A DNA stretch of 64,000 nucleotides, taken from the NCBI RefSeq assembly GCF_027214025.1, contig NZ_JAPWHB010000001.1, positions 186,001-250,000 on the forward strand, written 5' to 3'. The notes under the pieces are model-generated. The model worked only from the letters and a program-made list of their open reading frames with translations, was not told the origin of the DNA and searched no databases. Position numbers and translations under genes: made by a program. The stretch is from Parahoeflea alexandrii. Its GTDB lineage: Bacteria > Pseudomonadota > Alphaproteobacteria > Rhizobiales > Rhizobiaceae. Numbering within the stretch: position 1 is the stretch's first letter; each line of letters opens with the position of its first letter. Shown here piece by piece: positions 1-64,000 of the stretch.

Positions 1-198
1 GTGCTTGTGATCGGAAACCTTGAGATCATGGGAAGACACATTGACGCGCATTGTTTTATTCCTGATTGTTTTCAGAGAGGCCGCGATGAAATCGGTTTGA
101 CCTTTATTTGAGTGTGTGCACAAAACTCCGGTGCGGACAAGCGCCGCAATAACCGCTTTGTGCGGGAACAGAAAGTCCTGAAGGGGCAAGGTGACATT

Positions 199-1575
199 AT
201 GCGCGAGAGCGCCAGCACGGGAAAACAAGACGCAAGTCTTCCGACAAACGAGGAAGCCGAACGGTTCCTGGCCGACAATCCCGACATCGAATCGGTCGAT
301 TTCCTGATCCCGGACATCAATGGCGTGATGCGCGGCAAGTGGGGCCCCACCGAGGCGCTGGCCAAGGCCTGTTATCCCGGCATCAACATGCCGCTGTCGA
401 TTTTCGGTCTCGACATCTGGGGCAGGGAGGTCGAATCAACCGGCATCCACATCGAGACCGGAGATATCGACGGCTACTGCCGGGCTATTCCGGGCCGGAT
501 CAACCGTGCACCGTGGGCGCCGCGGCCATCGGCGCAGGTGCTGATGTCGATGTACACCGAGGCGGGCGAGCCTTGCGAGTACGATCCGCGAAATGTACTG
601 CAGCGCATCGTCGACCGGTTCACGGCCAAAGGCCTCCGGCCGGTCACTGCATTCGAACTCGAATTCTATCTGGTCGATCCGGCGGTGTTCCAGCGCTCCG
701 GCCGAATGGGCAAGGACCATGGCCCTGGCCCCGATCAGCAGCAGATGTACTCGCTGTCCGAATTGCGCGGCCAGAGCGATCTCTTCGCCGAGATCCGCGC
801 TGCCGCCGTTGCCCAGGGCCTGCCGATCGACACCATCATCAAGGAAGCCGCTCCGGGCCAGTTCGAGGTCAATCTCAAGCACCGCGCCGACGCCATGGCC
901 GCTGCCGACGACACCGTGCTCTTGCGCCGCTTGATCACCGAATCGGCTCACAAGCACGGGCTTCGCGCCACCTTCATGGCCAAGCCGTTCCTCGAGTGGC
1001 CGGGCAACGGCATGCATGTGCATGCCAGCATTCTTGACCAGGATGGCAACAACATCTTTGCCGGCGAGGCGGGCGATCTGAAGCTTCAGCACGCTGCGGC
1101 GGGTCTGCTGGGAACGCTCAAGGACACCTTGCTGCTCTATATTCCCGGCTTCAACGGCTATCGCCGGCTGCAACCGGGATCCTACGCACCGACACGGATT
1201 GCCTGGGGCCGCAACAACCGGTCCGTGGTCGTGCGCGTGCCCGCATCCGACGACAAGGCGCGGCGGCTCGAACACCGCATGTCCGGCGCAGACGCCAATC
1301 CCTACTTCGTTCTGGCAGGGGTTCTGGGCGGGATGCTGGAAGGGATCGAGAACGCCAAACTGCCGCCGCCGCCGGTGGAGGGCAATGCCTACAATGTGCC
1401 CCTACCGCAATTGTCCGACGACATGGATGATGCGATCGAGGATTTCGAACGGTCCGACTTCATCCGCCGGCTGTTCGGCCCGGAACTGCGCAAGATCTTT
1501 GCAGAGATCAAGCGCGAGGAACTCAAGGCGTTCGACAACGAGATCACGCCGCTGGAGCGATCGACCTATCTGTAG
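199..1575 (+). CDS. Glutamine synthetase family protein (gamma-glutamylputrescine synthetase-like)
   Basis: A 458-residue ATP-dependent ligase of the glutamine synthetase fold, joining glutamate to ammonia or an amine. Visible family motifs are ELEFYL (metal-binding Glu), a following EAAPGQFEVNL segment, GNGMHVHAS with the ammonia/metal-site His, GRNNRSVVVR, and RLEHRMSGADANPY near the C terminus. The short N-terminal domain and the lack of an adenylylation-type tail resemble the PuuA/GlnT branch rather than housekeeping GlnA. The frame is open upstream to 112, but I start at the ATG at 199 because an AGGGGCAAGG-like ribosome site precedes it and the family homology begins soon after. No putrescine genes are adjacent, so the amine substrate is unproven. 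Confidence 0.85.
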   Translation: MRESASTGKQDASLPTNEEAERFLADNPDIESVDFLIPDINGVMRGKWGPTEALAKACYPGINMPLSIFGLDIWGREVESTGIHIETGDIDGYCRAIPGRINRAPWAPRPSAQVLMSMYTEAGEPCEYDPRNVLQRIVDRFTAKGLRPVTAFELEFYLVDPAVFQRSGRMGKDHGPGPDQQQMYSLSELRGQSDLFAEIRAAAVAQGLPIDTIIKEAAPGQFEVNLKHRADAMAAADDTVLLRRLITESAHKHGLRATFMAKPFLEWPGNGMHVHASILDQDGNNIFAGEAGDLKLQHAAAGLLGTLKDTLLLYIPGFNGYRRLQPGSYAPTRIAWGRNNRSVVVRVPASDDKARRLEHRMSGADANPYFVLAGVLGGMLEGIENAKLPPPPVEGNAYNVPLPQLSDDMDDAIEDFERSDFIRRLFGPELRKIFAEIKREELKAFDNEITPLERSTYL

Positions 1576-1773
1576 GGCAAACGGATGTTGCTTCGGGCTG
1601 TTAATCGTTCATTCAGTATACAGGCGTGTGATATGCGCGAGACGATTTGACATAGGACAAGGCAAGGCCGGTGCAGCCCGTGCGACTATTTGACTGTCTT
1701 CGAAAATCTGCTTTTCGGGTTGACGAAGTCGGCGATGTTTCGCATGTTGGAAGTGACACATAGGAATAATACC

Positions 1774-2991
1774 ATGGATTTTGAAGCGTTCTTCGAGGAA
1801 AAGCTTGGTGGCCTGCACAAAGCTGGCAATTACCGGGTGTTTGCCGATATCGAGCGTCAGGCCGGTGGCTTTCCGCGGGCAACCCGCTATCGCGCGGACG
1901 GTTCCACGCAGGACGTAACTGTCTGGTGTTCCAATGACTATCTGGGCATGGGACAGAATCCGCTGGTCACAAACGCCATGAAGGAAGCCATCGACCGCTG
2001 TGGAGCGGGCGCCGGCGGGACGCGCAACATCTCGGGCACGAATCACTACCATGTGCTGCTCGAAGAGGAGCTGGCCGATCTGCACGGCAAGGAAGACGCG
2101 CTGATCTTCACCTCGGGTTACGTTTCCAACTGGGCAGCACTCGGAACCCTTGCCGGCAAGATTCCCGGCCTGATCGTCTATTCCGATGCGCTCAACCACG
2201 CCTCGATGATCGAAGGCATTCGTCATTCGCGCTGCGAGAAGCGCGTGTTCAAGCACAATGATCCGGAAGACCTGCGCCGCTTGATGGCGCTGGACGATCC
2301 GTCCGCGCCGAAGATGGTTGCGTTTGAGAGTGTCTACTCGATGGACGGCGATGTCGCCCCGATCGCGGCATTGTGCGACGTGGCCGACGAATTCGGCGCC
2401 ATGACCTATCTTGATGAAGTTCACGCCGTTGGCATGTACGGGCCTCGCGGCGGCGGCATTGCCGAGCGCGAGGGCATCATGCATCGCCTGACCGTGATCG
2501 AAGGCACGCTTGGCAAGGCCTTTGGCGTGATGGGTGGCTACATCACCGGATCGCGCGCGCTGTGCGATTTCGTGCGCAGCTTCGCATCGGGCTTCATCTT
2601 CACCACCGCTCTGCCGCCGGCGCTTGCCGCCGGCGCCGCAGCGTCGATCCGTCACCTCAAGGCGAGCCAGCTTGAGCGGCGGCGTCATCAGGACGCGGTT
2701 GCCAAGGTTCGCCGTGCGCTCGATGCACATGGCATCCCGCACATGAACAACCCGAGCCACATCGTTCCGGTGATGGTTGGGAACGCGTCGAAGTGCAAAT
2801 GGATTTCCGATGTGCTGATGGACAGCCACGGCATCTATGTGCAGCCGATCAACTATCCGACGGTGCCGGTCAAGACCGAGCGGCTGCGGATCACGCCGAC
2901 GCCGATGCACAGCGATGCGGACATCAAGCATCTGGCCGGGGCATTGAGCGAACTGTGGTCGCAGTGCGCGCTGGCACGGGCGGTTGCTTAA
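1774..2991 (+). CDS. hemA: 5-aminolevulinate synthase
   Basis: PLP enzyme condensing glycine and succinyl-CoA to 5-aminolevulinate, the first step of haem synthesis by the C4 route used in alphaproteobacteria. The 405-residue product has the alpha-oxoamine synthase signatures [28 protein letters not shown] and GTLGKAFG. Counting from the ATG at 1774, the Schiff-base lysine in GTLGKAFG is residue 248, the number I remember for the Rhodobacter capsulatus enzyme, which supports this start over the upstream in-frame ATG at 1690. A strong hairpin follows the gene. It stands alone as a transcription unit. Confidence 0.96.
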
Positions 2992-3047
2992 GCTCTCGGC
3001 ATGACAGCCGGCTTATGCCGGTCAGTTCAAAAGAACCAACAGAAAAC

Positions 3048-3083
3048 AGCCTGATCATTCATCATGATCAGGCTGGTTTCGTT
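3048..3083 (+). terminator. Rho-independent terminator after hemA
   Basis: A perfect 11-bp inverted repeat (AGCCTGATCAT at 3048-3058 and ATGATCAGGCT at 3064-3074) with a 5-base loop is followed by a T-rich GGTTTCGTTT. It lies 57 bases after hemA and between hemA and the opposing ArsR gene, so it may stop transcription from both sides. Confidence 0.8.
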
Positions 3084-3130
3084 TGGACGGTAGGTGTTCA
3101 TGCGCCGCTGCGCATTGTCGGCACAGGTGT

Positions 3131-3490
3131 TCAGCCGGCCTGATCTGCCCCGTCACGCACCGGCGCGCAAAACAGCGAATAGAGCGTCCCGATCACGGAC
3201 GATACTTCGTGATTGAGAATCGAATAGTAGATCATCCGGCCTTCGCGTCTGGTGTCGACGAGACCGTCGAGACGCAGCCGTGCCAGCTGCTGCGAAACCG
3301 CAGCCTGCGGCATGTCCAGAATCTCTTCAAGCTCCGAAACCGATTTCTCGCCTTCGGACAGGATGCAAAGTATCATCAACCGCGTTTCGTGGCTGAGCGA
3401 CTTCAACAGATCACTGGCCTTGCGGGCCTGGACAAGCAGGAGGTTCATTTCCTCCTGGTTCATATCGGTCTTAATTTGCGGCAATGTCAT
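3131..3490 (-). CDS. ArsR-family repressor, BigR/SqrR-like persulfide sensor
   Basis: A 119-residue winged-helix repressor of the ArsR/SmtB family. The recognition helix region reads MPQAAVSQQLARLRLDGLV and the wing RREGRMIYYS. With the start at the ATG at 3490, the only two cysteines are Cys42 (in LMILCIL) and Cys108 (in YSLFC). These are the positions of the disulfide/persulfide pair of Xylella BigR, and one off the SqrR pair Cys41/Cys107, as I remember them. I therefore infer sensing of reactive sulfur. No persulfide dioxygenase or sulfide quinone reductase is next to it. An upstream in-frame ATG at 3628 gives an N-terminal extension unlike the family and is rejected. Confidence 0.88.
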   Translation of the reverse strand: MTLPQIKTDMNQEEMNLLLVQARKASDLLKSLSHETRLMILCILSEGEKSVSELEEILDMPQAAVSQQLARLRLDGLVDTRREGRMIYYSILNHEVSSVIGTLYSLFCAPVRDGADQAG

Positions 3491-3508
3491 ATGTGTGCGA
3501 GCTCGATG

Positions 3509-3524
3509 AATGACAATCATTATA
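3509..3524 (-). promoter_or_regulatory. Putative promoter and operator of the BigR-like gene
   Basis: On the minus strand a perfect TATAAT -10 (3524 down to 3519) lies just upstream of the gene and overlaps the palindrome AATGA-CAA-TCATT (3509-3521). A weak -35, TTTTCC, sits about 17 bases further up. Overlap of operator and -10 is what autorepression by an ArsR protein would look like. The regulatory role is inferred. Confidence 0.5.
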
Positions 3525-3853
3525 TAGTGCATATGCCATCTGGAAAAGGGCGATACCAGCGGGCAGCCGGATTTGTCTCGCCGGCAGGACGTTGGCCTCG
3601 CGCTACAGGTCCAATTTCCAGGGTGCATTTTCTTACTAGCTTAAGTAGCAGGTGCATTGCAACAATCCCGGTTCATTTCATGGGTCGGCCGCTTCAATTC
3701 CTGTATCCCGCATGGAAATTCCTTGCCGGAAGCCATGCTCCGGCCTTAGTCTCCTCTTCAATATCCGCAGTATCGGCGCTGTCACTGTGGCTTGCGTTAC
3801 TTCAGACCGGATGTTGCACATTCGCCCGTTCGGCATCGGGCGCGGGAGGTTCC
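3525..3853. other. Intergenic region between divergent ArsR and alpha-2-macroglobulin genes
   Basis: About 330 bases without a supported gene. The plus-strand frame of the downstream gene is open through all of it, but the predicted protein there lacks any secretion signal or family similarity. I see no convincing promoter for the downstream gene. Only the AGGAGG-like GGGAGG at 3845-3850, the ribosome site of the next gene, is clear. Confidence 0.6.
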
Positions 3854-6800
3854 ATGTTTGCATTCAACCGTATGCTTGTCTGTCTGTTCGTACTGATCCT
3901 GTCCGCGCCGGCAATGGCGCAGGAGGGAACGCGGCGGATAGAGACCACTGAAAACGCGGACTATTTCGGATTCGATCTTCGAACGGTGCAGAACATCGGG
4001 CTCGAGCAGTGCAAGGCAGAATGCCTCGGCGACCGGCAATGCAAGGCCTTTACCTACAACGTCAAAGCCGGCTGGTGCTTTCTCAAATCGGATTACAACA
4101 CCATAAATCCGTTTGCCGGGGCCGTGGCGGGCAGGGTGGTTGCGGCCGGCGAACCGGATCTCGGAGCCGCACCCGATCTCGCGTTTGTTCCCGCCTCGCT
4201 GCTTGACGAGGCGCGGGCCTATCGCGAACGGACGCTGGCGCGCTACAGCGGCAGCGGCACCGGGGTGACCGCCCTGGTGCGTCTTGCGGAGGCCTCGATC
4301 GCGGCAGGCGACATGGAAGGCGCCGTGCGCAATTTCACGATCGCCGTGGCAGCCGCGCCGGAGCGCAGCGTCCTCTGGGCCGAGTTGTCGCGGGCCGCAG
4401 GCGCCTATGTTCCTCAGGACCAGAACCTATCGCGCAGTCTAAGGTCGGTTTCGGTGTCGTCCGCGATCAACGCCTACCGGACTTCCCGGACGGTTTCGAC
4501 ACGGGCGGATGCGCTCGCGGTTCTGGCCGAAGCACTCGAAGCCGTCCAGAACTGGCGTCCTGCACTTTCGGCCTATCGGGCAAGCCTCGAGCTTAAGGAG
4601 GTTCCGGCGCTGCGCGCGGCTTACACGCAATTGCGCGCAACCCGCGGCTTTCGCGTTGTCGACAACACGGTTGACGCGGACAGCGAAACGCCGCGGGTTT
4701 GCGTCCAGTTTTCGGAAGACCTTGTCAGAACCCAGGATTATTCCGGTTTCGTCAGCGTCAATGGCGGCAACGATGTCGCCATCGACACCGACAGCCGGCA
4801 GATCTGCATCAACGGGCTTGAGCACGGCCAGCGCTATCAACTGGTCTTGCGCCAGGGATTGCCGTCATCGGTGGGTGAAGTGCTGGAAGCACCGGTGGAA
4901 CTGTCGCTTTATGTGCGGGACCGCGCACCGGCGGCACGGTTCACCGGTTCGGCTTTCGTGCTCCCGGCCAAGTCGCGGCTCGGACTCCCGCTGGTCACCA
5001 TCAATGCGCCGTCGGCCGATCTCAAGCTGTTCAGAGTTGGTGATCGGGCGCTTTCGCAGATCATCAGCCGCTCTGAATTCCTCAGGCAGCTCGACAGCTA
5101 TTCGATCGACTCGATCCTGCAGGATATCGGCGCACCGGTCTGGGAAGGCGCCATCGATATCGCCAGCGAACCCAACCGGGAAGTGATCACCAGCGTTCCC
5201 GTCGACACGCTGCTTCCCGAACGCCAGCCTGGCGTCTATGTGCTCACGGCCAAGCCTCTCGGCGACAAGAGCGAAAACTGGGAAGGGCAAGCAACGCAAT
5301 GGTTTGTCATCTCCGATATCGGGATGAGCACCTATGCCGGCGACGACGGGCTCTCGGTGTTCCTGCGCTCGCTCGATACGGCCAAGCCGCTCGGCTCGGT
5401 CGAACTCACTCTGCTTGCCCGCAACAACGAGGTTCTGGGCGAGGCCGTCACCGACGCCGATGGCCACGCCAGCTTCCAGCCGGGGCTGGTTCGCGGACAG
5501 GCGGCGCTTGCGCCGGCAGCCTTGCTGGCCAGGGGCGCTGACGGGGATTTCGTGTTTCTCGACATGACCCGCGGCGGCTTCGATCTCTCCGATCGCGGGG
5601 TCGCCGGGCGCACGTCGGCAGGCGGCGTCGATGTCATGGCCTGGACCGAGCGCGGTATCTATCGCGCCGGAGAAACGGTTCACCTCTCGGCACTTGCCCG
5701 CAACGGCAAGGCCGAAGCCCTTGCCAGCCTGCCATTGACCATGATCCTGCAGCGCCCGGACGGGGTCGAGGACCGGCGCGTGGTCTCCGACGGCGCAGCA
5801 CTCGGCGGCCATGCGCTGGCGCTGACGCTGCCGGAAAACGCCATGCAGGGCGCCTGGCGCGCGGCATTGCACACCGATCCGAAGCGCCCGGCGGTGGCCG
5901 AGGTTTCATTCCTGGTCGAAGACTTCCAGCCCGACCGGATCGAGATCGAACTCGATGCCGGCGATGCGGTCGTCAGCCCGGATGCGCCGGCAGACATTGC
6001 GGTGACCGGCCGTTATCTCTACGGCGCCCCGGCAGGTGGGCTCGCCACCGAAGGCGAAATCGTGCTGAGCCGCACCCGGGTGCTCGAAGGGTTCCCCGGT
6101 TTCGAATTCGGACTGGCCGACGAGGAATTCGAGAATTCCCGGATCCTGCTCGACAACCTGCCGCCGCTCGATGAAGCCGGGGAGTCCGTGGTTGAGATCG
6201 ATGTCGGGACCTTACCGGACACGACCCAGTTCCTGACTGCCAATGTGACGATCCGCGCCTCTGAAGGCGGCGGCCGCGCCGTGGAACGCTCGGTTGAGCT
6301 CAAGGTTGCCGCGGAAGGACCGCGTATCGGCATCAAGCCGTTGTTCGAGGACCACCAGGTCGCCGAAAGCAGCGAGGCCGGGTTCCAGTTGATCGCGGTT
6401 GACGCGGACGGCGCGCGGGTCGCCATGCCGGGCGCCTCATGGTCGCTGGTCAAGGTCGAGCGGAACTACCAATGGTATCGCCAGGGCAGTTCCTGGAACT
6501 ATGAAGTTGTTGATTTCACCACTGAAATTGCTGATGGCCAGATCGATATCGGCAGTGATGCGGCTGCATCGATCTCCGCCAATGTCGATTGGGGCCGCTA
6601 TCGTCTGGATGTAACCGGCGAGGACGGGACTGAAACCAGCTTGTTGTTTGACGCCGGCTGGTATGTCGAGACAAAATCGATTGAAACGCCCGACGGTCTG
6701 GAGATCGCGCTCGACAAGGATCGATACACGGTCGGCGAAACCGCGCGACTGCGTATTTCACCGCGTTTTGCCGGCGAGGCGCTGATCACGGTCGGCTCGG

Positions 6801-9304
6801 AACGGCTGATCGAAACGGTGACGGCCTCGGTGGGAGTGGACGGCGCCACCATCGATCTGCCGGTCACCGAGGAATGGGGCGCCGGCGCCTATGTGACCGC
6901 GACGCTCTACCGACCTTCGGATGCGCAATCGCGGATGCCGATGCGGGCCATCGGGGTAAAATGGCTCTCCGTCGAACCGGGCGACCGGCAACTGACGGTG
7001 ACGCTCGATCTGCCCGAGCAGACGACGCCGCGCGGCGACTTTTCGGTTCCGGTCACGCTTGCCGGCCTGACGCCGGGCGAAGCGGCCTTTGTGACGGTTT
7101 CCGCGGTCGATGTCGGCATTCTCAACCTGACCCGTCACCAGGTTGCCGATCCCGAAGCCTGGTATTTCGGACAGCGGGCGCTGGGGCTGGAAATCCGCGA
7201 CCTCTATGGCCGCCTGATTGACGGTTCCGCCGGCGTGACCGGACGCATTCGCTCCGGCGGCGACGGCGCAATGATGCGGTCCGAAGGCAGTCCGCCGCGC
7301 GAGAAGCTGGTGGCCTTCTTCGAGGGACCGGTCGAGGTCGGAGCCGACGGGACCGCAAACGTCACCTTCGACATGCCGCAATTCAACGGAACCGTCCGGG
7401 TCAACGCGGTTGCCTGGAGCGCCGGCGCGCTGGGACATGCGACGCGCGACGTGATCGTGCGCGATCCGGTCGTCATCACCGCAAGCCTGCCGCAGTTCCT
7501 TGCGCCCGGCGACCGGTCGCAGGTTCTGGTCGAACTCGCCAACACCGATGGTCCGGCAGGCGAGTACAGCGTTGAACTGTTCACCGCTTCGGGCAGGGTG
7601 CAGGGTGGCAACGGTCTGCGACAGACACTTTCCTTGCCATCCGGTGCGCGCAGCAGCCTGGCAATGCCACTCGAGGGACTTGCGAGCGGCGCCGACACGC
7701 TGACAATTGCGCTGAGCGGACCGGACGGACTGTCGCTTGACCGCGAGGAGACAATCACCGTGCGGCCCGGTGCGATGCCGGTGACGACAAAACGCGTGAT
7801 CAGTCTTGCCGGAGGCGGCGGCACCTTGCGGATCGACGGTGAATTGCTCGCCGACAGCCTGCTTGATGGAGCCTCTGTCACGGTCGGTGTGACCCGCAAT
7901 GCGGCCTTTGACGTGGCGTCGCTCTTGATGGCGCTTGACCGCTATCCCTATGGTTGCGCGGAGCAGACCACCAGCCGCGCGTTGCCGCTTCTGTATCTGA
8001 GCGAACTCGGCGATGCCGCCAGCGGCGACGATCCGGCGACGATCCGCAAACGGATCAACGACGCGATCACCCGGCTGGTCGCCTATCAGTCGGCATCGGG
8101 CAGCTTCGGTCTCTGGGGACCGGGATCCGGCGATCTGTGGCTTGACGCCTATGTCACCGATTTCCTCACACGGGCGATGGAAAAGGGCTTTTCGGTTCCG
8201 CCGGTGGCGAGCCGCCTGGCGCTCGACAATCTGCAGAACACGCTGGCCTACACCACCGACGTGAGCTCGGACGGCAGTGCAATCGCCTATGCGCTTTACG
8301 TGCTTGCACGCAACCGCAAGGCCGCGGCGACGGATCTGAGGTATTATTCCGACAGCCAGATCGATGCCTTCGACCAGCCGCTGGCGCGGGCGCAGATCGG
8401 GGCGGCGCTCTCGCTCTACGGCGATACGCAACGTGCGGCGGAGAGTTTCCGCTCTGCCTTCGACCATGCGCGCTCGACCGCAACGCTGATCGGTGGGCGC
8501 AACGACTACGGCTCCGCACTTCGCGACGGTGCGGCGATGCTGGCGCTGGCAGCGGAATCGACGCCGACGCCGGGAATCGTGCCTGACCTCATCCGCTTTG
8601 TCGGCGACGCCAAGTCGGCCCGGCAATCGACCAGCACCCAGGAAGACGCCTGGATGGTGCTGGCGGCCCGGGCGATTGCCGCGGGCAACCGGTCGATCTC
8701 GGTCAATGTCAACGGACAGGCCTATGCCGGCGCTTACGAAACACGGATGAGCGGCGAGGCGATCCGCGACACTCCGCTGACCATCGTCAACCAGGGCGCC
8801 GATCCGGTGGATGCCGTCGTCACCACGATTGCGGCTCCGGTCCAGCCGCTCAGCGCTGGCGGCACGGGATTCGAGATTATTCGCAGCTACTATACGCTGA
8901 ACGGACAGCCGGCCTCGATTTCCTCGGTGCGGCAGAACGAGCGCTATCTCGTGGTGCTACAGATGCGCGAAGCCAATGCCTGGCCGTCGCGGGTCGTGGT
9001 CACGGACCTCTTGCCTGCGGGATTCGTCATCGACAATCCGCGGCTGGTGGGCAGTGCCGAACTCGGCAACTTCCCCTGGCTGGGCGAGGTTTCCGCAAGC
9101 CATGCCGAATTCCGCACCGACCGGTTCATGGCGGCGTTCGATCGCGGGGCCACGTCGAACCGCGATTTCGTCGCGGCCTACGTGGTCCGCGCGGTGACAC
9201 CGGGCATCTACACTCACCCGGCGGCGGTGGTGGAAGACATGTACCGGCCTGAACTCGCAGCGCGGACGGCGACCGGGTTCATGGAGGTGCTTGGCGCGCC
9301 ATGA
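3854..9304 (+). CDS. Periplasmic alpha-2-macroglobulin family protein with N-terminal Apple/PAN domain
   Basis: A very large (1816-residue) secreted protein of the bacterial alpha-2-macroglobulin family, thought to trap proteases in the periplasm and protect the envelope. Residues 1-23 form a type I signal peptide ending AMA; there is no lipobox, unlike Escherichia coli YfhM. An Apple/PAN-like cysteine-rich domain follows (about residues 25-85, with CKAEC, RQCKAF and WCFL). After a helical segment come the long MG-type beta domains. The thioester motif is present as Cys1368-Ala-Glu-Gln1371 (PYGCAEQTTS), followed by the helical thioester domain and a receptor-like C-terminal domain. The start is the ATG at 3854, after GGGAGG and directly before the signal peptide. 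Its stop overlaps the pbpC start (ATGA). Confidence 0.93.
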   Translation: MFAFNRMLVCLFVLILSAPAMAQEGTRRIETTENADYFGFDLRTVQNIGLEQCKAECLGDRQCKAFTYNVKAGWCFLKSDYNTINPFAGAVAGRVVAAGEPDLGAAPDLAFVPASLLDEARAYRERTLARYSGSGTGVTALVRLAEASIAAGDMEGAVRNFTIAVAAAPERSVLWAELSRAAGAYVPQDQNLSRSLRSVSVSSAINAYRTSRTVSTRADALAVLAEALEAVQNWRPALSAYRASLELKEVPALRAAYTQLRATRGFRVVDNTVDADSETPRVCVQFSEDLVRTQDYSGFVSVNGGNDVAIDTDSRQICINGLEHGQRYQLVLRQGLPSSVGEVLEAPVELSLYVRDRAPAARFTGSAFVLPAKSRLGLPLVTINAPSADLKLFRVGDRALSQIISRSEFLRQLDSYSIDSILQDIGAPVWEGAIDIASEPNREVITSVPVDTLLPERQPGVYVLTAKPLGDKSENWEGQATQWFVISDIGMSTYAGDDGLSVFLRSLDTAKPLGSVELTLLARNNEVLGEAVTDADGHASFQPGLVRGQAALAPAALLARGADGDFVFLDMTRGGFDLSDRGVAGRTSAGGVDVMAWTERGIYRAGETVHLSALARNGKAEALASLPLTMILQRPDGVEDRRVVSDGAALGGHALALTLPENAMQGAWRAALHTDPKRPAVAEVSFLVEDFQPDRIEIELDAGDAVVSPDAPADIAVTGRYLYGAPAGGLATEGEIVLSRTRVLEGFPGFEFGLADEEFENSRILLDNLPPLDEAGESVVEIDVGTLPDTTQFLTANVTIRASEGGGRAVERSVELKVAAEGPRIGIKPLFEDHQVAESSEAGFQLIAVDADGARVAMPGASWSLVKVERNYQWYRQGSSWNYEVVDFTTEIADGQIDIGSDAAASISANVDWGRYRLDVTGEDGTETSLLFDAGWYVETKSIETPDGLEIALDKDRYTVGETARLRISPRFAGEALITVGSERLIETVTASVGVDGATIDLPVTEEWGAGAYVTATLYRPSDAQSRMPMRAIGVKWLSVEPGDRQLTVTLDLPEQTTPRGDFSVPVTLAGLTPGEAAFVTVSAVDVGILNLTRHQVADPEAWYFGQRALGLEIRDLYGRLIDGSAGVTGRIRSGGDGAMMRSEGSPPREKLVAFFEGPVEVGADGTANVTFDMPQFNGTVRVNAVAWSAGALGHATRDVIVRDPVVITASLPQFLAPGDRSQVLVELANTDGPAGEYSVELFTASGRVQGGNGLRQTLSLPSGARSSLAMPLEGLASGADTLTIALSGPDGLSLDREETITVRPGAMPVTTKRVISLAGGGGTLRIDGELLADSLLDGASVTVGVTRNAAFDVASLLMALDRYPYGCAEQTTSRALPLLYLSELGDAASGDDPATIRKRINDAITRLVAYQSASGSFGLWGPGSGDLWLDAYVTDFLTRAMEKGFSVPPVASRLALDNLQNTLAYTTDVSSDGSAIAYALYVLARNRKAAATDLRYYSDSQIDAFDQPLARAQIGAALSLYGDTQRAAESFRSAFDHARSTATLIGGRNDYGSALRDGAAMLALAAESTPTPGIVPDLIRFVGDAKSARQSTSTQEDAWMVLAARAIAAGNRSISVNVNGQAYAGAYETRMSGEAIRDTPLTIVNQGADPVDAVVTTIAAPVQPLSAGGTGFEIIRSYYTLNGQPASISSVRQNERYLVVLQMREANAWPSRVVVTDLLPAGFVIDNPRLVGSAELGNFPWLGEVSASHAEFRTDRFMAAFDRGATSNRDFVAAYVVRAVTPGIYTHPAAVVEDMYRPELAARTATGFMEVLGAP

Positions 9305-11412
9305 CGGGCTTCAGCCGCACCCGGCCGTGGCGGCTGGCAGCCGGCGCTCTCTGCGGCGCCGTGCTGATCTGCGGGGCGGTTCTGTTCGGCCTCGACCGGC
9401 TCGACCGCGCATATCCGCCGCCGCTGGAAAACGGCGCCGAGATGTCGCGCGAGGTTCTCGACCGGGACGGAACGCTGCTGCGCGCCTACACCACCCCGAG
9501 CGGGGTGTGGCGTCTGCCGGTGACGCTCGAGGCGGTCGATCCCGACTATGTCAACATGCTCATTGCATACGAGGACCGGCGGTTCCGGAGCCATCGAGGT
9601 GTTGATCCGGCAGCCCTGGTGCGGGCAGCGGTTCAGTTCGTTCTCAATGGCGGGCGGATCGTTTCCGGCGGCTCGACCATTACCATGCAGGTGGCCCGGC
9701 TGATCGAGCCTCGAACCGAGCGATCTATCTCGGCCAAGCTGAGACAGATGGCGCGCGCCGTGCAGATCGAAAGGCGGTTGAGCAAGGACGAGATCCTGTC
9801 GCTCTACCTAACGCTTGCGCCCTATGGCGGCAATCTCGAGGGCGTGCGCGCGGCGAGCCTTGCCTGGTTCGGGCGGGAGCCGAAAAAGCTCACCCTGTCG
9901 CAGGCGGCACTGCTGGTGGCGCTGCCGCAAGCGCCGGAAACGAGGCGTCCGGACAGGCAACACGCGCAGGCGCTGCTGGCCCGCAACCGGGTGCTCGCGC
10001 GGATGAGTACAGCAGGCCTGATCCCTGAGAGCGAGATCGCCCGTGCTTCGGCCAGCCAAGTCCCGGGCCGCCGCCTGGCAATGCCGGATCTTGCTGCTCA
10101 CACGGCGGACCTGGCAATCCGCACTCGAACCGACGCGCGTTCGATCAGGCTGACACTTAACGGCGACATCCAGGCCCGGCTCGAGGACCTTGCCGCCGAG
10201 ACCGCCGGACGGCTTGGTCCGCGCCAGTCACTCGCCATGGTGCTCGCCGATGGCCAGACCGGCGAGGTGCTCGCCAGCATCGGATCGACCGGTCATCTCG
10301 ACGCGGCCCGGGCAGGCGCCATCGACATGACCCAGGCGGTTCGCTCGCCCGGCTCGACGCTCAAGCCGTTCATCTACGGGCTTGCCTTCGAGGACGCGCT
10401 GATCGCGCCCGAAACACTGATCGACGATACGCCCGCCGACTTCTCGGGCTACCGGCCGCGCAATTTTGACCGGGGCTATATGGGCGAAGTCAGCATTCGC
10501 GAGGCGCTGCAGTTTTCGCTGAACGTTCCTGCGGTGCGGCTGCTCGAGGCGGTGGGGCCGCAACGGCTGCTGGCCCGTCTCCGGCGGGGCGGAACCGCGC
10601 TTGACCTACCGCCCGGCGGCGCGCCGGGGCTGGCGATCGGCCTGGGCGGGGCAGGGGTCAGTCTTCGCAACCTGGTTCAGCTCTACACAGCCTTTGTCAA
10701 CAACGGTGTGGCGCATCCGCTGAGGGACGGATCCGAACCGGTTGCGCCCAAACCGCTGGACCAGCCGGTGATGGCGGCTGACGCCAACTGGCGCGTTGCC
10801 GACATTCTCTCCGGCGTCAGCGCACCGCAAGGCGCCCCGCGGATCGCCATCGCCTACAAGACCGGCACCTCCTATGGCTACCGCGACGCCTGGGCGATCG
10901 GCTTTGACGGGCGACATGTGCTCGGCGTCTGGGTGGGGCGGCCCGATGCCGCACCGGTTCCGGGCCTGTCGGGGATCGAAACGGCAGCCCCCTTGCTGTT
11001 CGAGGCCTTCGTGCGGAGCGGGCTTGATCGCGTGGATCTTCCCGGGCCTCCAGCCGGACTGGTAGCGAGATCGCGCGAGGCCTTGCCCTATGCATTGCGA
11101 AAATACCGGGGCCGGGACACCGTCATCAGCACCGTCGCGGACGGCTCATTGCCACCGCAAATCGTCTATCCGCCGCAGGGCGCGCGCGTCGCGCTCGGTT
11201 CGGGGGGATCCGGCCCGTTGATGCCGCTGGTGATCAAGCTGCAGGGCGGTTCGGGTCCCTATCGCCTGATCGCCAATGGCGAGGCACTGCCCAAGCCCTC
11301 GCGCCGGCGGGTGCTGAACTGGACGCCCGACAGCCCGGGCGCATCGACGCTCACGGTGATGGACGCGGAAGGCCGGGCTGCGAGCGTCAGCGTCTTCATC
11401 GACGGCAACTGA
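9301..11412 (+). CDS. pbpC: Penicillin-binding protein 1C
   Basis: Bifunctional class A-type peptidoglycan synthase of the PbpC branch, 703 residues. It begins with a short cytoplasmic tail and a membrane anchor (about 10-32). The glycosyltransferase domain shows EDRRFRSHRGVD and GGSTITMQVARL. The transpeptidase domain carries the Ser352-x-x-Lys355 motif (SPGSTLKP), SLN, and KTGTS with Lys520. The last 90 residues look like the PBP1C-specific beta domain. It overlaps the macroglobulin gene by four bases, the common A2M-pbpC pairing in which the protease trap is believed to act alongside this cell-wall enzyme. Confidence 0.95.
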   Translation: MTGFSRTRPWRLAAGALCGAVLICGAVLFGLDRLDRAYPPPLENGAEMSREVLDRDGTLLRAYTTPSGVWRLPVTLEAVDPDYVNMLIAYEDRRFRSHRGVDPAALVRAAVQFVLNGGRIVSGGSTITMQVARLIEPRTERSISAKLRQMARAVQIERRLSKDEILSLYLTLAPYGGNLEGVRAASLAWFGREPKKLTLSQAALLVALPQAPETRRPDRQHAQALLARNRVLARMSTAGLIPESEIARASASQVPGRRLAMPDLAAHTADLAIRTRTDARSIRLTLNGDIQARLEDLAAETAGRLGPRQSLAMVLADGQTGEVLASIGSTGHLDAARAGAIDMTQAVRSPGSTLKPFIYGLAFEDALIAPETLIDDTPADFSGYRPRNFDRGYMGEVSIREALQFSLNVPAVRLLEAVGPQRLLARLRRGGTALDLPPGGAPGLAIGLGGAGVSLRNLVQLYTAFVNNGVAHPLRDGSEPVAPKPLDQPVMAADANWRVADILSGVSAPQGAPRIAIAYKTGTSYGYRDAWAIGFDGRHVLGVWVGRPDAAPVPGLSGIETAAPLLFEAFVRSGLDRVDLPGPPAGLVARSREALPYALRKYRGRDTVISTVADGSLPPQIVYPPQGARVALGSGGSGPLMPLVIKLQGGSGPYRLIANGEALPKPSRRRVLNWTPDSPGASTLTVMDAEGRAASVSVFIDGN

Positions 11413-11442
11413 CGGAAGCCTTCGTGACAGGCCGATAATCGG

Positions 11443-12378
11443 TTAGCCAGCGGTTACATTCATCGCGGCAAAGACCAGTTCGCGCAAACGGGTGGCAACC
11501 GCGCTGATGATCACGTTCCTGCGCGAAATGAGATAGTAGGGACTGACCAGGATCAGTTCCTCCGGACCGACAGTGGTCAGGCCTCCGGCGAGGTTGTTGG
11601 CGACGAAAAGATCCGCCACCGGCCTTGGCGTAGGCGCCAGCGCGTTGGAAGAGGCGAGGTAGGAGATCATCACCAACATTGACGTGGTGTTGACGATGTC
11701 GCCGGGCAGGTCGACGCCTGCTGAGACGAAGACATCCTCAAGCGCCTGGCGCAGCGGTGTCTGCGGCGCCTGGACAACCCATTCATAGGCCGCGAGATCC
11801 TGCAGCGACGCGGTCTGGTTGTCGGCAAGAGGATGTCCGGCCCGCATCATGAAACAGATATCTTCATGACGGCCCGGCCGCACGTCGAGCTGGCGCTTGT
11901 CATATTTCGGCGGAATGCGCGAAAGCACGAAGTCATAGTCTCCGCGAAACAAGCCCTCGACGAGGACATCGCTTGGCGCCACATCGACGTGGATGTCGGC
12001 ACCATGGGCCGTCTTCTTCAGTTCCTGGATCGCCGGCACGACAAAGGCCACCGCTCCATCGGTGACAGAACCAACCCGCGCCGTTCCGGCGAGCCCTTCG
12101 CTGACCGAGGAAATTTCCCTTAACGTCCGGTCGAGACCGTTGAGCAGATTGTGGCCATTGCGGATCAGCGTTTCACCGACCGGCGTGGGTGTCATGCCCT
12201 TGGGGTGACGCACGAATACCGGACTGCCGACCGTGCGTTCGATGTTTGCCAGCATGCGCGACGCGGCCGGCTGCGACAGGGCCATCTGCTCGGCTGCCAG
12301 ACCGAGCTGTCCGGTTTCGTGAACCGCCTGGATCAGGCGAAAGTCCTTGAGTTGCAGATTGCGTGTTGTCAGGGCCAT
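11443..12378 (-). CDS. gbpR: LysR-family regulator, GbpR-like
   Basis: A 311-residue LysR-type regulator: N-terminal helix-turn-helix (QLGLAAEQMALSQPAASRMLANIE, residues about 24-47) and a substrate-binding-like effector domain. It is divergent from chvE, as gbpR is in Agrobacterium and Azospirillum, where it activates the sugar-binding protein gene in response to sugars such as galactose and arabinose. The family call is seen directly; the GbpR identity rests on the neighbour. It ends 30 bases from pbpC, in convergent orientation. Confidence 0.85.
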   Translation of the reverse strand: MALTTRNLQLKDFRLIQAVHETGQLGLAAEQMALSQPAASRMLANIERTVGSPVFVRHPKGMTPTPVGETLIRNGHNLLNGLDRTLREISSVSEGLAGTARVGSVTDGAVAFVVPAIQELKKTAHGADIHVDVAPSDVLVEGLFRGDYDFVLSRIPPKYDKRQLDVRPGRHEDICFMMRAGHPLADNQTASLQDLAAYEWVVQAPQTPLRQALEDVFVSAGVDLPGDIVNTTSMLVMISYLASSNALAPTPRPVADLFVANNLAGGLTTVGPEELILVSPYYLISRRNVIISAVATRLRELVFAAMNVTAG

Positions 12379-12386
12379 ATTCGGCT

Positions 12387-12415
12387 TATCAATTTTGATA
12401 TGCAGATTGTCAATC
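12387..12415 (-). promoter_or_regulatory. gbpR promoter with two palindromes (candidate GbpR operators)
   Basis: Two inverted repeats lie in the divergent region: TATCAA-TT-TTGATA (12387-12400) and GATTG-T-CAATC (12405-12415). On the minus strand a perfect -35 TTGACA (12413 to 12408) falls in the second repeat and a possible -10 TGATAA (12391 to 12386) in the first, so a bound regulator would cover the gbpR promoter. Binding is inferred. Confidence 0.5.
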
Positions 12416-12422
12416 TATTCAT

Positions 12423-12452
12423 TTGAATTGCATGTTACGCACCCGCTAATCT
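12423..12452 (+). promoter_or_regulatory. Putative chvE promoter
   Basis: TTGAAT (12423-12428), an 18-base spacer and TAATCT (12447-12452) form a plausible sigma-70 promoter on the plus strand. It would start transcription near 12459, leaving an approximately 85-base leader before chvE. It sits next to the palindromes upstream of gbpR. Confidence 0.45.
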
Positions 12453-12543
12453 GGCTGCGGGTTCAACAGGATCCTATTGGCTTGCAGGGTTTTGCCTCTG
12501 AGGAGAGGTTGGCCGCTGCATGACGCTGTCTCGGGAGGACATA

Positions 12544-13608
12544 ATGAGAAAGCTTACATCTATTTTGGCGACAGTTGCGCTCGGCGTCGGTCTGATTTCG
12601 ACGCCCGTGATTGCCCAGGACAAGGGCACCGTCGGCATCGCCATGCCAACCAAGTCATCGGCACGCTGGATTTCGGACGGAAACTCCATGGTGGAACAGT
12701 TCACCGCCGCGGGCTACGCCACCGACCTGCAATATGCCGAGGACGACATTCCCAACCAGCTGGCGCAGATCGAGAACATGATCACCAAGGGCGTCAATGT
12801 CCTGGTCATCGCCGCCATCGACGGCACCACTCTGTCGAATGCGCTGGAAAATGCCGCTGCATCCGGCATCAAGGTCATCGCCTATGACCGCCTGATCCGC
12901 GAAAGCGGCAATGTCGATTACTATGCCACCTTCGACAACTTCAAGGTCGGCGTGCAGCAGGCCAGTTCCCTGGTCGCGGGCCTGAAGGAACGCTTCGGCG
13001 ACGGCCCCTACAATGTCGAGCTGTTCGGCGGTTCGCCCGACGACAACAATGCCTTCTTCTTCTACAACGGCGCGATGAGCGTGCTGCAGCCGCTGATCGA
13101 CTCGGGCAAGGTTGTGATCGTGTCCGGCCAGATGGGCATGGACAAGGTCGGCACGCTGCGCTGGGATGGTGCTGTGGCGCAGGCCCGCATGGACAACCTC
13201 TTGTCCGCTCATTACACCGACAAGCCGGTGCACGGCGTTCTCTCTCCCTATGACGGGCTTTCGATCGGCATCCTGTCGTCGCTCAAGGGCGTCGGCTACG
13301 GCTCGGGCGATCTGAAAATGCCGATCGTGTCGGGGCAGGACGCCGAAGTGCCGTCGGTCAAGTCGATCCTGGCCGGCGAGCAGTATTCGACCGTGTTCAA
13401 GGACACTCGCGAACTCGCCCGCGTCACCGTCGGCATGGTCGACGCGCTGCTGCAGGGCGGCACTCCGGAGATCAATGACACCACGACCTATGACAATGGC
13501 GTCAAGGTGGTTGAATCCTATCTGCTGGAGCCTGTGTCGGTCGACAAGTCGAACTGGGAGGAGATCCTCATCGGTTCAGGCTATTACACGATGGATCAGA
13601 TCAAGTAG
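12544..13608 (+). CDS. chvE: Periplasmic multiple sugar-binding protein
   Basis: A 354-residue periplasmic sugar-binding protein of the ribose/galactose-binding (type I) family. A signal peptide ([15 protein letters not shown]..., cleavage after VIAQ near residue 23) precedes the mature start [10 protein letters not shown]. Typical segments are [16 protein letters not shown], the conserved GGSPDDNNA and the C-terminal [12 protein letters not shown]. Followed by gguA and gguB and divergent from gbpR, it matches ChvE, which binds several aldoses for import and, in Agrobacterium, for virulence signalling. I use the ATG at 12544, preceded by GGGAGGACAT, rather than the in-frame ATG at 12520. Confidence 0.93.
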
Positions 13609-13635
13609 GCTGACCCAGTCAGCCAAACCCAGTCC

Positions 13636-13662
13636 GGGCCGCGCACGACAGCCGCGCGGCCC
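13636..13662 (+). terminator. Intercistronic hairpin between chvE and gguA
   Basis: A perfect 9-bp GC stem (GGGCCGCGC at 13636-13644 with GCGCGGCCC at 13654-13662) and a 9-base loop, without a T-run. It is better read as an attenuator or 3'-end stabiliser that keeps the binding-protein transcript more abundant than that of the ATPase and permease. Confidence 0.55.
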
Positions 13663-13701
13663 GACCCCTGATCCCGATTCCATCGATACCGAGATGCAGC
13701 A

Positions 13702-15222
13702 ATGAAACCGCTTCTGGAGATGCGCTCCATAACCAAGACGTTTCCCGGCGTGAAAGCTCTCAATGCGGTGAACCTCACTGTCATGGAAGGCGAAATCCAT
13801 GCCCTTGTCGGGGAAAACGGGGCCGGCAAGTCGACCTTGATGAAGGTCTTGTCCGGCGTCTATCCGTCAGGGTCCTACGAAGGCGAAATCCATTACGACG
13901 GCCAGCTCGCTGCGTTTTCCGGCATCCGCGAAAGCGAGGCTGTCGGCATCATCATCATTCACCAGGAACTGGCGCTGGTGCCGCTGCTGTCGATTGCCGA
14001 GAACCTTTTCATCGGCAACGAGCGCGCCCGCAACGGCGTGGTCGACTGGCATGAAACATTTCGGCGCACCGAAGCGCTTTTGAAAAAGGTCGGGCTTTCG
14101 GAAGCGCCCGGCACGCTTGTCGATCGCATTGGCGTGGGCAAGCAGCAGCTGGTCGAGATCGCCAAGGCGCTGTCCAAGGATGTGCGGCTGCTGATCCTGG
14201 ACGAGCCGACCTCGGCCCTGTCCGAGAAGGACAGCCAGGCATTGTTGGACCTGCTGACCGAGCTCAAGGCGCAAGGCGTGACCTCGATCATCATCAGTCA
14301 CAAGCTCAACGAAGTACGCAGCATCGCCGACCGGGTCACCGTCATCCGCGACGGCTCAACGATTTCGACGCTCGATGCCCGCGGCGAGGCGCTCACCGAA
14401 GACCGCATCATTCGCGACATGGTCGGGCGTGACATGGCGCAGCGGTTTCCGGCCCGCGAAAGCAAGCCCGGCGACATTCTCATGGAAGTGCGCGACTGGA
14501 ACGTCTGGCACCCCGAACACAGCGAGCGACAGGTCATCCGCAATGCCTGCCTGAACGTCCGCGCGGGCGAGGTGGTCGGCATTGCCGGCCTGATGGGGTC
14601 GGGCCGTACCGAGCTGGCAATGAGCATTTTCGGCCGCAGCTACGGCCGCCGGATTTCAGGCGAAGTGTTCATTGACGGCGCCCCGGCCGACGTTTCGACG
14701 GTCGACCGCTCGATCGCGTCGGGCCTTGCCTATGTGACCGAAGACCGAAAGCATCTGGGCCTCGTGCTCGACGACACCATCCAGCGCAACATCACGCTTG
14801 CCAACCTCCCGGAAGTCGCCTCGATGGGGGTGATTTCCGAGGCCCGGGAAGTGCGCGTTGCGGAGGGTTTCCGCAAGGCGATCAACATCCGCACGCCCGG
14901 CGTGTTCCAGAAGGTCGGCAACCTGTCGGGCGGCAACCAGCAAAAGGTGGTGCTTTCCAAGTGGCTGTTCGCCGATCCGAAAGTGCTGATCCTCGACGAG
15001 CCGACCCGAGGCATCGATGTCGGGGCAAAATACGAGATCTACGGCATCATCAACAAGCTCGTTGCCGACGGCAAGGGCGTGCTGATGATCTCGTCGGAAC
15101 TGCCTGAACTGTTGGGCATGTGCGACAGAATTTACGTGATGAATGAAGGCGCCCTGGTGGGCGAGCTGACCGCCGCGGAAGCGAGCCAGGAACGCATCAT
15201 GTCCTTCATTGTGAGGAGTTGA
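13702..15222 (+). CDS. gguA: Sugar ABC transporter, duplicated ATP-binding subunit
   Basis: A 506-residue ATPase with two fused ABC domains, as in the MglA/XylG class that energises monosaccharide import. The N-terminal half has Walker [10 protein letters not shown], the signature region [15 protein letters not shown] and Walker [12 protein letters not shown]. The C-terminal half has [27 protein letters not shown] and [15 protein letters not shown]. It lies between chvE and gguB, five bases before the latter, so it is the ATPase of the ChvE importer. Confidence 0.93.
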
Positions 15223-15226
15223 GACA

Positions 15227-16450
15227 ATGGCGAGCGAATCCGCTGCACATCAAGACGTACGGCAAGGCCGATCCGCCGGGCAATATCTTGCCAACCATTT
15301 GCGAGATTACGGCATGGTGCTGGCGCTCATCGCCATCATGGCGTTCTTTCAGGTGACGACCGACGGGACGCTTCTCAGGCCGGTCAACATCACCAACCTG
15401 TTCCTGCAGAACAGCTATATCATCATCATGGCGCTCGGCATGCTGCTGGTGATCGTCGCCGGACATATCGATCTGTCGGTCGGCTCGGTGGTCGGCTTCG
15501 TCGGGGCTCTGGCGGCGGTGATGATGGTCAACTGGGACTGGTCGATCTACCTGACCATTCCGAGCTGCCTGATGGTCGGCATCCTGATCGGTGCGGCGCA
15601 GGGCTACTGGATCGCCTACTGGCGCATTCCGTCCTTCATCGTGACGCTTGCCGGAATGCTGGTGTTCCGCGGCGCTTCGCTGTGGCTTCTTGCCGGGCAA
15701 TCGGTGGGGCCTTTTCCAAGGCAATTCCAGGCGCTGTCGACAGGGTTCATTCCGGACCTGCTTCCCTTTGTCAAAACCGTGTTCAGTGTCGAGCGGATGA
15801 ACGGCTTCGCTGTCGTCACCGGCCTTGTGATTGCGGGGCTGATCGTCTGGATGGGCTTGCGCTCCAGAGCCCGCAATCGCGCCTATGGCATGGTCACGGA
15901 GCCGATGAGCTTCTTCATCCTGCGCAACCTGCTGGTCTCCGGTGCCATCGTCTTCGTGTCCTACAAGCTCGCAACCTTCCGCGGCCTGCCGAACGTTCTG
16001 ATCACGATGGGCGTGCTGACGATCATCTATGCCTTCATCACCGAATCGACGGTTCTGGGACGACGGATCTATGCGCTGGGTGGCAATGAGAAGGCCGCCA
16101 AGCTGTCGGGCATCCGCACCGAACGGCTGACCTTCCTGACTTTCGTCAACATGGGGATGCTGGCTGCACTTGCCGGACTGATCTTCGCGGCGCGACTGAA
16201 CACGGCGACGCCGAAGGCCGGCGTGTCGTTCGAACTCGACGTGATTGCCGCGGTGTTCATCGGCGGCGCATCGATGTCGGGCGGCGTCGGCAAGATCGTC
16301 GGCGCAGTGGTCGGCGCCTTCATCATGGGCGTGATGAACAACGGCATGTCGATCATGGGCATCGGCATCGACTACCAGCAGGTCATCAAGGGCCTGGTGC
16401 TGCTCGCAGCGGTGATTTTCGATGTCTACAACAAAAACAAACAGAGCTGA
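15227..16450 (+). CDS. gguB: Sugar ABC transporter permease
   Basis: A 407-residue membrane permease of the BPD_transp_2 (ribose/xylose permease) family with about ten hydrophobic segments, for example MALGMLLVIVAGHIDLSVGS and the late GGASMSGGVGKIVGAVVGAF, which contains the conserved Gly-rich coupling region. It forms the membrane channel with GguA and receives sugar from ChvE. The length matches the longer XylH-like permeases. The gene follows gguA closely and is translationally adjacent. Confidence 0.92.
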   Translation: MASESAAHQDVRQGRSAGQYLANHLRDYGMVLALIAIMAFFQVTTDGTLLRPVNITNLFLQNSYIIIMALGMLLVIVAGHIDLSVGSVVGFVGALAAVMMVNWDWSIYLTIPSCLMVGILIGAAQGYWIAYWRIPSFIVTLAGMLVFRGASLWLLAGQSVGPFPRQFQALSTGFIPDLLPFVKTVFSVERMNGFAVVTGLVIAGLIVWMGLRSRARNRAYGMVTEPMSFFILRNLLVSGAIVFVSYKLATFRGLPNVLITMGVLTIIYAFITESTVLGRRIYALGGNEKAAKLSGIRTERLTFLTFVNMGMLAALAGLIFAARLNTATPKAGVSFELDVIAAVFIGGASMSGGVGKIVGAVVGAFIMGVMNNGMSIMGIGIDYQQVIKGLVLLAAVIFDVYNKNKQS

Positions 16451-16468
16451 TCCAGAAGGGAGAAGCCA

Positions 16469-16494
16469 CTTGCCGCCGGTCTGCCAGCGGCAAG
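16469..16494 (+). terminator. Hairpin between gguB and the dehydratase gene
   Basis: A perfect 8-bp stem (CTTGCCGC at 16469-16476, GCGGCAAG at 16487-16494) with a 10-base loop, followed by GGTTTCGG. It separates the transporter genes from the catabolic genes and ends 16 bases before the dehydratase ATG. It could be a weak terminator or a processing site. Confidence 0.45.
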
Positions 16495-16510
16495 GGTTTC
16501 GGTGACACAC

Positions 16511-18253
16511 ATGACATTCAAACCAGCATCATGGCCGCGAAGGCTGCGCTCCCAGGAATGGTTCGGCGGAACCGGCCGTGACCAGATCTATCATCGCGGA
16601 TGGATGAAGAACCAGGGCTTCCCGCACGACATGTTCGACGGCCGGCCGGTCATCGGCATTCTCAACACCTGGTCGGAACTCACCCCGTGCAATGCGCATC
16701 TGCGCGATCTGGCGGAGCGGGTGAAGAACGGCGTGCTCGAGGCCGGCGGATTTCCTGTCGAGGTGCCGGTCTTCTCGGCGGCCGAAAGCTCGTTCCGTCC
16801 CACCGCGATGATGTATCGAAATCTCGCGGCGCTGGCGGTGGAGGAAACCGTCCGTGGCCAGCCGATGGACGGGGTGGTGCTGCTGGTGGGATGCGACAAG
16901 ACCACGCCGAGCCTTCTGATGGGAGCGGCTTCGACCGACCTTCCGTCGATCGTCGTCACCGGCGGGCCGATGCTCAACGGCTACTTCCGCGGCGAACGCG
17001 TGGGCTCAGGTACGCATCTGTGGAAATTCTCCGAAGCGGTCAAGGCAGGCGAGATGACGCAGGAGGACTTTCTCGAAGCCGAAGCCTCGATGTCGCGCTC
17101 GCCCGGGTCGTGCAACACCATGGGCACAGCGTCGACCATGGCGTCGATGGCCGAAGCGCTGGGCATGGCCTTGTCGGGCAACGCCGCAATCCCGGCCGTC
17201 GACAGCCGCCGGCGGGTGATGGCGCAGATGTCGGGCCGCCGTATAGTCGACATGGTCAAGGACGATCTCAAACCCTCCGACGTGATGACCAAGCAGGCGT
17301 TCGAGAACGCCATCCGCGCCAACGGCGCAATCGGCGGCTCGACCAACGCGGTCATTCACCTGCTGGCGATTGCCGGGCGGGTGGGCATCGACCTGACGCT
17401 TGACGACTGGGACCGCTGCGGTCGCGATGTGGCGACGATCGTCAACCTGATGCCCTCGGGCAAGTACCTGATGGAAGAGTTCTTCTACGCCGGCGGCCTG
17501 CCAGTGGTGCTCAAGCGGCTCGGCGAGGCGGGCCTTCTCAACAAGGATGCGATGACGGTCAGCGGGACGGCGATCTGGGACGAGGTCAAGAATGCGGTCA
17601 ACCACAACGAGGACGTAATCCTGCCGGTCGAAAAGGCGCTGACGGCCCAGGGCGGGATCGCGGTTCTCAAGGGCAACCTCGCGCCCCGCGGCGCGGTGAT
17701 CAAGCCTTCGGCCGCGTCGCCGCACCTGCTCAAGCACCGCGGCCGCGCCGTCGTGTTCGAGGATATCGACGACTACAAGGCGAAGATCAACGATGACGCG
17801 CTCGACATCGACGAGACCTGCGTGATGGTGTTGAAGAATTGCGGCCCGAAAGGCTATCCGGGCATGGCCGAAGTCGGCAACATGGGACTCCCGCCCAAGG
17901 TTCTGAAGAAGGGCATCACCGACATGATCCGCATTTCGGACGCGCGAATGTCTGGGACCGCCTACGGCACGGTGATCCTGCACACCTCGCCAGAAGCTGC
18001 CGATGGCGGGCCTCTGGCGGTGATCGAGAATGGCGACATGATCGAGCTTGATGTCGCTGCACGCAGCATCCGCGTCGACCTGTCCGACGAAGAGCTGGCG
18101 AAGCGCCTGAGCAACTGGAAGCCGCTCGCCGACAAGCCGGCCTCCGGCTATGCATGGCTGCACCAGAGCCACGTCCGGGGCGCCGATACGGGCGCGGATC
18201 TCGACTTCCTGATCGGATGCCGGGGTTCGCCGGTTGGAAAGGATTCCCACTGA
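16511..18253 (+). CDS. IlvD/Edd-family sugar-acid dehydratase (L-arabonate dehydratase-like)
   Basis: A 580-residue iron-sulfur dehydratase of the IlvD/Edd family. From the ATG at 16511 the three expected cluster cysteines are Cys60 (TPCNAH), Cys128 (GCDKT) and Cys201 (SPGSCNTMGTA). That is the same spacing, shifted by one, as the Cys59/127/200 I recall for the Rhizobium L-arabinonate dehydratase. The late RMSGTAYG contains the catalytic serine. With a sugar dehydrogenase and a DapA-family enzyme downstream, I infer dehydration of L-arabonate (or a close aldonate) to a 2-keto-3-deoxy acid. A GTG at 16502 is an alternative start. D-galactonate or D-xylonate remain possible substrates. Confidence 0.88.
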   Translation: MTFKPASWPRRLRSQEWFGGTGRDQIYHRGWMKNQGFPHDMFDGRPVIGILNTWSELTPCNAHLRDLAERVKNGVLEAGGFPVEVPVFSAAESSFRPTAMMYRNLAALAVEETVRGQPMDGVVLLVGCDKTTPSLLMGAASTDLPSIVVTGGPMLNGYFRGERVGSGTHLWKFSEAVKAGEMTQEDFLEAEASMSRSPGSCNTMGTASTMASMAEALGMALSGNAAIPAVDSRRRVMAQMSGRRIVDMVKDDLKPSDVMTKQAFENAIRANGAIGGSTNAVIHLLAIAGRVGIDLTLDDWDRCGRDVATIVNLMPSGKYLMEEFFYAGGLPVVLKRLGEAGLLNKDAMTVSGTAIWDEVKNAVNHNEDVILPVEKALTAQGGIAVLKGNLAPRGAVIKPSAASPHLLKHRGRAVVFEDIDDYKAKINDDALDIDETCVMVLKNCGPKGYPGMAEVGNMGLPPKVLKKGITDMIRISDARMSGTAYGTVILHTSPEAADGGPLAVIENGDMIELDVAARSIRVDLSDEELAKRLSNWKPLADKPASGYAWLHQSHVRGADTGADLDFLIGCRGSPVGKDSH

Positions 18254-19191
18254 TGCCACTCAAGATTGCCCTTGCCGGCATCGGCAAGATCGCCCGCGAC
18301 CAGCATATTCCGGCACTCAACGCTTCTCCGGACTGGGAACTGGCGGCCACCGTGTCGCGGCACGCAACCGTGGACGGCGTCGAGGCTTTTGAAGATTTCG
18401 AGACCATGCTTGATGCGCGGCCCGACATCACCGTCGTGTCGCTGTGCATGCCGCCGGTGCCGCGGTTCGATTATGCCCGAGCCGCCATCCTGGCTGGCCG
18501 TCACGTGATGCTCGAAAAACCTCCCGGCGCAACGGTTTCCGAATGCCATGCGCTGGAAGAACTCGCGCGCAGGGCCGGCGTTTCGCTCTATGCGACCTGG
18601 CATTCGCGCGAAGCGGCGATGGTCGCCCCCGCCAAGGCGTGGCTCGCCGGCAAGAAGATCAAGAGCCTCGTGGTGACCTGGAAGGAGGACGTGCGCAAGT
18701 GGCATCCCGGCCAGACCTGGATCTGGCAGGCGGGTGGCTTGGGGGTGTTCGATCCCGGCATCAATGCACTCTCGATCGTGACCGAAATCCTGTCCGAGCC
18801 GATCCACATCACGTCCTCGGAATTGCTGATCCCTGAGAATTGCGAAACCCCGATCGCGGCGAACCTCACATTTGCCCATCCGCAGGGCGCCGAGGTCAGC
18901 GCCGAGTTCGACTTCCGCAAGGAAGGCGACCAGTTCTGGAACATCGCCATCGAGACCGATCAGGGAAATCTTGTGCTCTCCGAAGGCGGGGCGACCCTGT
19001 CGATCAATGGCGAGATGCAAAGTACAGCCAGCGGAGACACCGCGCTCAAGGGCGAATACCCGAGGCTTTACGCCAACATGGCGGCGCTGGTGCGCGCCCG
19101 CGGCATCGATATGGATCTCGCCCCGATGGCGCATGTCGCTGACGCCTTTCTCCTGGGCAAGCGGGTCACCGTCGAGCCGTTTATCGAATAG
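18253..19191 (+). CDS. Gfo/Idh/MocA-family sugar 1-dehydrogenase (L-arabinose/D-galactose dehydrogenase-like)
   Basis: A 312-residue NAD(P)-dependent oxidoreductase. The N-terminal Rossmann fold starts KIALAGIGKIARDQHIPAL and has the family EKPPGATVSE motif; the C-terminal part is the Gfo/Idh substrate domain. The length and sequence pattern are like the bacterial D-galactose 1-dehydrogenase and Azospirillum L-arabinose 1-dehydrogenase. It would oxidise the imported sugar at C1 to the lactone. Its ATG overlaps the dehydratase stop, so the two are translationally coupled. Confidence 0.85.
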   Translation: MPLKIALAGIGKIARDQHIPALNASPDWELAATVSRHATVDGVEAFEDFETMLDARPDITVVSLCMPPVPRFDYARAAILAGRHVMLEKPPGATVSECHALEELARRAGVSLYATWHSREAAMVAPAKAWLAGKKIKSLVVTWKEDVRKWHPGQTWIWQAGGLGVFDPGINALSIVTEILSEPIHITSSELLIPENCETPIAANLTFAHPQGAEVSAEFDFRKEGDQFWNIAIETDQGNLVLSEGGATLSINGEMQSTASGDTALKGEYPRLYANMAALVRARGIDMDLAPMAHVADAFLLGKRVTVEPFIE

Positions 19192-19287
19192 GCTGCCGCA
19201 CTTCGGTGCAGACCGCCATGAACGGTGACAGGCGGGGCTGCAATCCCGGTCTCGAGCCGATGAAACCAATACCGAAAGGATCAAACG

Positions 19288-20205
19288 ATGAAGCAACCGC
19301 TCGAAAACATTCTTCCCGTGGCGCCGACGCCGTTTCACCCGGACGGCCGGGTGGATGAAGACGGCATGCGCCGGGTGATCGATTGCATGATCGACCAGGG
19401 GGTCGATGCGATCTGCATTCTGGCCAACTATTCCGAGCAGTTCCTGCTGTCCGATGAAGAGCGCACCCTGCTGATGCGGCTCAGCCTCGAACACGCGGAC
19501 GGGCGGGTCCCCGTCATCGTCACCACCAGCCATTTCTCCACACAGATCGCGACGCAACGGGCGCAGGCCGCCGAGGCCATGGGCGCGTCGATGATCATGA
19601 TGATGCCGCCCTATCACGGGTCAGGGCTTTTTCCGGCGCCGCAGGGAATTTTCGAACATTTCGAGGCGGTCAGTGGCGCGATCTCGATCCCGATCATGGT
19701 GCAGGATGCGCCGCTGTCCGGCGTCACCATGCCGGTCGATCTGCTGGCCCGCCTGGCGAAGGAGCTCGAGAATGTTTCCTACTTCAAGATCGAGTGCCCC
19801 TTTGCCGCCGACAAACTGGCAGCCCTAATCGAGGCCGCCGGCGACTATATCGACGGCCCGTTTGACGGCGAGGAAGCGGTGACACTCCTGGCCGATCTCG
19901 ATGCCGGCGCCACCGGCACGATGACATCGGCGATGTTTCCGGAACTGATCCGGCCGATCGTGACCAGCTACCGCGCCGGAGGCAAGGATGCGGCGCTCGC
20001 GCAATGGCAGAAGTGCCTGCCGCTGATCAATCACGAGAACCGGCAATGCGGATTGCGCGGGGCGAAGGTGGTGTTCAAGGAAGGCGGCGTGATTGCAAGC
20101 GACCATGTGCGCCATCCACTCAAGCCGATGTCCGAGCGGACACGGACGCGGCTGCTGGAACTCGCCCGCGACCTCGATGTCATGGCGTTGCGGTGGGGCA
20201 AATAA
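19288..20205 (+). CDS. DapA/DHDPS-family 2-keto-3-deoxy sugar acid dehydratase or aldolase
   Basis: A 305-residue class I (Schiff-base) TIM-barrel enzyme of the DapA/NanA family. The catalytic lysine is Lys167 (SYFKIE) and the paired tyrosine region is PPYHGSG. In a set with an aldonate dehydratase and an aldose dehydrogenase the likely role is L-2-keto-3-deoxyarabonate dehydratase, giving alpha-ketoglutaric semialdehyde; a 2-keto-3-deoxy-acid aldolase is the alternative. A GAAAGGA ribosome site precedes the ATG. It is the last gene of the sugar operon. Confidence 0.82.
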   Translation: MKQPLENILPVAPTPFHPDGRVDEDGMRRVIDCMIDQGVDAICILANYSEQFLLSDEERTLLMRLSLEHADGRVPVIVTTSHFSTQIATQRAQAAEAMGASMIMMMPPYHGSGLFPAPQGIFEHFEAVSGAISIPIMVQDAPLSGVTMPVDLLARLAKELENVSYFKIECPFAADKLAALIEAAGDYIDGPFDGEEAVTLLADLDAGATGTMTSAMFPELIRPIVTSYRAGGKDAALAQWQKCLPLINHENRQCGLRGAKVVFKEGGVIASDHVRHPLKPMSERTRTRLLELARDLDVMALRWGK

Positions 20206-20299
20206 TCCTGCGTCAGGAACGCGCCGGGGGCAGGGGCATCGGATGCCGCCTGCTCACCGCATTTCAAATCCGGACGGAGTTTGCTAGAGCGGGAGGGTT

Positions 20300-20917
20300 A
20301 TGAAACCCGTACTCTATTCCTTCCGCCGCTGTCCCTATGCCATGCGCGCCCGTCTCGCGGTGTTATCGTCCGGCGTCGAGGTGGAACTGCGCGAAATCCT
20401 TTTGCGGGACAAGCCCGAAGCGTTTCTGGCCGCCTCGCCGAGTGCAACGGTGCCGAGCCTCGTCACCGAGGCAGGCGTCGTCGACGAGAGCCTCGAGGTG
20501 ATGATCTGGGCGCTCGAGCAGAACGACCCGGAAGGCTGGCTTGAAATGCCGGACAAAGGTTTTGACTGGATCGCCCGCTCCGACGGCCCCTTCAAGCAGG
20601 CGCTGGACCGGACCAAGTATTCTACCCGATATCCGGGTGTCGATCCGGAAGCCGAACGGGACGCCGCTGCTGCGTTCCTGGGTGAACTCAATGCCCGGAT
20701 CGGCGAGTGGATCTTCGAAAGGCCGAGCCTTGCCGATTTTGCGATCCTGCCCTTCGTCCGGCAGTTTGCCTTTATCGACAAGTCCTGGTTCGACGCCCAG
20801 CCCTGGCCAGCTCTGCAGGGCTGGCTGGAGCGTTTCCTGGTTTCGGACCGCTTCGAGCGCATCATGCACAAATATCCGCAGTGGCGGGAATGCGACCCCC
20901 CGGTCAGCTTTCCCTGA
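20300..20917 (+). CDS. Glutathione S-transferase family protein
   Basis: A 205-residue protein with an N-terminal thioredoxin-like GST domain starting VLYSFRRCPYAMRARLAV and the cis-proline region TVPSLV (around residue 52), followed by an all-helical C-terminal domain. The CPYA motif places a cysteine at the active-site position, as in beta/omega-like or GrxB-like GSTs, suggesting thiol transfer or deglutathionylation rather than classical conjugation. GGGAGGG precedes the ATG. It is upstream of tetR but separated by that gene's own promoter and operator. Confidence 0.85.
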   Translation: MKPVLYSFRRCPYAMRARLAVLSSGVEVELREILLRDKPEAFLAASPSATVPSLVTEAGVVDESLEVMIWALEQNDPEGWLEMPDKGFDWIARSDGPFKQALDRTKYSTRYPGVDPEAERDAAAAFLGELNARIGEWIFERPSLADFAILPFVRQFAFIDKSWFDAQPWPALQGWLERFLVSDRFERIMHKYPQWRECDPPVSFP

Positions 20918-20950
20918 GCCCCTCGCACTGCGATCCAGCCACCGGAGAGC

Positions 20951-20985
20951 TTGCAATTTGAAATATGAATCAGTATTCATGTTTC
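20951..20985 (+). promoter_or_regulatory. tetR promoter with TetR operator A
   Basis: The palindrome ATATGAAT-CAGT-ATTCATGT (20963-20982, one mismatch) extends to GAAA...TTTC at 20960-20985. A -35 TTGCAA (20951-20956), a 17-base spacer and a -10 TATTCA (20974-20979) place the operator over the spacer and -10. A near-identical palindrome lies at the promoter of the opposing transporter operon (30238-30257). Function as a TetR operator is inferred from position and repetition. Confidence 0.65.
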
Positions 20986-21576
20986 ATGGCAACGAACCCG
21001 TACCCAAGAACCAAAAGAGGTGCTGAGCGGCGCGAGCAGATCCTGCGCGCGGCCGAGGCGATGATCGGCACGCAGGGCTTCTCTGCAGCCTCGATCGCCG
21101 ACATCACCCGTCACGCAAAGACGGCGCTCGGCACCTTCTACATCTACTTCTCCAGCAAGGAAGACGTCTTTCGCGAACTGGTTCTGGAAATGGGGCAGCT
21201 GACCCGCGCGATGGTCACCCAGGCGGTGGCGGATGCGCCTAACCGGCTCGAGGCGGAACGCGCAGGCCTGAAGGCGTTCCTGCGGTTTGTCGCCGAACGG
21301 CCTTCACTCTACCGGATCGTCGAGGAAGCCCGTTTCATCGATGTCGAGGCCTACAAGGCCTATTTCACCAATTTCGCCAAGGCCTACGCAGCGCAGCTGC
21401 GCGAAGCGGAAGCATCGGGCGAATTACGGCCCGGCGATGCCGAGGTGCGCGCGTGGGCGCTGATGGGGATCGCCAAGACACTCGGCGAGCGCTACGTGCT
21501 CTGGGACGAGACCGCCGACATCGACCATGTCGTTGACGAGGCCTATTCGATGATCCGGGACGGCATTGCACCATGA
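20986..21576 (+). CDS. TetR-family regulator of the adjacent catabolic operons
   Basis: A 196-residue TetR-type repressor: N-terminal helix-turn-helix (REQILRAAEAMIGTQGFSAASIADITRHAKTALGTFYIYFSSKEDVF) and a ligand-binding helical domain. An in-frame ATG at 20965 lies inside the operator palindrome and upstream of the predicted transcript start. The ATG at 20986 coincides with that start, so I read the mRNA as leaderless; no ribosome site precedes 20986. Its stop overlaps the crotonase ATG. The neighbouring CoA ligase suggests the inducer is an acyl-CoA or the free acid. Confidence 0.9.
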   Translation: MATNPYPRTKRGAERREQILRAAEAMIGTQGFSAASIADITRHAKTALGTFYIYFSSKEDVFRELVLEMGQLTRAMVTQAVADAPNRLEAERAGLKAFLRFVAERPSLYRIVEEARFIDVEAYKAYFTNFAKAYAAQLREAEASGELRPGDAEVRAWALMGIAKTLGERYVLWDETADIDHVVDEAYSMIRDGIAP

Positions 21577-22355
21577 CGACGAAGGTGGCTTTCGATTCAG
21601 TCGAGTTGCCGGGAGGCGCTGTCTGCGCGCAAATTGGCCTTGCGGGAGGACGCGCGAATTCGCTCGAGCCTGAATTGCTTGGCGACATCGTCTTGGCGCT
21701 CGACAGGGCAGAAATGGAAAATGCATCCGTTATCCTGCTGACCGGCGGCCGGAACTTTTCCAGCGGCGGCGATGTCCGCGGCTTTCATGCAGCTGCGCTC
21801 GACGGCAAGGGGCAGGACTATGCCCGCTCGGTTGTTCCGCTGCTGCAGACCATCGTCGCCCGCCTAATCTCGGTGCCGCGCCTTGTGGTGGTGGCCGCTC
21901 GGGGGGCTATCACCGGCGGCGCGGCGGGCCTGCTGTTTGCCGCCGACATCGCGGTGCTTGCACCCGATGCATTCGTGCAACCCTATTATCCCCAGGTCGG
22001 CTTCGCTCCGGACGGGGGGTGGACGGCACTGCTTCCCGAACGCATCGGCGCGGGCAAGGCCGCGGAATGGCTGCAATCCGACCGGCGGCTGAACGCCGAA
22101 GCGCTTTGCGAGACGGGCCTTGCCACCGCCATATCGGACAACCCTGAAGCCCACGCGCGAGACCTCGCGGCAAAAGGCGCGATCGGCGCCCGGCTTGCGA
22201 CGAAGGCATTGATCTGGGACAGCGCCCGCCGCGGCGCGGTGCAGACGCGTCTGGAGGCGGAAACCGCGGCCTTTATCGAGCGGATAGGCGCGCCGGAGAC
22301 ACTTGTCGGCATGTCGCGTTTTCTCGAACGTATTGGAGGCAAGGCCAATGTTTGA
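21573..22355 (+). CDS. Crotonase-family protein lacking hydratase glutamates (PaaG-like isomerase candidate)
   Basis: A 260-residue crotonase-fold acyl-CoA enzyme. The oxyanion region (NFSSGGDVRGF) and the TGGAAGLLFAADIAVL segment are clear. The two catalytic glutamates of enoyl-CoA hydratase are absent: the GGGCEL position reads GGAAGL and the QPE position reads QPY. An aspartate, Asp147 (GFAPDGG), sits where PaaG-type isomerases carry their catalytic Asp. I therefore favour a double-bond or ring isomerase, or another crotonase reaction, over hydration. It overlaps tetR by four bases and the ligase gene by eight. Confidence 0.85.
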   Translation: MTTKVAFDSVELPGGAVCAQIGLAGGRANSLEPELLGDIVLALDRAEMENASVILLTGGRNFSSGGDVRGFHAAALDGKGQDYARSVVPLLQTIVARLISVPRLVVVAARGAITGGAAGLLFAADIAVLAPDAFVQPYYPQVGFAPDGGWTALLPERIGAGKAAEWLQSDRRLNAEALCETGLATAISDNPEAHARDLAAKGAIGARLATKALIWDSARRGAVQTRLEAETAAFIERIGAPETLVGMSRFLERIGGKANV

Positions 22356-23832
22356 CACCATTCCCGACATGGCCGCGAAGCGGGCCGAGATATCTCCCGA
22401 CGCGATCGCCTTCACCGATGCCGGCAGCGGACGGCAGTGGCGGTTTTCGGAGATCAACGATGCTGCCAACGCGGTTGCCGCGGGACTTGTGCGAACCGGA
22501 ATCGGCCACGGCGACCGGCTCGCGATCCTCTGCCTAAACCGGGTCGAGTTCTTCATCGTGCTGTTTGCCTGCCAGAAGACCGGCGCCATTCTCTGCCCGC
22601 TCAACTGGCGGCAACCGGCCCCAGAACTCGTCGAAACGCTCGAACCGGTCTGCGCCAAGGCGCTCATTCACGACGCGGCGCAGGCTGAACTGGCAGCAGC
22701 GGTGGCGCGTTCGTGCGGCATTCCCACGATGGGGATCGAGACCGATCTCCAGGACTGGATCGAAATCGGAGGCGACCAGCCTTCCGTAACGGTCGACGCA
22801 AACCAGCCCTGGTACCTGCTGTTCACGTCGGGTACGACCGGGCGGCCGAAGGCGGTGATCCAGACCGCCCGGATGGCGTGGGCCAATGCCGTCAACATTT
22901 CCCAGGCGGCGCGGATGACCGGGGAAGACCGCTCGGTCAATTTCCTGCCGCTGTTTCACACCGCGGGCATCAATCTCTACACCCTGCCTCTGTTCCTGAT
23001 GGGGGGCTCATCCACTGTTCTGCCGAAATTCGAGCCGGACCAGATTCTCGCCCTGCTCAAGCAGGGCCGGGTGAATCAGTTCTTTGGGGTGCCGGCGATC
23101 TACCAGGCCTTCAGCCTGCTGCCAGATGTCGGCGAAGTCGACTGGAGTTCGGTCCGCTGCGGCTGCGGCGGCGCGCCCTTGCAGGAACCGTTGATCCGGC
23201 TTTTCGCGGGGTTCGGCGCCAAGGTGCTCAACGGCATGGGCATGACCGAAACCGGACCGACGGTGTTCCTGATGGATCAGGAGAACGCTGAGAAGAAGAT
23301 CGGCTCGGTCGGCCGGGCACAGATGCTCACCGAGATGCGGCTTGACGGCGTTGCCGCCGGAGCGCCGGGTGCCGGCGAGATCCAGCTCAAGGGTCCCAAC
23401 ATCACGCCGGGATACTACGGAAACGAAAAGGCCACGCGCGAAGCCTTTACCGAGGATGGCTGGCTCAGGACCGGCGATGTCGGTCGGCGCGATGAGGATG
23501 GCTACATCTTCATCGTCGACCGGATCAAGGACATGTATATTTCCGGCGGCGAGAACGTTTATCCGGCCGAAGTCGAGCGCGTGCTCAACGAGCACGCCGA
23601 TGTGCTCGAATCCGCGGTGATCAGCTTGCCGGACGCCAAATGGGGAGAGGTCGGCGCGGCCTTCATCATTGCAAGGCCTGGCGCCAGCCTCGATCCCCAG
23701 GAACTCCGAAGCTGGAGCCGGCAGAGACTGGCGGCGTACAAGGTTCCCGTCCAGGTCACGCTGGTGGAAGACTTCCCCCGCACCGCCGCCGGCAAGGTGC
23801 GCAAGCCCGAATTGAGATCGCTGTTATCATGA
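22348..23832 (+). CDS. Acyl-CoA synthetase (AMP-forming ligase)
   Basis: A 494-residue ANL-superfamily ligase that activates a carboxylic acid to its CoA thioester through an acyl-adenylate. Visible motifs are the P-loop LLFTSGTTGRPKAV, GMGMTETGPT, the hinge RTGDVGRRDEDGYIFIVDR, GGENVYPAEVE and the C-terminal catalytic lysine in AAGKVRKPE. The start at 22348 follows GGAGGCAAGG and overlaps the end of the crotonase gene. It is the committing step of the pathway; the substrate cannot be read from sequence. Confidence 0.92.
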   Translation: MFDTIPDMAAKRAEISPDAIAFTDAGSGRQWRFSEINDAANAVAAGLVRTGIGHGDRLAILCLNRVEFFIVLFACQKTGAILCPLNWRQPAPELVETLEPVCAKALIHDAAQAELAAAVARSCGIPTMGIETDLQDWIEIGGDQPSVTVDANQPWYLLFTSGTTGRPKAVIQTARMAWANAVNISQAARMTGEDRSVNFLPLFHTAGINLYTLPLFLMGGSSTVLPKFEPDQILALLKQGRVNQFFGVPAIYQAFSLLPDVGEVDWSSVRCGCGGAPLQEPLIRLFAGFGAKVLNGMGMTETGPTVFLMDQENAEKKIGSVGRAQMLTEMRLDGVAAGAPGAGEIQLKGPNITPGYYGNEKATREAFTEDGWLRTGDVGRRDEDGYIFIVDRIKDMYISGGENVYPAEVERVLNEHADVLESAVISLPDAKWGEVGAAFIIARPGASLDPQELRSWSRQRLAAYKVPVQVTLVEDFPRTAAGKVRKPELRSLLS

Positions 23833-24185
23833 AGATCGACCTTTCCGCCACATGGACCCCGTCGCAGAGTGAGTTCGACCTGTTCGCGCGCATTTCCGGC
23901 GACGACAACCCGATCCACGTCGATCCGGAGTTTTCGGCCCGGACCGCCTTCGGCCGCACGGTCAGCCACGGCATGTTGATCTACACCAAGCTCTGGGGAC
24001 TGCTGATTGCGGCGCAGCCCGGGATCATACAAACCGGCCAGACAATGATGTTTCCCAATCCCTGCTATACCGGCGAGCCGGTCGAGCTGAGTGTCTCCGG
24101 AGATTGTCCCGGAACGCTCTCGGTTTGCGCGGTCAGGGCAGCCGATGGGGCAGAACTTCTTGTCGGCGAAACGGAGGTGGCCTGA
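23829..24185 (+). CDS. MaoC-family (R)-specific hydratase, catalytic-type subunit
   Basis: A 118-residue hotdog-fold protein with the R-hydratase signature FARISGDDNPIHVDPEFA-like (Asp25 and His30 as the catalytic pair), followed by GRTVSHGML. It would add water across an enoyl-CoA double bond. It is shorter than single-domain PhaJ (about 135 residues). It overlaps the ligase stop by four bases and shares one base with the next gene, a second MaoC-like protein of exactly the same length. Confidence 0.88.
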   Translation: MKIDLSATWTPSQSEFDLFARISGDDNPIHVDPEFSARTAFGRTVSHGMLIYTKLWGLLIAAQPGIIQTGQTMMFPNPCYTGEPVELSVSGDCPGTLSVCAVRAADGAELLVGETEVA

Positions 24186-24541
24186 TGCAGGTCGGTCAGT
24201 CAGCAAGCACCAGCCGCAGCTACAGCCGCGCGGATCTGGAAGACTTCGCCACTCTGAGCGGCACGGCTGTTCCCGAGAGCATTCCCGAGCCGCTGATCGC
24301 AGCGCTTTTCTCCTATCTGCTGGGGGTCGAGCTCCCGGGCCCGGGCACCAATTATCTCAAGCAGGAACTCAGGTTTCTCGCGCCGGCTTCACCGGAAACG
24401 GAGCTGACGGCGAAGGTCGAGATCACCCGGCTGCGGCCGGAAAAACATCTGGTCGATCTCTGGGCAACCTGTACGGACGCCAACGGTGTGCTGGTCTGCG
24501 AGGGCCGGTCGCTGGTCAAGGCAAAGGACGTGGCCGCCTAG
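24185..24541 (+). CDS. MaoC-like protein without the hydratase dyad
   Basis: A 118-residue protein whose layout follows the MaoC hotdog fold (YSRADLEDFATLSGT, then a hydrophobic helix, then beta strands EITRLRPEKHLVDLWATC). The D-x-N-P-x-H motif is missing: the equivalent reads SGTAVPES. This suggests a non-catalytic partner forming a heteromer with the preceding gene product, as for the ChsH1/ChsH2 pair of mycobacterial steroid degradation. Its ATG overlaps the stop of its partner by one base. Confidence 0.75.
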   Translation: MQVGQSASTSRSYSRADLEDFATLSGTAVPESIPEPLIAALFSYLLGVELPGPGTNYLKQELRFLAPASPETELTAKVEITRLRPEKHLVDLWATCTDANGVLVCEGRSLVKAKDVAA

Positions 24542-24608
24542 TCGCCTTTTTTATTTCTATTTCAGACTGTTGGACGGTTTTCCTGTGCCCGTGCGGACGG
24601 GCTTTCAC

Positions 24609-25379
24609 CTAGAGATTGCGGGCGAATTCCGTGAGCCTTGCGGCGAAGGCCGCGGGTTCTTCCAGATGCGGCGAATGACCAGAGTCCGCAAATGAGTGCA
24701 TCTCGCCGCGCGGTGCAGTCTCGGCCAGCCATCTGGCCGTCGATGCCGGGTAGACCCGACTCAACGCGCCGCAAGTGGCAAGCAGCGGGCAGGGCAGGTC
24801 GCTGATCACCTGTCGCTTGTCCATCAGGGCCAGTGCCTTCCACATGGTGATCATCCGGGCGGGATCGTTCGACAGGATCTGTTCACGCGCATCGGCCCGG
24901 CTGTAGCCCGGTGCTCCTTCGCGGTGACCAAACATCGTGGTTGCTATCGCCTCGGCCATTCCCGGCCAGTCGGCGATCATGCGGCCGGTGGTGGTCTCGA
25001 CATCTTCAGCGCTCTGGCCGATCAGCCCGTGCGGCCAGTCCGGTCCGCAGGCAAGCTTCGGGCTCATATCGACGCTCATCAGGCCGGCGATCCGGTCGGT
25101 CCCGAAGGTTTCAACATACTGCCAGGCCACCGCGGCCCCCATCGACCAGCCGACCAGAAGAACATCGGTGAGGTCGCGCTCTTCGAGCAACGCGGACAGC
25201 GTTTGCGCCGCTGCCGCAAGCGACGGCTCGTCCGCCGCTCGTTCGCCGTGGCCGGGCAGGTCCGGCGCATGGCAATCGAGCTCCACAGGCAATCTGGCAA
25301 TCAGATCGTTGAAGATCGCGCCACGCATGGTCCAGCCGTGCAACAGCACCACGGGCCGTGGCCGGAGTGTTTCCGCCAC
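24609..25379 (-). CDS. Alpha/beta hydrolase
   Basis: A 256-residue alpha/beta-hydrolase: oxyanion region VVLLHGWTMRG, nucleophile elbow GWSMG with Ser79, and catalytic His in SGHSPH near the C terminus. I use the GTG at 25379, which has GGAGG ten bases upstream and overlaps the permease gene's end; a longer frame reaching 25463 would run deep into that gene. As the last gene of the ABC-importer operon it may hydrolyse an imported ester or lactone, or cleave a ring-opened product. The substrate is unknown. Confidence 0.85.
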   Translation of the reverse strand: MAETLRPRPVVLLHGWTMRGAIFNDLIARLPVELDCHAPDLPGHGERAADEPSLAAAAQTLSALLEERDLTDVLLVGWSMGAAVAWQYVETFGTDRIAGLMSVDMSPKLACGPDWPHGLIGQSAEDVETTTGRMIADWPGMAEAIATTMFGHREGAPGYSRADAREQILSNDPARMITMWKALALMDKRQVISDLPCPLLATCGALSRVYPASTARWLAETAPRGEMHSFADSGHSPHLEEPAAFAARLTEFARNL

Positions 25380-25384
25380 CAGCC

Positions 25385-26437
25385 TCAATCCTCCGACCTC
25401 AGCCGCCCGACGATGCCGGTGGGAAAGAAGTAGACGCTGAGGATGAAGAGGACGCCGAGCCACAGCAGCCAGCGGTCTGGATCGAGCAATTGCGGTACCA
25501 GCGGCAGGCCTTCGGTGGCGCCCGACGCCACGCCCATCAGGTTCTGCAGGTAGTTCTGCGCCAGCACGAAGATCGTCGCACCGATCACCGCGCCATACAT
25601 GGTTCCCATGCCGCCGATCACCACCATCAGCAGGATATCGAGCATGATCTCGAAGGACAGCGTGGTGTCGGGCCCGACATAGCGCAGCCAGATTGCAAAC
25701 AGGCTGCCGGCGAGGGCCGCCATGGCCGCGGACAGGCAGGTCGCCAGGGTCCGATAGAACACCACCCGATAGCCGATAGCCTCGGCTCGAAAATCGTTCT
25801 CGCGAATGGCCTGCAGCACCCGGCCGAACGGCGAGTTCACGACCCTCAGAAGCACCAGGAACAACGCCAGCGACGCGAAGAACACCAGGTAATAATTGAG
25901 AATCTTGCCGGTGATGCTGACGCCGAACAGGCTGCCGAGCTTGAACGCAGGGGTGAGTTCGCGCGGGATGGAGTAGTTCAGTCCGTCCTCGCCTCCGGTC
26001 AGCCCGGAGAGCTGGCTGACCAGCACCGCCACGGCGGAGGCCACCGCAAGCGTGATCATGGCAAAGAAGATCGCCCGGACCCTGAGCGAGAATAGCCCTA
26101 TCAGCAGTGCGAGCAGCGCCGAAGCAATAGCACCCAGCACGGCGCCGACGACCAGCGCATCGTAGCCGCGTCCCATATGGGTCGAGGCCAGCGCCACGCC
26201 GTAGGCGCCAAGGCCGAAGAACATCGTATGCGCAAAGCTGACGATGCCGGAATAGCCGAGCAGCAGATCGTAGCTTGCCACCAGCACGATGAAGATGCAG
26301 ATCCGCGCCGCTGTCTCCAGCGAGCGCACGCCGGGGAACAGGAACGGCGCCAGCGCCAGGCCAAGCAGGATGGCGAGCAGCAGGCCGGTGAGGATAAGTG
26401 AGCGCGGGCGGTCGCCGGATATGAGGTTTGTGAGCAT
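25385..26437 (-). CDS. Branched-chain-type ABC transporter permease (LivM-like)
   Basis: A 350-residue inner-membrane permease of the LivM class, with about eight to nine hydrophobic segments and the conserved VASYDLLLGYSGIVSFAH and SPFGRVLQAIRENDFRAEAIGY signatures, the latter contacting the ATPases. One base separates it from the LivH-like gene. This transporter class also imports aromatic and other carboxylates, which fits the CoA ligase of the convergent operon. Confidence 0.9.
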   Translation of the reverse strand: MLTNLISGDRPRSLILTGLLLAILLGLALAPFLFPGVRSLETAARICIFIVLVASYDLLLGYSGIVSFAHTMFFGLGAYGVALASTHMGRGYDALVVGAVLGAIASALLALLIGLFSLRVRAIFFAMITLAVASAVAVLVSQLSGLTGGEDGLNYSIPRELTPAFKLGSLFGVSITGKILNYYLVFFASLALFLVLLRVVNSPFGRVLQAIRENDFRAEAIGYRVVFYRTLATCLSAAMAALAGSLFAIWLRYVGPDTTLSFEIMLDILLMVVIGGMGTMYGAVIGATIFVLAQNYLQNLMGVASGATEGLPLVPQLLDPDRWLLWLGVLFILSVYFFPTGIVGRLRSED

Positions 26438-26438
26438 C

Positions 26439-27473
26439 TTACTTCGCCTTCACAACGGGCATCATGCCCTGCGGCCGCCACATCAGGATGGCCGTCATCA
26501 GGGCGATGTTGGAAATCAGCGCCAACTTGGGTTCGAGAAAGGCGACATAGTTCTGCAAGAGGCCGACCAGCAGCGCACCGATGAAGGCGCCCTCGACCGA
26601 TCCCAGCCCGCCGATGATGACGACGATGAAGACCAGGATCATCATCTCCTCGCCCATGCCGGCGGTGATGACCTCCTGGTAGAGTCCCCACATCACGCCA
26701 CCCAGGCCGGCAAGCGCCGAACCGGCGATAAAGACGCCGATAAAGACCAACCGCAGCCTGTAACCCAGCGCCTCGACCATTTCACCGTTCTGCACGCCGG
26801 CGCGGACGATCAGCCCAATCTTGGTGCGCTTGAGCACCAGCCGCATGGCAACGAACAGCGCCAGGCCGAAGACGACGGCAAGCAGGCGGTACTTCTCGAT
26901 CGCAGCTCCCGCAAAGGTCACCGCGCCCTTGAGCGTTTCCGGACGGGTGAGATAGATCTCGTCAGGGCCCCAAAGCACATGGATCATCTGCTCGATGACA
27001 ATGAGGCCGCCGACGGTGACCAGGATCTGCTTGAGATGCGCACCATAGACCGGCCGCACGATCACCCGCTCGAAACCCCAGCCCAGCGCGCCTGTGACGC
27101 ACATGGCGGCAATCACTGCGGCAAGCACGGCGGCCACGTTGAGCAGCAGCGACGGCACACCGGTCCAGCTCTCCAGCCCCAGCAGCACGGAGATGCCGAC
27201 ATAGGCGCCCACCGAGATGAAGGCGCCATGGCCGAAATTGATCACGTCCATCAGCCCGAACACCAGCGTCAGGCCGGAGGCCATGATAAAGATCATCATC
27301 CCCATCGCCAGGCCGGAAACCGTCAGCGTCAGCCAGCTCGATGGCGAGCCGATCGAAAGGAAACCGAGAACCACAAGGATCGGCACGAGCAGCAGCGGCA
27401 TCGCCTTGCCGATCCTGTCGGGCAGCGACAGTTGCGCGTATTTCGGGGCGTGGTCGGGTGCGGCGTTGGTCAT
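26439..27473 (-). CDS. Branched-chain-type ABC transporter permease (LivH-like)
   Basis: A 344-residue permease of the LivH class: the MASGLTLVFGLMDVINFGHGAF motif and the cytoplasmic coupling segment RAGVQNGEMVEALGY are visible, with the late GGLGSVEGAFIGALLVGL. An N-terminal extension of about 40 residues precedes the usual start. It pairs with the LivM-like protein. Its ATG overlaps the stop of the LivF-like gene by one base. Confidence 0.9.
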   Translation of the reverse strand: MTNAAPDHAPKYAQLSLPDRIGKAMPLLLVPILVVLGFLSIGSPSSWLTLTVSGLAMGMMIFIMASGLTLVFGLMDVINFGHGAFISVGAYVGISVLLGLESWTGVPSLLLNVAAVLAAVIAAMCVTGALGWGFERVIVRPVYGAHLKQILVTVGGLIVIEQMIHVLWGPDEIYLTRPETLKGAVTFAGAAIEKYRLLAVVFGLALFVAMRLVLKRTKIGLIVRAGVQNGEMVEALGYRLRLVFIGVFIAGSALAGLGGVMWGLYQEVITAGMGEEMMILVFIVVIIGGLGSVEGAFIGALLVGLLQNYVAFLEPKLALISNIALMTAILMWRPQGMMPVVKAK

Positions 27474-28195
27474 CAGTGCGCCTCCATGGTCAGGCCCATC
27501 AGCCGTTCCTGCAATGCGGCATCGCCGGCGAGTTCGGCCATCCGGCCTGCCCAGATGATCCGTCCGTCATCCATCACCGCGGCGGTGTCGCCAAGCGCCT
27601 TGGCGACGGCGAAATTCTGTTCGACCAGCAGGATCGATGCGCCCTTGTTCTTGAGGTCACGAAGCGCACCGGCCATGGTCGAGATGATCGCCGGGGCCAG
27701 CCCCTTCGTCGGTTCGTCGATCAGGTAGAGCTGACGCTCCTCGGCCATGGCACGGGCGATGGAGAGCATCTGCTTCTGTCCGCCCGACAGGTTGCCTGCT
27801 TCCGAGCGCCAGAATGTGCGCAAGGGCGGAAACGCCGCAAAGATCCAGTCGAGCCGGGCCTGATCGAGCGGACCGGAGGCTGCGGCCAGGATCATGTTCT
27901 CCTCGACCGTCAGGTCGGAGAAAATGCCCATGTCCTCGGGCACGAAACCGATGCCGGCGCGGGCGCGGGCAGGGGTGGGCAGGGTGGTGATATCGGCGCC
28001 ATCGAAGCGAAGGCTGCCGGATTTCGCCTGCCAGTGGCCGATGATGGTGCGCAGCGTCGTGGTCTTGCCGACGCCGTTGCGGCCGAGCAGCATGGTCACG
28101 CCGCCGCGCGGCACCACGAGATCGACGCCCTGCAGGATGTGATACTGGGCGATGTCCGTGTGGACACCTGTGAGTTCGAGGATCGGATCAGACAT
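27473..28195 (-). CDS. ABC transporter ATP-binding protein (LivF-like)
   Basis: A 240-residue ABC ATPase with Walker A LLGRNGVGKTTT, signature LSGGQKQMLSIARAM, and Walker B QLYLIDEPTKGLAP. The GRNGVGKTT form and the short length are typical of LivF. The start at 28195 (MSDPILEL) overlaps the LivG-like gene by eight bases. With LivG it drives the importer. Confidence 0.92.
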   Translation of the reverse strand: MSDPILELTGVHTDIAQYHILQGVDLVVPRGGVTMLLGRNGVGKTTTLRTIIGHWQAKSGSLRFDGADITTLPTPARARAGIGFVPEDMGIFSDLTVEENMILAAASGPLDQARLDWIFAAFPPLRTFWRSEAGNLSGGQKQMLSIARAMAEERQLYLIDEPTKGLAPAIISTMAGALRDLKNKGASILLVEQNFAVAKALGDTAAVMDDGRIIWAGRMAELAGDAALQERLMGLTMEAH

Positions 28196-28952
28196 CGGCA
28201 AGGTCCCGTCCCATATAGGCTTCCTGCACAACGTCCGACGCCATCACCGTTGCCGGGTCGCCGTCCGCGGCAAGCGCGCCGTTGTGCAGCACGATGATCC
28301 GGTCGGCGAGCGAGCGGATCACATCCATCTTGTGTTCGACCAACAGGATGGTGCGGTCCTTCTCGGCCTTGAGTTCGGCGATCAGATCGAGCACCACCGG
28401 CGCCTCGTCGACGCTCATGCCGGCAGTCGGTTCGTCGAACATGTAGACCACCGGGTCGAGCGCGATCAGGATGGCGACCTCGAGCTTGCGCTGGTTGCCG
28501 TGGCTGAGCCCGCCGACCTTCTGCTCGCTGAGCGGATGCAGCCGGACCCGTTCCAGGATCGCCATCGCCGCGACCGTCAGTTCGGTGTGCGAACTCGCCA
28601 TGCTGAAGAGGTTGAAGCCCATCCTGCGCCTCGCCTGAATCACCAGCCGGACATTTTCGAGAACTGTGAGATTGGGAAACAGATTGGTGAGCTGGAAGGC
28701 GCGTCCAAGTCCCTTGCGGCAGCGGCTCGCCACCGGGTCGCGCGTCACGTCCTCGCCCATCAGCCTGACTGTACCTTCGGAGGCCGTGATCTGTCCCGAA
28801 ATCAGGTTGAAATAGGTTGTCTTGCCGGCGCCGTTGGGTCCGACGATCGCGGTCAGTTCACCGGCCCTGAAGCCGCAGCTGACCGCATCGACCGCCACAT
28901 GGCCGCCAAAGCGGACGGTCAGCCCATCCGTTTCCAGAAGCATCTGTGTCAT
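28188..28952 (-). CDS. ABC transporter ATP-binding protein (LivG-like)
   Basis: A 254-residue ABC ATPase: Walker A VGPNGAGKTTYFN, signature region LSHGNQRKLEVAIL (LSHG rather than LSGG, normal for LivG), and Walker B VVYMFDEPTAGMS. The C-terminal extension after the H-loop (VEHKMDVI) is the LivG type. It follows the binding-protein gene after a hairpin. Confidence 0.92.
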   Translation of the reverse strand: MTQMLLETDGLTVRFGGHVAVDAVSCGFRAGELTAIVGPNGAGKTTYFNLISGQITASEGTVRLMGEDVTRDPVASRCRKGLGRAFQLTNLFPNLTVLENVRLVIQARRRMGFNLFSMASSHTELTVAAMAILERVRLHPLSEQKVGGLSHGNQRKLEVAILIALDPVVYMFDEPTAGMSVDEAPVVLDLIAELKAEKDRTILLVEHKMDVIRSLADRIIVLHNGALAADGDPATVMASDVVQEAYMGRDLADV

Positions 28953-28982
28953 GGCGCACCCATGGAAGGAAAGAAAGAGGGT

Positions 28983-29010
28983 CGCGGACGTCCGGTATCG
29001 GACGCCCGCG
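28983..29010 (-). terminator. Intercistronic hairpin between binding-protein and ATPase genes
   Basis: A 12-bp inverted repeat (28983-28994 with 28999-29010, one G-T wobble) and a 4-base loop, followed on the minus strand by the pyrimidine run CTCTTTCTTTCC. It is placed 11 bases after the binding-protein stop, so it probably attenuates transcription into livG and stabilises the upstream message. Confidence 0.6.
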
Positions 29011-29020
29011 CCGAACAGGC

Positions 29021-30196
29021 TTAGTTGCGGATTGGGATATCCATCTCGTCGATGCCGATCTCACGGACGAGAACCGGGACGCCGTAGTCCTTGCCGTCCT
29101 GCACCTCGGTGCGGAAGTGGTACATCGCCTGCAGCGCCTGGTGGTCTTCCTTGCGGAAGCGCATGGTGCCCTTGGGTGTTTCCCACTCCATGCCTTCCAT
29201 GGCCGAGATCAGCGCTTCGGTGTCGGTGGAACCGGCCTTCTTGATGGCCTCGACCACGGCGATGCCGGCTGCCATGCCGCCTGCGGTGAAGAAATCCGGG
29301 GGCGAGCTGAAGCGATCCATGTGCTCCTTGACCAGCCAGTCGTTGACCGGGTTCTTCGGGATTTCATAGTAGTAGTAGGTGGCGCCTTCCATGCCGGGCA
29401 GTTCCTTGTAGGCCTTCAGCGCCGCTAGGATGTTGCCGCCGGTAGCAATCTCGACGCCGAAGCGCGAGGGATCCATGGCGTTGATCTTGCCCATCGGATT
29501 GCCGCCGCCGGCCCAGATGATGAACAGCTTCTTCTTGCCTTCGATGCCCTTCATGGCGTTGAAGATGCGTTCGGCCGCCGCGGTGAAATCGGTGGTGTCG
29601 GTCGGCACGTATTCCTCATGCGCGATCTTGGCGCCCGAGGCGTTGAGCGCCTCGCGGAAAGCGGCCACGCCATCGCGTCCGAAGGCGTAGTCCTGTGCCA
29701 GCGTGGCGATCGTCACGCCTTCGCCGCCAAGGGCAACAGCGTTCGAGATAGCGTCCTGCGAGGAATTGCGGCCGGTGCGGAAGATGAAGCGGTTCCAGTT
29801 TTCGCCGGTGATCGAGTCGGCCACCGCAGGCTCGACGATGAGGATCTTTTCGTATTCCTGTGCGACCGGAAGCATTGCCAGCGCAACGCCGGAACTGACC
29901 GGGCCGACCGCGATGTCGGCCTCGTCGTCGCCATAGGCTTCGGCCAGCAGAGCCTTGCCGATGTCGGGCTTGAGTTGCGTGTCCTTCTCGATGACGACGA
30001 GCTTTTCACCATTGACTTCCATGGTGCCGCCGGTGGCGTATTCGAGGCCAAGCATCAGGCCGTTGTGCGACTGGGCCGCATAGGCCTCAAGCGCGCCGGT
30101 CTTGCCATAGACATGGGCAATCTTGATGTCGGCGAGGGCCGGCGCAGTCAGCATCGCCGCTGCCACACCGGTTGCCAGTATCGTTTTCATCTTCAT
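29021..30196 (-). CDS. Periplasmic substrate-binding protein of the branched-chain-type ABC transporter (LivK-like)
   Basis: A 391-residue binding protein of the Peripla_BP_6 family. The signal peptide MKMKTILATGVAAAMLTAPALA is cleaved near residue 22, and the mature protein starts DIKIAHVYGKTGALEAYA. The start at 30196 follows GGGAGGAGACC. It is the first gene of the importer operon and delivers the unknown substrate to the LivHM-like channel. Its promoter region carries the second copy of the TetR palindrome. Confidence 0.92.
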   Translation of the reverse strand: MKMKTILATGVAAAMLTAPALADIKIAHVYGKTGALEAYAAQSHNGLMLGLEYATGGTMEVNGEKLVVIEKDTQLKPDIGKALLAEAYGDDEADIAVGPVSSGVALAMLPVAQEYEKILIVEPAVADSITGENWNRFIFRTGRNSSQDAISNAVALGGEGVTIATLAQDYAFGRDGVAAFREALNASGAKIAHEEYVPTDTTDFTAAAERIFNAMKGIEGKKKLFIIWAGGGNPMGKINAMDPSRFGVEIATGGNILAALKAYKELPGMEGATYYYYEIPKNPVNDWLVKEHMDRFSSPPDFFTAGGMAAGIAVVEAIKKAGSTDTEALISAMEGMEWETPKGTMRFRKEDHQALQAMYHFRTEVQDGKDYGVPVLVREIGIDEMDIPIRN

Positions 30197-30237
30197 TTCG
30201 GGTCTCCTCCCTGAGCGAATGACGGTGAAAACATGAA

Positions 30238-30260
30238 ACATGAATCAATATTCATGTCAA
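30238..30260 (-). promoter_or_regulatory. Importer operon promoter -35 with TetR operator B
   Basis: A perfect 8-4-8 palindrome, ACATGAATCAATATTCATGT (30238-30257), overlaps a consensus -35 TTGACA read on the minus strand (30260 to 30255). The -10 that should follow 17 bases on is poor (TTCATG). The half site GAAACATGAAT is the same as that at the tetR promoter. I infer shared repression by the TetR protein encoded at 20986. Confidence 0.65.
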
Positions 30261-30969
30261 GGACGGGACAAGGGGATACAGGCGGAAATCCGATGGCTCG
30301 AGCCTTACAGCAGTCATGGATCAACCGGTCCGCCTGGGAGAGGGCCTAAGGCTAAGGAAACCAGCTTCCCAGATGGATATTGACGGGAACGCTCCGGCAG
30401 CACTCGATGAAACCGCCGACATTGAGGTTGAGGCGGGAAGGGAAGGCAGTAACAACTTCCACGCAAGCCGGCCCGCTCGACGTTTCCTGGAAGTCTGCCG
30501 CACAATGTTCACTCCGTGATTGGAAAAACGCTTTGCAGTACAGCGCTTCAGATTTGGACGAGGGCAGCGGAGGCATTCCGAACCTGCAGGGTTTAAATGG
30601 CCAAGGTCGGCCCAGTTCATGCAAGACCCCGACGACTGCAGCTTTGCCGGAAGCTGGTTGAGGCGGATGAAGAGGCGTGCTGGATCTTGTGGCCGAAACT
30701 TCACCTGTTAGACCCTTGTCCCAATATCTGTGTTGGAAGAGCCTCTAGGTTCTCACCCCGATAACGAGCCCGTTGTCGAGACAACACCAATGCACGTGGG
30801 CAGTTGAGCGAGCCAAATGCAAGAAAGCCGCCTGTACCGGGCAATCGTCCACCTGCGCCAAAAGCCATCGTCCCGATGGACCAGAGGCCGGTCATGCAAT
30901 AAAAACCCAAACCAGGCCACCAATTTGAGGCTGATCACTTTGATGGCAACACTGCAAGGAAGAGCAACA
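30261..30969. other. Gene-poor region with one copy of a diverged repeat
   Basis: About 700 bases with no supported gene. Frames on both strands are short, arginine/serine-rich and lack ribosome sites or recognisable motifs. It includes one member of a degenerate repeat pair at 30566-30633. The stretch may be decayed mobile or gene DNA, but I cannot identify any source. Confidence 0.6.
30566..30633 (+). repeat. Degenerate intergenic repeat, copy 1
   Basis: About 68 bases, starting AGCGGAGGCATTCCGAACCT, that align over their whole length with 31709-31777. By eye roughly three quarters of positions match, and most differences are transitions. The central inverted repeat seen in copy 2 is decayed here. 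Confidence 0.6.
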
Positions 30970-31461
30970 ATGTCATCGGCGCAACGCATTATCCCGCCAG
31001 CGCTTCAAGGCGTATACGACAATTGGCACTTTGCGCCTGCCGTTGTGGCAAACGGCTTGATATTCTGTTCAGGGATTATAGGCACAAGCCCCAATGGTGA
31101 CACACCGGGCGAGGATGGGCTGGCTGGGGCCAAGGCGACAACACAACAGGCCTCAAACGATTTGACTGCGCTGATGGCGGTGCGGGATCCAGAAGCACAG
31201 TTCGCCACTGCGTTTGAAGCCTTGAGTGCTATTCTTCGTGCGGCGGATGCGGGGTTGTCGGACGTGGTGGAACTGACAACCTACCACGTCGATATGTCCC
31301 GCCACATGGATGCTTTCGTGCGTGTGAAAGATCATTACATTCGCGCACCTTATCCCGCCTGGACCGCCATCGGTGTCGCCGAACTCATTGTCCCCGGCGG
31401 CCTGCTGGAGTTACGTGCCGTGGCGCAATTGCCTTCTGCTGGCATTGTCAGACAAACCTGA
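30970..31461 (+). CDS. Rid-family (YjgF/YER057c/UK114) protein
   Basis: A 163-residue Rid-family protein. The core FCSGIIGTSPNGD, FEALSAILRAADAGLSDVVELTTYHVDM and GGLLELRAVAQL match the trimeric chorismate-mutase-like fold. Archetypal RidA deaminates 2-aminoacrylate using an arginine in PAR; here that position is tryptophan (YPAWTA), so imine deaminase activity is doubtful, while the later Glu is kept. AGGAAGAG precedes the ATG at 30970; an in-frame ATG at 30943 is possible. It stands alone between gene-poor stretches. Confidence 0.87.
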   Translation: MSSAQRIIPPALQGVYDNWHFAPAVVANGLIFCSGIIGTSPNGDTPGEDGLAGAKATTQQASNDLTALMAVRDPEAQFATAFEALSAILRAADAGLSDVVELTTYHVDMSRHMDAFVRVKDHYIRAPYPAWTAIGVAELIVPGGLLELRAVAQLPSAGIVRQT

Positions 31462-31817
31462 ATAGCACCGAGTTTTCCAGACAGCCTCGGACTTCGTTCT
31501 CTTGAGGCGTTCTAACTCGCCTTCGGCTTTCTCACAAACCCTTCAAAACTTTGGCGTTCGAGGAAACTCGAGCTTCAAGAAGCGGTCCCGAAACTCACAT
31601 TCGCGCAACATCTCGCTTGCTGTCCGGAACCAGGATTTCCCCCAAACCCTCCTACCATCTAAGCTGACAGGAGACCCAAACATGGGAAAGCGCGAAATGG
31701 CGGAGCGTAGCGGAGACATTTCGAACCCGCAGGGTTCGCAAGGCCAAGTGCCGTCCTAGCCTATGCGAGGCCCCGGCTGGAGCGAAGCCCGAAGGGCGAC
31801 AGCGTGAAGTCAGAAAA
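31462..31817. other. Intergenic region upstream of tRNA-Ser with repeat copy 2
   Basis: About 350 bases without a supported gene. The distal half contains the second copy of the repeat and further short self-complementary sequence (CGAACCC-GCA-GGGTTCG at 31722-31738). Confidence 0.6.
31709..31777 (+). repeat. Degenerate intergenic repeat, copy 2
   Basis: About 69 bases aligning with 30566-30633. This copy retains a perfect 7-bp inverted repeat (CGAACCC and GGGTTCG) with a 3-base loop. It lies 40 bases from the 3' end of the tRNA-Ser gene. It could be one of the mosaic palindromic elements common between rhizobial genes; I cannot assign a named family. Confidence 0.6.
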
Positions 31818-31907
31818 TGGCGGAGGGGGTGGGATTCGAACCCACGGTACGGTCTCCCGCACGCCGGTTTTCAAGACCGGTGCCTTAAACCGCTCGGCCA
31901 CCCCTCC
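31818..31907 (-). tRNA. tRNA-Ser (anticodon UGA)
   Basis: Read on the minus strand this is a 90-base class II tRNA with an encoded CCA. The acceptor stem GGAGGGG pairs with CCCCTCC, the discriminator is G, the anticodon arm CCGGT-CTTGAAA-ACCGG gives anticodon TGA, a long variable arm (GTGCGGGAGACCGTAC) follows, and the T loop has GGTTCGAATCC. It reads UCA serine codons. Confidence 0.97.
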
Positions 31908-32102
31908 AAGATATTGATATGATATCGCATTCCGGTTTCTGCAGACGCGCGGTTCGAAGCGATTGCAGCCGACAAGCTACCGAATATCTTTCGATGGCGC
32001 TTCTACAGCTTTCCGCGCGTTGCAGTCAACGGCAATCGGGCTTGCGCCGGGGCTTTTACCGCAGCCGGGCCGGGACCTGCGCCAGTCCGGTCTGTCATGC
32101 AG

Positions 32103-32324
32103 TCAGCGCTTCAGGAACCGCCAGCCGCCGGCGATCATCAGCCCTATCCCCAGAACAAAGGTCGGCGCGAAGAACTGCAGCGCCTCCCAGTCGCCCCAGT
32201 TCAGGCGCACACCCTTGCAGCCGGTTGTGTTCATCGCGCAGCCGAGAGCATTGAGCCAGTACCACGCCGCGAAGGTCACGCCGAAAATCAGGGCGCCCGA
32301 GACAAGGAGAAGCGTTGTTTTCAT
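32103..32324 (-). CDS. Small two-helix membrane protein
   Basis: A 73-residue protein I do not recognise. Two hydrophobic helices (about residues 3-22 and 49-68) flank a short loop with two cysteines (GCAMNTTGCKG), which would be periplasmic if the N terminus is inside. CAGGAGAC precedes the ATG at 32324 by about nine bases, supporting a real gene. It is divergent from the secreted-protein gene at 32625. Confidence 0.6.
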   Translation of the reverse strand: MKTTLLLVSGALIFGVTFAAWYWLNALGCAMNTTGCKGVRLNWGDWEALQFFAPTFVLGIGLMIAGGWRFLKR

Positions 32325-32624
32325 GGCAGTCCGTCTCCTGTTCGCCGAAGTGCCGGCCGCTCGCGGCATATTTTGAGCGCCCCGCATCCCACCGGATGCG
32401 CGGGAAACACCAGGGCACTGCGAAACGAGTTATGTACGATACCGTTCATTGCGTATTTTGAAGGCAACACGGATCTGCGTGAAATGCAGGCATCTGCCGG
32501 ATTCTCGCCACCCATGGTGTATCAGGCAAGACAACTCCGCCACAAAAGATTTTTTTGCCGACGATGAAACCAAACGAGGTCTTCAAGCGTAACAGCGGCA
32601 CCATTCAACATCATGGAGATCCCA

Positions 32625-33020
32625 ATGCTCGGTGAAACCAGGATCCTCGGCATGCTGTCGGCGTTTGCCCTGTCCCTCGTGCCGGTTGCGGCCAGTGCGG
32701 AACAACTTGCCGGAAATGACCTCAAGCAGTTCGTTGCCGGCAAGCGGGTGTATCTTGCGACACCCTTCGGCGGGGAGTTTCCGCTCAACTACAAGCAGTC
32801 AGGCACGGTCACCGGCGACGGCACCGCGCTCGGTCTCGGCAAGTTCCTCGCTCCCAAGGAAAGCGGCAAATGGTGGGTGAGGGGAGAGAACCTGTGCCAG
32901 CAATGGCCAACCTGGTACGATGGCAAGCCCACCTGCTTCCAGATCCGGAAGACCGGGGAGCGCACGCTCGACTGGGTTCGCGACGACGGCCGAAGCGGCA
33001 AAGCGCGCATCGAAGGCTGA
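32625..33020 (+). CDS. Small secreted protein of unknown function
   Basis: A 131-residue protein with a signal peptide (MLGETRILGMLSAFALSLVPVAASA, cut near residue 25). The mature part is beta-rich, with two cysteines (NLCQQW and PTCFQI) that could form a disulfide and a YKQSGTVTGDG stretch resembling small rhizobial periplasmic proteins. GGAG at 32615-32618 supports the ATG at 32625 rather than that at 32613. The function is unknown. Confidence 0.7.
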   Translation: MLGETRILGMLSAFALSLVPVAASAEQLAGNDLKQFVAGKRVYLATPFGGEFPLNYKQSGTVTGDGTALGLGKFLAPKESGKWWVRGENLCQQWPTWYDGKPTCFQIRKTGERTLDWVRDDGRSGKARIEG

Positions 33021-33224
33021 TATTTACGAAAAATTCACCACATCGACCACATTGAGCCACCCGGCCGGGCGAGCAATCGCAATTTCGCCATCTTGCCCGG
33101 CGATCTAAACCTTCGATTAGGACATCAAACGCATTGATCGAAGGGGACGGCTTTGCAGGGGACATACTGCCAGGCCATATTGGCGACCGCCAGAGTATCG
33201 AGTAGCGGTGTGGGACACAGAGTG

Positions 33225-34247
33225 ATGGATCAAACCGGGGCACGGCTGCGCAATGCTGCCTGTGTGACGTTGCTGGCGGTGCTTGCCACGGGGCTAGCCG
33301 GATGCAGTTCGACGTCGTCGTCCAAGGGCAAGTCCTCCGCATCCTACATCAACACCGAGTCGAAGTTCTCTGTCTCGGAGTACGGCGTCGCCGCAAGTCC
33401 GCGGATGACCACTGCGAAGCGCCCGAAAAAGGGCGGCGGCCGCGACATGGTTGGCAAGCCCTACCGGGTTCGCGGCAAATGGTACACGCCGAAGGAAGAA
33501 CCCGGTTACGACAAGGCCGGTCTCGCGTCCTGGTACGGACCCAATTTCCACGGCCGGCTTACGGCCAATGGCGAGATCTACGACCAGTTCCACCTTTCTG
33601 CCGCCCATCCGACATTTCCGTTGCCGAGCTACGCCAGGGTCACCAACAAGAAGAACGGCAATTCCGTGATAGTGCGCGTGAATGACCGGGGGCCGTTTGC
33701 CCACGGCCGGATCATCGATTTGTCCAATCAGGCCGCGACACTTCTCGACATGAAGCATGAGGGCGTCGCCGCGGTTCGGGTCGAGTATGTCGGACGTGCG
33801 CCGGTCGAAGGGGATGACACCCGCTATCTGATGGCAAGTTATCGGCCCGGGGGCTCGAATTCTCCGGCCGGGGGCGTGATCGCAACCGGCGTCATGATGG
33901 CGATGAACGCGGTGGATTCCGCACTTCCCGGCGTCAGTTCGGCCCAGGCGGGCGTGGCGCCACCGGCCGCGCTGGGCGCGGCTACCGCAACCGCGTTCCA
34001 GCCGGCGCCGGCAGGCCAGTCGCTCCCCGCGAACGCCTTTGCGGGCTCGCCTCTGGGTGTTCCGGCCGGCTTTGCACTGCCCGACATCGGCCCGGTGCTT
34101 CCGGACCGGCCTTCCTTCGGAATTCCAGTCGCCGCCAATGTTGACAACGGGATGCGTAATCTCGGGATGGCTTTTTGGGGCGGCCGGGTAACGTTGCAGC
34201 AGAAACCCTTCGATGCCGTGCTCAGCAGATCCTCTCAGGACCGCTGA
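33225..34247 (+). CDS. rlpA: RlpA-like septal/endolytic lipoprotein (lytic transglycosylase)
   Basis: A 340-residue outer-membrane lipoprotein. The signal peptide ends in the lipobox LAGC (Cys27). The double-psi beta-barrel domain shows GLASWYGPNFHGRLTANGE, then the conserved YARVTNKKNGNSVIVRVNDRGPF and GRIIDLSNQAA. This family cleaves denuded glycan strands at the septum. No C-terminal SPOR repeat is visible; the tail is a low-complexity Ala/Pro/Gly segment. The ATG at 33225 puts the signal peptide at the N terminus. Confidence 0.9.
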   Translation: MDQTGARLRNAACVTLLAVLATGLAGCSSTSSSKGKSSASYINTESKFSVSEYGVAASPRMTTAKRPKKGGGRDMVGKPYRVRGKWYTPKEEPGYDKAGLASWYGPNFHGRLTANGEIYDQFHLSAAHPTFPLPSYARVTNKKNGNSVIVRVNDRGPFAHGRIIDLSNQAATLLDMKHEGVAAVRVEYVGRAPVEGDDTRYLMASYRPGGSNSPAGGVIATGVMMAMNAVDSALPGVSSAQAGVAPPAALGAATATAFQPAPAGQSLPANAFAGSPLGVPAGFALPDIGPVLPDRPSFGIPVAANVDNGMRNLGMAFWGGRVTLQQKPFDAVLSRSSQDR

Positions 34248-34398
34248 TTTCCTCTGGCGTAGAGCTTCATGGTCGGCCGCTCGCGACGCTGTCACGGCCA
34301 ACTCCGAGCCCGCCGCCAGCCTCGCTTCAACTCAAGCCATTGATCCCACACTGCTTGATTGCTAGGTTCGGCGTGTATCCGGTTTTCTCCCTTGATGG

Positions 34399-35565
34399 AT
34401 GGCTCCAATGACCCGGACGGTCTTCGCCCGCCTGTTTATCGTTCTGGCGCTGCTGTTTAGCGGTTTGGTGACGCCTGCGCTGGCGCAGCTTTTCGAAACG
34501 CGCGCCAAGCAGGCCTACCTGATAGACGCCGATACCGGGACCGTGCTGTTCGCCAAGAACGAGGACGAACTGGTGCCGCCGGCATCGCTCGCCAAGCTCA
34601 TGACCATGGAGGTGGTGTTCAACGCCATCCACACCGGGCGGCTAACGCTTGATGACACGTTCCAGGTTTCCGAGAACGCATGGCGGACGGGAGGCGCGAT
34701 CTCGCGGACCTCGACGATGTTTGCCGAACTCAAATCCTCGATCCGGCTCGAGGACCTGATCCAGGGCGTCATCGTCCAGTCCGCCAATGACGGCTGCATC
34801 ATCATTGCCGAGGGCATGGCGGGATCGGAGGAGAATTTCGCCCGGCTGATGACCGAGCGCGCCCGCGAGATCGGCCTGACCAAATCGGTGTTCGGCAATT
34901 CGAACGGCCTGCCGCATCCCGATTCGAAGGTCACCATGAAGGATCTGGTGACGCTCGCGCACCACATCCAGTCCACCTATCCCGAGTTCTACAAGTACTA
35001 TTCGCAGCCGGAATTCACCTGGAACAAGATCCGCCAGCGCAACCGCAATCCGCTTCTGGGGCTCGATATCGGCGTCGACGGGCTGAAGACCGGCTTCACC
35101 GAGGAATCGGGTTACGGCATCGTCTCCTCGATCAAGCGCGACGGGCGGCGGCTGTTTCTGGCGATGAGCGGAATGGATAGCGAGCAGGAACGTGCTGAGG
35201 AATCGCGCAAGATGCTGGAATGGGGCATCCGCGCCTTCGAACGCAAGACCCTGTTCGCAAAGGATGAAACCATTGGCGAAGTCAGCGTCTACGGCGGCGC
35301 CGGCAGCGCCATCGTCAAGGCCAGGGGTGCGGTCGATATCCTGCTGCCGATCACCAATCCGGACCGGCTGACGGCGCGAATCACCTACCGCTGGCCACTG
35401 CGCGCACCGATCGAGGCCGGCGCCCAGGTCGGCGTTCTCAAGGTCTATATCGGCGACACGCTGTCCCAGGAGAAGCCGCTCTTCGCCATGGAAGCGGTGG
35501 AGAAGGGGCCATTGCACACCCAGGCGCTCGATGCGCTGATCGAACTTGCGCAATTCTGGCTGTAA
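34399..35565 (+). CDS. D-alanyl-D-alanine carboxypeptidase (DacF/PBP5-type)
   Basis: A 388-residue low-molecular-weight penicillin-binding protein that trims the terminal D-Ala from peptidoglycan pentapeptides. A signal peptide ends near ALAQ (residue 30). The S11-family motifs are Ser63-x-x-Lys66 (PASLAKL), Ser128-Ala-Asn130, and Lys230-Thr-Gly. A C-terminal PBP5-like beta domain follows, with an amphipathic end (ALDALIELAQFWL) for membrane contact. It sits directly upstream of tmk and holB. Confidence 0.93.
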   Translation: MAPMTRTVFARLFIVLALLFSGLVTPALAQLFETRAKQAYLIDADTGTVLFAKNEDELVPPASLAKLMTMEVVFNAIHTGRLTLDDTFQVSENAWRTGGAISRTSTMFAELKSSIRLEDLIQGVIVQSANDGCIIIAEGMAGSEENFARLMTERAREIGLTKSVFGNSNGLPHPDSKVTMKDLVTLAHHIQSTYPEFYKYYSQPEFTWNKIRQRNRNPLLGLDIGVDGLKTGFTEESGYGIVSSIKRDGRRLFLAMSGMDSEQERAEESRKMLEWGIRAFERKTLFAKDETIGEVSVYGGAGSAIVKARGAVDILLPITNPDRLTARITYRWPLRAPIEAGAQVGVLKVYIGDTLSQEKPLFAMEAVEKGPLHTQALDALIELAQFWL

Positions 35566-35689
35566 CGGCTTCGCCAAGCGTTCATTTCTGAATTGAATTG
35601 CTTTAGACAAAGGTGAGCCGGAATCTCCGGATACCTCATCAACATGTTCCGTGTGCAATCAGTGCCTGCGGCGACAGGGAAAGCCAAAC

Positions 35690-36370
35690 GTGACGAACAG
35701 CACAGGCCGATTCATTACATTCGAAGGCGGGGAGGGGGTCGGCAAATCGACGCAGATCCACCGTCTGGCCAATGTGCTCAGGCGGCGCGGTCACGACGTG
35801 CTGGTCACCCGTGAACCCGGCGGCTCGCTCGGCGCGGAAGCGGTACGGCACGTGCTGTTGTCGGGGGCCGCGGAAGAATTCGGCGTCCGCATGGAAGCCA
35901 TGCTGTTCGCCGCCGCGCGCAGCGATCACATCGAGGAAGTGATCCGCCCGGCGGTTGCCGAAGGCACCATCGTGCTGTGTGACCGGTTCATGGACTCAAG
36001 CCGCGTCTACCAAGGCATTACCGGCAATCTCGAACCGCAATTCATCCGGAACCTGGAACGGATCGCCGTCAACGGCATGGTCCCGGACCTGACACTGGTG
36101 CTTGATCTGCCCGCCTCCACCGGCCTGCGGCGAGCCAAGGCGCGGGAGGGCAAGAATGTCGCGCCCGACCGGTTCGAGAAGGAAGAGGTGGCGACGCACG
36201 AGAAGCGCCGCGAGGCCTTCATCGACCTCACCCGAACCGAACCCGAGCGCTGCAAGCTGATCGATGCGAGCCAGTCGGAAGACGCGGTGGCGCTGGCGAT
36301 CCTCGCCGCCGTCGAGCCGATCGTGGCTGACGGCAGCGTCGGTGAACCGGCAAGAGGCCAGAAGGCATGA
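35690..36370 (+). CDS. tmk: Thymidylate kinase
   Basis: A 226-residue dTMP kinase supplying dTDP for DNA synthesis. The P-loop is [12 protein letters not shown], the DRF-type motif is [15 protein letters not shown], and the LID region is [17 protein letters not shown]. The start is GTG at 35690, after AGGGAAAG; the frame upstream has no family similarity. Its stop overlaps the holB ATG by four bases. Confidence 0.95.
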
Positions 36371-37386
36371 ACGAAGACCAGCCGGGATTGCTGGAGGGCG
36401 CCATCCCGCCCGAGCGCAACATGGTGCTCTATGGCCACGATTCCGCACAGGCCTTCCTTGCCAATGCCTACCGGTCGGGGCGGATGCATCATGCCATCCT
36501 GATCGAGGGACCAGAAGGGATCGGCAAGGCGACGCTCGCCTACCGGTTTGCCCATCACGTGCTGACCCATCCCGATCCGCTGGCCGCGCCCGACCACATC
36601 GCCGATCCGGACCTCGACGACCCGGTCGGCCGCCAGATTTCGAGCGGCGCCTCGCACAATGTGTTGCATCTCGCGCGTCCGGTGGACGAGAAGACCGGCA
36701 AGGCGAAATCCGTTATCACCGTCGACGAGGTGCGCCGCGCCGGCAAGTTCTTCGGCCAGACGTCGGGCACCGGCAACTGGCGGGTGGCGATCATCGATCC
36801 GGCCGACGATCTCAATCGCAATGCCGCCAATGCCATCCTGAAGATCCTCGAGGAACCGCCGAAGCGGTCGCTGTTCCTGGTGCTGTCGCACACGCCCGGT
36901 CGGCTGTTGCCGACGATCCGCTCGCGCTGTCTGTCGCTGAAGTTGCAACCGCTGTCGCCGCCGGATCTCGACCTGGCGCTGGCGCACCTGGGGGCCGCCC
37001 CGGGTGAAGCCGACGCGATCATCCGGCTGAGCGAAGGCAGTGTGGCGCGGGCGCTGCTGCTCAGGAACTATGGCGGTGTCGACATCGCCGAGGCTTTTGT
37101 CGACATCATCGAACGCGGAAGCCTCAAGGACCGTGAACCGATCTACAGGCTCGCCGAAACGCTTGCGGCGCGCGATCGCGACGTGGCCTACGACTTCTTC
37201 ACCGGTTTTGCCGTCGACAGGGTGCAGCAGATGGCGCGGGAGGCGGGAGCATCGGGCGACCTGGCCGAAGCCGACCGCCTGGCGCGAATGTCGACCACAC
37301 TTGCCGAGCATTTCGCCACAGCCGCCGCCTACAATCTTGATCGCAAGCAGACGGTCCTGCATGTATTTTCCATATTTTTCGGCTAA
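36367..37386 (+). CDS. holB: DNA polymerase III delta-prime subunit
   Basis: A 339-residue clamp-loader subunit. It has an AAA+ N-terminal domain with [17 protein letters not shown] and the sensor-type [40 protein letters not shown], containing the SRC motif shared by delta-prime and gamma/tau. It loads the sliding clamp with the other clamp-loader subunits. It overlaps tmk, the usual arrangement in alphaproteobacteria. Confidence 0.95.
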
Positions 37387-37511
37387 CAGGTTTCGGCCCC
37401 CGCGATTGAGCTATTAGAGGGCATGGCATCCCGCGGCTTTATCGCTTATGACGACTGCGCGCGGGGTCCCGGCTGTAGACCCTGACCCGGATACTGAATT
37501 CGAAGGCTATC

Positions 37512-39056
37512 ATGAGCACCGACCGTTTCTACATCACCACCCCGATCTTCTATCCCAACGGGGTTCCGCATATCGGCCACGCCTACACGGCGATCGCCAC
37601 CGATGTGATGGCGCGTTTCCAGCGCCTGGACGGCAAGGACGTGTTCTTCCTGTCGGGCACCGACGAGCACGGCCAGAAGATGCAGCAGACGGCGGAAAAG
37701 GAAGGCATCAAGCCGATCGAACTGGCGGACAGGAACTCCGCCGTGTTCCGCGACATGCTCGTAAAGCTCAACTGCTCCAACGACGATTTCATACGCACCA
37801 CCGAGGAACGCCACAAGCGCTCCGTGCAGGAACTGTGGAAGCGGATGGAAGCCAATGGCGACATCTATCTGGGCAATTACGGCGGCTGGTATTCAGTGCG
37901 CCAGGAAGCCTATTTCGACGAGGCTGAAACCACCGTTGGAGAAGACGGCGTGCGGCGCGAACCGCTCGGCTCGCCGGTCGAATGGGTGGAGGAAGAAAGC
38001 TACTATTTCCGCCTCTCGGCCTATGGCGACAAGCTCCTGGAGCTCTACGAGAGCAATCCGGACTTCGTGGCTCCCACAGAACGGCGCAACGAGGTGGCGA
38101 GCTTCGTCAAATCCGGGCTCAGGGACCTGTCAGTCTCGCGCACAACCTTCGACTGGGGCGTTCCGGTGCCCGGCAACGACAAGCATGTCATGTATGTCTG
38201 GGTCGACGCGCTGACCAACTACATCACCGCCGCGGGCTTTCCCGACGAGAGTGCGGACAAGTGGAATTACTGGCCCGCCATCCACATGATCGGCAAGGAC
38301 ATTGTCCGCTTCCACGCGGTCTACTGGCCGGCATTCCTGATGTCGGCGGGTCTTGAACTGCCGGCCAAGGTGTTCGCCCACGGCTTCCTGCTGGTCAAGG
38401 GCGAGAAGATGTCGAAGTCGATCGGCAATGTGGTCGATCCGTTCGCGCTGATCGAGGCTTACGGGCTCGACCAGGTACGTTATTTCTTCATGCGCGAGGT
38501 GCCGTTCGGACAGGATGGCAGTTACAGCCCAGAATCGATTGCCACCCGGATCAATTCCGATCTCGCCAACGGCATCGGCAACCTCGCCAGCCGGTCACTG
38601 TCGATGATCAACAAGAACTGCGATGGCAAGATGCCTGCCTGCGGTCCGCTGACCGAAGACGACAAGGCGCTTCTCGATACCATCGACAAGGTGATCGACA
38701 GCGCGCGCGCGGAAATGGCGGATTTCCAGATCCACAAGGCACTGGCCGCCATCATCGACGTCGTCGCCGACAGCGATCGATATTTCGCCAGCCAGGAGCC
38801 GTGGGCGCTGAAGAAGACCGATCCGGCGCGGATGGAGACCGTGCTCTACGTCACGGCGGAAACCGTGCGCCAGATCTCGATCCTGTTGCAGCCGTTCATG
38901 CCCGAATCGTCCGGCAAGTTGCTCGATCTGCTCGGTATCCCCGCTGACAGGCGTGATTTCGCCGCACTCGGCGAAACCGGCCGCCTACAAGCCGGGACGC
39001 CGATCGACAAGCCCACGCCGGTCTTCCCGCGCTATGTCGCGCCCGAGGAGGGCTGA
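37512..39056 (+). CDS. metG: Methionyl-tRNA synthetase
   Basis: A 514-residue class I synthetase charging tRNA-Met. The HIGH motif reads PHIGHAYT and the KMSKS motif [10 protein letters not shown]. It is the short form without the C-terminal tRNA-binding dimerisation domain, and the connective peptide lacks the four-cysteine zinc knuckles. It is preceded by holB and followed six bases later by a TatD-family gene, the conserved holB-metG-tatD order. Confidence 0.96.
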
Positions 39057-39061
39057 GGCGG

Positions 39062-39844
39062 ATGCTGGTTGACACCCACTGCCATCTCGATTTCGTCGAT
39101 TTCGACGCGGAACGCGATGAGCTTGTCGCCCGCGCCCACGCATCGGGCGTCATGCAGATGGTGACGATCTCGACACGGGTCAGGAAACTCGACAGGCTGC
39201 TCGAACTGACCGAGCGCTATCCAAGCGTCTTCTGTTCGGTCGGCACACACCCCAACAATGCCGATGAAGAGCTGGACGTGACGGCGGATGAGCTGGTGCG
39301 GCTTGCCCAGGCCAATGCCAAGGTGGTTGCGATCGGTGAAGCCGGGCTTGACTATTTCTACGACACGCAGAAGCCCGAGGACCAGAAGACCGGTCTGAGG
39401 CGCCACATCGAGGCCGCGCGGCACACACAGCTGCCGCTGGTCATCCACAGCCGCAGCGCCGACGACGACATGGCGGCGATGCTGACCGAGGAAACAGGGA
39501 AGGGGGCCTTCCCCTTCATCCTGCACTGCTTCTCCTCCGGACAGGGGCTGGCCGACACCGGCGTGGCTCTGGGCGGATACGTCTCCTTTTCGGGGATCCT
39601 GACCTTCCCGAAATCGACCGAACTGCGCGAGATCGCCGCAACCGTGCCGATGGACCGGCTGCTGGTGGAAACAGATGCACCGTATCTCGCGCCCAAGCGC
39701 TGGCGCGGCAAGCGCAACGAACCGTCCTACGTCGTCAACACCGCGGAAGTCCTGGCCGAGGTCAAGGGCGTCTCCTACGAGGAGATTGCCCGGATCACGA
39801 CCGAGAACGCGTTCCGCTGCTTTTCGAAGATGCCGCGACTGTGA
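39062..39844 (+). CDS. TatD-family metal-dependent hydrolase
   Basis: A 260-residue TIM-barrel metallo-hydrolase of the TatD/YcfH DNase family. Metal ligands are visible in VDTHCHLDF, IGEAGLDYF, the later LPLVIHSR, ILHCFSS and VETDAPYLAPK. These are 3'-5' exonucleases linked to DNA repair and fragmentation. The gene follows metG and overlaps the next gene by four bases (GTGA). Confidence 0.93.
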   Translation: MLVDTHCHLDFVDFDAERDELVARAHASGVMQMVTISTRVRKLDRLLELTERYPSVFCSVGTHPNNADEELDVTADELVRLAQANAKVVAIGEAGLDYFYDTQKPEDQKTGLRRHIEAARHTQLPLVIHSRSADDDMAAMLTEETGKGAFPFILHCFSSGQGLADTGVALGGYVSFSGILTFPKSTELREIAATVPMDRLLVETDAPYLAPKRWRGKRNEPSYVVNTAEVLAEVKGVSYEEIARITTENAFRCFSKMPRL

Positions 39845-40659
39845 CGGCGCCGGTCCGTCGCCAGTTCACGGTTCTTGGCTGCGCGTCCTCGCCTGGTGTG
39901 CCGCGGGTCAATGGCGACTGGGGCGCCTGCGATCCGGAAAATCCGAAAAACCGGCGGACCCGCGCGGCGTTCCTGATCCGGCAGTTCGGCGCCGATGGCG
40001 GCGAAACGACGATCGTGGTCGATACCGGACCGGATTTTCGTGAACAGATGATCGCCAACAAGGTGATCAGGATCGATGCGGTGCTCTACACCCATTCGCA
40101 CGCCGATCATGTGCATGGGATCGACGATCTGCGCGGCTTTGCGCTCACCCAGCGCAAGCGCATCCCGATTCACGCCGATCCCGAAACCATGGCCCGCATC
40201 CGCGCCGGCTTCGGCTATTGCCTGGAAACGCCGTCGGGCAGCGAATACCCGCCGATCACCCAGCCGGTGCTGATCAACTCGCTGGACGAACCGATCAGCA
40301 TCACAGGCGAGGGCGGAACGATACAGATACAGCCGCTCGACCAGGTGCATGGTTCGATCCGGTCGCTGGGATTTCGCATCGGCGGTCTCGCCTATTGCTG
40401 CGATGTCAGCGATTTTCCGCGCGCCACTGTGGAGAAGCTTCAGGACCTCGAGGTGCTGATCATCGACTCGCTGCAGTACAAGCCGCACCCGAGCCACCTT
40501 TCCATCGACCAGGCGCTGTGGTGGATCGAGAAGATCAATCCGAAGCGCGCCATCCTGACCCACATGCATGTACCGCTCGACTACGAGACCGTGCTTCATG
40601 AGACACCGGACCACGTCGAGCCCGGATATGACGGATTGACCATCGACATCGAGTTGTGA
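39841..40659 (+). CDS. MBL-fold metallo-hydrolase (PhnP/RNase Z-like)
   Basis: A 272-residue metallo-beta-lactamase-fold phosphodiesterase. The metal-binding HSHADH motif (YTHSHADHVHGIDDLR) and the Cys-containing N terminus FTVLGCASSPGVP are typical of the PhnP-like group next to metG and tatD in alphaproteobacteria. No phosphonate genes are present, so cyclic phosphodiesterase activity is a family inference. It starts with GTG at 39841, overlapping the TatD stop. Confidence 0.88.
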   Translation: MTAPVRRQFTVLGCASSPGVPRVNGDWGACDPENPKNRRTRAAFLIRQFGADGGETTIVVDTGPDFREQMIANKVIRIDAVLYTHSHADHVHGIDDLRGFALTQRKRIPIHADPETMARIRAGFGYCLETPSGSEYPPITQPVLINSLDEPISITGEGGTIQIQPLDQVHGSIRSLGFRIGGLAYCCDVSDFPRATVEKLQDLEVLIIDSLQYKPHPSHLSIDQALWWIEKINPKRAILTHMHVPLDYETVLHETPDHVEPGYDGLTIDIEL

Positions 40660-40661
40660 GC

Positions 40662-41180
40662 ATGAGCGAAACCGCGATTGAAATGACACCGGACCTGATC
40701 GCCGAAGGCTCGAGCATGGCGCGCGTGGCGCGTGCGGCGGCTGAAGCAGGGCTTGAGATCCGCATCCTGAAAATGGCGCAGTCGACCCGCACGGCCGAGG
40801 AAGCCGCCGACGCAGCCGGTTGCGATGTCAGCCAGATCGTCAAGTCGCTGGTGTTTGAGAACACAGCCACGAAGAAGCTCGACCTGATGCTGGTATCTGG
40901 TCTTCACAACGCCGATATGGATTATATTTCAACGCATTACGGTCTCTCGTTTGCGCGCTGCGATGTCCGTCGTGTACGTGACGAAACCGGCTTTGCCATC
41001 GGTGGCGTGGCGCCGATCGGACATCTGAACCCAATCAGGATCTACATGGACCGGACGCTGCTTGATCATGACCTGGTCTGGGCCGCGGCCGGCCGCCCGG
41101 ACAGCGTGTTCAGCGTCGACCCAAAGGCATTGGCGACGGCGATCGCGGCCGAGTTCATCAATGTCCGGGCGCCGGCCTGA
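40662..41180 (+). CDS. YbaK/EbsC-family aminoacyl-tRNA deacylase
   Basis: A 172-residue YbaK/ProX-domain protein that hydrolyses mischarged tRNA (typically Cys-tRNA-Pro or Ala-tRNA-Pro). The conserved lysine lies in QIVKSLVF, and GGVAPIGH corresponds to the GGVSPxG loop. The ATG at 40662 is used; a GTG at 40656 is possible. It completes the translation-linked run begun by metG. Confidence 0.9.
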   Translation: MSETAIEMTPDLIAEGSSMARVARAAAEAGLEIRILKMAQSTRTAEEAADAAGCDVSQIVKSLVFENTATKKLDLMLVSGLHNADMDYISTHYGLSFARCDVRRVRDETGFAIGGVAPIGHLNPIRIYMDRTLLDHDLVWAAAGRPDSVFSVDPKALATAIAAEFINVRAPA

Positions 41181-41272
41181 AGCAAGTCAGACCGGCCGAC
41201 CGGCATGCGATCGAAATTGCGGCAGGAAAGCGTCGTTCGTTTCCCGGGCATGACGGCGGTGTCCGCCAAAGA

Positions 41273-41737
41273 TCAGGCAGACTTCGGCTTGGCGAAAACG
41301 TCGATGCCGCTGCCCGTTTCAAGGTAGGATTTCAGGCTCGACAGTACTGCCGGCCAGCCCTTGGTGACGCCGGTGGCCATTCCGCTGCCGGCTTCGAGTT
41401 CCTCGTGGGTGACAGTCAGCCGAACCATGTTGTCGTATTCGACGATCTCGAAGGTGACGCGGCTGTAGCTGTCCGGATCGGAAGCCTGCGAGGCATTGGC
41501 CCAGGTGATGACAAGACGGGTGGGCGGGGTGCTTTCGACCACCTTGCCGACAAGTTCGACCGTTCGCTCGTCATTGGCGCGGACATGTTCCCAACTTGAA
41601 CCGGGTTTCCAGTCGGAGACATTCTCATGTCCCCAGTAACGCCTGGAGATATCGGGCCTGGTAATGGCTTCGAACACCTTTTCCGGGGTCGAAAGTATGT
41701 AGGTGGCGTAGATAAAACTGATCTTCTCTTTGGACAT
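41273..41737 (-). CDS. SRPBCC/AHSA1-family protein
   Basis: A 154-residue START-like (AHSA1) protein beginning with the family pattern ISFIYATYILSTPEKVFEAITRPDISRRYWG and ending PAVLSSLKSYLETG. These proteins bind hydrophobic ligands in a central cavity; the function here is unknown. It is coupled to an ArsR regulator upstream, the widespread ArsR-AHSA1 pair. GGAG lies seven bases before the ATG at 41737; the ATG at 41743 overlaps the regulator stop but has poor spacing. Confidence 0.85.
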   Translation of the reverse strand: MSKEKISFIYATYILSTPEKVFEAITRPDISRRYWGHENVSDWKPGSSWEHVRANDERTVELVGKVVESTPPTRLVITWANASQASDPDSYSRVTFEIVEYDNMVRLTVTHEELEAGSGMATGVTKGWPAVLSSLKSYLETGSGIDVFAKPKSA

Positions 41738-41739
41738 CG

Positions 41740-42054
41740 TCATTCTCCTTCGAGTTCCTTCTTGAGATCGTGCAGTAGGCTGAGCCGCTGACGTTCGAAC
41801 TTTCTCACCCACCGTTCGTAGACCTCGTGAAGCGGCACCGGGTTGATGAAGTGCAGCTTCTCGCGACCACGCCTGACCGTCGTCACCAGGTTGGCGGCTT
41901 CCAGCAGGCCGATGTGCTGCGTGGCCGATTGGCGTGTCATGTCCAGATGGTCGCAAAGCTCGCCCAAGGTCTGCCCGTTCTTCTCGCACAGAAGATCGAG
42001 CAAGGTTCTGCGGGTCGGGTCGCCCAGCGCCTTGAAGACCTTGTCAGCGTCCAT
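41740..42054 (-). CDS. ArsR-family regulator paired with AHSA1 protein
   Basis: A 104-residue winged-helix regulator: DKVFKALGDPTRRTLLDLLCEKNGQTLGELCDHLDMTRQSATQHIGLLEAANLV. It lacks the metal-site Cys pair of ArsR proper. The predicted transcript start is near 42070, so the in-frame ATG at 42090 cannot be used. I choose 42054, with ACAGGT upstream, over 42069. It is predicted to repress its own operon through the palindrome in its promoter. Confidence 0.87.
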   Translation of the reverse strand: MDADKVFKALGDPTRRTLLDLLCEKNGQTLGELCDHLDMTRQSATQHIGLLEAANLVTTVRRGREKLHFINPVPLHEVYERWVRKFERQRLSLLHDLKKELEGE

Positions 42055-42076
42055 CGGTTTACCTGTCATTGCCTGC

Positions 42077-42105
42077 CAATATGCAGGCATTTACCTGCAT
42101 GTCAA
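42077..42105 (-). promoter_or_regulatory. Promoter and operator of the ArsR-AHSA1 operon
   Basis: Read on the minus strand: a consensus -35 TTGACA (42105 to 42100), a 17-base spacer and -10 ATATTG (42082 to 42077). The palindrome ATGCAGG-N6-CCTGCAT (42081-42100) fills the spacer almost exactly, ideal for repression. A further half site GCAGGCA follows downstream. Confidence 0.65.
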
Positions 42106-42219
42106 GCAAGCACTCGCTTGAACGGCGCGGAGGCCCGGACGGACCGCGGCTGTTCCGGCGCGGGGGATCGCCCGACCACGTTCGATTGGGTTTGACGATC
42201 AGCCAGAGATGAGGGAGCT

Positions 42220-43308
42220 TTAAGTCGTTTTCAGCCAGTCCAGAATCGATTGCGAGTGCTGCCCGCGCACCGGGATGTCGTGCGGTCGCGATGGCGGTTC
42301 GGTCGAAAACCGCGGTGCGGCGGCGGCCTGCAACACACTGTCGATGGTCTGCCAGACACCGCGCGCCGCCATATGCGGTTCGGACATGGATTCCTGGGGA
42401 TCAAGGGCAGGGGCCACGCAGGCATCCGACCCCATAAACACCTTGTCCCAGTGCGCCCGCGGATGCCTGGCGAAGATACCGGCCATCAGCGCCGTCTGCC
42501 TGGGCCATTGAGCGGCATCAAATTGCGGCTTGAAATCAGCATCTTCCGCAAGACCGAGACGGGCGAGAAATTCGGCATAGAACTTGGGTTCCAGGCATTG
42601 CACCGAGATATAGCCGCCATCAGCGCAGGCGTAGCAGCGGCTCCAGTGCGGCCCATCCAGAAGGCTCCGGCCGCGCGCCATCGACAGGCCGCCGGTCTGC
42701 GCGAGCGCCATCAAGAGGTTCATCATGTGTGCGGACCCGTCGACGATTGCTGCGTCGACCACCGTGCCGCCGCGACCGGCACGTGCCGCCATGACGCCAG
42801 CCAGGATACCGGTGACCAGATAGAGCGCGCCGCCGCCGATATCGCCGACCAGAGTCGGCGGCGTGAACGGCGGTTCACCGTGGTTGCTGGCATACCAGGC
42901 AGCGCCGGACAACGAGACGTAATTGAGATCGTGGCCGGCCGTCTGCGCCCGCGGCCCGGTCTGGCCCCAGCCGGTCATGCGGCCATAGACGAGATCCGGA
43001 TTGACCTTGGAGAGATCGTCTGGCCCGAGCCCGAGCCGTTCCATCACGCCGGGCCGAAAGCCCTCGATCAGCGCCTCGGACCGGCCGACAAGCGATTTCA
43101 AGACAGCTATGTCATCGGCCGACTTGAGATCGAGTTCGATCGAGCGCTTGCCACGGTCGATCAGCGATCGTTCCGGCATGCCGGGCGCCGGTCGGCCGTT
43201 CTTGCGGTGAACCACGATGACATCAGCGCCAAGATCCGCCAGCATCATCGCCGCGAACGGCGCCGGTCCCAGGCCTTCGATTTCAATGATCCGCAAACCT
43301 TCAAGCAT
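42220..43308 (-). CDS. CaiB/BaiF-family CoA-transferase (alpha-methylacyl-CoA racemase-like)
   Basis: A 362-residue class III CoA-transferase-fold protein. It starts LEGLRIIEIEGLGPAPFAAMMLADLGADVI and contains AGHDLNYVSLSG with the His/Asp region used by alpha-methylacyl-CoA racemase, then DIGGGALYLVTGI. The length and pattern favour racemisation of 2-methylacyl-CoA over CoA transfer, but this is not certain. The start at 43308 is preceded by GAGGAC; an upstream extension to 43395 lacks similarity. It is isolated. Confidence 0.87.
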   Translation of the reverse strand: MLEGLRIIEIEGLGPAPFAAMMLADLGADVIVVHRKNGRPAPGMPERSLIDRGKRSIELDLKSADDIAVLKSLVGRSEALIEGFRPGVMERLGLGPDDLSKVNPDLVYGRMTGWGQTGPRAQTAGHDLNYVSLSGAAWYASNHGEPPFTPPTLVGDIGGGALYLVTGILAGVMAARAGRGGTVVDAAIVDGSAHMMNLLMALAQTGGLSMARGRSLLDGPHWSRCYACADGGYISVQCLEPKFYAEFLARLGLAEDADFKPQFDAAQWPRQTALMAGIFARHPRAHWDKVFMGSDACVAPALDPQESMSEPHMAARGVWQTIDSVLQAAAAPRFSTEPPSRPHDIPVRGQHSQSILDWLKTT

Positions 43309-43576
43309 GCCGTCCTCGCAAACTCCGCGCCGCAATCCCTGTGGCCTCCAACCCGAAACGACTAGATCAGATTCTGCGAGCGGTTGCACTTTCAAGACGC
43401 GTTCATGGTTCGGATTCGTTGATCCCGAGTTTCAAGGAAACTGCAACAAACGCCGGCAGAGGTTTGATTCTCCTGATCTAACCAAGCCCGGCCATTCCAT
43501 GGGCTCCACGGCCAATAGTTCCATAATCCATCTTATGCGATCTTTGTATGCGGGCAATCCGGGCGATGTGCGCGGG

Positions 43577-44512
43577 TCAGAAAAACAGCGTCCTCGACGC
43601 GGTCTGTTCATTGGGCACCTGATCGACAAAGGCCTGCCATGCCTTCTGGTAGGCCGGCAGATAATTCAGCTCATGGCCTTCGCCGAGTTGCTCGAGCTCC
43701 AGATAAGCCTGGATCAGCATGTCGACGAAATCGAAACCCGAAGACAGGTCCTCGGGCTTGGCGCCCGTCTGCTGGGCGGCGTTCTCGTAAAGATACTGGG
43801 CGGCGGCACGCTGCTCCATCCAGTCGGATGACGTGGTCTTTTCTTCCTGGCTGACCCGGTCAAGCCAGAGCGCACCCGCCTTCCCCACTGCCATGAGGTC
43901 CGACGGATCGATGTCCTCCATGTCGGCATAGGTTCCGGCAAGCCGCGTAGGACCGTGATACATGCCCATGGCTAGCGACTGCTGCTGGGTCAAGATCGAC
44001 TTCGCAATTTCCTTTTCTGCGCTCGAAAAGAAACCGGACTCATCTGTCCGGATGGCGCTCAGCGCGCGCCGGTCAAGATCGCCGAACGCCGAATACCAAT
44101 CGACAGCCTCGTTGGATTTCGGACGGAACGGCCGGCCGCTTTCAGCCATTGATGCGATTCTTGTATCCACGGCCTTGCGGGCTGCCTCGACGATTTCGGA
44201 CTTGGTTTTTCCGGCAGAGAACGGCTCTGCCGATGGGTCGGTGACTGCGATGGCGAGATTGGTGGAGGAATAGCCGGGGCGCACGGGCATGTAGATCTCG
44301 TAGCCATTGGCTGCCGCCACGATGAATGTGGCCGCGGTCGGCGTTATCTTGCCGTAAGGATCATAGGTTCCGGTAGCCTCGAGACCGCCGACCGGACCCA
44401 GATCCTGATAGGATTGTATGGCATAAGCATGAATGGTCGGCGCGGAATCCTTGACGGATCCCGTTCGGCTGACTGTTCGAATATTCGAATGGCTGACGCC
44501 TTCGATATTCAT
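43577..44512 (-). CDS. Hypothetical protein
   Basis: A 311-residue protein I do not recognise. It has no signal peptide or membrane segment, and no cysteine. An N-terminal part contains GYEIYMPVRPGYS; a central segment (DRRALSAIRTDESGFFSSAEK, then SLAMGMYHGP) reads like a helical module; the C-terminal half is helix-rich (DWMEQRAAAQYLYENAAQQ, LIQAYLELEQL). TAGGAGA sits six bases before the ATG at 44512. Codon use resembles its neighbours. It stands alone, divergent from the M32 carboxypeptidase. Confidence 0.8.
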   Translation of the reverse strand: MNIEGVSHSNIRTVSRTGSVKDSAPTIHAYAIQSYQDLGPVGGLEATGTYDPYGKITPTAATFIVAAANGYEIYMPVRPGYSSTNLAIAVTDPSAEPFSAGKTKSEIVEAARKAVDTRIASMAESGRPFRPKSNEAVDWYSAFGDLDRRALSAIRTDESGFFSSAEKEIAKSILTQQQSLAMGMYHGPTRLAGTYADMEDIDPSDLMAVGKAGALWLDRVSQEEKTTSSDWMEQRAAAQYLYENAAQQTGAKPEDLSSGFDFVDMLIQAYLELEQLGEGHELNYLPAYQKAWQAFVDQVPNEQTASRTLFF

Positions 44513-44753
44513 GCTTGTCTCCTAACAAATGATTCTGACAATCGCCGCACAGCCTTGCTCGAACCTGTCGACTCCACGGAATTATACATTTTGTATCCAA
44601 CAGATAGATGGCAGGAACGGAGTTTTACCGCTGCCATGGCGTCGGCCGAATTGGCCGCGGCCCGGGCCGGGTGATGCGGCCTTGCGCTTTGCCCTTGCGG
44701 GTTTGGGGAGCTTGGCCTATCCCATGCGGGTTCGCCAAAACCGGAGTGATCTC

Positions 44754-46238
44754 ATGTCCTACGCCAAGCTCGATGCCCATTGCCGCGCTCTGGGCGCGCT
44801 GGAGCATGCGCTCGCCATTCTCGGCACCGACGAAGCGACCAACATGGCGCCGGGCGGTGGCGAGAGCCGCGCCGAAGCCATGGCAACGCTGTCGGGCATG
44901 TATCATCGCCAGGCGACCGACGCCCAGGTGCGCGACTGGATCGAGGCTGCGAAATCCGAAGCTCTTGAACCGGAACAGAAAATCGCACTCAATGAACTCG
45001 AGCGCAGCTACATCAACATGACCTGCCTGCCCTCGGACTTCGTCGAGCGGAAAATGCGCACCGGCATGCGGTCGGAGCAATTGTGGCGCGCTGCCCGGCC
45101 AAACGGCGACTGGCAGGCGTTCCAGCCGGCGCTTGAAGGCGTGGTGTCGATGATGCGCGAGGAAGCCGCGATGCGCGCCGAGGTACTGGGGCTCGCGCCC
45201 TATGACGCGCTGATGGAGCAGTTCGATCCGGGCAACCGCACCGCCCAGATCACGCCGGTCTTCACTGAGCTGAAAACCTTTCTGGTCGATTTCCTGCCCG
45301 CAGCCCTCGCCGCACAGGAAGAGCGGCTGGCGAAACGGCCGCTCAAGGCGCTCTCCGGCGACTACCCGGTGGAGCGGCAGAAGGCGCTCGGCATCGAGAT
45401 GATGAAGGCCGTCGGCTTCGACATGAACCATGGCAGTCTGTCGGTCTCCGACCATCCGTTCTGCGGCGGCGTGCCGAGCGACGTGCGGATGACGACGCGC
45501 TACCGCACCGACGAATTCCTGCCGGCGCTGATGGGAATCCTGCACGAGACCGGGCACGGGCTTTACGAGCAGAACCTGCCCAAGGACTGGGCTCACTGGC
45601 CGTCAGGCAAGGCGCGCGGCATGTCGATCCACGAAAGCCAGAGCCTGTTCGTCGAAAAGCAAATCGGCCGCAACCCCGCCTTCTGGCGCTTCGCCCTGCC
45701 GCTCGTCGACACCCATCTTCAGGAGAACTGGACGATGGAAGACCTGCTGCCGCATGTGCACCTGATCAAGCGCGGCAAGATCCGGGTCGATGCCGACGAG
45801 GTCACCTACCCGCTGCATGTGATCCTGCGCTACGAGCTCGAACAGGACCTGCTTGCCGGCCGGCTTGAGGTCAAGGACCTCCCGGAAGCCTGGGACGCCG
45901 GGATGCAGGACTCGCTCGGCATCTCGACGCTCAACGATCCGAAGAACGGGCCGATGCAGGACGTGCACTGGCCGTCAGGCTCGTTCGGCTATTTCCCGTC
46001 CTACACGCTCGGCGCGCTGATGGCGGCGCAGCAATGGGCGGCAATCCTCAGGATCAATCCCGATGTCGACAGCCAAATCGCGACGGGCGATTTCAGCCAG
46101 GTCAATGAATGGCGGCGCGACAATATCTGGTCAAAGGCATCGACGGCCTCAACGCCCGACATCCTGCGACAGGCAACCGGCGAGGCGCTCAACCCGGCCT
46201 ATTTCATCGCGCATCTGGAAGCCCGTTACGGGGTGTAA
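44754..46238 (+). CDS. M32-family metallocarboxypeptidase
   Basis: A 494-residue zinc carboxypeptidase of the M32 (Taq) family, removing C-terminal residues from peptides in the cytoplasm. The HEXXH motif is His264-Glu-Thr-Gly-His268 (GILHETGHGLYEQ), and downstream are IHESQS and the conserved HVHLIKRGKIRVDADEVTYPLHVILRYELE. The start at 44754 follows GGAGTGATCTC; the frame open to 44529 is not homologous. It ends convergent with the EamA transporter gene. Confidence 0.94.
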   Translation: MSYAKLDAHCRALGALEHALAILGTDEATNMAPGGGESRAEAMATLSGMYHRQATDAQVRDWIEAAKSEALEPEQKIALNELERSYINMTCLPSDFVERKMRTGMRSEQLWRAARPNGDWQAFQPALEGVVSMMREEAAMRAEVLGLAPYDALMEQFDPGNRTAQITPVFTELKTFLVDFLPAALAAQEERLAKRPLKALSGDYPVERQKALGIEMMKAVGFDMNHGSLSVSDHPFCGGVPSDVRMTTRYRTDEFLPALMGILHETGHGLYEQNLPKDWAHWPSGKARGMSIHESQSLFVEKQIGRNPAFWRFALPLVDTHLQENWTMEDLLPHVHLIKRGKIRVDADEVTYPLHVILRYELEQDLLAGRLEVKDLPEAWDAGMQDSLGISTLNDPKNGPMQDVHWPSGSFGYFPSYTLGALMAAQQWAAILRINPDVDSQIATGDFSQVNEWRRDNIWSKASTASTPDILRQATGEALNPAYFIAHLEARYGV

Positions 46239-46269
46239 AGCTGAAGGGCCGATACCGAAGCCCTCCCCT

Positions 46270-47178
46270 TCATGGGGTGGCTTCGATTGAGGCGGCGGCC
46301 CGTGCAAGTGCGGCTTCCTGGCGACGGCGGCTGCGTTCGCGCATGATCGTGTAAAGCCCGGTGGCGATGATGATCGCGGCGCCGGCCAGCGTGTAGACGT
46401 CGGGGAATTCCGAGAACACCAGGATGCCGACGATGGTCGAGAACACCAGCCGCACATAGCGGAACGGCGTCACAACCGAAATCTCGCCGATGCGGGTGGC
46501 TTCGGTCAGCGCCCAGTAGGCGAGAACCCCGACGGACAATGCGCCGCCCAGATACATGGTCTCGGTGGCGCCCGGCATCACCGCCTCGCCGGTGACCGCC
46601 ATCAGCACGGCGCCCGACACGCCGACCGCGAAGAAGCCCCAGGCCGACAATTGCAACGAGGAAATGGTCTTCGGCACCTTGCGGCTGGCGAGATCGCGGA
46701 TGCCGAGGCCAAGCACACCGGCGACGGCCCACAGCACTTCGGGCTCGAAGCCTTCAAGGCCCGGGCGAATGACCAGCAGCACGCCGCCAAAACCAACCAG
46801 AATGGCGGTCCAGCGGCGCCATCCGACCTTTTCGCCGAGCACCAGCGCCGCCCCCATGGTCACCAGCAGCGGCGTTGCCTGCAGGATCGTGGTGGCGGTC
46901 GCCAGCGGGATCAGGCTCAGCGCCATCACAAAGCACAGGCCGCCCAGCATCTCGCAAAGGTTTCGCAGCGCCACGGCGGGATGAAAGAAGCCTTTTGAAA
47001 TCACGCTGGTGCCGTTCAGACGGGCATAGGTCGCGAAGATCAGGGCGCCGACAAGGCCGAGCACCAGCAGGATTTCACCCACGGGAAGCTGGCCGGCCGC
47101 GAGCTTGATGAACATGTCCTCGGCGGCAAACCCCGCCATCCCCAACACCATCAGCATGATGCCGCGCATATTGTCCAT
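46270..47178 (-). CDS. DMT-superfamily (EamA) transporter
   Basis: A 302-residue inner-membrane protein with ten hydrophobic segments in two EamA repeats, for example MLMVLGMAGFAAEDMFIKLAAG at the N terminus and LGEKVGWRRWTAILVGFGGVLLV at the end of the first half. Members export amino acids and other small metabolites; the substrate is not deducible. The tail is rich in arginine and alanine (cytoplasmic). Confidence 0.9.
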   Translation of the reverse strand: MDNMRGIMLMVLGMAGFAAEDMFIKLAAGQLPVGEILLVLGLVGALIFATYARLNGTSVISKGFFHPAVALRNLCEMLGGLCFVMALSLIPLATATTILQATPLLVTMGAALVLGEKVGWRRWTAILVGFGGVLLVIRPGLEGFEPEVLWAVAGVLGLGIRDLASRKVPKTISSLQLSAWGFFAVGVSGAVLMAVTGEAVMPGATETMYLGGALSVGVLAYWALTEATRIGEISVVTPFRYVRLVFSTIVGILVFSEFPDVYTLAGAAIIIATGLYTIMRERSRRRQEAALARAAASIEATP

Positions 47179-47345
47179 GTCGGCTGATCCCGGATGGCTT
47201 GAGTGAAAGATCGTGCGGCGAAGCGCCTGTTGGCCTGCCTATCCGGTTTATCGCGGACGGGAAACCCCTTGTTCTTGCAGTCCACCCATGCGCACGGTTT
47301 TCAGCCGGCTGCGACCGTCCGCGTCTCAGGCGCAAGCCCACCAGG

Positions 47346-47786
47346 TCAGCTGGACCGGATAGTCCGCAAATTCGCGATGACGCGCGCCAGCATGCTGAAG
47401 AACAGTTCTCGCTCTGCGACGGGAAGCCCTTCTGCAACCAGTTCATTGGCTTTTGCGGCAGCGTTCGTCGCCGGCGCCTGCAGCCGGTGCGCAGCCTGCG
47501 TCAGCCAGATCTGTTGCGAGCGCCCGTCATCGGGATTGGGTTTTCTCTCGATCAGGCCGTCGCGCTCCATGCGGACAAGCGTGTTGGCCATGGTCGCCTG
47601 CTCGACGCCGACCCGTTCGGCCAGCAGGCGTTGGGTCAATCCATCCTCGAGCCACAGTTCGCTCAAGGCGAGATACTGCGCACGCGACAGCCCCAGCGGA
47701 TGCAGCGCGCCCTGAAGGGCCGCCGCATAAAGCCGGGCAATCTCGCTGGCCAGAATGCCCGCCGACCGATTCCTGTCGAATTCCAT
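47346..47786 (-). CDS. MarR-family regulator
   Basis: A 146-residue winged-helix regulator: LSRAQYLALSELWLEDGLTQRLLAERVGVEQATMANTLVRMERDGLI, then the wing PNPDDGRSQQIWLT. The ATG at 47786 is chosen over that at 47801, whose two bases upstream begin the operator. A double palindrome directly upstream is its probable operator, so autoregulation is likely. The EamA gene downstream on the same strand may be its target (167-base gap). Confidence 0.9.
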   Translation of the reverse strand: MEFDRNRSAGILASEIARLYAAALQGALHPLGLSRAQYLALSELWLEDGLTQRLLAERVGVEQATMANTLVRMERDGLIERKPNPDDGRSQQIWLTQAAHRLQAPATNAAAKANELVAEGLPVAERELFFSMLARVIANLRTIRSS

Positions 47787-47801
47787 GGCCCCTGCTAGCA
47801 C

Positions 47802-47841
47802 AATATAGCATGCTATGCAATATTACATAGCATGCTATATT
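47802..47841 (-). promoter_or_regulatory. Nested double palindrome, likely MarR operator
   Basis: A perfect 16-8-16 inverted repeat: the left arm AATATAGCATGCTATG (47802-47817) is the exact reverse complement of 47826-47841. Each arm contains its own perfect palindrome ATAGCATGCTAT, giving two dyads centred 24 bases apart. It lies 16 bases before the marR start. Confidence 0.75.
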
Positions 47842-48010
47842 AGTTACACATTGCGCCCCGCCTGCGCAAACCACTGAAATCATTTCCCATTCTCCAGTTT
47901 CGCCGAAATCAGCCCCGATCCCGAAGAGCCGGCACTGGCCGGGAGGCCGCGGTTTCTATAGGCAGGATCTGGATGACAGTTGGACCCGCTTGCCAAAGGC
48001 CCGCTTCCGC

Positions 48011-48448
48011 ATGACCGATCTCGCCGCCTATGGCAGCCTTTTTCTTGCCGCCCTGCTGGCCGCGACGCTTGTTCCGGCGCAGTCGGAAAGCGTGCTCACC
48101 GGGCTGATGCTGGCCGGCGGCCAGCCGGTGGCGGCGCTGGTGGCGGTCGCCAGCCTTGGCAACATCCTCGGTTCGGTGATCAACTGGCTGATCGGTCGCG
48201 GCGTCGAGCGGTTTCGCGACCGCAGGTGGTTTCCGGCCAGCGCCCGCCAGCTTGAGCGTGCCCAGGCGCAGTATCAACGCTTCGGCTACTGGTCTCTGCT
48301 TCTCGCCTGGGTACCAATCATCGGCGATCCGCTGACGCTGGTGGCGGGCATCATGCGCGAGCCGCTGTGGCGGTTCCTCCTCCTGGTCTCGATCGGCAAG
48401 ATCGGCCGCTACGCCGTGCTGGCGGCCGGGGTTGGCGCGCTCGCATAA
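48011..48448 (+). CDS. YqaA/DedA-like small membrane protein
   Basis: A 145-residue inner-membrane protein of the YqaA branch of the DedA/VTT superfamily: about four hydrophobic segments, with the conserved ASLGNILGSVINWLIGRG and WVPIIGDPLTLVAGIMR motifs. These resemble lipid scramblases, but YqaA function is unknown. An in-frame TTG at 47990 is less likely than the ATG at 48011. Confidence 0.88.
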   Translation: MTDLAAYGSLFLAALLAATLVPAQSESVLTGLMLAGGQPVAALVAVASLGNILGSVINWLIGRGVERFRDRRWFPASARQLERAQAQYQRFGYWSLLLAWVPIIGDPLTLVAGIMREPLWRFLLLVSIGKIGRYAVLAAGVGALA

Positions 48449-48521
48449 AACGGTTGGGGCGCGGCCTGGGAATCTGGCAGTATCCGTGTTCGAGCCCCCC
48501 TCGCCCCACAGGTGTCCGCCC

Positions 48522-48890
48522 ATGTTGTCAGCCCTGACGCTCATCCTGACCTGCCAGTTGATCGGCGAACTCGTCACCCGTTTCTTCGGCCTGCCGCTTC
48601 CCGGTCCCGTGGCCGGTATGGCGCTGTTGTTTGCGTTGCTGGTCCTCCGAGGCTCGGTGCCCGAGACGGTTGGCGCCGTGGGTGACGCGCTGCTCAAAAA
48701 CCTCTCGCTGCTGTTCGTGCCCGCCGGCGTCGGGGTGATGGCGCATCTGGGGCTCATCGGGCAGGATCTGCTGCCGATCACCGTGGCGCTGATCGGTTCG
48801 ACCGTGGCAACAATCGCGGTCACCGCGCTGCTGATGAGCCGGCTGGCGCGCGGCAGCCTGAGCGCGGAGGCTGTGAAAGCCGATGAGTGA
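48522..48890 (+). CDS. lrgA: CidA/LrgA-family membrane protein
   Basis: A 122-residue membrane protein with four hydrophobic helices: LILTCQLIGELVTRFFGLPLPGPVAGMALLF is the family N terminus, with LLFVPAGVGVM in the middle. Known relatives act as holin-like proteins or, with LrgB, as metabolite (glycolate, lactate or pyruvate) transporters. It overlaps lrgB by eight bases. Confidence 0.9.
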   Translation: MLSALTLILTCQLIGELVTRFFGLPLPGPVAGMALLFALLVLRGSVPETVGAVGDALLKNLSLLFVPAGVGVMAHLGLIGQDLLPITVALIGSTVATIAVTALLMSRLARGSLSAEAVKADE

Positions 48891-49599
48891 TTTTGCCGAA
48901 GTCTGGGTCTATCTCAGTGCCAGCCCGCTTTTGTTCCTGACGCTGACGCTGGCCGCCTTTCAGGCCGGTAGCTGGATCTACCAGCGCTCCGGGTACAAGC
49001 CGTTTCTCAATCCGGTGATGACGGCGGTGATCCTGCTGGTCGCCATTCTGACACTGACTGAGACCCCCTACCCGGCCTATTTCGAAGGCGCGCAGTTCGT
49101 GCACTTCCTGCTCGGACCGGCAACGGTGGCGCTGGCGATCCCGCTCTACAGGCAATTCGAGAGGGTGCGGCGCTCTGCCCTGGCGCTGGTCGTAAGCCTC
49201 ATCTCGGGCTCGCTGACGGCGATCGGCACAGCCGTTGGCCTCGGCTGGCTGCTCGGCGCCAGCCGCGAGACGTTGCTGTCGCTGGCACCGAAATCGGTGA
49301 CAGCGCCCGTCGCCATGGGGATTACCGAGCAACTGGGCGGCTTGCCGTCACTGACCGCGGTGCTGGTGATCCTGACCGGCATCCTCGGCGCGGTGATCGG
49401 GCCGATGGTGCTCAATCTGTTGCGGATCAGGGACTGGCGCGCCCGCGGGCTGGCGCTCGGCACGGCCAGCCACGGGATCGGCACGGCGCGAGCGCTGCAA
49501 GTCAACGAACTGGCCGGCGCCTTCTCGGGCCTCGCCATGGGGCTCAACGCGCTTGCGACGGCGATCCTGCTGCCGGTATTGTGGCGGCTGTTTTTCTGA
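48883..49599 (+). CDS. lrgB: LrgB-family membrane protein
   Basis: A 238-residue membrane protein of the CidB/LrgB family, with GPATVALAIPLYRQFERVRR, SLAPKSVTAPVAMGI and GTASHGIGTARALQVNELAGAFSGLAMGLN, all family signatures. It works as a two-component membrane system with LrgA. The plastid homologue PLGG1 is a glycolate/glycerate carrier, so organic-acid export is a reasonable guess. Confidence 0.93.
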   Translation: MSDFAEVWVYLSASPLLFLTLTLAAFQAGSWIYQRSGYKPFLNPVMTAVILLVAILTLTETPYPAYFEGAQFVHFLLGPATVALAIPLYRQFERVRRSALALVVSLISGSLTAIGTAVGLGWLLGASRETLLSLAPKSVTAPVAMGITEQLGGLPSLTAVLVILTGILGAVIGPMVLNLLRIRDWRARGLALGTASHGIGTARALQVNELAGAFSGLAMGLNALATAILLPVLWRLFF

Positions 49600-49609
49600 G
49601 AGGACACAC

Positions 49610-50251
49610 ATGGAACACAGCTTCTGGCATGACCGCTGGGAAAGCGGCCGCATCGGCTTTCACCAGGAGGAGCCGAACAATCTGCTGGTGGCGCATTTTC
49701 ACGCGCTCGGACTGACGGAGCGGTCACGGATCTTCCTTCCGTTGTGCGGAAAGACGCGCGACATCGCCTGGCTGCTGTCACAGGGCTACCGGGTGGCCGG
49801 CGCGGAACTCAGCGAGACGGCGATCATGCAGTTGTTTGAAGAGCTTGAGGTGGAGCCGGCAATCTCGGATCTCGGGGAACTCAAGCGCTACAGCGCCCCT
49901 GACATCGACATCTTCGTCGGCGACGTCTTTGCGCTTACCAGAGCCATGCTCGGCCCCGTCGATGGCGTCTACGACCGGGCAGCCTTCGTTGCACTGCCTG
50001 AACATATGCGAGCGGCATACGCGCCTCACATTGGTGAAATCACCGGCAGGTCGCCACAGTTGCTCATTACGTTCGAATACGACACTTCAATGCTCGTTGG
50101 GCCACCCTTTTCCATTCAAAGCGACGAGCTGGAACAGCGGTACGGCGCCAGCTACGAGCTTTCGACAGTGGCGATGGATGGCGTGGCGGGAGGATTCAAG
50201 GGCCTCGAAGCACTCGAACGGGTCTGGTTGCTCAAGCCGTTAACACCGTGA
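49610..50251 (+). CDS. tpm: Thiopurine S-methyltransferase-family protein
   Basis: A 213-residue SAM-dependent methyltransferase of the TPMT family. HSFWHDRWESGRIGFHQEEPN at the N terminus and FLPLCGKTRDIAWLLSQGYRVAGAELSE (SAM site) are diagnostic; VYDRAAFVALPEHMR follows. In bacteria it detoxifies selenite or tellurite by methylation. It lies ten bases after lrgB, likely in the same transcript. Confidence 0.92.
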   Translation: MEHSFWHDRWESGRIGFHQEEPNNLLVAHFHALGLTERSRIFLPLCGKTRDIAWLLSQGYRVAGAELSETAIMQLFEELEVEPAISDLGELKRYSAPDIDIFVGDVFALTRAMLGPVDGVYDRAAFVALPEHMRAAYAPHIGEITGRSPQLLITFEYDTSMLVGPPFSIQSDELEQRYGASYELSTVAMDGVAGGFKGLEALERVWLLKPLTP

Positions 50252-50298
50252 ATATCGCTTATAAAATCAATCCGTTGGGCCGGTTTGCGCTCCGCTAA

Positions 50299-50712
50299 TC
50301 ACCACAGCCTGGCCCTTGGCTCTGGCCAGAACCGCCACAAGGCCAGCGTCATGATGGTGCAGGCGATGGCCACCACGAGCCAGCCGGTCAGGCCTTCGGA
50401 GCTTCGGGCGCTGTCCGGATTGAGCGGCGCGAGGTATTTCTGTGCGATGACAGCCGCGAACGCGCTTATCAAGCCCGCCACCAGCATCGGCATGAAGGCA
50501 ACCAGCCCGCCCAGTCCCACCGTGCCTGGGGTGGTGTCCCAGAGTCTGGTCAGCCCCTCCGTCATCAGGGCGGACATGACCGGAAGCAGCAAGACCAGCA
50601 TCGCCGCGCTGTTGAACGTGAACGCCAGGCCAGCAAATTTCAGGAGCACGATCGGGACCACGCCGACAGCGTAGCCGATCGCCACAATCACCAACTGAAA
50701 GAACAACTCCAT
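50299..50712 (-). CDS. Membrane protein of unknown function
   Basis: A 137-residue protein with four clear hydrophobic segments (about residues 3-25, 32-50, 65-90 and 112-130). I do not recognise the family. The start at 50712 follows GGGTGG. It is convergent with tpm and divergent from a small conserved-looking gene. Confidence 0.75.
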   Translation of the reverse strand: MELFFQLVIVAIGYAVGVVPIVLLKFAGLAFTFNSAAMLVLLLPVMSALMTEGLTRLWDTTPGTVGLGGLVAFMPMLVAGLISAFAAVIAQKYLAPLNPDSARSSEGLTGWLVVAIACTIMTLALWRFWPEPRARLW

Positions 50713-50829
50713 GTGACCACCCGCCTGCTTGTTTGGTCGTGAGCCCATTGCTGATAGGAACAAATATCACGGGCGCTGGACGCACGGTCGAACGAAATCG
50801 CAGCGGTATCCATTTTCGGGACAAGAATC

Positions 50830-51108
50830 TTGATTTGCAGGCACTTATACCCATTGGAACAGGCGCTTCTGTCCGCCGGGATCAAGGAAACATACCGCGG
50901 CCAGCCATGGTCCAGGAATTGCCGCGAATGGGTCTATTTCGACGCGGACCTCGACACCGCCGCGCTTTTGCGACGGTTTCAGCTTCCGGACTGCGTCGAG
51001 GTCTCGGAGAACACGGATCCGAGATCCGGTATCGAGCATGGGCTCTTCTGCACCCTGTGCAACGATGCTGTGATGGGCAACCCCGGCAGCAAGACAGCTT
51101 TCAGGTGA
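50830..51108 (+). CDS. Small hypothetical protein with Cys pair
   Basis: A 92-residue protein. HLYPLEQALLSAGIKETYRGQPWSRNCREWVYFDADLD and the C-terminal GLFCTLCNDAVMG (a CxxC that could bind metal or form a disulfide) look like a conserved small family, but I cannot name it. It starts with TTG at 50830, with a GGGACAAG upstream. Convergent with fdsD. Confidence 0.6.
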   Translation: MICRHLYPLEQALLSAGIKETYRGQPWSRNCREWVYFDADLDTAALLRRFQLPDCVEVSENTDPRSGIEHGLFCTLCNDAVMGNPGSKTAFR

Positions 51109-51123
51109 CAGGCGGCGAAGGGT

Positions 51124-51357
51124 TCAGCCCGCCGCCGGCGCCTTCTCCGGCCGCCGGATCTCGCCGAGTGCTGCCACCACCATCGGCTTGAAACCCTCGG
51201 TGCTCTCGTCGGTGATCTCGAACAACTTAGCACGCATGCGCGGATCCCAGAACTTGTTGATGTGATCGGCAACGCCCTCGATCTGCTCGCTCTCCGGCTG
51301 CGAGGCGAAGAAGGTGGCGATCTGGTTGGCCTGGTAGCGCAGTTTGTCAGGCGACAT
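51124..51357 (-). CDS. fdsD: Formate dehydrogenase delta subunit
   Basis: A 77-residue FdsD-type subunit: SPDKLRYQANQIATFFASQPESE, then IEGVADHINKFWDPRMRAKLFE, the family core. FdsD is needed for assembly or stability of the NAD-dependent molybdenum formate dehydrogenase. AAGGAG lies nine bases before the ATG at 51357. It overlaps the fdhD stop by 11 bases and ends the operon. Confidence 0.93.
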   Translation of the reverse strand: MSPDKLRYQANQIATFFASQPESEQIEGVADHINKFWDPRMRAKLFEITDESTEGFKPMVVAALGEIRRPEKAPAAG

Positions 51358-52177
51358 CGCTTTCAACTCCTTGTCTGATCCGGTCTGGCCGGGTGAAGAT
51401 TTCAAAATCCGCGCCACGGGCAATGCCGACAAGCGTCAGGCCCGAGGCTTCGGCTGTCCTGACCGCAAGCGCGGTCGGAGCGGAGACCGCGATCAGCAGT
51501 CCGGTGCCGGCGATCACCGCCTTCTGCACCATGTCGACCGAAACGCGGCTGCTGATCACGAGCGCGCCGTCGGACACGCTTGCGCCGGACCGCGCGATGG
51601 CGCCGATCAGCTTGTCGAGCGCGTTGTGGCGGCCGACATCCTCGCGCACGCAAACCATGCCCTTGCCGGGATGATAGAAGCCTGCCGCGTGCACGGCGCC
51701 GGTTTCGGCGCGAAGCTTCTGGTGCATCGACAGCGACCGGACGGCCTCGCGGATATCGTCGCCGCGAAAGGCGACTTCCACCGCCTTGCGGTCCGGCAGG
51801 GATCTCAGCGCTTCCTCGATGGATTCAATGCCGCAGAGGCCGCAGCCGACGGGGCCGGCCATCTTGCGGCGGCGGGCGGAAAACGCTGCCTGCAGCCCTT
51901 CGGCAAGCTGCATCTGGATGTCAAAGCCCTGATCCGCCTCGACGATGTCCATCGACACGATATCCCCGGGCGCGCGGATGATGGCTTCCGACAGCGCAAA
52001 GCCGATGCCGAAATCCTCAAGATCATCCGGCGTCGCCATCATCACCGCCTGCGTGGTGCCGCCAAAGGAGAGCGCCACGGGCACCTCCTCGGGCAAGGCC
52101 CGGGATCCCGGAGTGACAACTCCTGCCCTGACCGCGATGCGGGTGGCGATGCTGGTGCTGGAGCCGGGCTTGACCAT
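51347..52177 (-). CDS. fdhD: Formate dehydrogenase accessory sulfurtransferase FdhD
   Basis: A 276-residue sulfur carrier that sulfurates the molybdenum cofactor of formate dehydrogenase. The sulfur-carrying CxxC is Cys112-Gly-Leu-Cys115 (GCGLCG), and VREDVGRHNALDKLIG and SSRVSVDMVQKA are family signatures. This is the FdsC position in the fds operon of Cupriavidus. GGAGG precedes the ATG. It follows fdsA by 30 bases. Confidence 0.95.
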   Translation of the reverse strand: MVKPGSSTSIATRIAVRAGVVTPGSRALPEEVPVALSFGGTTQAVMMATPDDLEDFGIGFALSEAIIRAPGDIVSMDIVEADQGFDIQMQLAEGLQAAFSARRRKMAGPVGCGLCGIESIEEALRSLPDRKAVEVAFRGDDIREAVRSLSMHQKLRAETGAVHAAGFYHPGKGMVCVREDVGRHNALDKLIGAIARSGASVSDGALVISSRVSVDMVQKAVIAGTGLLIAVSAPTALAVRTAEASGLTLVGIARGADFEIFTRPDRIRQGVESDVA

Positions 52178-52207
52178 GGCGATTCCTCCGACGGCGCTGG
52201 GGCCAGC

Positions 52208-55099
52208 CTACTCGGCTGGCTCAAGCGCCTCCTCGGTGACGATCCGGCGGGACTGCAAGGCTTGCGCCTCGTAATCCTGCTGCCATGGCGTCGGCCCGTT
52301 GGAGGGCGACACCTGCACCGCGGTCACCTTGTATTCCGGGCAATTGGTGGCCCAGTCGGTGAAATCGGTGGTGATCACGTTGGCCTGGGTGCCCGGATGG
52401 TGGAACGTGGTGTAGACCACGCCCGGCGCCACCCGCTCGGTGATGGTGGCGCGCAGGGCGGTTTCGCCCGAGCGGCTCGACAGCTTGACCAGATCGCCCT
52501 CGCGGATGCCGCGCTGTTCGGCGTCGTGCGGATGGATCTCCAGACGGTCCTCGGCATGCCAGGCGACATTGTCGGTGCGCCGGGTCTGGGCGCCGACATT
52601 GTACTGGCTGAGGATCCGGCCCGTGGTCAGCAGCAGCGGGAAGCGCGGGCCGGACCGCTCGTCGGTGGCCACATATTCGGTGCGGATGAACTTGCCCTTG
52701 CCGCGGACGAAGCCGTCGAGATGCATGACCGGCGTACCGTCGGGCTTGGCCTCGTTGCAGGGCCACTGCACCGAGCCCCGCTCTTCCAGCAGCTGGTAGT
52801 TCACGTTCTGGAAGCTTGGCGTGGTGGCGGCAATTTCATCCATGATTTCAGAGGGATGATTGTAGTGCCAGCCGAGACCCATGGCCTGCGCCAGTTTCAA
52901 GGTCACTTCCCAGTCGGCAAGCCCGTTCTTCGGCGTCATCACCTTGCGCACACGGTTGATGCGGCGCTCGGCATTGGTGAAGGTGCCGTCCTTCTCGAGG
53001 AAGGTCGACCCGGGCAGGAAGACATGGGCGTAGTTGGCGGTCTCGTTCAGGAACAGGTCGTGGACGACAACGCATTCCATCGCCTCCAGCCCCGCCTTGA
53101 CGTGCTTGGTGTCGGGATCGGACTGCAGGATGTCCTCGCCCTGGATGTAGATACCGCGGAAGGTGCCGTCGACGGCCGCATCGAGCATGTTGGGGATCCG
53201 CAAGCCCGGTTCGGGGTTGAGCTCCACGCCCCACAGCTTCTCGAACACGTCACGCACCTCGGTACCGGAAATATGCCGGTAGCCGGGCAGTTCGTGCGGG
53301 AACGAGCCCATGTCGCAGGCGCCCTGGACGTTGTTCTGGCCTCTGAGCGGGTTCACGCCGACGCCGGGACGGCCGATATTGCCGGTGGCCATGGCCAGGT
53401 TGGCGATCGCCATCACCGTGGTCGAGCCCTGGCTGTGCTCGGTGACGCCGAGGCCGTAATAGATCGCGCCGTTGCCGCCACGGGCGTAAAGCCGGGCCGC
53501 GCCACGCAGTTCTTCCGCCGGCACGCCGGTGTAGACTTCGGTGGCTTCGGGCGAATGGGCTGGCTCGGCGACGAACGAAGCCCAGTCCTCGAATTCCGAC
53601 CAGTCGCAGCGCTCGCGGATGAAGGCCTCGTCGAACAGGCCTTCGGTGACGATCACATGGGCAAGTGCTGTCAGCACGGCGACATTGGTGCCGGGCTTCA
53701 AAGGCAGGTGATGGCTTGCCTCGATGTGGGCCGAGCGCACCAGGTCGATGCGGCGCGGATCGATGACGATCAGCTTGGCGCCCTGCCTAAGCCGCTTCTT
53801 CAGCCGTGAGGCAAAGACCGGATGGCCGTCGGTGGGGTTGGCGCCAATCAGGATGACGACGTCGGTGTGCTCGACGGAATCGAAATCCTGGGTGCCGGCC
53901 GAGGTGCCGAAGGCCTTGCCCAGACCGTAGCCGGTCGGCGAATGGCAGACGCGGGCGCAGGTGTCGACATTGTTGTTGCCGAAGCCGGCACGCACCAGCT
54001 TCTGCACCAGGAAGGTTTCCTCATTGGTGCAGCGTGACGAGGTGATGCCGCCAATGGCGCCCTTGCCATACTGGAACTGCAGCCGGCGGAATTCCTTGGC
54101 GACATGGGCGAAGGCCTCTTCCCAGGTGACTTCGCGCCACGGATCGGTGATCTTCTCGCGCACCATCGGGTTCAAGATGCGGTCCTGGTGGGTGGCGTAG
54201 CCCCAGGCGAAGCGGCCCTTGACGCAGGAATGGCCACGATTGGCCTTGCCGTCCTTCCACGGCACCATGCGCACGACTTCCTCGCCGCGCATTTCCGCCT
54301 TGAAGGAGCAGCCGACGCCGCAATAGGCGCAGGTGGTGACCACCGAATGCTCCGGCTGGCCGATCTCGATCACGGATTTTTCCTGCAGCGTCGCCGTCGG
54401 GCAGGCCTGCACGCAGGCGCCGCAGGAGACGCATTCCGAACTCATGAAGCTCTCGTGCATGCCGGGCGAGACGCGGCTTTCAAAGCCCCTTCCCTCGATC
54501 GTCAGCGCGAATGTGCCCTGCACCTCCTCGCAGGCCCGCACGCAGCGCGAGCAGACAATGCACTTGGCCGGATCATAGGTGAAATAGGGGTTGGACTCGT
54601 CCTTCGCCATGTAGCGCGGATTGGCTTCGCCGTTCTGCCGCGCCTTGACGTGGTTTTCGCCGTCATAGCCGTAACGCACGTCGCGCAGGCCCACGGCGCC
54701 AGCCATGTCCTGCAGTTCGCAATCGCCATTGGCAGCACAGGTCAGGCAGTCGAGCGGATGGTCGGAGATGTAAAGCTCCATCACGCCGCGGCGGATGTCC
54801 TTCAGCCGCCCGGTCTGGGTGTGAACCACCATGCCCTCTGCCACCGGCGTGGTGCAGGAAGCCGGGGTGCCGTTGCGGCCCTCGATCTCGACCAGGCAGA
54901 GCCGGCAGGAACCGAAGGCGTCGACCATGTCGGTGGCGCAGAGTTTTGGCACCTGGATCCCCGCCTCCATTGAGGCGCGCATCACCGAGGTGCCTTCGGG
55001 CACTTCGATCGTGTTGCCGTCGATGACGAGCCGGACAGTCTTTTCAGCCTTCGAGGCCGGGGTGCCGTAGTCAATTTCCTGGATCAGCGTCATTGTCAT
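52208..55099 (-). CDS. fdsA: NAD-dependent formate dehydrogenase alpha subunit
   Basis: A 963-residue molybdenum bis-MGD catalytic subunit. In order: an NADH-dehydrogenase-like N-terminal [2Fe-2S] domain (GSCRLCLVEIEGR), a His-Cys region (CLTCAANGDCELQ), ferredoxin-like 4Fe-4S sites (CIVCSRCVRACEE and CVSCGACVQACP), the molybdopterin [4Fe-4S] motif CAYCGVGCSF, and the active site with Cys385 (CARVCHSPTG) in place of selenocysteine. It oxidises formate to CO2 and passes electrons to FdsBG. It starts immediately after the fdsB stop; the ATG at 55093 is an alternative. Confidence 0.96.
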   Translation of the reverse strand: MTMTLIQEIDYGTPASKAEKTVRLVIDGNTIEVPEGTSVMRASMEAGIQVPKLCATDMVDAFGSCRLCLVEIEGRNGTPASCTTPVAEGMVVHTQTGRLKDIRRGVMELYISDHPLDCLTCAANGDCELQDMAGAVGLRDVRYGYDGENHVKARQNGEANPRYMAKDESNPYFTYDPAKCIVCSRCVRACEEVQGTFALTIEGRGFESRVSPGMHESFMSSECVSCGACVQACPTATLQEKSVIEIGQPEHSVVTTCAYCGVGCSFKAEMRGEEVVRMVPWKDGKANRGHSCVKGRFAWGYATHQDRILNPMVREKITDPWREVTWEEAFAHVAKEFRRLQFQYGKGAIGGITSSRCTNEETFLVQKLVRAGFGNNNVDTCARVCHSPTGYGLGKAFGTSAGTQDFDSVEHTDVVILIGANPTDGHPVFASRLKKRLRQGAKLIVIDPRRIDLVRSAHIEASHHLPLKPGTNVAVLTALAHVIVTEGLFDEAFIRERCDWSEFEDWASFVAEPAHSPEATEVYTGVPAEELRGAARLYARGGNGAIYYGLGVTEHSQGSTTVMAIANLAMATGNIGRPGVGVNPLRGQNNVQGACDMGSFPHELPGYRHISGTEVRDVFEKLWGVELNPEPGLRIPNMLDAAVDGTFRGIYIQGEDILQSDPDTKHVKAGLEAMECVVVHDLFLNETANYAHVFLPGSTFLEKDGTFTNAERRINRVRKVMTPKNGLADWEVTLKLAQAMGLGWHYNHPSEIMDEIAATTPSFQNVNYQLLEERGSVQWPCNEAKPDGTPVMHLDGFVRGKGKFIRTEYVATDERSGPRFPLLLTTGRILSQYNVGAQTRRTDNVAWHAEDRLEIHPHDAEQRGIREGDLVKLSSRSGETALRATITERVAPGVVYTTFHHPGTQANVITTDFTDWATNCPEYKVTAVQVSPSNGPTPWQQDYEAQALQSRRIVTEEALEPAE

Positions 55100-56656
55100 T
55101 CACTCCGCAGCCTGGGACATCGGTGCCGGACGGAAATCCTCCGGAAAATGCGTGAGCGCGCTCATCACCGGGTACGGCGTGAAGCCGCCGAGCGCGCAGA
55201 GCGAGCCGAATTTCATTGTGTTGCACAGATCTGTCATCAATGTGACCTGGTTCTCCGGCTCGACGCCGGCGCGGATCTTGTCGGCAACCTCGACGCCGCG
55301 CGTCGATCCGATCCGGCACGGCGTGCACTTGCCGCAGCTTTCCACCGCGCAGAACTCGAAGGCGAAACGGGCCTGCTTGAGCATGTCGGCGGTGTCGTCG
55401 AACACGACGATGCCCGCGTGCCCGATCAGCCCGTCCTTTGCGGCGAACGCCTCGTAATCGAACGGCGTGTCGAACAGTTCGCGCGGGAAATAGGCGCCGA
55501 GCGGTCCGCCCACCTGCACCGCCTTGACCGGGCGGCCGGTGGCGGTACCGCCGGCAATCTCGTCCACCAGTTCACCCAGCGTCATGCCGAAGGCGGCCTC
55601 AAACAGGCCACCATGCTTCACATTGCCGGCGATCTGCACCGGAATGGTGCCGCGCGACCGGCCCATGCCGAAATCGCGATAGAAATCAGCGCCCTTGTCC
55701 ATGATCACCGGCACCGAAGCCAGCGAAATGACGTTGTTGATCACCGTCGGGCGACCAAGAAAGCCCTTGTGCGCGGGCAACGGCGGCTTGGCGCGGACGA
55801 CGCCGCGGCGGCCTTCGAGGCTTTCGAGCAGCGCAGTTTCCTCGCCGCAGACATAGGCGCCCGCACCGACGCGGATTTCCATGTCGAAGGCATGATCCGA
55901 GCCGAGCACGGAGTTGCCGAGAATTCCGGCCGCCCTTGCAATCTCCACCGCGCGGTTCATCACACGGATCGCATGCGGATATTCCGAGCGCAGGTAGACA
56001 TAGCCTTTGGTGGCCCGCGTGGCGATGCCTGCGATCACCATGCCCTCGATCAGCACGAAGGGGTCGCCCTCCATGATCATGCGGTCGGCAAATGTGCCGG
56101 AGTCGCCCTCGTCGGCGTTGCAGACGATGTATTTCTGTTCGCCTTCGGCCTCCAGCACCGTCTTCCACTTTATGCCGGTCGGAAAACCGGCGCCGCCGCG
56201 GCCGCGCAGGCCGGACTCCGTCACCTGGGCAACGATCGCCTCGGGCACCATGGCCACCGCATTGCTCAAACCGGTCAATCCGCCATGATCCCGGTAATCC
56301 TCGAGCGACAGCGGATCGGTGATGCCGCAGCGCGCGAATGTAAGCCGTGTCTGACGCTTGAGAAACGGCAGCTCCTGCGGTGCGCCGAGAAACAACGGGT
56401 GATCGCCGCCCTCGAGCAGGCCCGCTTCAATGAGGCTGTCGACATCGGAAGCCTTGACCGGGCCGTAGGCCACCCTGCCCTTGCCGGTCTCGACCTCGAC
56501 CATCGGCTCGAGCCAGTAGAGGCCGCGTGAGCCGTTGCGGACGATCTCGGCGTCGAGGTCGCGCGCCTTGAGCGCTTCCGCCATCCGCATCGCCAGCCTG
56601 TCGGCACCCAGCGCCACGGCGCCGGAATCGCCGGGAATGTAGATCTTCACGCTCAT
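55100..56656 (-). CDS. fdsB: NAD-dependent formate dehydrogenase beta subunit
   Basis: A 518-residue NuoF-like flavoprotein with a thioredoxin-like N-terminal extension. The FMN/NAD site is GLRGRGGAGFPTGIKWK and NADEGDSGTFADR, with GAYVCGEETALLESLEG. The C-terminal [4Fe-4S] ligands are in ESCGKCTPCRIGSTRG. It transfers electrons from FdsA to NAD. Its ATG overlaps the fdsG stop by four bases. Confidence 0.95.
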   Translation of the reverse strand: MSVKIYIPGDSGAVALGADRLAMRMAEALKARDLDAEIVRNGSRGLYWLEPMVEVETGKGRVAYGPVKASDVDSLIEAGLLEGGDHPLFLGAPQELPFLKRQTRLTFARCGITDPLSLEDYRDHGGLTGLSNAVAMVPEAIVAQVTESGLRGRGGAGFPTGIKWKTVLEAEGEQKYIVCNADEGDSGTFADRMIMEGDPFVLIEGMVIAGIATRATKGYVYLRSEYPHAIRVMNRAVEIARAAGILGNSVLGSDHAFDMEIRVGAGAYVCGEETALLESLEGRRGVVRAKPPLPAHKGFLGRPTVINNVISLASVPVIMDKGADFYRDFGMGRSRGTIPVQIAGNVKHGGLFEAAFGMTLGELVDEIAGGTATGRPVKAVQVGGPLGAYFPRELFDTPFDYEAFAAKDGLIGHAGIVVFDDTADMLKQARFAFEFCAVESCGKCTPCRIGSTRGVEVADKIRAGVEPENQVTLMTDLCNTMKFGSLCALGGFTPYPVMSALTHFPEDFRPAPMSQAAE

Positions 56657-57132
56657 GCCTGCACCGCCTTCGCCAGATGATCGACCATTTCGGCATCCAG
56701 CCGTCCGATCACTTCGCCATCGACCATCGCCGCCGGCGCGCAGGCGCACAGCCCGAGGCAATAGACAGGTTCAATCGTCACCTTCCCGTTCGCGCCGGTC
56801 TCATGCCAGTCAAGGCCCAGCAGTCCGAGAAGCCGTTCGGCCAGCTCGTCGCCGCCCATCGACTGGCAGGCTTCCGCCCGGCAGAGCTTGATGACATGGC
56901 GGCCGGCCGGCGCCTCGCGGTAGTCGTGATAGAAGCTGACAACGCCGTGAACCTCGGCCCGGGACAGGTTAAGGCCGCTGGCAATCACCGGCAGCGACGC
57001 CTGCGGCACGTAGCCGAACTCGCGCTGTATATCATGCAGAATGGGAAGCAACGGTCCCTCGAGCGGCTTCAGCCGTCCGACAATGGCCTCCGTTCGCAAG
57101 GCAATTTCGGTGTCTGCACTGCGTGATTCCAT
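56653..57132 (-). CDS. fdsG: NAD-dependent formate dehydrogenase gamma subunit
   Basis: A 159-residue NuoE-like subunit with a thioredoxin-fold [2Fe-2S] centre: LCRAEACQSMG and VYCLGLCACAPA hold the four cysteines. LPILHDIQREFGYVP is the family N terminus. The start at 57132 follows GGAGG by eight bases. It is the first gene of the operon fdsG-fdsB-fdsA-fdhD-fdsD and lies downstream of a LysR regulator on the same strand. Confidence 0.95.
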   Translation of the reverse strand: MESRSADTEIALRTEAIVGRLKPLEGPLLPILHDIQREFGYVPQASLPVIASGLNLSRAEVHGVVSFYHDYREAPAGRHVIKLCRAEACQSMGGDELAERLLGLLGLDWHETGANGKVTIEPVYCLGLCACAPAAMVDGEVIGRLDAEMVDHLAKAVQA

Positions 57133-57213
57133 CCCAAAACCCTCCGACGGCATGACAGTGGCAGCAATAGGCCAATAACAAGTGCTTGAATCAAGGGAGC
57201 ATATCCGTTGTGC

Positions 57214-57230
57214 GATAGAAAACTTCTATC
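57214..57230 (-). promoter_or_regulatory. LysR-type binding site upstream of fdsG
   Basis: A perfect 7-3-7 palindrome, GATAGAA-AAC-TTCTATC, containing the OxyR/CbbR-type spacing ATAG-N7-CTAT. It overlaps the last codon of the LysR gene and lies about 85 bases before the fdsG start, a normal place for an activator site. The regulator is presumed to be the adjacent LysR protein. Confidence 0.6.
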
Positions 57231-58122
57231 AAACGGACAGGGTTTTCGCGAACACCCTGGCTTCATGCAGCAACGCGGAGACGATCGGCGTATGCGGTTC
57301 ACGCGGCGCGGCGATCATGCCGACGATGTGGTGCGCGTCGGGCTCGACGATCGGGATTGACCGGATATCGCCGCCAAACCCCAGTGTTTCAGCCAGATTG
57401 ACCGGCATGATCGAGGCCCATTTGCCGGTGCGAATGTGGGAGAACAGCACAATCATCGAGTTCGATTCCAGCGTCGGCTTGGCGGTCGCGCCGGCCTCGG
57501 CCAGGTGCTGGTTGATGATCCGCCGGTTCTGCATGTCGGGCGTCAGCAGGCAGAGTGGTAGCGTGGCGACCTCGGCCCAGGTCACCGACTCGCGGTCGGC
57601 ATATTTCTGGTCTTCGGAAGTGATCAGCTGATAGCGCTCAGCATAGAGCGGTACGGTAGCGACGCGGCCCGTCGGTTCGTTCTCGAGGTAGCTGATGCCG
57701 ACATCGATCTCGAAATTCTCGAGCTGGGAGAGAACCTGGTAACTGGTGCACGAAGTCACCGACAGCGTGACGGCGGGATGTTTCTGGGTGAAGGCCAGCG
57801 TCAGGTCGGTGACCATGTAGGTGGCCGTCGGGATGACGGCGATGCGGGCATGTCCGGACAGGCCCTTGCGGGCGGCCTTCATCTCCTCGCGCATGGTGCG
57901 GGTATCGCCGACGATGCGCCGGGCCCATTCGAGCACGCGCTGGCCCTCCGGAGTGAGCCCCTGGAACCGCGAGCCGCGCTGAACCAGGATGACGCCAAGC
58001 TGCTCTTCAAGCTGCTTGAGCGAGGCCGACAGCGTCGGCTGCGTCACACCGCAAACCTCTGCGGCGCGGCCGAAATGGCGCTCCCTGGCCAGCACGATGA
58101 AGAATTCGAGTTTGTCGATCAT
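57229..58122 (-). CDS. LysR-family regulator of the formate dehydrogenase operon
   Basis: A 297-residue LysR-type regulator: DNA-binding helix-turn-helix in HFGRAAEVCGVTQPTLSASLKQLEEQLGV (about 17-45), then the effector domain. It is encoded just upstream of fdsG on the same strand, as is common for fds operons; a formate-responsive activator role is inferred. The ATG at 58122 (MIDKLEFF) is chosen because the frame open to 58320 has no homology. Confidence 0.9.
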   Translation of the reverse strand: MIDKLEFFIVLARERHFGRAAEVCGVTQPTLSASLKQLEEQLGVILVQRGSRFQGLTPEGQRVLEWARRIVGDTRTMREEMKAARKGLSGHARIAVIPTATYMVTDLTLAFTQKHPAVTLSVTSCTSYQVLSQLENFEIDVGISYLENEPTGRVATVPLYAERYQLITSEDQKYADRESVTWAEVATLPLCLLTPDMQNRRIINQHLAEAGATAKPTLESNSMIVLFSHIRTGKWASIMPVNLAETLGFGGDIRSIPIVEPDAHHIVGMIAAPREPHTPIVSALLHEARVFAKTLSV

Positions 58123-58237
58123 GACCCGCAAACTCGCATGAGGCCCCGAACGGCGCAAGAAGCGCAAACGACGGGACGATGCCCGGTTTGCGCCTCCGGG
58201 AGTGGCTCTGTCGCCCTGCCCGATCAGATCCGGACAA

Positions 58238-58606
58238 TCAGGCTTCGCTCCATCGCCTTGTCTGCCCGGTCGTGCCGCCGTCCACCGCCCAGTCGTAAAG
58301 GCGGCCAAGAATGTCTCCAAGATCTCGGCCGCGCGGCGAAAGTCCGTATCGCACCCGGCCGAGCGCGTCGCCTTCCTCCGTCCTGAGCACGATGTGCCCC
58401 TCGATCAGCGCCTTGAGTTCATCGGTCAGCACCTTGCGGCTGACATGCGGCAGGGCCCGGCAGAGTTCGAGAAAATGCATGTCGCCACGAACGAGACAAT
58501 GAAGGATCATGGTTGTGTGCTTGCCACCCAAGAGACGCAAGGTATCGGAGAGCGGACAATCATCCCCGCCAATGCCGCGCCAGGGTCTCGTTTCAGCCAG
58601 CTTCAT
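58238..58606 (-). CDS. HxlR-family regulator
   Basis: A 122-residue winged-helix regulator of the HxlR type: CPLSDTLRLLGGKHTTMILHCLVRGDMHFLELCRALPHVSRKVLTDELKALIEGHIV, with the conserved N-terminal Cys (GDDCPL) often redox- or aldehyde-sensing in this family. AGGGGAAGG precedes the ATG at 58606. It is divergent from the MBL hydrolase, its probable target. Confidence 0.9.
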   Translation of the reverse strand: MKLAETRPWRGIGGDDCPLSDTLRLLGGKHTTMILHCLVRGDMHFLELCRALPHVSRKVLTDELKALIEGHIVLRTEEGDALGRVRYGLSPRGRDLGDILGRLYDWAVDGGTTGQTRRWSEA

Positions 58607-58749
58607 GACCTTCCCCTTTTTATGCCCAAGACACAGGGCTATTCGCCCGCATGCGCGCCAACGGGTAACAAAATTGTGCCCAATTGCAAACCAATGGCGA
58701 GCCGGATTGAACAGAGCGGAGAGTTTCAAACCCGCACAAAAGGTCCGTC

Positions 58750-59457
58750 ATGCAAACCACGATCAAGACCATTCCGATCCTGCCCTTTGGCATGCTCAAC
58801 GCATTTCTGGTGACAGGGGCCGGTGGCCCGATTCTCGTCGACAGCGGTCTGCCGGGGTCGGCCCCTGCGATCGGCCCGGTTGTCAAGGCGGCAGGGCTTG
58901 AGTGGAACGACATCAAGCTGATCGTTCTCACCCACGGCCATATCGATCATGCTGGCGCAGCTGCGCAGCTCCGCGCGCTCACCGGTGCGCCGGTTCTCTA
59001 TCATGCCGCGGAAACGGGTTACTGCATGGGAGAGAAGCCGGTCCTGCGACCGACACGGCTTTTCGGACGCCTGTTTCGCATGACCGGGGCGATCGAACGC
59101 CCCTTCCCGCCGGTGTCGGCCGACATCCCGATGGATGGCAATATTTTTGATCTCAAAACACTCGGGCTTGAAGGAACAGTCCTGCACACGCCGGGGCACA
59201 CACCCGGTTCGGTTTCTCTGCTGCTGCCCTCGGGTGACGTGCTTGCCGGAGATCTTGCGGCCTCCGGCATCCTGCTCGGCGGCATAGCCTTGCGCGGCAG
59301 ACCCGAGCGGCCGCCATTCGAGGAAGATCCGCGCCTTGCGGCGCGATCGCTCGAAGAACTTCTCTCAAAGGGCACGACGCGCTTCCATCTCGGCCATGGC
59401 GGGCCGCTCGGAGCGCAGGCCATCGCGCGCCATGCCAACCGTCTCAAGCAACTTTAA
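58750..59457 (+). CDS. MBL-fold metallo-hydrolase
   Basis: A 235-residue metallo-beta-lactamase-fold hydrolase. The metal site is THGHIDHAGAA, followed by HTPGHTPGSVSLLL and the later HLGHGGPL, which together supply the expected His and Asp ligands. The substrate is unknown; glyoxalase II-like thioesters or lactones are typical. Control by the divergent HxlR regulator is likely. Confidence 0.9.
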   Translation: MQTTIKTIPILPFGMLNAFLVTGAGGPILVDSGLPGSAPAIGPVVKAAGLEWNDIKLIVLTHGHIDHAGAAAQLRALTGAPVLYHAAETGYCMGEKPVLRPTRLFGRLFRMTGAIERPFPPVSADIPMDGNIFDLKTLGLEGTVLHTPGHTPGSVSLLLPSGDVLAGDLAASGILLGGIALRGRPERPPFEEDPRLAARSLEELLSKGTTRFHLGHGGPLGAQAIARHANRLKQL

Positions 59458-59466
59458 GACCGGATA

Positions 59467-59802
59467 TCAGGCTGCCGCCCGGTCGCTGTCCTCGGTGCCG
59501 GGCGCCAGCGTCACCTCGAGCCCGTCGAGTTCGGGGGTCATCAGCAGCTGGCAGGAGAGCCGCGAATTGTCGCGCACGTCGAAGGCCTGGTCGAGCATGT
59601 CCTCTTCCTCGGCCTCGATCGGATGCAGCTGATCCGTCCAGTCGGGCGCGACATGTACGTGGCAGGTGGCGCAGGCGCAGGCGCCGCCGCATTCGGCCTT
59701 GATGTTCAAACCCCAGTCGCGAATGATTTCCATCACCCGGAAGCCTTCAAGCGCTTCAAGCGTGTGGCGGGTCCCGCTCTGGTCGGTAACGTGGATCTGC
59801 AT
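59467..59802 (-). CDS. [2Fe-2S] ferredoxin (adrenodoxin type)
   Basis: A 111-residue ferredoxin with the adrenodoxin/putidaredoxin spacing: Cys38, Cys44, Cys47 (ECGGACACATCHV) and Cys84 (LSCQLL). GGGGAGAC precedes the ATG at 59802. It is the last gene of the sulfite-reduction operon, 17 bases after the DUF934 gene, which suggests that it delivers electrons to the sulfite reductase. Confidence 0.9.
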   Translation of the reverse strand: MQIHVTDQSGTRHTLEALEGFRVMEIIRDWGLNIKAECGGACACATCHVHVAPDWTDQLHPIEAEEEDMLDQAFDVRDNSRLSCQLLMTPELDGLEVTLAPGTEDSDRAAA

Positions 59803-59819
59803 GCTGAAGTCTCCCCGGA

Positions 59820-60314
59820 TCAGCCGTTCAGGATGGCGGTGCGACGCCAGCTGTAGCCGGTCGTGGTGTCGGTCCTGTCGACGGAAGGCTGGTAATGCAG
59901 GTCGATGCCCGGCAGTCGCCTTTCGACCAGCCGCTCGATGGTCGGGGCATGGTGGACCTCGAAGCTGTCGAAACCGGTCCGGAGCATCAGCGGCACCTGG
60001 TCGAGCAGCACCGTGCCGACCGCGCGCAACTCGCCCTTGTAGCCGAGCCGCTCTCTCAGCAGCATGGCCTGGGAAAAGCCGCGCCCGTCGCTGAAGGCCG
60101 GGAAGGTCAGCGCGACGATTGCCACCCGCTCGAGGATCGGCGCCAGCGCGCGGACATCGTCCGCAGGCTGCAGCACCACGCCGAACGGCGCATTGTCCTG
60201 CGCGTGGTCCAGCGCTTCGGCAAGCGGCAGAAGCTTGGGGGAATCTGCCCCTTCCCCGCCTGAGATCCAGGGATCGTTCTCGACGATCCCGTTCTGTGTC
60301 CAAATCACACTCAT
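59820..60314 (-). CDS. DUF934 protein associated with sulfite reduction
   Basis: A 164-residue DUF934 protein: PAFSDGRGFSQAMLLRERLGYKGELRAVGTVLLDQVPLMLRTGFDSFEV is the conserved core. The family is found beside sulfite reductase and PAPS/APS reductase genes and is presumed to help in sulfite reduction; no biochemical role is known to me. It is 20 bases downstream of cysI. Confidence 0.9.
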   Translation of the reverse strand: MSVIWTQNGIVENDPWISGGEGADSPKLLPLAEALDHAQDNAPFGVVLQPADDVRALAPILERVAIVALTFPAFSDGRGFSQAMLLRERLGYKGELRAVGTVLLDQVPLMLRTGFDSFEVHHAPTIERLVERRLPGIDLHYQPSVDRTDTTTGYSWRRTAILNG

Positions 60315-60334
60315 GTCTGTTCTCCGCGCCTCTG

Positions 60335-62005
60335 TCAGGCGGCTTCGGCTTCGCTGCTGTAGAGCGCGGCCTTGAATGGATCGGCGCCGATGCGGCGGTA
60401 GCACTCGATGAAGCTCTCATCAGTGTCGGTGCGATTGGCGAGATAGGTGTCGACGATGGTTTCGATCGCATCGGTGATCTCGCCGGGCTCGAAACCGCGG
60501 CCGGTGATCTGGCCGATCGAGGCGTACTCGTCACCCGAGCCGCCGAGCGAGATCTGGTAGAGCTCCGCGCCCTTCTTCTCGACGCCCAGGATTCCGATGT
60601 GGCCGACGTGGTGATGGCCGCAGGCATTGATGCAGCCCGAGATCTTGATCTTCAGCTCGCCGATCTCGGCCTGCCGTTTCGGATCGCCGAAGCGGTTGGA
60701 AATCTCCTGCGCCACGGGGATCGAGCGGGCATTGGCCAGCGCGCAGTAATCCAGCCCCGGGCAGGCGATGATGTCGGTGATCAGGCCGGCATTGGCCGTC
60801 GCCAGGCCATCAGTCAGCAATGCCCGGTAGAGCGGCTCGAGATCGGAGAGCGCCACATGCGGCAACACCAGGTTCTGCTCGTGGGTGACGCGGATCTCGT
60901 CATGGGCGAACTCTTGGGCCAGCCGCGCCACCGCATCCATCTGGTCGGCCGAGGCATCGCCGGGAATGCCGCCGATCGGTTTCAGCGAGATCGTCACCAT
61001 GGCATAATCGGGGTGCCGGTGCGGCGCGACATTGCGGCCGACCCATTCGGCGAAACCGGGATCGGATTTCTTCCAGGCGGCCAGTTCGCCCCAACCCTCG
61101 GCGCGGGGGGTGAGCGCGGGCGGCGCGAAATAGGTATTGATGGCCGCGATGTCGGCGTCAGGCAGCTTCAGCTCGCCATCCTTGAGATGGGCCCATTCGG
61201 CCTCGATCTCGGCGCTCAGCTGCTCGACGCCGGTTTCATGCACCAGGATCTTGATCCGCGCCTTGTACTTGTTGTCGCGGCGGCCGTGCAGATTGTAGAC
61301 CCGCATGATCGCGGTCGTATAGCTCAGCAGATCGGCTTCGGGCAGGAAGTCCCGGATCTTCTTGGCGAGGATGGGCGTGCGCCCCTGCCCGCCGCCGATC
61401 CAGACGGCAAAGCCGAGCCGGCCCTCTTCGTCCTTTTTCAGCTGCAGGCCGATATCGTGCACCTGGATGGCCGCGCGGTCGCGCTCCGAGCCGGTCACCG
61501 CGATCTTGAACTTGCGCGGCAGGAACGAGAATTCCGGATGCACCGAGGACCATTGCCTGAGGATCTCGGCATAGGGCCTGGGATCGGCAACTTCGTCGGC
61601 GGCTGCACCGGCGAAATGGTCGGCAGTCACGTTGCGGATGCAGTTTCCGGACGTCTGGATCGCGTGCATCTCGACCTCGGCCAGCTCCTTCAGGATCGCC
61701 GGGATATCGGACAGCGCGGGCCAGTTGTACTGGATGTTCTGGCGCGTGGTGAAATGGCCATAGCCGCGGTCATAGGTCCGGGCGATGTGGGCGAGCTTGC
61801 GCATCTGCCGCCCGTTGAGCGTGCCATACGGAATGGCGACGCGCAGCATGTAGGCGTGCAGCTGCAGATAGACCCCGTTCATCAGCCGCAAGGGCTTGAA
61901 CGCATCCTCGGAGATCTCACCGGAAAGCCGGCGGGCCACCTGGTCGCTGAACTGGTTGACGCGCGCTTCCACGAAAGCGTGGTCGAATTCATCGTAACGG
62001 TACAT
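60335..62005 (-). CDS. cysI: Sulfite reductase (siroheme/[4Fe-4S] hemoprotein)
   Basis: A 556-residue nitrite/sulfite reductase-family hemoprotein, reducing sulfite to sulfide in assimilation. The siroheme-[4Fe-4S] ligands lie in CPGLDYCALA and KISGCINACGHHHVGHIG. HFTTRQNIQYNW and the duplicated NIR_SIR half-domains are present. The start at 62005 (MYRYDEFD) is chosen over a longer frame. In an operon with cysG and a ferredoxin, it is probably ferredoxin-dependent; no NADPH flavoprotein subunit (cysJ) is nearby. Confidence 0.93.
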   Translation of the reverse strand: MYRYDEFDHAFVEARVNQFSDQVARRLSGEISEDAFKPLRLMNGVYLQLHAYMLRVAIPYGTLNGRQMRKLAHIARTYDRGYGHFTTRQNIQYNWPALSDIPAILKELAEVEMHAIQTSGNCIRNVTADHFAGAAADEVADPRPYAEILRQWSSVHPEFSFLPRKFKIAVTGSERDRAAIQVHDIGLQLKKDEEGRLGFAVWIGGGQGRTPILAKKIRDFLPEADLLSYTTAIMRVYNLHGRRDNKYKARIKILVHETGVEQLSAEIEAEWAHLKDGELKLPDADIAAINTYFAPPALTPRAEGWGELAAWKKSDPGFAEWVGRNVAPHRHPDYAMVTISLKPIGGIPGDASADQMDAVARLAQEFAHDEIRVTHEQNLVLPHVALSDLEPLYRALLTDGLATANAGLITDIIACPGLDYCALANARSIPVAQEISNRFGDPKRQAEIGELKIKISGCINACGHHHVGHIGILGVEKKGAELYQISLGGSGDEYASIGQITGRGFEPGEITDAIETIVDTYLANRTDTDESFIECYRRIGADPFKAALYSSEAEAA

Positions 62006-62015
62006 GGCTGGGTCC

Positions 62016-62339
62016 TTAGGCGGCTTGCGAGACCCGCGCGGCGGCGGCCGGCGCGTAGTCGATTGTCGGTCCATCGGCGCGGATGCGCTCGCGCAGCCGG
62101 TAGGGCCGCGGACCGCCTTCGGTCTCTTCGATCTCGATCACGTTGACATCGACGACGCGGTTGTCGGCGAGCGCCTGGTGACCGGCCGCTTCGATGGCCG
62201 CGACGGCGTCCTCATGACGCGCCAGGAAGGCATCCCTGAGCGATGTCGTCCATTCGCCGTTTGCTCCGAGCCAGACGGAGATGCCGTCTGTCAGGCGGTT
62301 TGCGGTGAGAACCTTGGTCTTCATCTGGGTGGTTTTCAT
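62016..62339 (-). CDS. DUF2849 protein
   Basis: A 107-residue protein of the DUF2849 family: KVLTANRLTDGISVWLGANGEW and VDVNVIEIEETEGGPRPYRLRERIRADGPTIDY are typical. It is regularly found between cysG and cysI in rhizobial genomes; the function is unknown but presumably in sulfite reduction. The ATG at 62339 is supported by GAGGCC upstream. Confidence 0.9.
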   Translation of the reverse strand: MKTTQMKTKVLTANRLTDGISVWLGANGEWTTSLRDAFLARHEDAVAAIEAAGHQALADNRVVDVNVIEIEETEGGPRPYRLRERIRADGPTIDYAPAAAARVSQAA

Positions 62340-62349
62340 CGGGGCCTCC

Positions 62350-63801
62350 TCAGGCGGCTTGGGTTCGAATAGCGGGCGCAGCGCTCGGCTGGCCGGCGGC
62401 AATGGGGGTGGACTGCTCGAAGCTGGCGCCGGCGACGGCGTCGCCAATGACGACCATGACCGGTCCGGCAAGCTCGCTGCGATGTTCGAGCGCCGGCAGG
62501 TCGGCGAGCGTGCTGTGAAACAGCCGCCTGTCGCCGCGCGAGGCATTCTCGACGATGGCGACCGTCATGTCGGCGGGCAGGCCTGCCTCGATCAGCCGAG
62601 AGGCGACGCTCGCAGCCACGGTGCGGCCCATATAGACGCAGAGCGTGGCGCCGGAGACGGCAAGCCGCGCCCAGTCGGGCAGTGCCGCGCCGGTCAGGTC
62701 ATGGCCGGTGGTGAAGACCAGCGACGAGGCGACGCCGCGCAGGGTCAGCGGCAGCTCGAAATCGGCGGCGGCAGCAAGGGCGGATGTGATGCCCGGGACG
62801 ATCTCGAACGAGACGCCGGCATCGCGAAGCGCGGCCATTTCCTCGCCGGCGCGGCCGAATACCAGCGGATCTCCGGACTTCAGCCGCACCACGCGCTTGC
62901 CTTCGCGGCCGAGCCTGACCAGCAGCTCGTTGATTTCATTCTGGCTCTTGGAATGGCAGCCCTTGCGCTTGCCGACCGATATCCGCTCGGCGTCGCGGCG
63001 GCCGAGCGCCACCACGGTTTCGGGTACCAGCGCGTCGTAGACGATCGCGTCGGCTTCCATCATGGCGCGCTGGGCGCGCAACGTCAGCAGATCCTCGGCG
63101 CCGGGACCTGCGCCCACCAGCCAGACATGACCGGGCACAGGCTCGCGGCCGCGCAGCATGCGCGTGGCGGCGCGGCGGGCCAGCGACAGATCGCCATTGT
63201 CGACATGGGTTGCGACGTCTGCCTCGAAGAAGCGGCGCCAGAACCTGCGGCGCGCCACACCGCGTGGCAATAGCCGGTCGACCGCCACGCGGTAGTCCTG
63301 GGCAAGCCGGGCCAGCACACCGAGCGAGGGCGACAGCATCTGGTCGATGCGGGCACGGATCATCTGCGCCAGCACCGGGCCAGCGCCTTCTGTGCCGATG
63401 GCGATTGCCACCGGTGCGCGGTTGACCAGCGCAGGGGTGAGGAAATCGCAGAATTCCGGCTGGTCGACCGCGTTGGCGGGGATTTTTCGCGAACGCGCAT
63501 CGGCCACGATCATCCGGTCCATCGCAGCATCGCCCGTGGCGGCAAACACCAGTGTCGCATCGTCGATCTGGTGGGGTGCATAAGCTGCGATCACCGGTTC
63601 GATACCGAGGCGGGTCAGGCTGTCCTTGAGTTCGGCTTCCGGCGCATCGGCATAGACAGCGATCGCCGCCGACGTGTTGGCCACAAGGCGCGCCTTGGCT
63701 GCCGCCTCCGCGCCATTGCCGAAGATCGCCACCGTCTTGCCGTCCACCCGCATAAAGGCGGGGAATGTGGTCAGTTGCGCCGGTTGGGTCGTCATTTCCA
63801 T
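62350..63801 (-). CDS. cysG: Siroheme synthase (CysG)
   Basis: A 483-residue trifunctional enzyme making siroheme for sulfite reductase. The N-terminal half is the precorrin-2 dehydrogenase/ferrochelatase (VAIFGNGAEAAAKARLVANTS); the C-terminal half is uroporphyrinogen III methyltransferase (HVWLVGAGPGAEDLLTLRAQRAM and RLKSGDPLVFGRAGEE). AGGAG lies four bases before the ATG at 63801; 63795 is also possible. It is the first gene of the operon cysG-DUF2849-cysI-DUF934-ferredoxin. Confidence 0.95.
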   Translation of the reverse strand: MEMTTQPAQLTTFPAFMRVDGKTVAIFGNGAEAAAKARLVANTSAAIAVYADAPEAELKDSLTRLGIEPVIAAYAPHQIDDATLVFAATGDAAMDRMIVADARSRKIPANAVDQPEFCDFLTPALVNRAPVAIAIGTEGAGPVLAQMIRARIDQMLSPSLGVLARLAQDYRVAVDRLLPRGVARRRFWRRFFEADVATHVDNGDLSLARRAATRMLRGREPVPGHVWLVGAGPGAEDLLTLRAQRAMMEADAIVYDALVPETVVALGRRDAERISVGKRKGCHSKSQNEINELLVRLGREGKRVVRLKSGDPLVFGRAGEEMAALRDAGVSFEIVPGITSALAAAADFELPLTLRGVASSLVFTTGHDLTGAALPDWARLAVSGATLCVYMGRTVAASVASRLIEAGLPADMTVAIVENASRGDRRLFHSTLADLPALEHRSELAGPVMVVIGDAVAGASFEQSTPIAAGQPSAAPAIRTQAA

Positions 63802-64000
63802 CAAACTCCTGAGTTGACGCCATTTTCAGGAATTCATGGAAGCAATTGAAGGAACAAAGATTTGCCGTTTGGCGCGAACTGATATTCTTTTACCCCGGAA
63901 ATCCGGTTATTGAGAAAGCGTAACCGCGACGCTTCAAAGCTCATGCGGTCGAATGAGACAAACTGGAACCCCAAATGGAGATCAAGGAAAACGCGGACCT
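63802..64000. other. Region upstream of cysG to the window edge
   Basis: No complete gene. It should contain the cysG promoter, but I see no convincing consensus or riboswitch. On the plus strand an ATG at 63975 (MEIKENAD...) remains open to the window edge and could start a gene cut off here; it lacks a clear ribosome site. Confidence 0.4.

Follow-up and report, generated by a model that had tools for sequence, protein, structure and literature searches.

The locus described here raises two questions: whether one TetR-family regulator governs two operons that face each other, and which compound their products take up and convert. Within the window, by which we mean the whole stretch of 64,000 nucleotides that was analysed, the module of this marine-type bacterium consists of eleven genes, namely tetR, crotonase, ligase, maoC1, maoC2, hydrolase and a five-gene importer (Table 1). 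An earlier note on this DNA had proposed a single TetR regulon of two convergent operons for an acid or ester that it left unnamed. The genes that it listed (a CoA ligase, a crotonase, two MaoC-like proteins, an alpha/beta hydrolase and a LIV-type importer) were all confirmed, and an acid or ester fits the finding that the importer is often accompanied by a CoA ligase and a hydrolase.

Table 1. Genes and predicted operators of the module, with window coordinates.
Feature	Coordinates	Strand	Basis and remarks
Operator 1 (predicted)	20960..20985	no strand	GAAAT-ATGAATCAGTATTCAT-GTTTC = GAAAT-ATGAAT-CAGT-ATTCAT-GTTTC; immediately 5' of tetR
tetR, TetR-family regulator, 196 aa from ATG 20986	20986..21576	+	PF00440, E 2e-13
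Crotonase-superfamily protein, PaaG-type Asp147, without hydratase glutamates	21573..22355	+	PF00378; alignment A1; aligned to 3HRX/6SL9/6SLB
AMP-forming acyl-CoA ligase, 494 aa	22348..23832	+	PF00501 and PF13193
MaoC1, (R)-hydratase-type catalytic subunit, SGDDNPIH, 118 aa	23829..24185	+	PF01575; alignment A2; nearest solved structure 1IQ6
MaoC2, hot-dog subunit without catalytic loop, 118 aa	24185..24541	+	profile and fold
Alpha/beta hydrolase, GWSMG nucleophile	24609..25463	-	PF12697/PF00561
livM-type permease	25385..26437	-	PF02653
livH-type permease	26439..27473	-	UrtB/LivH-like, below cut-off
livF-type ATPase, ATG 28195 likely start	27473..28231	-	named from sequence, position and tblastn orthologues, no HMM
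livG-type ATPase	28188..28952	-	PF00005; UrtD/LivG-like, below cut-off
Periplasmic binding protein, LIV (HAAT) type	29021..30196	-	PF13458
Operator 2 (predicted)	30235..30260	no strand	GAAAC-ATGAATCAATATTCAT-GTCAA; minus-strand TTGACA (30260-30255) abuts, a -35-like box of the importer operon

Operator sites and their conservation

The core ATGAAT-N4-ATTCAT occurs in two exact copies, one before tetR (20965-20980) and one before the importer operon (30240-30255), where the earlier note had placed its two palindromes, and these are the sole core matches in the window at up to 2 mismatches. Two window matches at this loose threshold are not unusual when taken alone, as shuffled windows gave a mean of 1.38 matches and at least two in 36 of 100 shuffles. 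A genome scan, one of the checks named by the earlier note, recovered the exact core three times in the whole 5.54 Mb genome (the two operators and one other) rather than at many unrelated sites, and allowing up to 1 mismatch gave 7 places per strand, two of the seven being a single place read in overlapping registers; the reversed control gave 0. The third exact core (C50:121742, AGTGAATGAATATTCATTCATC) has no GAAA/TTTC arms, and its neighbours, identified by eye, are a different tetR on one side and a cellulose-synthase-like gene on the other. Promoter and terminator scans of positions 20900-30400 gave nothing above chance, with 1 promoter-like site against a shuffle mean of 1.5 and 5 terminator-like sites against 6.4; one of the latter falls at 24530-24545, where maoC2 ends.

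We surveyed the site in 105 stretches: 96 with the binding protein, 4 with tetR only (L020, L021, L034 and L045) and 5 with neither (L048-L052); many of these loci share a genus and the counts are not independent. At up to 2 mismatches, convergent loci carried the site at the importer in 30 of 30 cases and at tetR in 28 of 29, while importer-led single operons carried it at the importer in 12/12 and at tetR in 0/12. The importer site was found in 3 of the 28 loci without visible tetR and, more weakly than in the convergent layout, in 5 of 24 divergent loci, among which L043 and L149, apparently the same contig, count twice. The apparent absence of tetR from L166 and L167 arises because the stretch or contig ends, whereas L085 is a real exception, with the site present and no tetR seen in 20 kb. 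The importer site of L022 is one of two weak candidates, and L040, whose binding-protein frame has a stop, was left out of the importer tree and kept in this survey. Of 48 importer sites, 34 have a TTGACA-like box immediately adjoining them, compared with 0 of 39 tetR sites.

The same palindrome therefore stands at the regulator's own promoter and at a second operon and is conserved together with tetR, and because this conservation tracks both operon layout and the presence of tetR, the comparison strongly supports one TetR regulon covering the two convergent operons, as the earlier note had proposed. It is very improbable that the importer palindrome is a chance or unrelated site and that tetR controls its own operon only: 21 of 68 tetR loci do lack an importer site within 2 mismatches, but these are mostly divergent loci with one shared control region (19 of the 24, plus L136 and L168, the latter labelled reduced because its end is cut), and against them stand the 47 of 68 tetR loci that have the site, where shuffles would predict 0.75, and its conserved position next to TTGACA. 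We suggest that a single TetR repressor binds both near-identical palindromes, such that operator 1, covering the tetR promoter, would control tetR-crotonase-ligase-maoC1-maoC2 and operator 2, beside the -35-like box, would control the facing importer-hydrolase operon. Both operons would remain silent unless the repressor is freed by an effector, which is probably the acid itself or the CoA ester formed from it.

The regulator itself has the TetR_N domain PF00440 (50 bits against a cut-off of 24). Its open frame begins at 20965, inside operator 1; the ATG at 20986 is more likely to be the start than the ATG in the palindrome, because in L016 the frame from the palindrome ATG stops after eight codons. 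No NCBIfam equivalog reached its cut-off, and the 21 matching TetR models all scored far below theirs (ScbR 60 of 150 bits, FadR 40 of 200, AcuR 33 of 247). FadR of Bacillus, PsrA and AcuR are TetR-family autorepressors of local acyl-CoA regulons, and the window's regulator resembles them in its TetR_N domain and in the short palindrome over its own promoter, as does the module in that their target operons encode CoA chemistry. The window's TetR differs from FadR and AcuR in falling so far short of the models for both.

Gene content and enzyme motifs

A gene-neighbourhood search, also named as a check by the earlier note, found the same set together in other genomes in convergent, co-directional and divergent layouts. 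We found no description of the module in a literature search that covered mainly open-access papers. The earlier note's claim of a complete breakdown set did not hold, because the gene set and its Pfam and NCBIfam matches include neither a thiolase nor any acyl-CoA or hydroxyacyl-CoA dehydrogenase. Families recurring near the core genes in at least three genera were a second alpha/beta hydrolase, a second LIV importer, two genes in Hoeflea/g149/g400, a metallo-hydrolase, a GST and a further ABC protein; this survey excluded homologues of core genes, bdhA, thiolase, acetoacetate-CoA ligase, sigma54 and PAS-LuxR, which were counted separately. The remaining recurrent clusters look like shadow frames of core genes.

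The importer has the full LIV/HAAT complement of a Peripla_BP_6 binding protein, two LIV-type permeases and two ATPases, and all urea and branched-chain amino acid NCBIfam models fell below cut-off on it. Its binding protein is 67% identical to RPA4397 (PDB 3N0X, 3NND), with the same fold over 355 residues. A search of mainly open-access papers for that name and its entries returned nothing relevant on a ligand, and we know of none. The hydrolase retains S107, D132, S235 and H263 in 24/24 aligned rows, and its true start may lie inside the called frame, for example at the GTG at 25379. Alignments A1-A5 comprise the window sequence plus 25 of 29, 22 of 35, 24 of 36, 23 of 30 and 22 of 29 orthologues, near-copies and some stop-containing frames having been dropped.

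Aligned by eye, the crotonase is without both glutamates of the enoyl-CoA hydratase motif, in agreement with the earlier note. Its D147 is invariant in 26/26 rows (the window plus 25 of 29 complete orthologues) and aligns with the PD of 3HRX, the PaaG-type Asp with an active-site role of the isomerase type. The protein is probably an enoyl-CoA isomerase, though it scores 67.6 bits against the 345.15 required by the PaaG model TIGR02280. The solved structures closest to the ligase are feruloyl-CoA synthetase 8WEV and fatty-acyl-CoA synthase 8WEU.

The two MaoC-like proteins are, as had been noticed, of equal length. MaoC1 keeps the catalytic Asp and His of the GDxNPxH region, with SGDDN, I and H invariant in 23/23 rows while P varies. 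MaoC2 matched nothing in Pfam and is MaoC-like by profile and fold (AF2 model with pLDDT 90; best fold 1IQ6, TM 0.83); the motif is absent in 25/25 rows, L048 keeping a remnant, DRDPLYQE, and in alignment with PhaJ the loop around FNPLHLDPAF lands in a gap. The hydratase motif of PhaJ, an (R)-specific enoyl-CoA hydratase that acts as a homodimer, is therefore present in MaoC1 and its fold in MaoC2, which unlike PhaJ has lost the loop. On these motifs and the model, MaoC2 is probably a dead partner of MaoC1, a putative pairing that recalls the catalytic/non-catalytic pairs of mycobacterial HadAB/HadBC.

Candidate substrates

The earlier note knew no named pathway to match this set. That stands for what was searched, but genes next to some of the orthologous importers suggest a link to 3-hydroxybutyrate metabolism. 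Importers with binding proteins 60-74% identical adjoin 3-hydroxybutyrate dehydrogenase (bdhA) in 5 loci, which are split between two distinct clades of the importer tree; in the two members scanned, L091 and L102, bdhA is above the curated cut-off. Genes for 3-oxoacid CoA-transferase are present in L102 and L105 as well (the scans, of subunit A in both loci and of subunit B in L105, were all above cut-off), with a thiolase starting at the end of the L105 stretch, and L092 has acetoacetate-CoA ligase and thiolase above cut-off. The Devosiaceae-like 3-hydroxybutyrate operons of L102 and L105 (bdhA, 3-oxoacid CoA-transferase, thiolase, sigma54 activator) adjoin the orthologous importer and hydrolase, and an alpha/beta hydrolase lies 3' of livM in these loci as in the TetR modules. 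They also share a second importer (binding protein 64-65% identical) with some TetR modules, which it adjoins in L104, L153 and L169.

We consider it an even call whether the module is one TetR regulon for uptake, CoA activation and dehydration of (R)-3-hydroxybutyrate and/or its ester-linked dimers or oligomers. The importer would take in a short 3-hydroxy acid, most likely one of these, the hydrolase would cut the ester, the ligase would form the CoA thioester, and a PhaJ-like MaoC1/MaoC2 heterodimer would dehydrate it to a 2-enoyl-CoA for ordinary beta-oxidation. Several observations count against this reading. Of 96 importer loci, 5 have an adjacent bdhA, and these come from 3 genera of a single family; none of the 68 tetR loci has one, and none matched the bdhA, thiolase or acetoacetate-CoA ligase queries. 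No bdhA follows the second importer beside the TetR modules of L189-L191 (by eye). Unlike L102 and L105, the window module has no bdhA, CoA-transferase, thiolase or sigma54 activator, and so contains none of the bdhA, acetoacetate activation and thiolase expected of a 3-hydroxybutyrate catabolic operon, while its genome already has the standard route outside the module (two bdhA-like genes above cut-off and acetoacetate-CoA ligase). This reading leaves the role of the crotonase unexplained, and it also has against it the 21 tetR loci without an importer site and, as described below, the closed ethylmalonyl-CoA outlet, the homogentisate-type clusters and the ligase's nearness to a feruloyl-CoA synthetase.

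Uptake systems also bear on the question. The hbtABC system is of the TRAP type, whereas the window's importer is an ABC system. Also against the 3-hydroxybutyrate reading, Ruegeria pomeroyi, from a related marine group, has been shown experimentally to take up 3-hydroxybutyrate by hbtABC (PMC10130141). Our search, of mainly open-access papers, found no ABC importer for 3-hydroxybutyrate.

More tentatively, and as a rather doubtful proposition, the module may be an ABC route for 3-hydroxybutyrate esters, in which dimers or oligomers from polyhydroxybutyrate decay would enter by LIV-type import and meet a cytoplasmic hydrolase, the ligase and a PhaJ-like heterodimer with a dead subunit, with (R)-3-hydroxybutyryl-CoA passing to crotonyl-CoA without the need for 3-hydroxybutyrate dehydrogenase and a single TetR repressor controlling the whole. 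As a general explanation, an ethylmalonyl-CoA outlet for crotonyl-CoA was discarded: a search of the window genome for crotonyl-CoA carboxylase/reductase (E 1e-100) gave no match, so this outlet is closed there. The enzyme was matched in 23 of 41 tested genomes (most importer-bearing genomes plus same-family tetR matches) and in 120 of 385 of the class.

The same regulon could instead serve a different short acid, branched or unsaturated, such as a beta,gamma-unsaturated or lactone-derived one, with the PaaG-type crotonase shifting the double bond and MaoC1/MaoC2 hydrating it, which we regard as unlikely. The retention of the isomerase-type Asp in every aligned row argues for such an acid, as does a set that needs no redox step, but no neighbour points to it, and seven loci (L098, L099, L151, L152 and L158-L160) have tetR, ligase and hydrolase with neither crotonase nor maoC, so the importer does not depend on double-bond chemistry.

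It is quite unlikely that the regulon responds to an aromatic or phenylpropanoid acid or ester, freed by the hydrolase, activated by the ligase, shortened or remodelled in its side chain by hydratase and crotonase, and passed to a homogentisate-type ring pathway. The ligase's nearness to 8WEV is consistent with this, and 8 of 104 loci, belonging to 3 genera (Leisingera (L018), g128 and g249), have a metallo-hydrolase gene close to the module or importer, accompanied in L018 and L131 by homologues of FAD hydroxylase, GST and fumarylacetoacetase (the last two by eye). Such homogentisate-type clusters near the module or importer are confined to 3 genera and not conserved, however, and oxygenase, aldehyde dehydrogenase and thiolase are all missing from the set. 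Aromatic acids are ligands of LIV-type binding proteins in R. palustris, as PMC3223731 describes, but the aromatic-binding structures share only 21-28% identity with the window's binding protein.

Implications

The importer has a patchy but wide distribution in Alphaproteobacteria (43 of 297 genomes of the order and 25 of 385 of the class), and the binding protein and maoC2 both match on four named plasmids; its substrate is therefore likely a useful environmental acid. PMC10130141 describes hbtABC as the sole bacterial system confirmed to take up 3-hydroxybutyrate and counts that compound among highly available bloom substrates. If the 3-hydroxybutyrate reading is true, a second, ABC-type route would alter how this carbon flux is read from genomes. 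The proposed regulon is in itself a precise prediction that could be checked at low cost in many named strains.

Putative operator sites follow operon layout

The two operons of the module meet head-on at 24541/24609 in a genome near that of Hoeflea alexandrii (protein-search identity 99% for tetR, 96% for the binding protein and 80% for the crotonase). Near-identical palindromes, claimed in the earlier note for both operon starts, are present at each in the window sequence. The exact core (ATGAAT-N4-ATTCAT) was found genome-wide only three times: at these two sites and at another tetR, there without the GAAA/TTTC arms.

Orthologous loci were gathered by protein search (40 loci, then 43 of 297 genomes of the order and 25 of 385 of the class), with surroundings fetched for most; the binding protein was encoded at 96 loci, 68 of which also had tetR. 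An importer site with at most two mismatches occurred in 47 of these 68, where dinucleotide shuffles would give 0.75, and in 3 of the 28 loci without visible tetR (0.35 expected), two of which end, as stretch or contig, before tetR could show. Convergent loci carried a site for each operon (importer 30/30, tetR 28/29), while co-directional loci with the importer first had it at the importer (12/12) and never at the internal tetR (0/12). Only tetR had a site where it came first (L136) or lay apart from the importer (L168), and divergent loci, with one common intergenic region, had weaker sites (5/24 at two mismatches, none better). TTGAC precedes the core at 34 of 48 importer sites, giving a TTGACA -35-like box, and at 0 of 39 tetR sites. 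Site placement and this box are as simple repression at both promoters would predict.

Features of the TetR module and compared loci
Feature	Location	Strand	Content
tetR operon	window	+	tetR, crotonase, CoA ligase, maoC1, maoC2; overlapping ends
Importer operon	window	-	binding protein, livG, livF, livH, livM, alpha/beta hydrolase
Upstream genes	window 16502-20917		co-directional; IlvD/Edd-type dehydratase, Gfo/Idh oxidoreductase, DapA-type aldolase (by eye), then GST (PF13417)
Carboxypeptidase-like gene	window about 34400; L088 12860; L140 17979		D-alanyl-D-alanine type (by eye)
Palindrome GTGAATGAATATTCATTCA	L176 6739-6759 (genome C50:121738-121757)		at a different TetR-like gene
Second hydrolase family	L145 14367-15209		HGLARTGRDFD; homologues in 15 other loci
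Decarboxylase	L131 10830-12377; L132 11554-12960		PLP-dependent, beside importer
Acidimicrobiia module	L048 1514-8849		maoC1, maoC2, crotonase, ligase, liv genes

The genes upstream of tetR are likely a sugar-acid operon unrelated to the module. The carboxypeptidase-like gene lies near the module in Hoeflea and the genera g149 and g400. The L176 palindrome, which we take to resemble the Bacillus FadR site, belongs to a gene preceding an efflux membrane fusion protein-like gene (by eye).

Enzymes and importer neighbourhoods

At the two positions where hydratases carry glutamates, the crotonase has an invariant glycine and a mostly aromatic residue (aligned by eye); its PDGGW is invariant and aligns to the PD of the structure 3HRX. 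MaoC1 retains SGDDN-x-IH in 23/23 aligned rows. The closest match to MaoC2, in profile as in predicted fold (TM 0.83, pLDDT 90), is PhaJ (1IQ6), with the catalytic loop falling in a gap, and we infer a catalytic/non-catalytic MaoC1/MaoC2 heterodimer. Hydrolase residues S107, D132, S235 and H263 are invariant in 24/24 rows, the binding protein shares 67% identity with RPA4397, and the module's gene set includes no redox enzyme.

In seven loci (L098, L099, L151, L152, L158-L160) the importer is accompanied by tetR, the ligase and the hydrolase alone. In 12 of the 28 tetR-less loci (seven genera) a sigma54-type activator adjoins it, that of L096 with a PAS domain. Another alpha/beta hydrolase family follows livM in 16 loci, 3 with tetR; most of these loci lack the tetR-linked hydrolase, and the family's nearest solved structures are 3BWX and 4OSE. 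The decarboxylase of two related genera bears a distant resemblance to diaminobutyrate decarboxylase, scoring 148-151 of 900 bits, and no TetR operon was found within the 20 kb examined there.

Candidate substrates

A 3-hydroxybutyrate dehydrogenase gene (bdhA) lies near the importer in five tetR-less loci (raw count), split over two separate importer-tree clades; both members scanned exceeded the curated cut-off. In L102 and L105 a second LIV importer comes next, with 3-oxoacid CoA-transferase genes (subunit A in both and B in L105, all scans over cut-off). This second importer is also found next to the TetR modules of L104, L153 and L169, where no bdhA was seen after it by eye. The L169 module lies complete on a contig of plasmid size from a Hoeflea relative (G046:C2, 154,071 bp), the second importer being divergent from it with transposase-like genes (by eye) beyond.

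Because of these bdhA, CoA-transferase and second-importer neighbours of orthologous importers, we favour (R)-3-hydroxybutyrate or its esters as the substrate, short of proof. Against this, bdhA neighbours occur in a single family (three genera) and at no locus with tetR, the window genome encodes bdhA and acetoacetate-CoA ligase of its own and lacks the ethylmalonyl-CoA outlet, and the crotonase would have no clear role. An aromatic acid is a rival, equally unproven, since three genera (raw count) have a homogentisate-type cluster, some of its genes identified by eye, close to the module or the importer.

Distribution

Beyond Alphaproteobacteria, an 8.9 kb actinobacterial contig (L048), on which tetR was not detected, carries the module genes together, which may mean that the module has an older origin or has spread widely by transfer.
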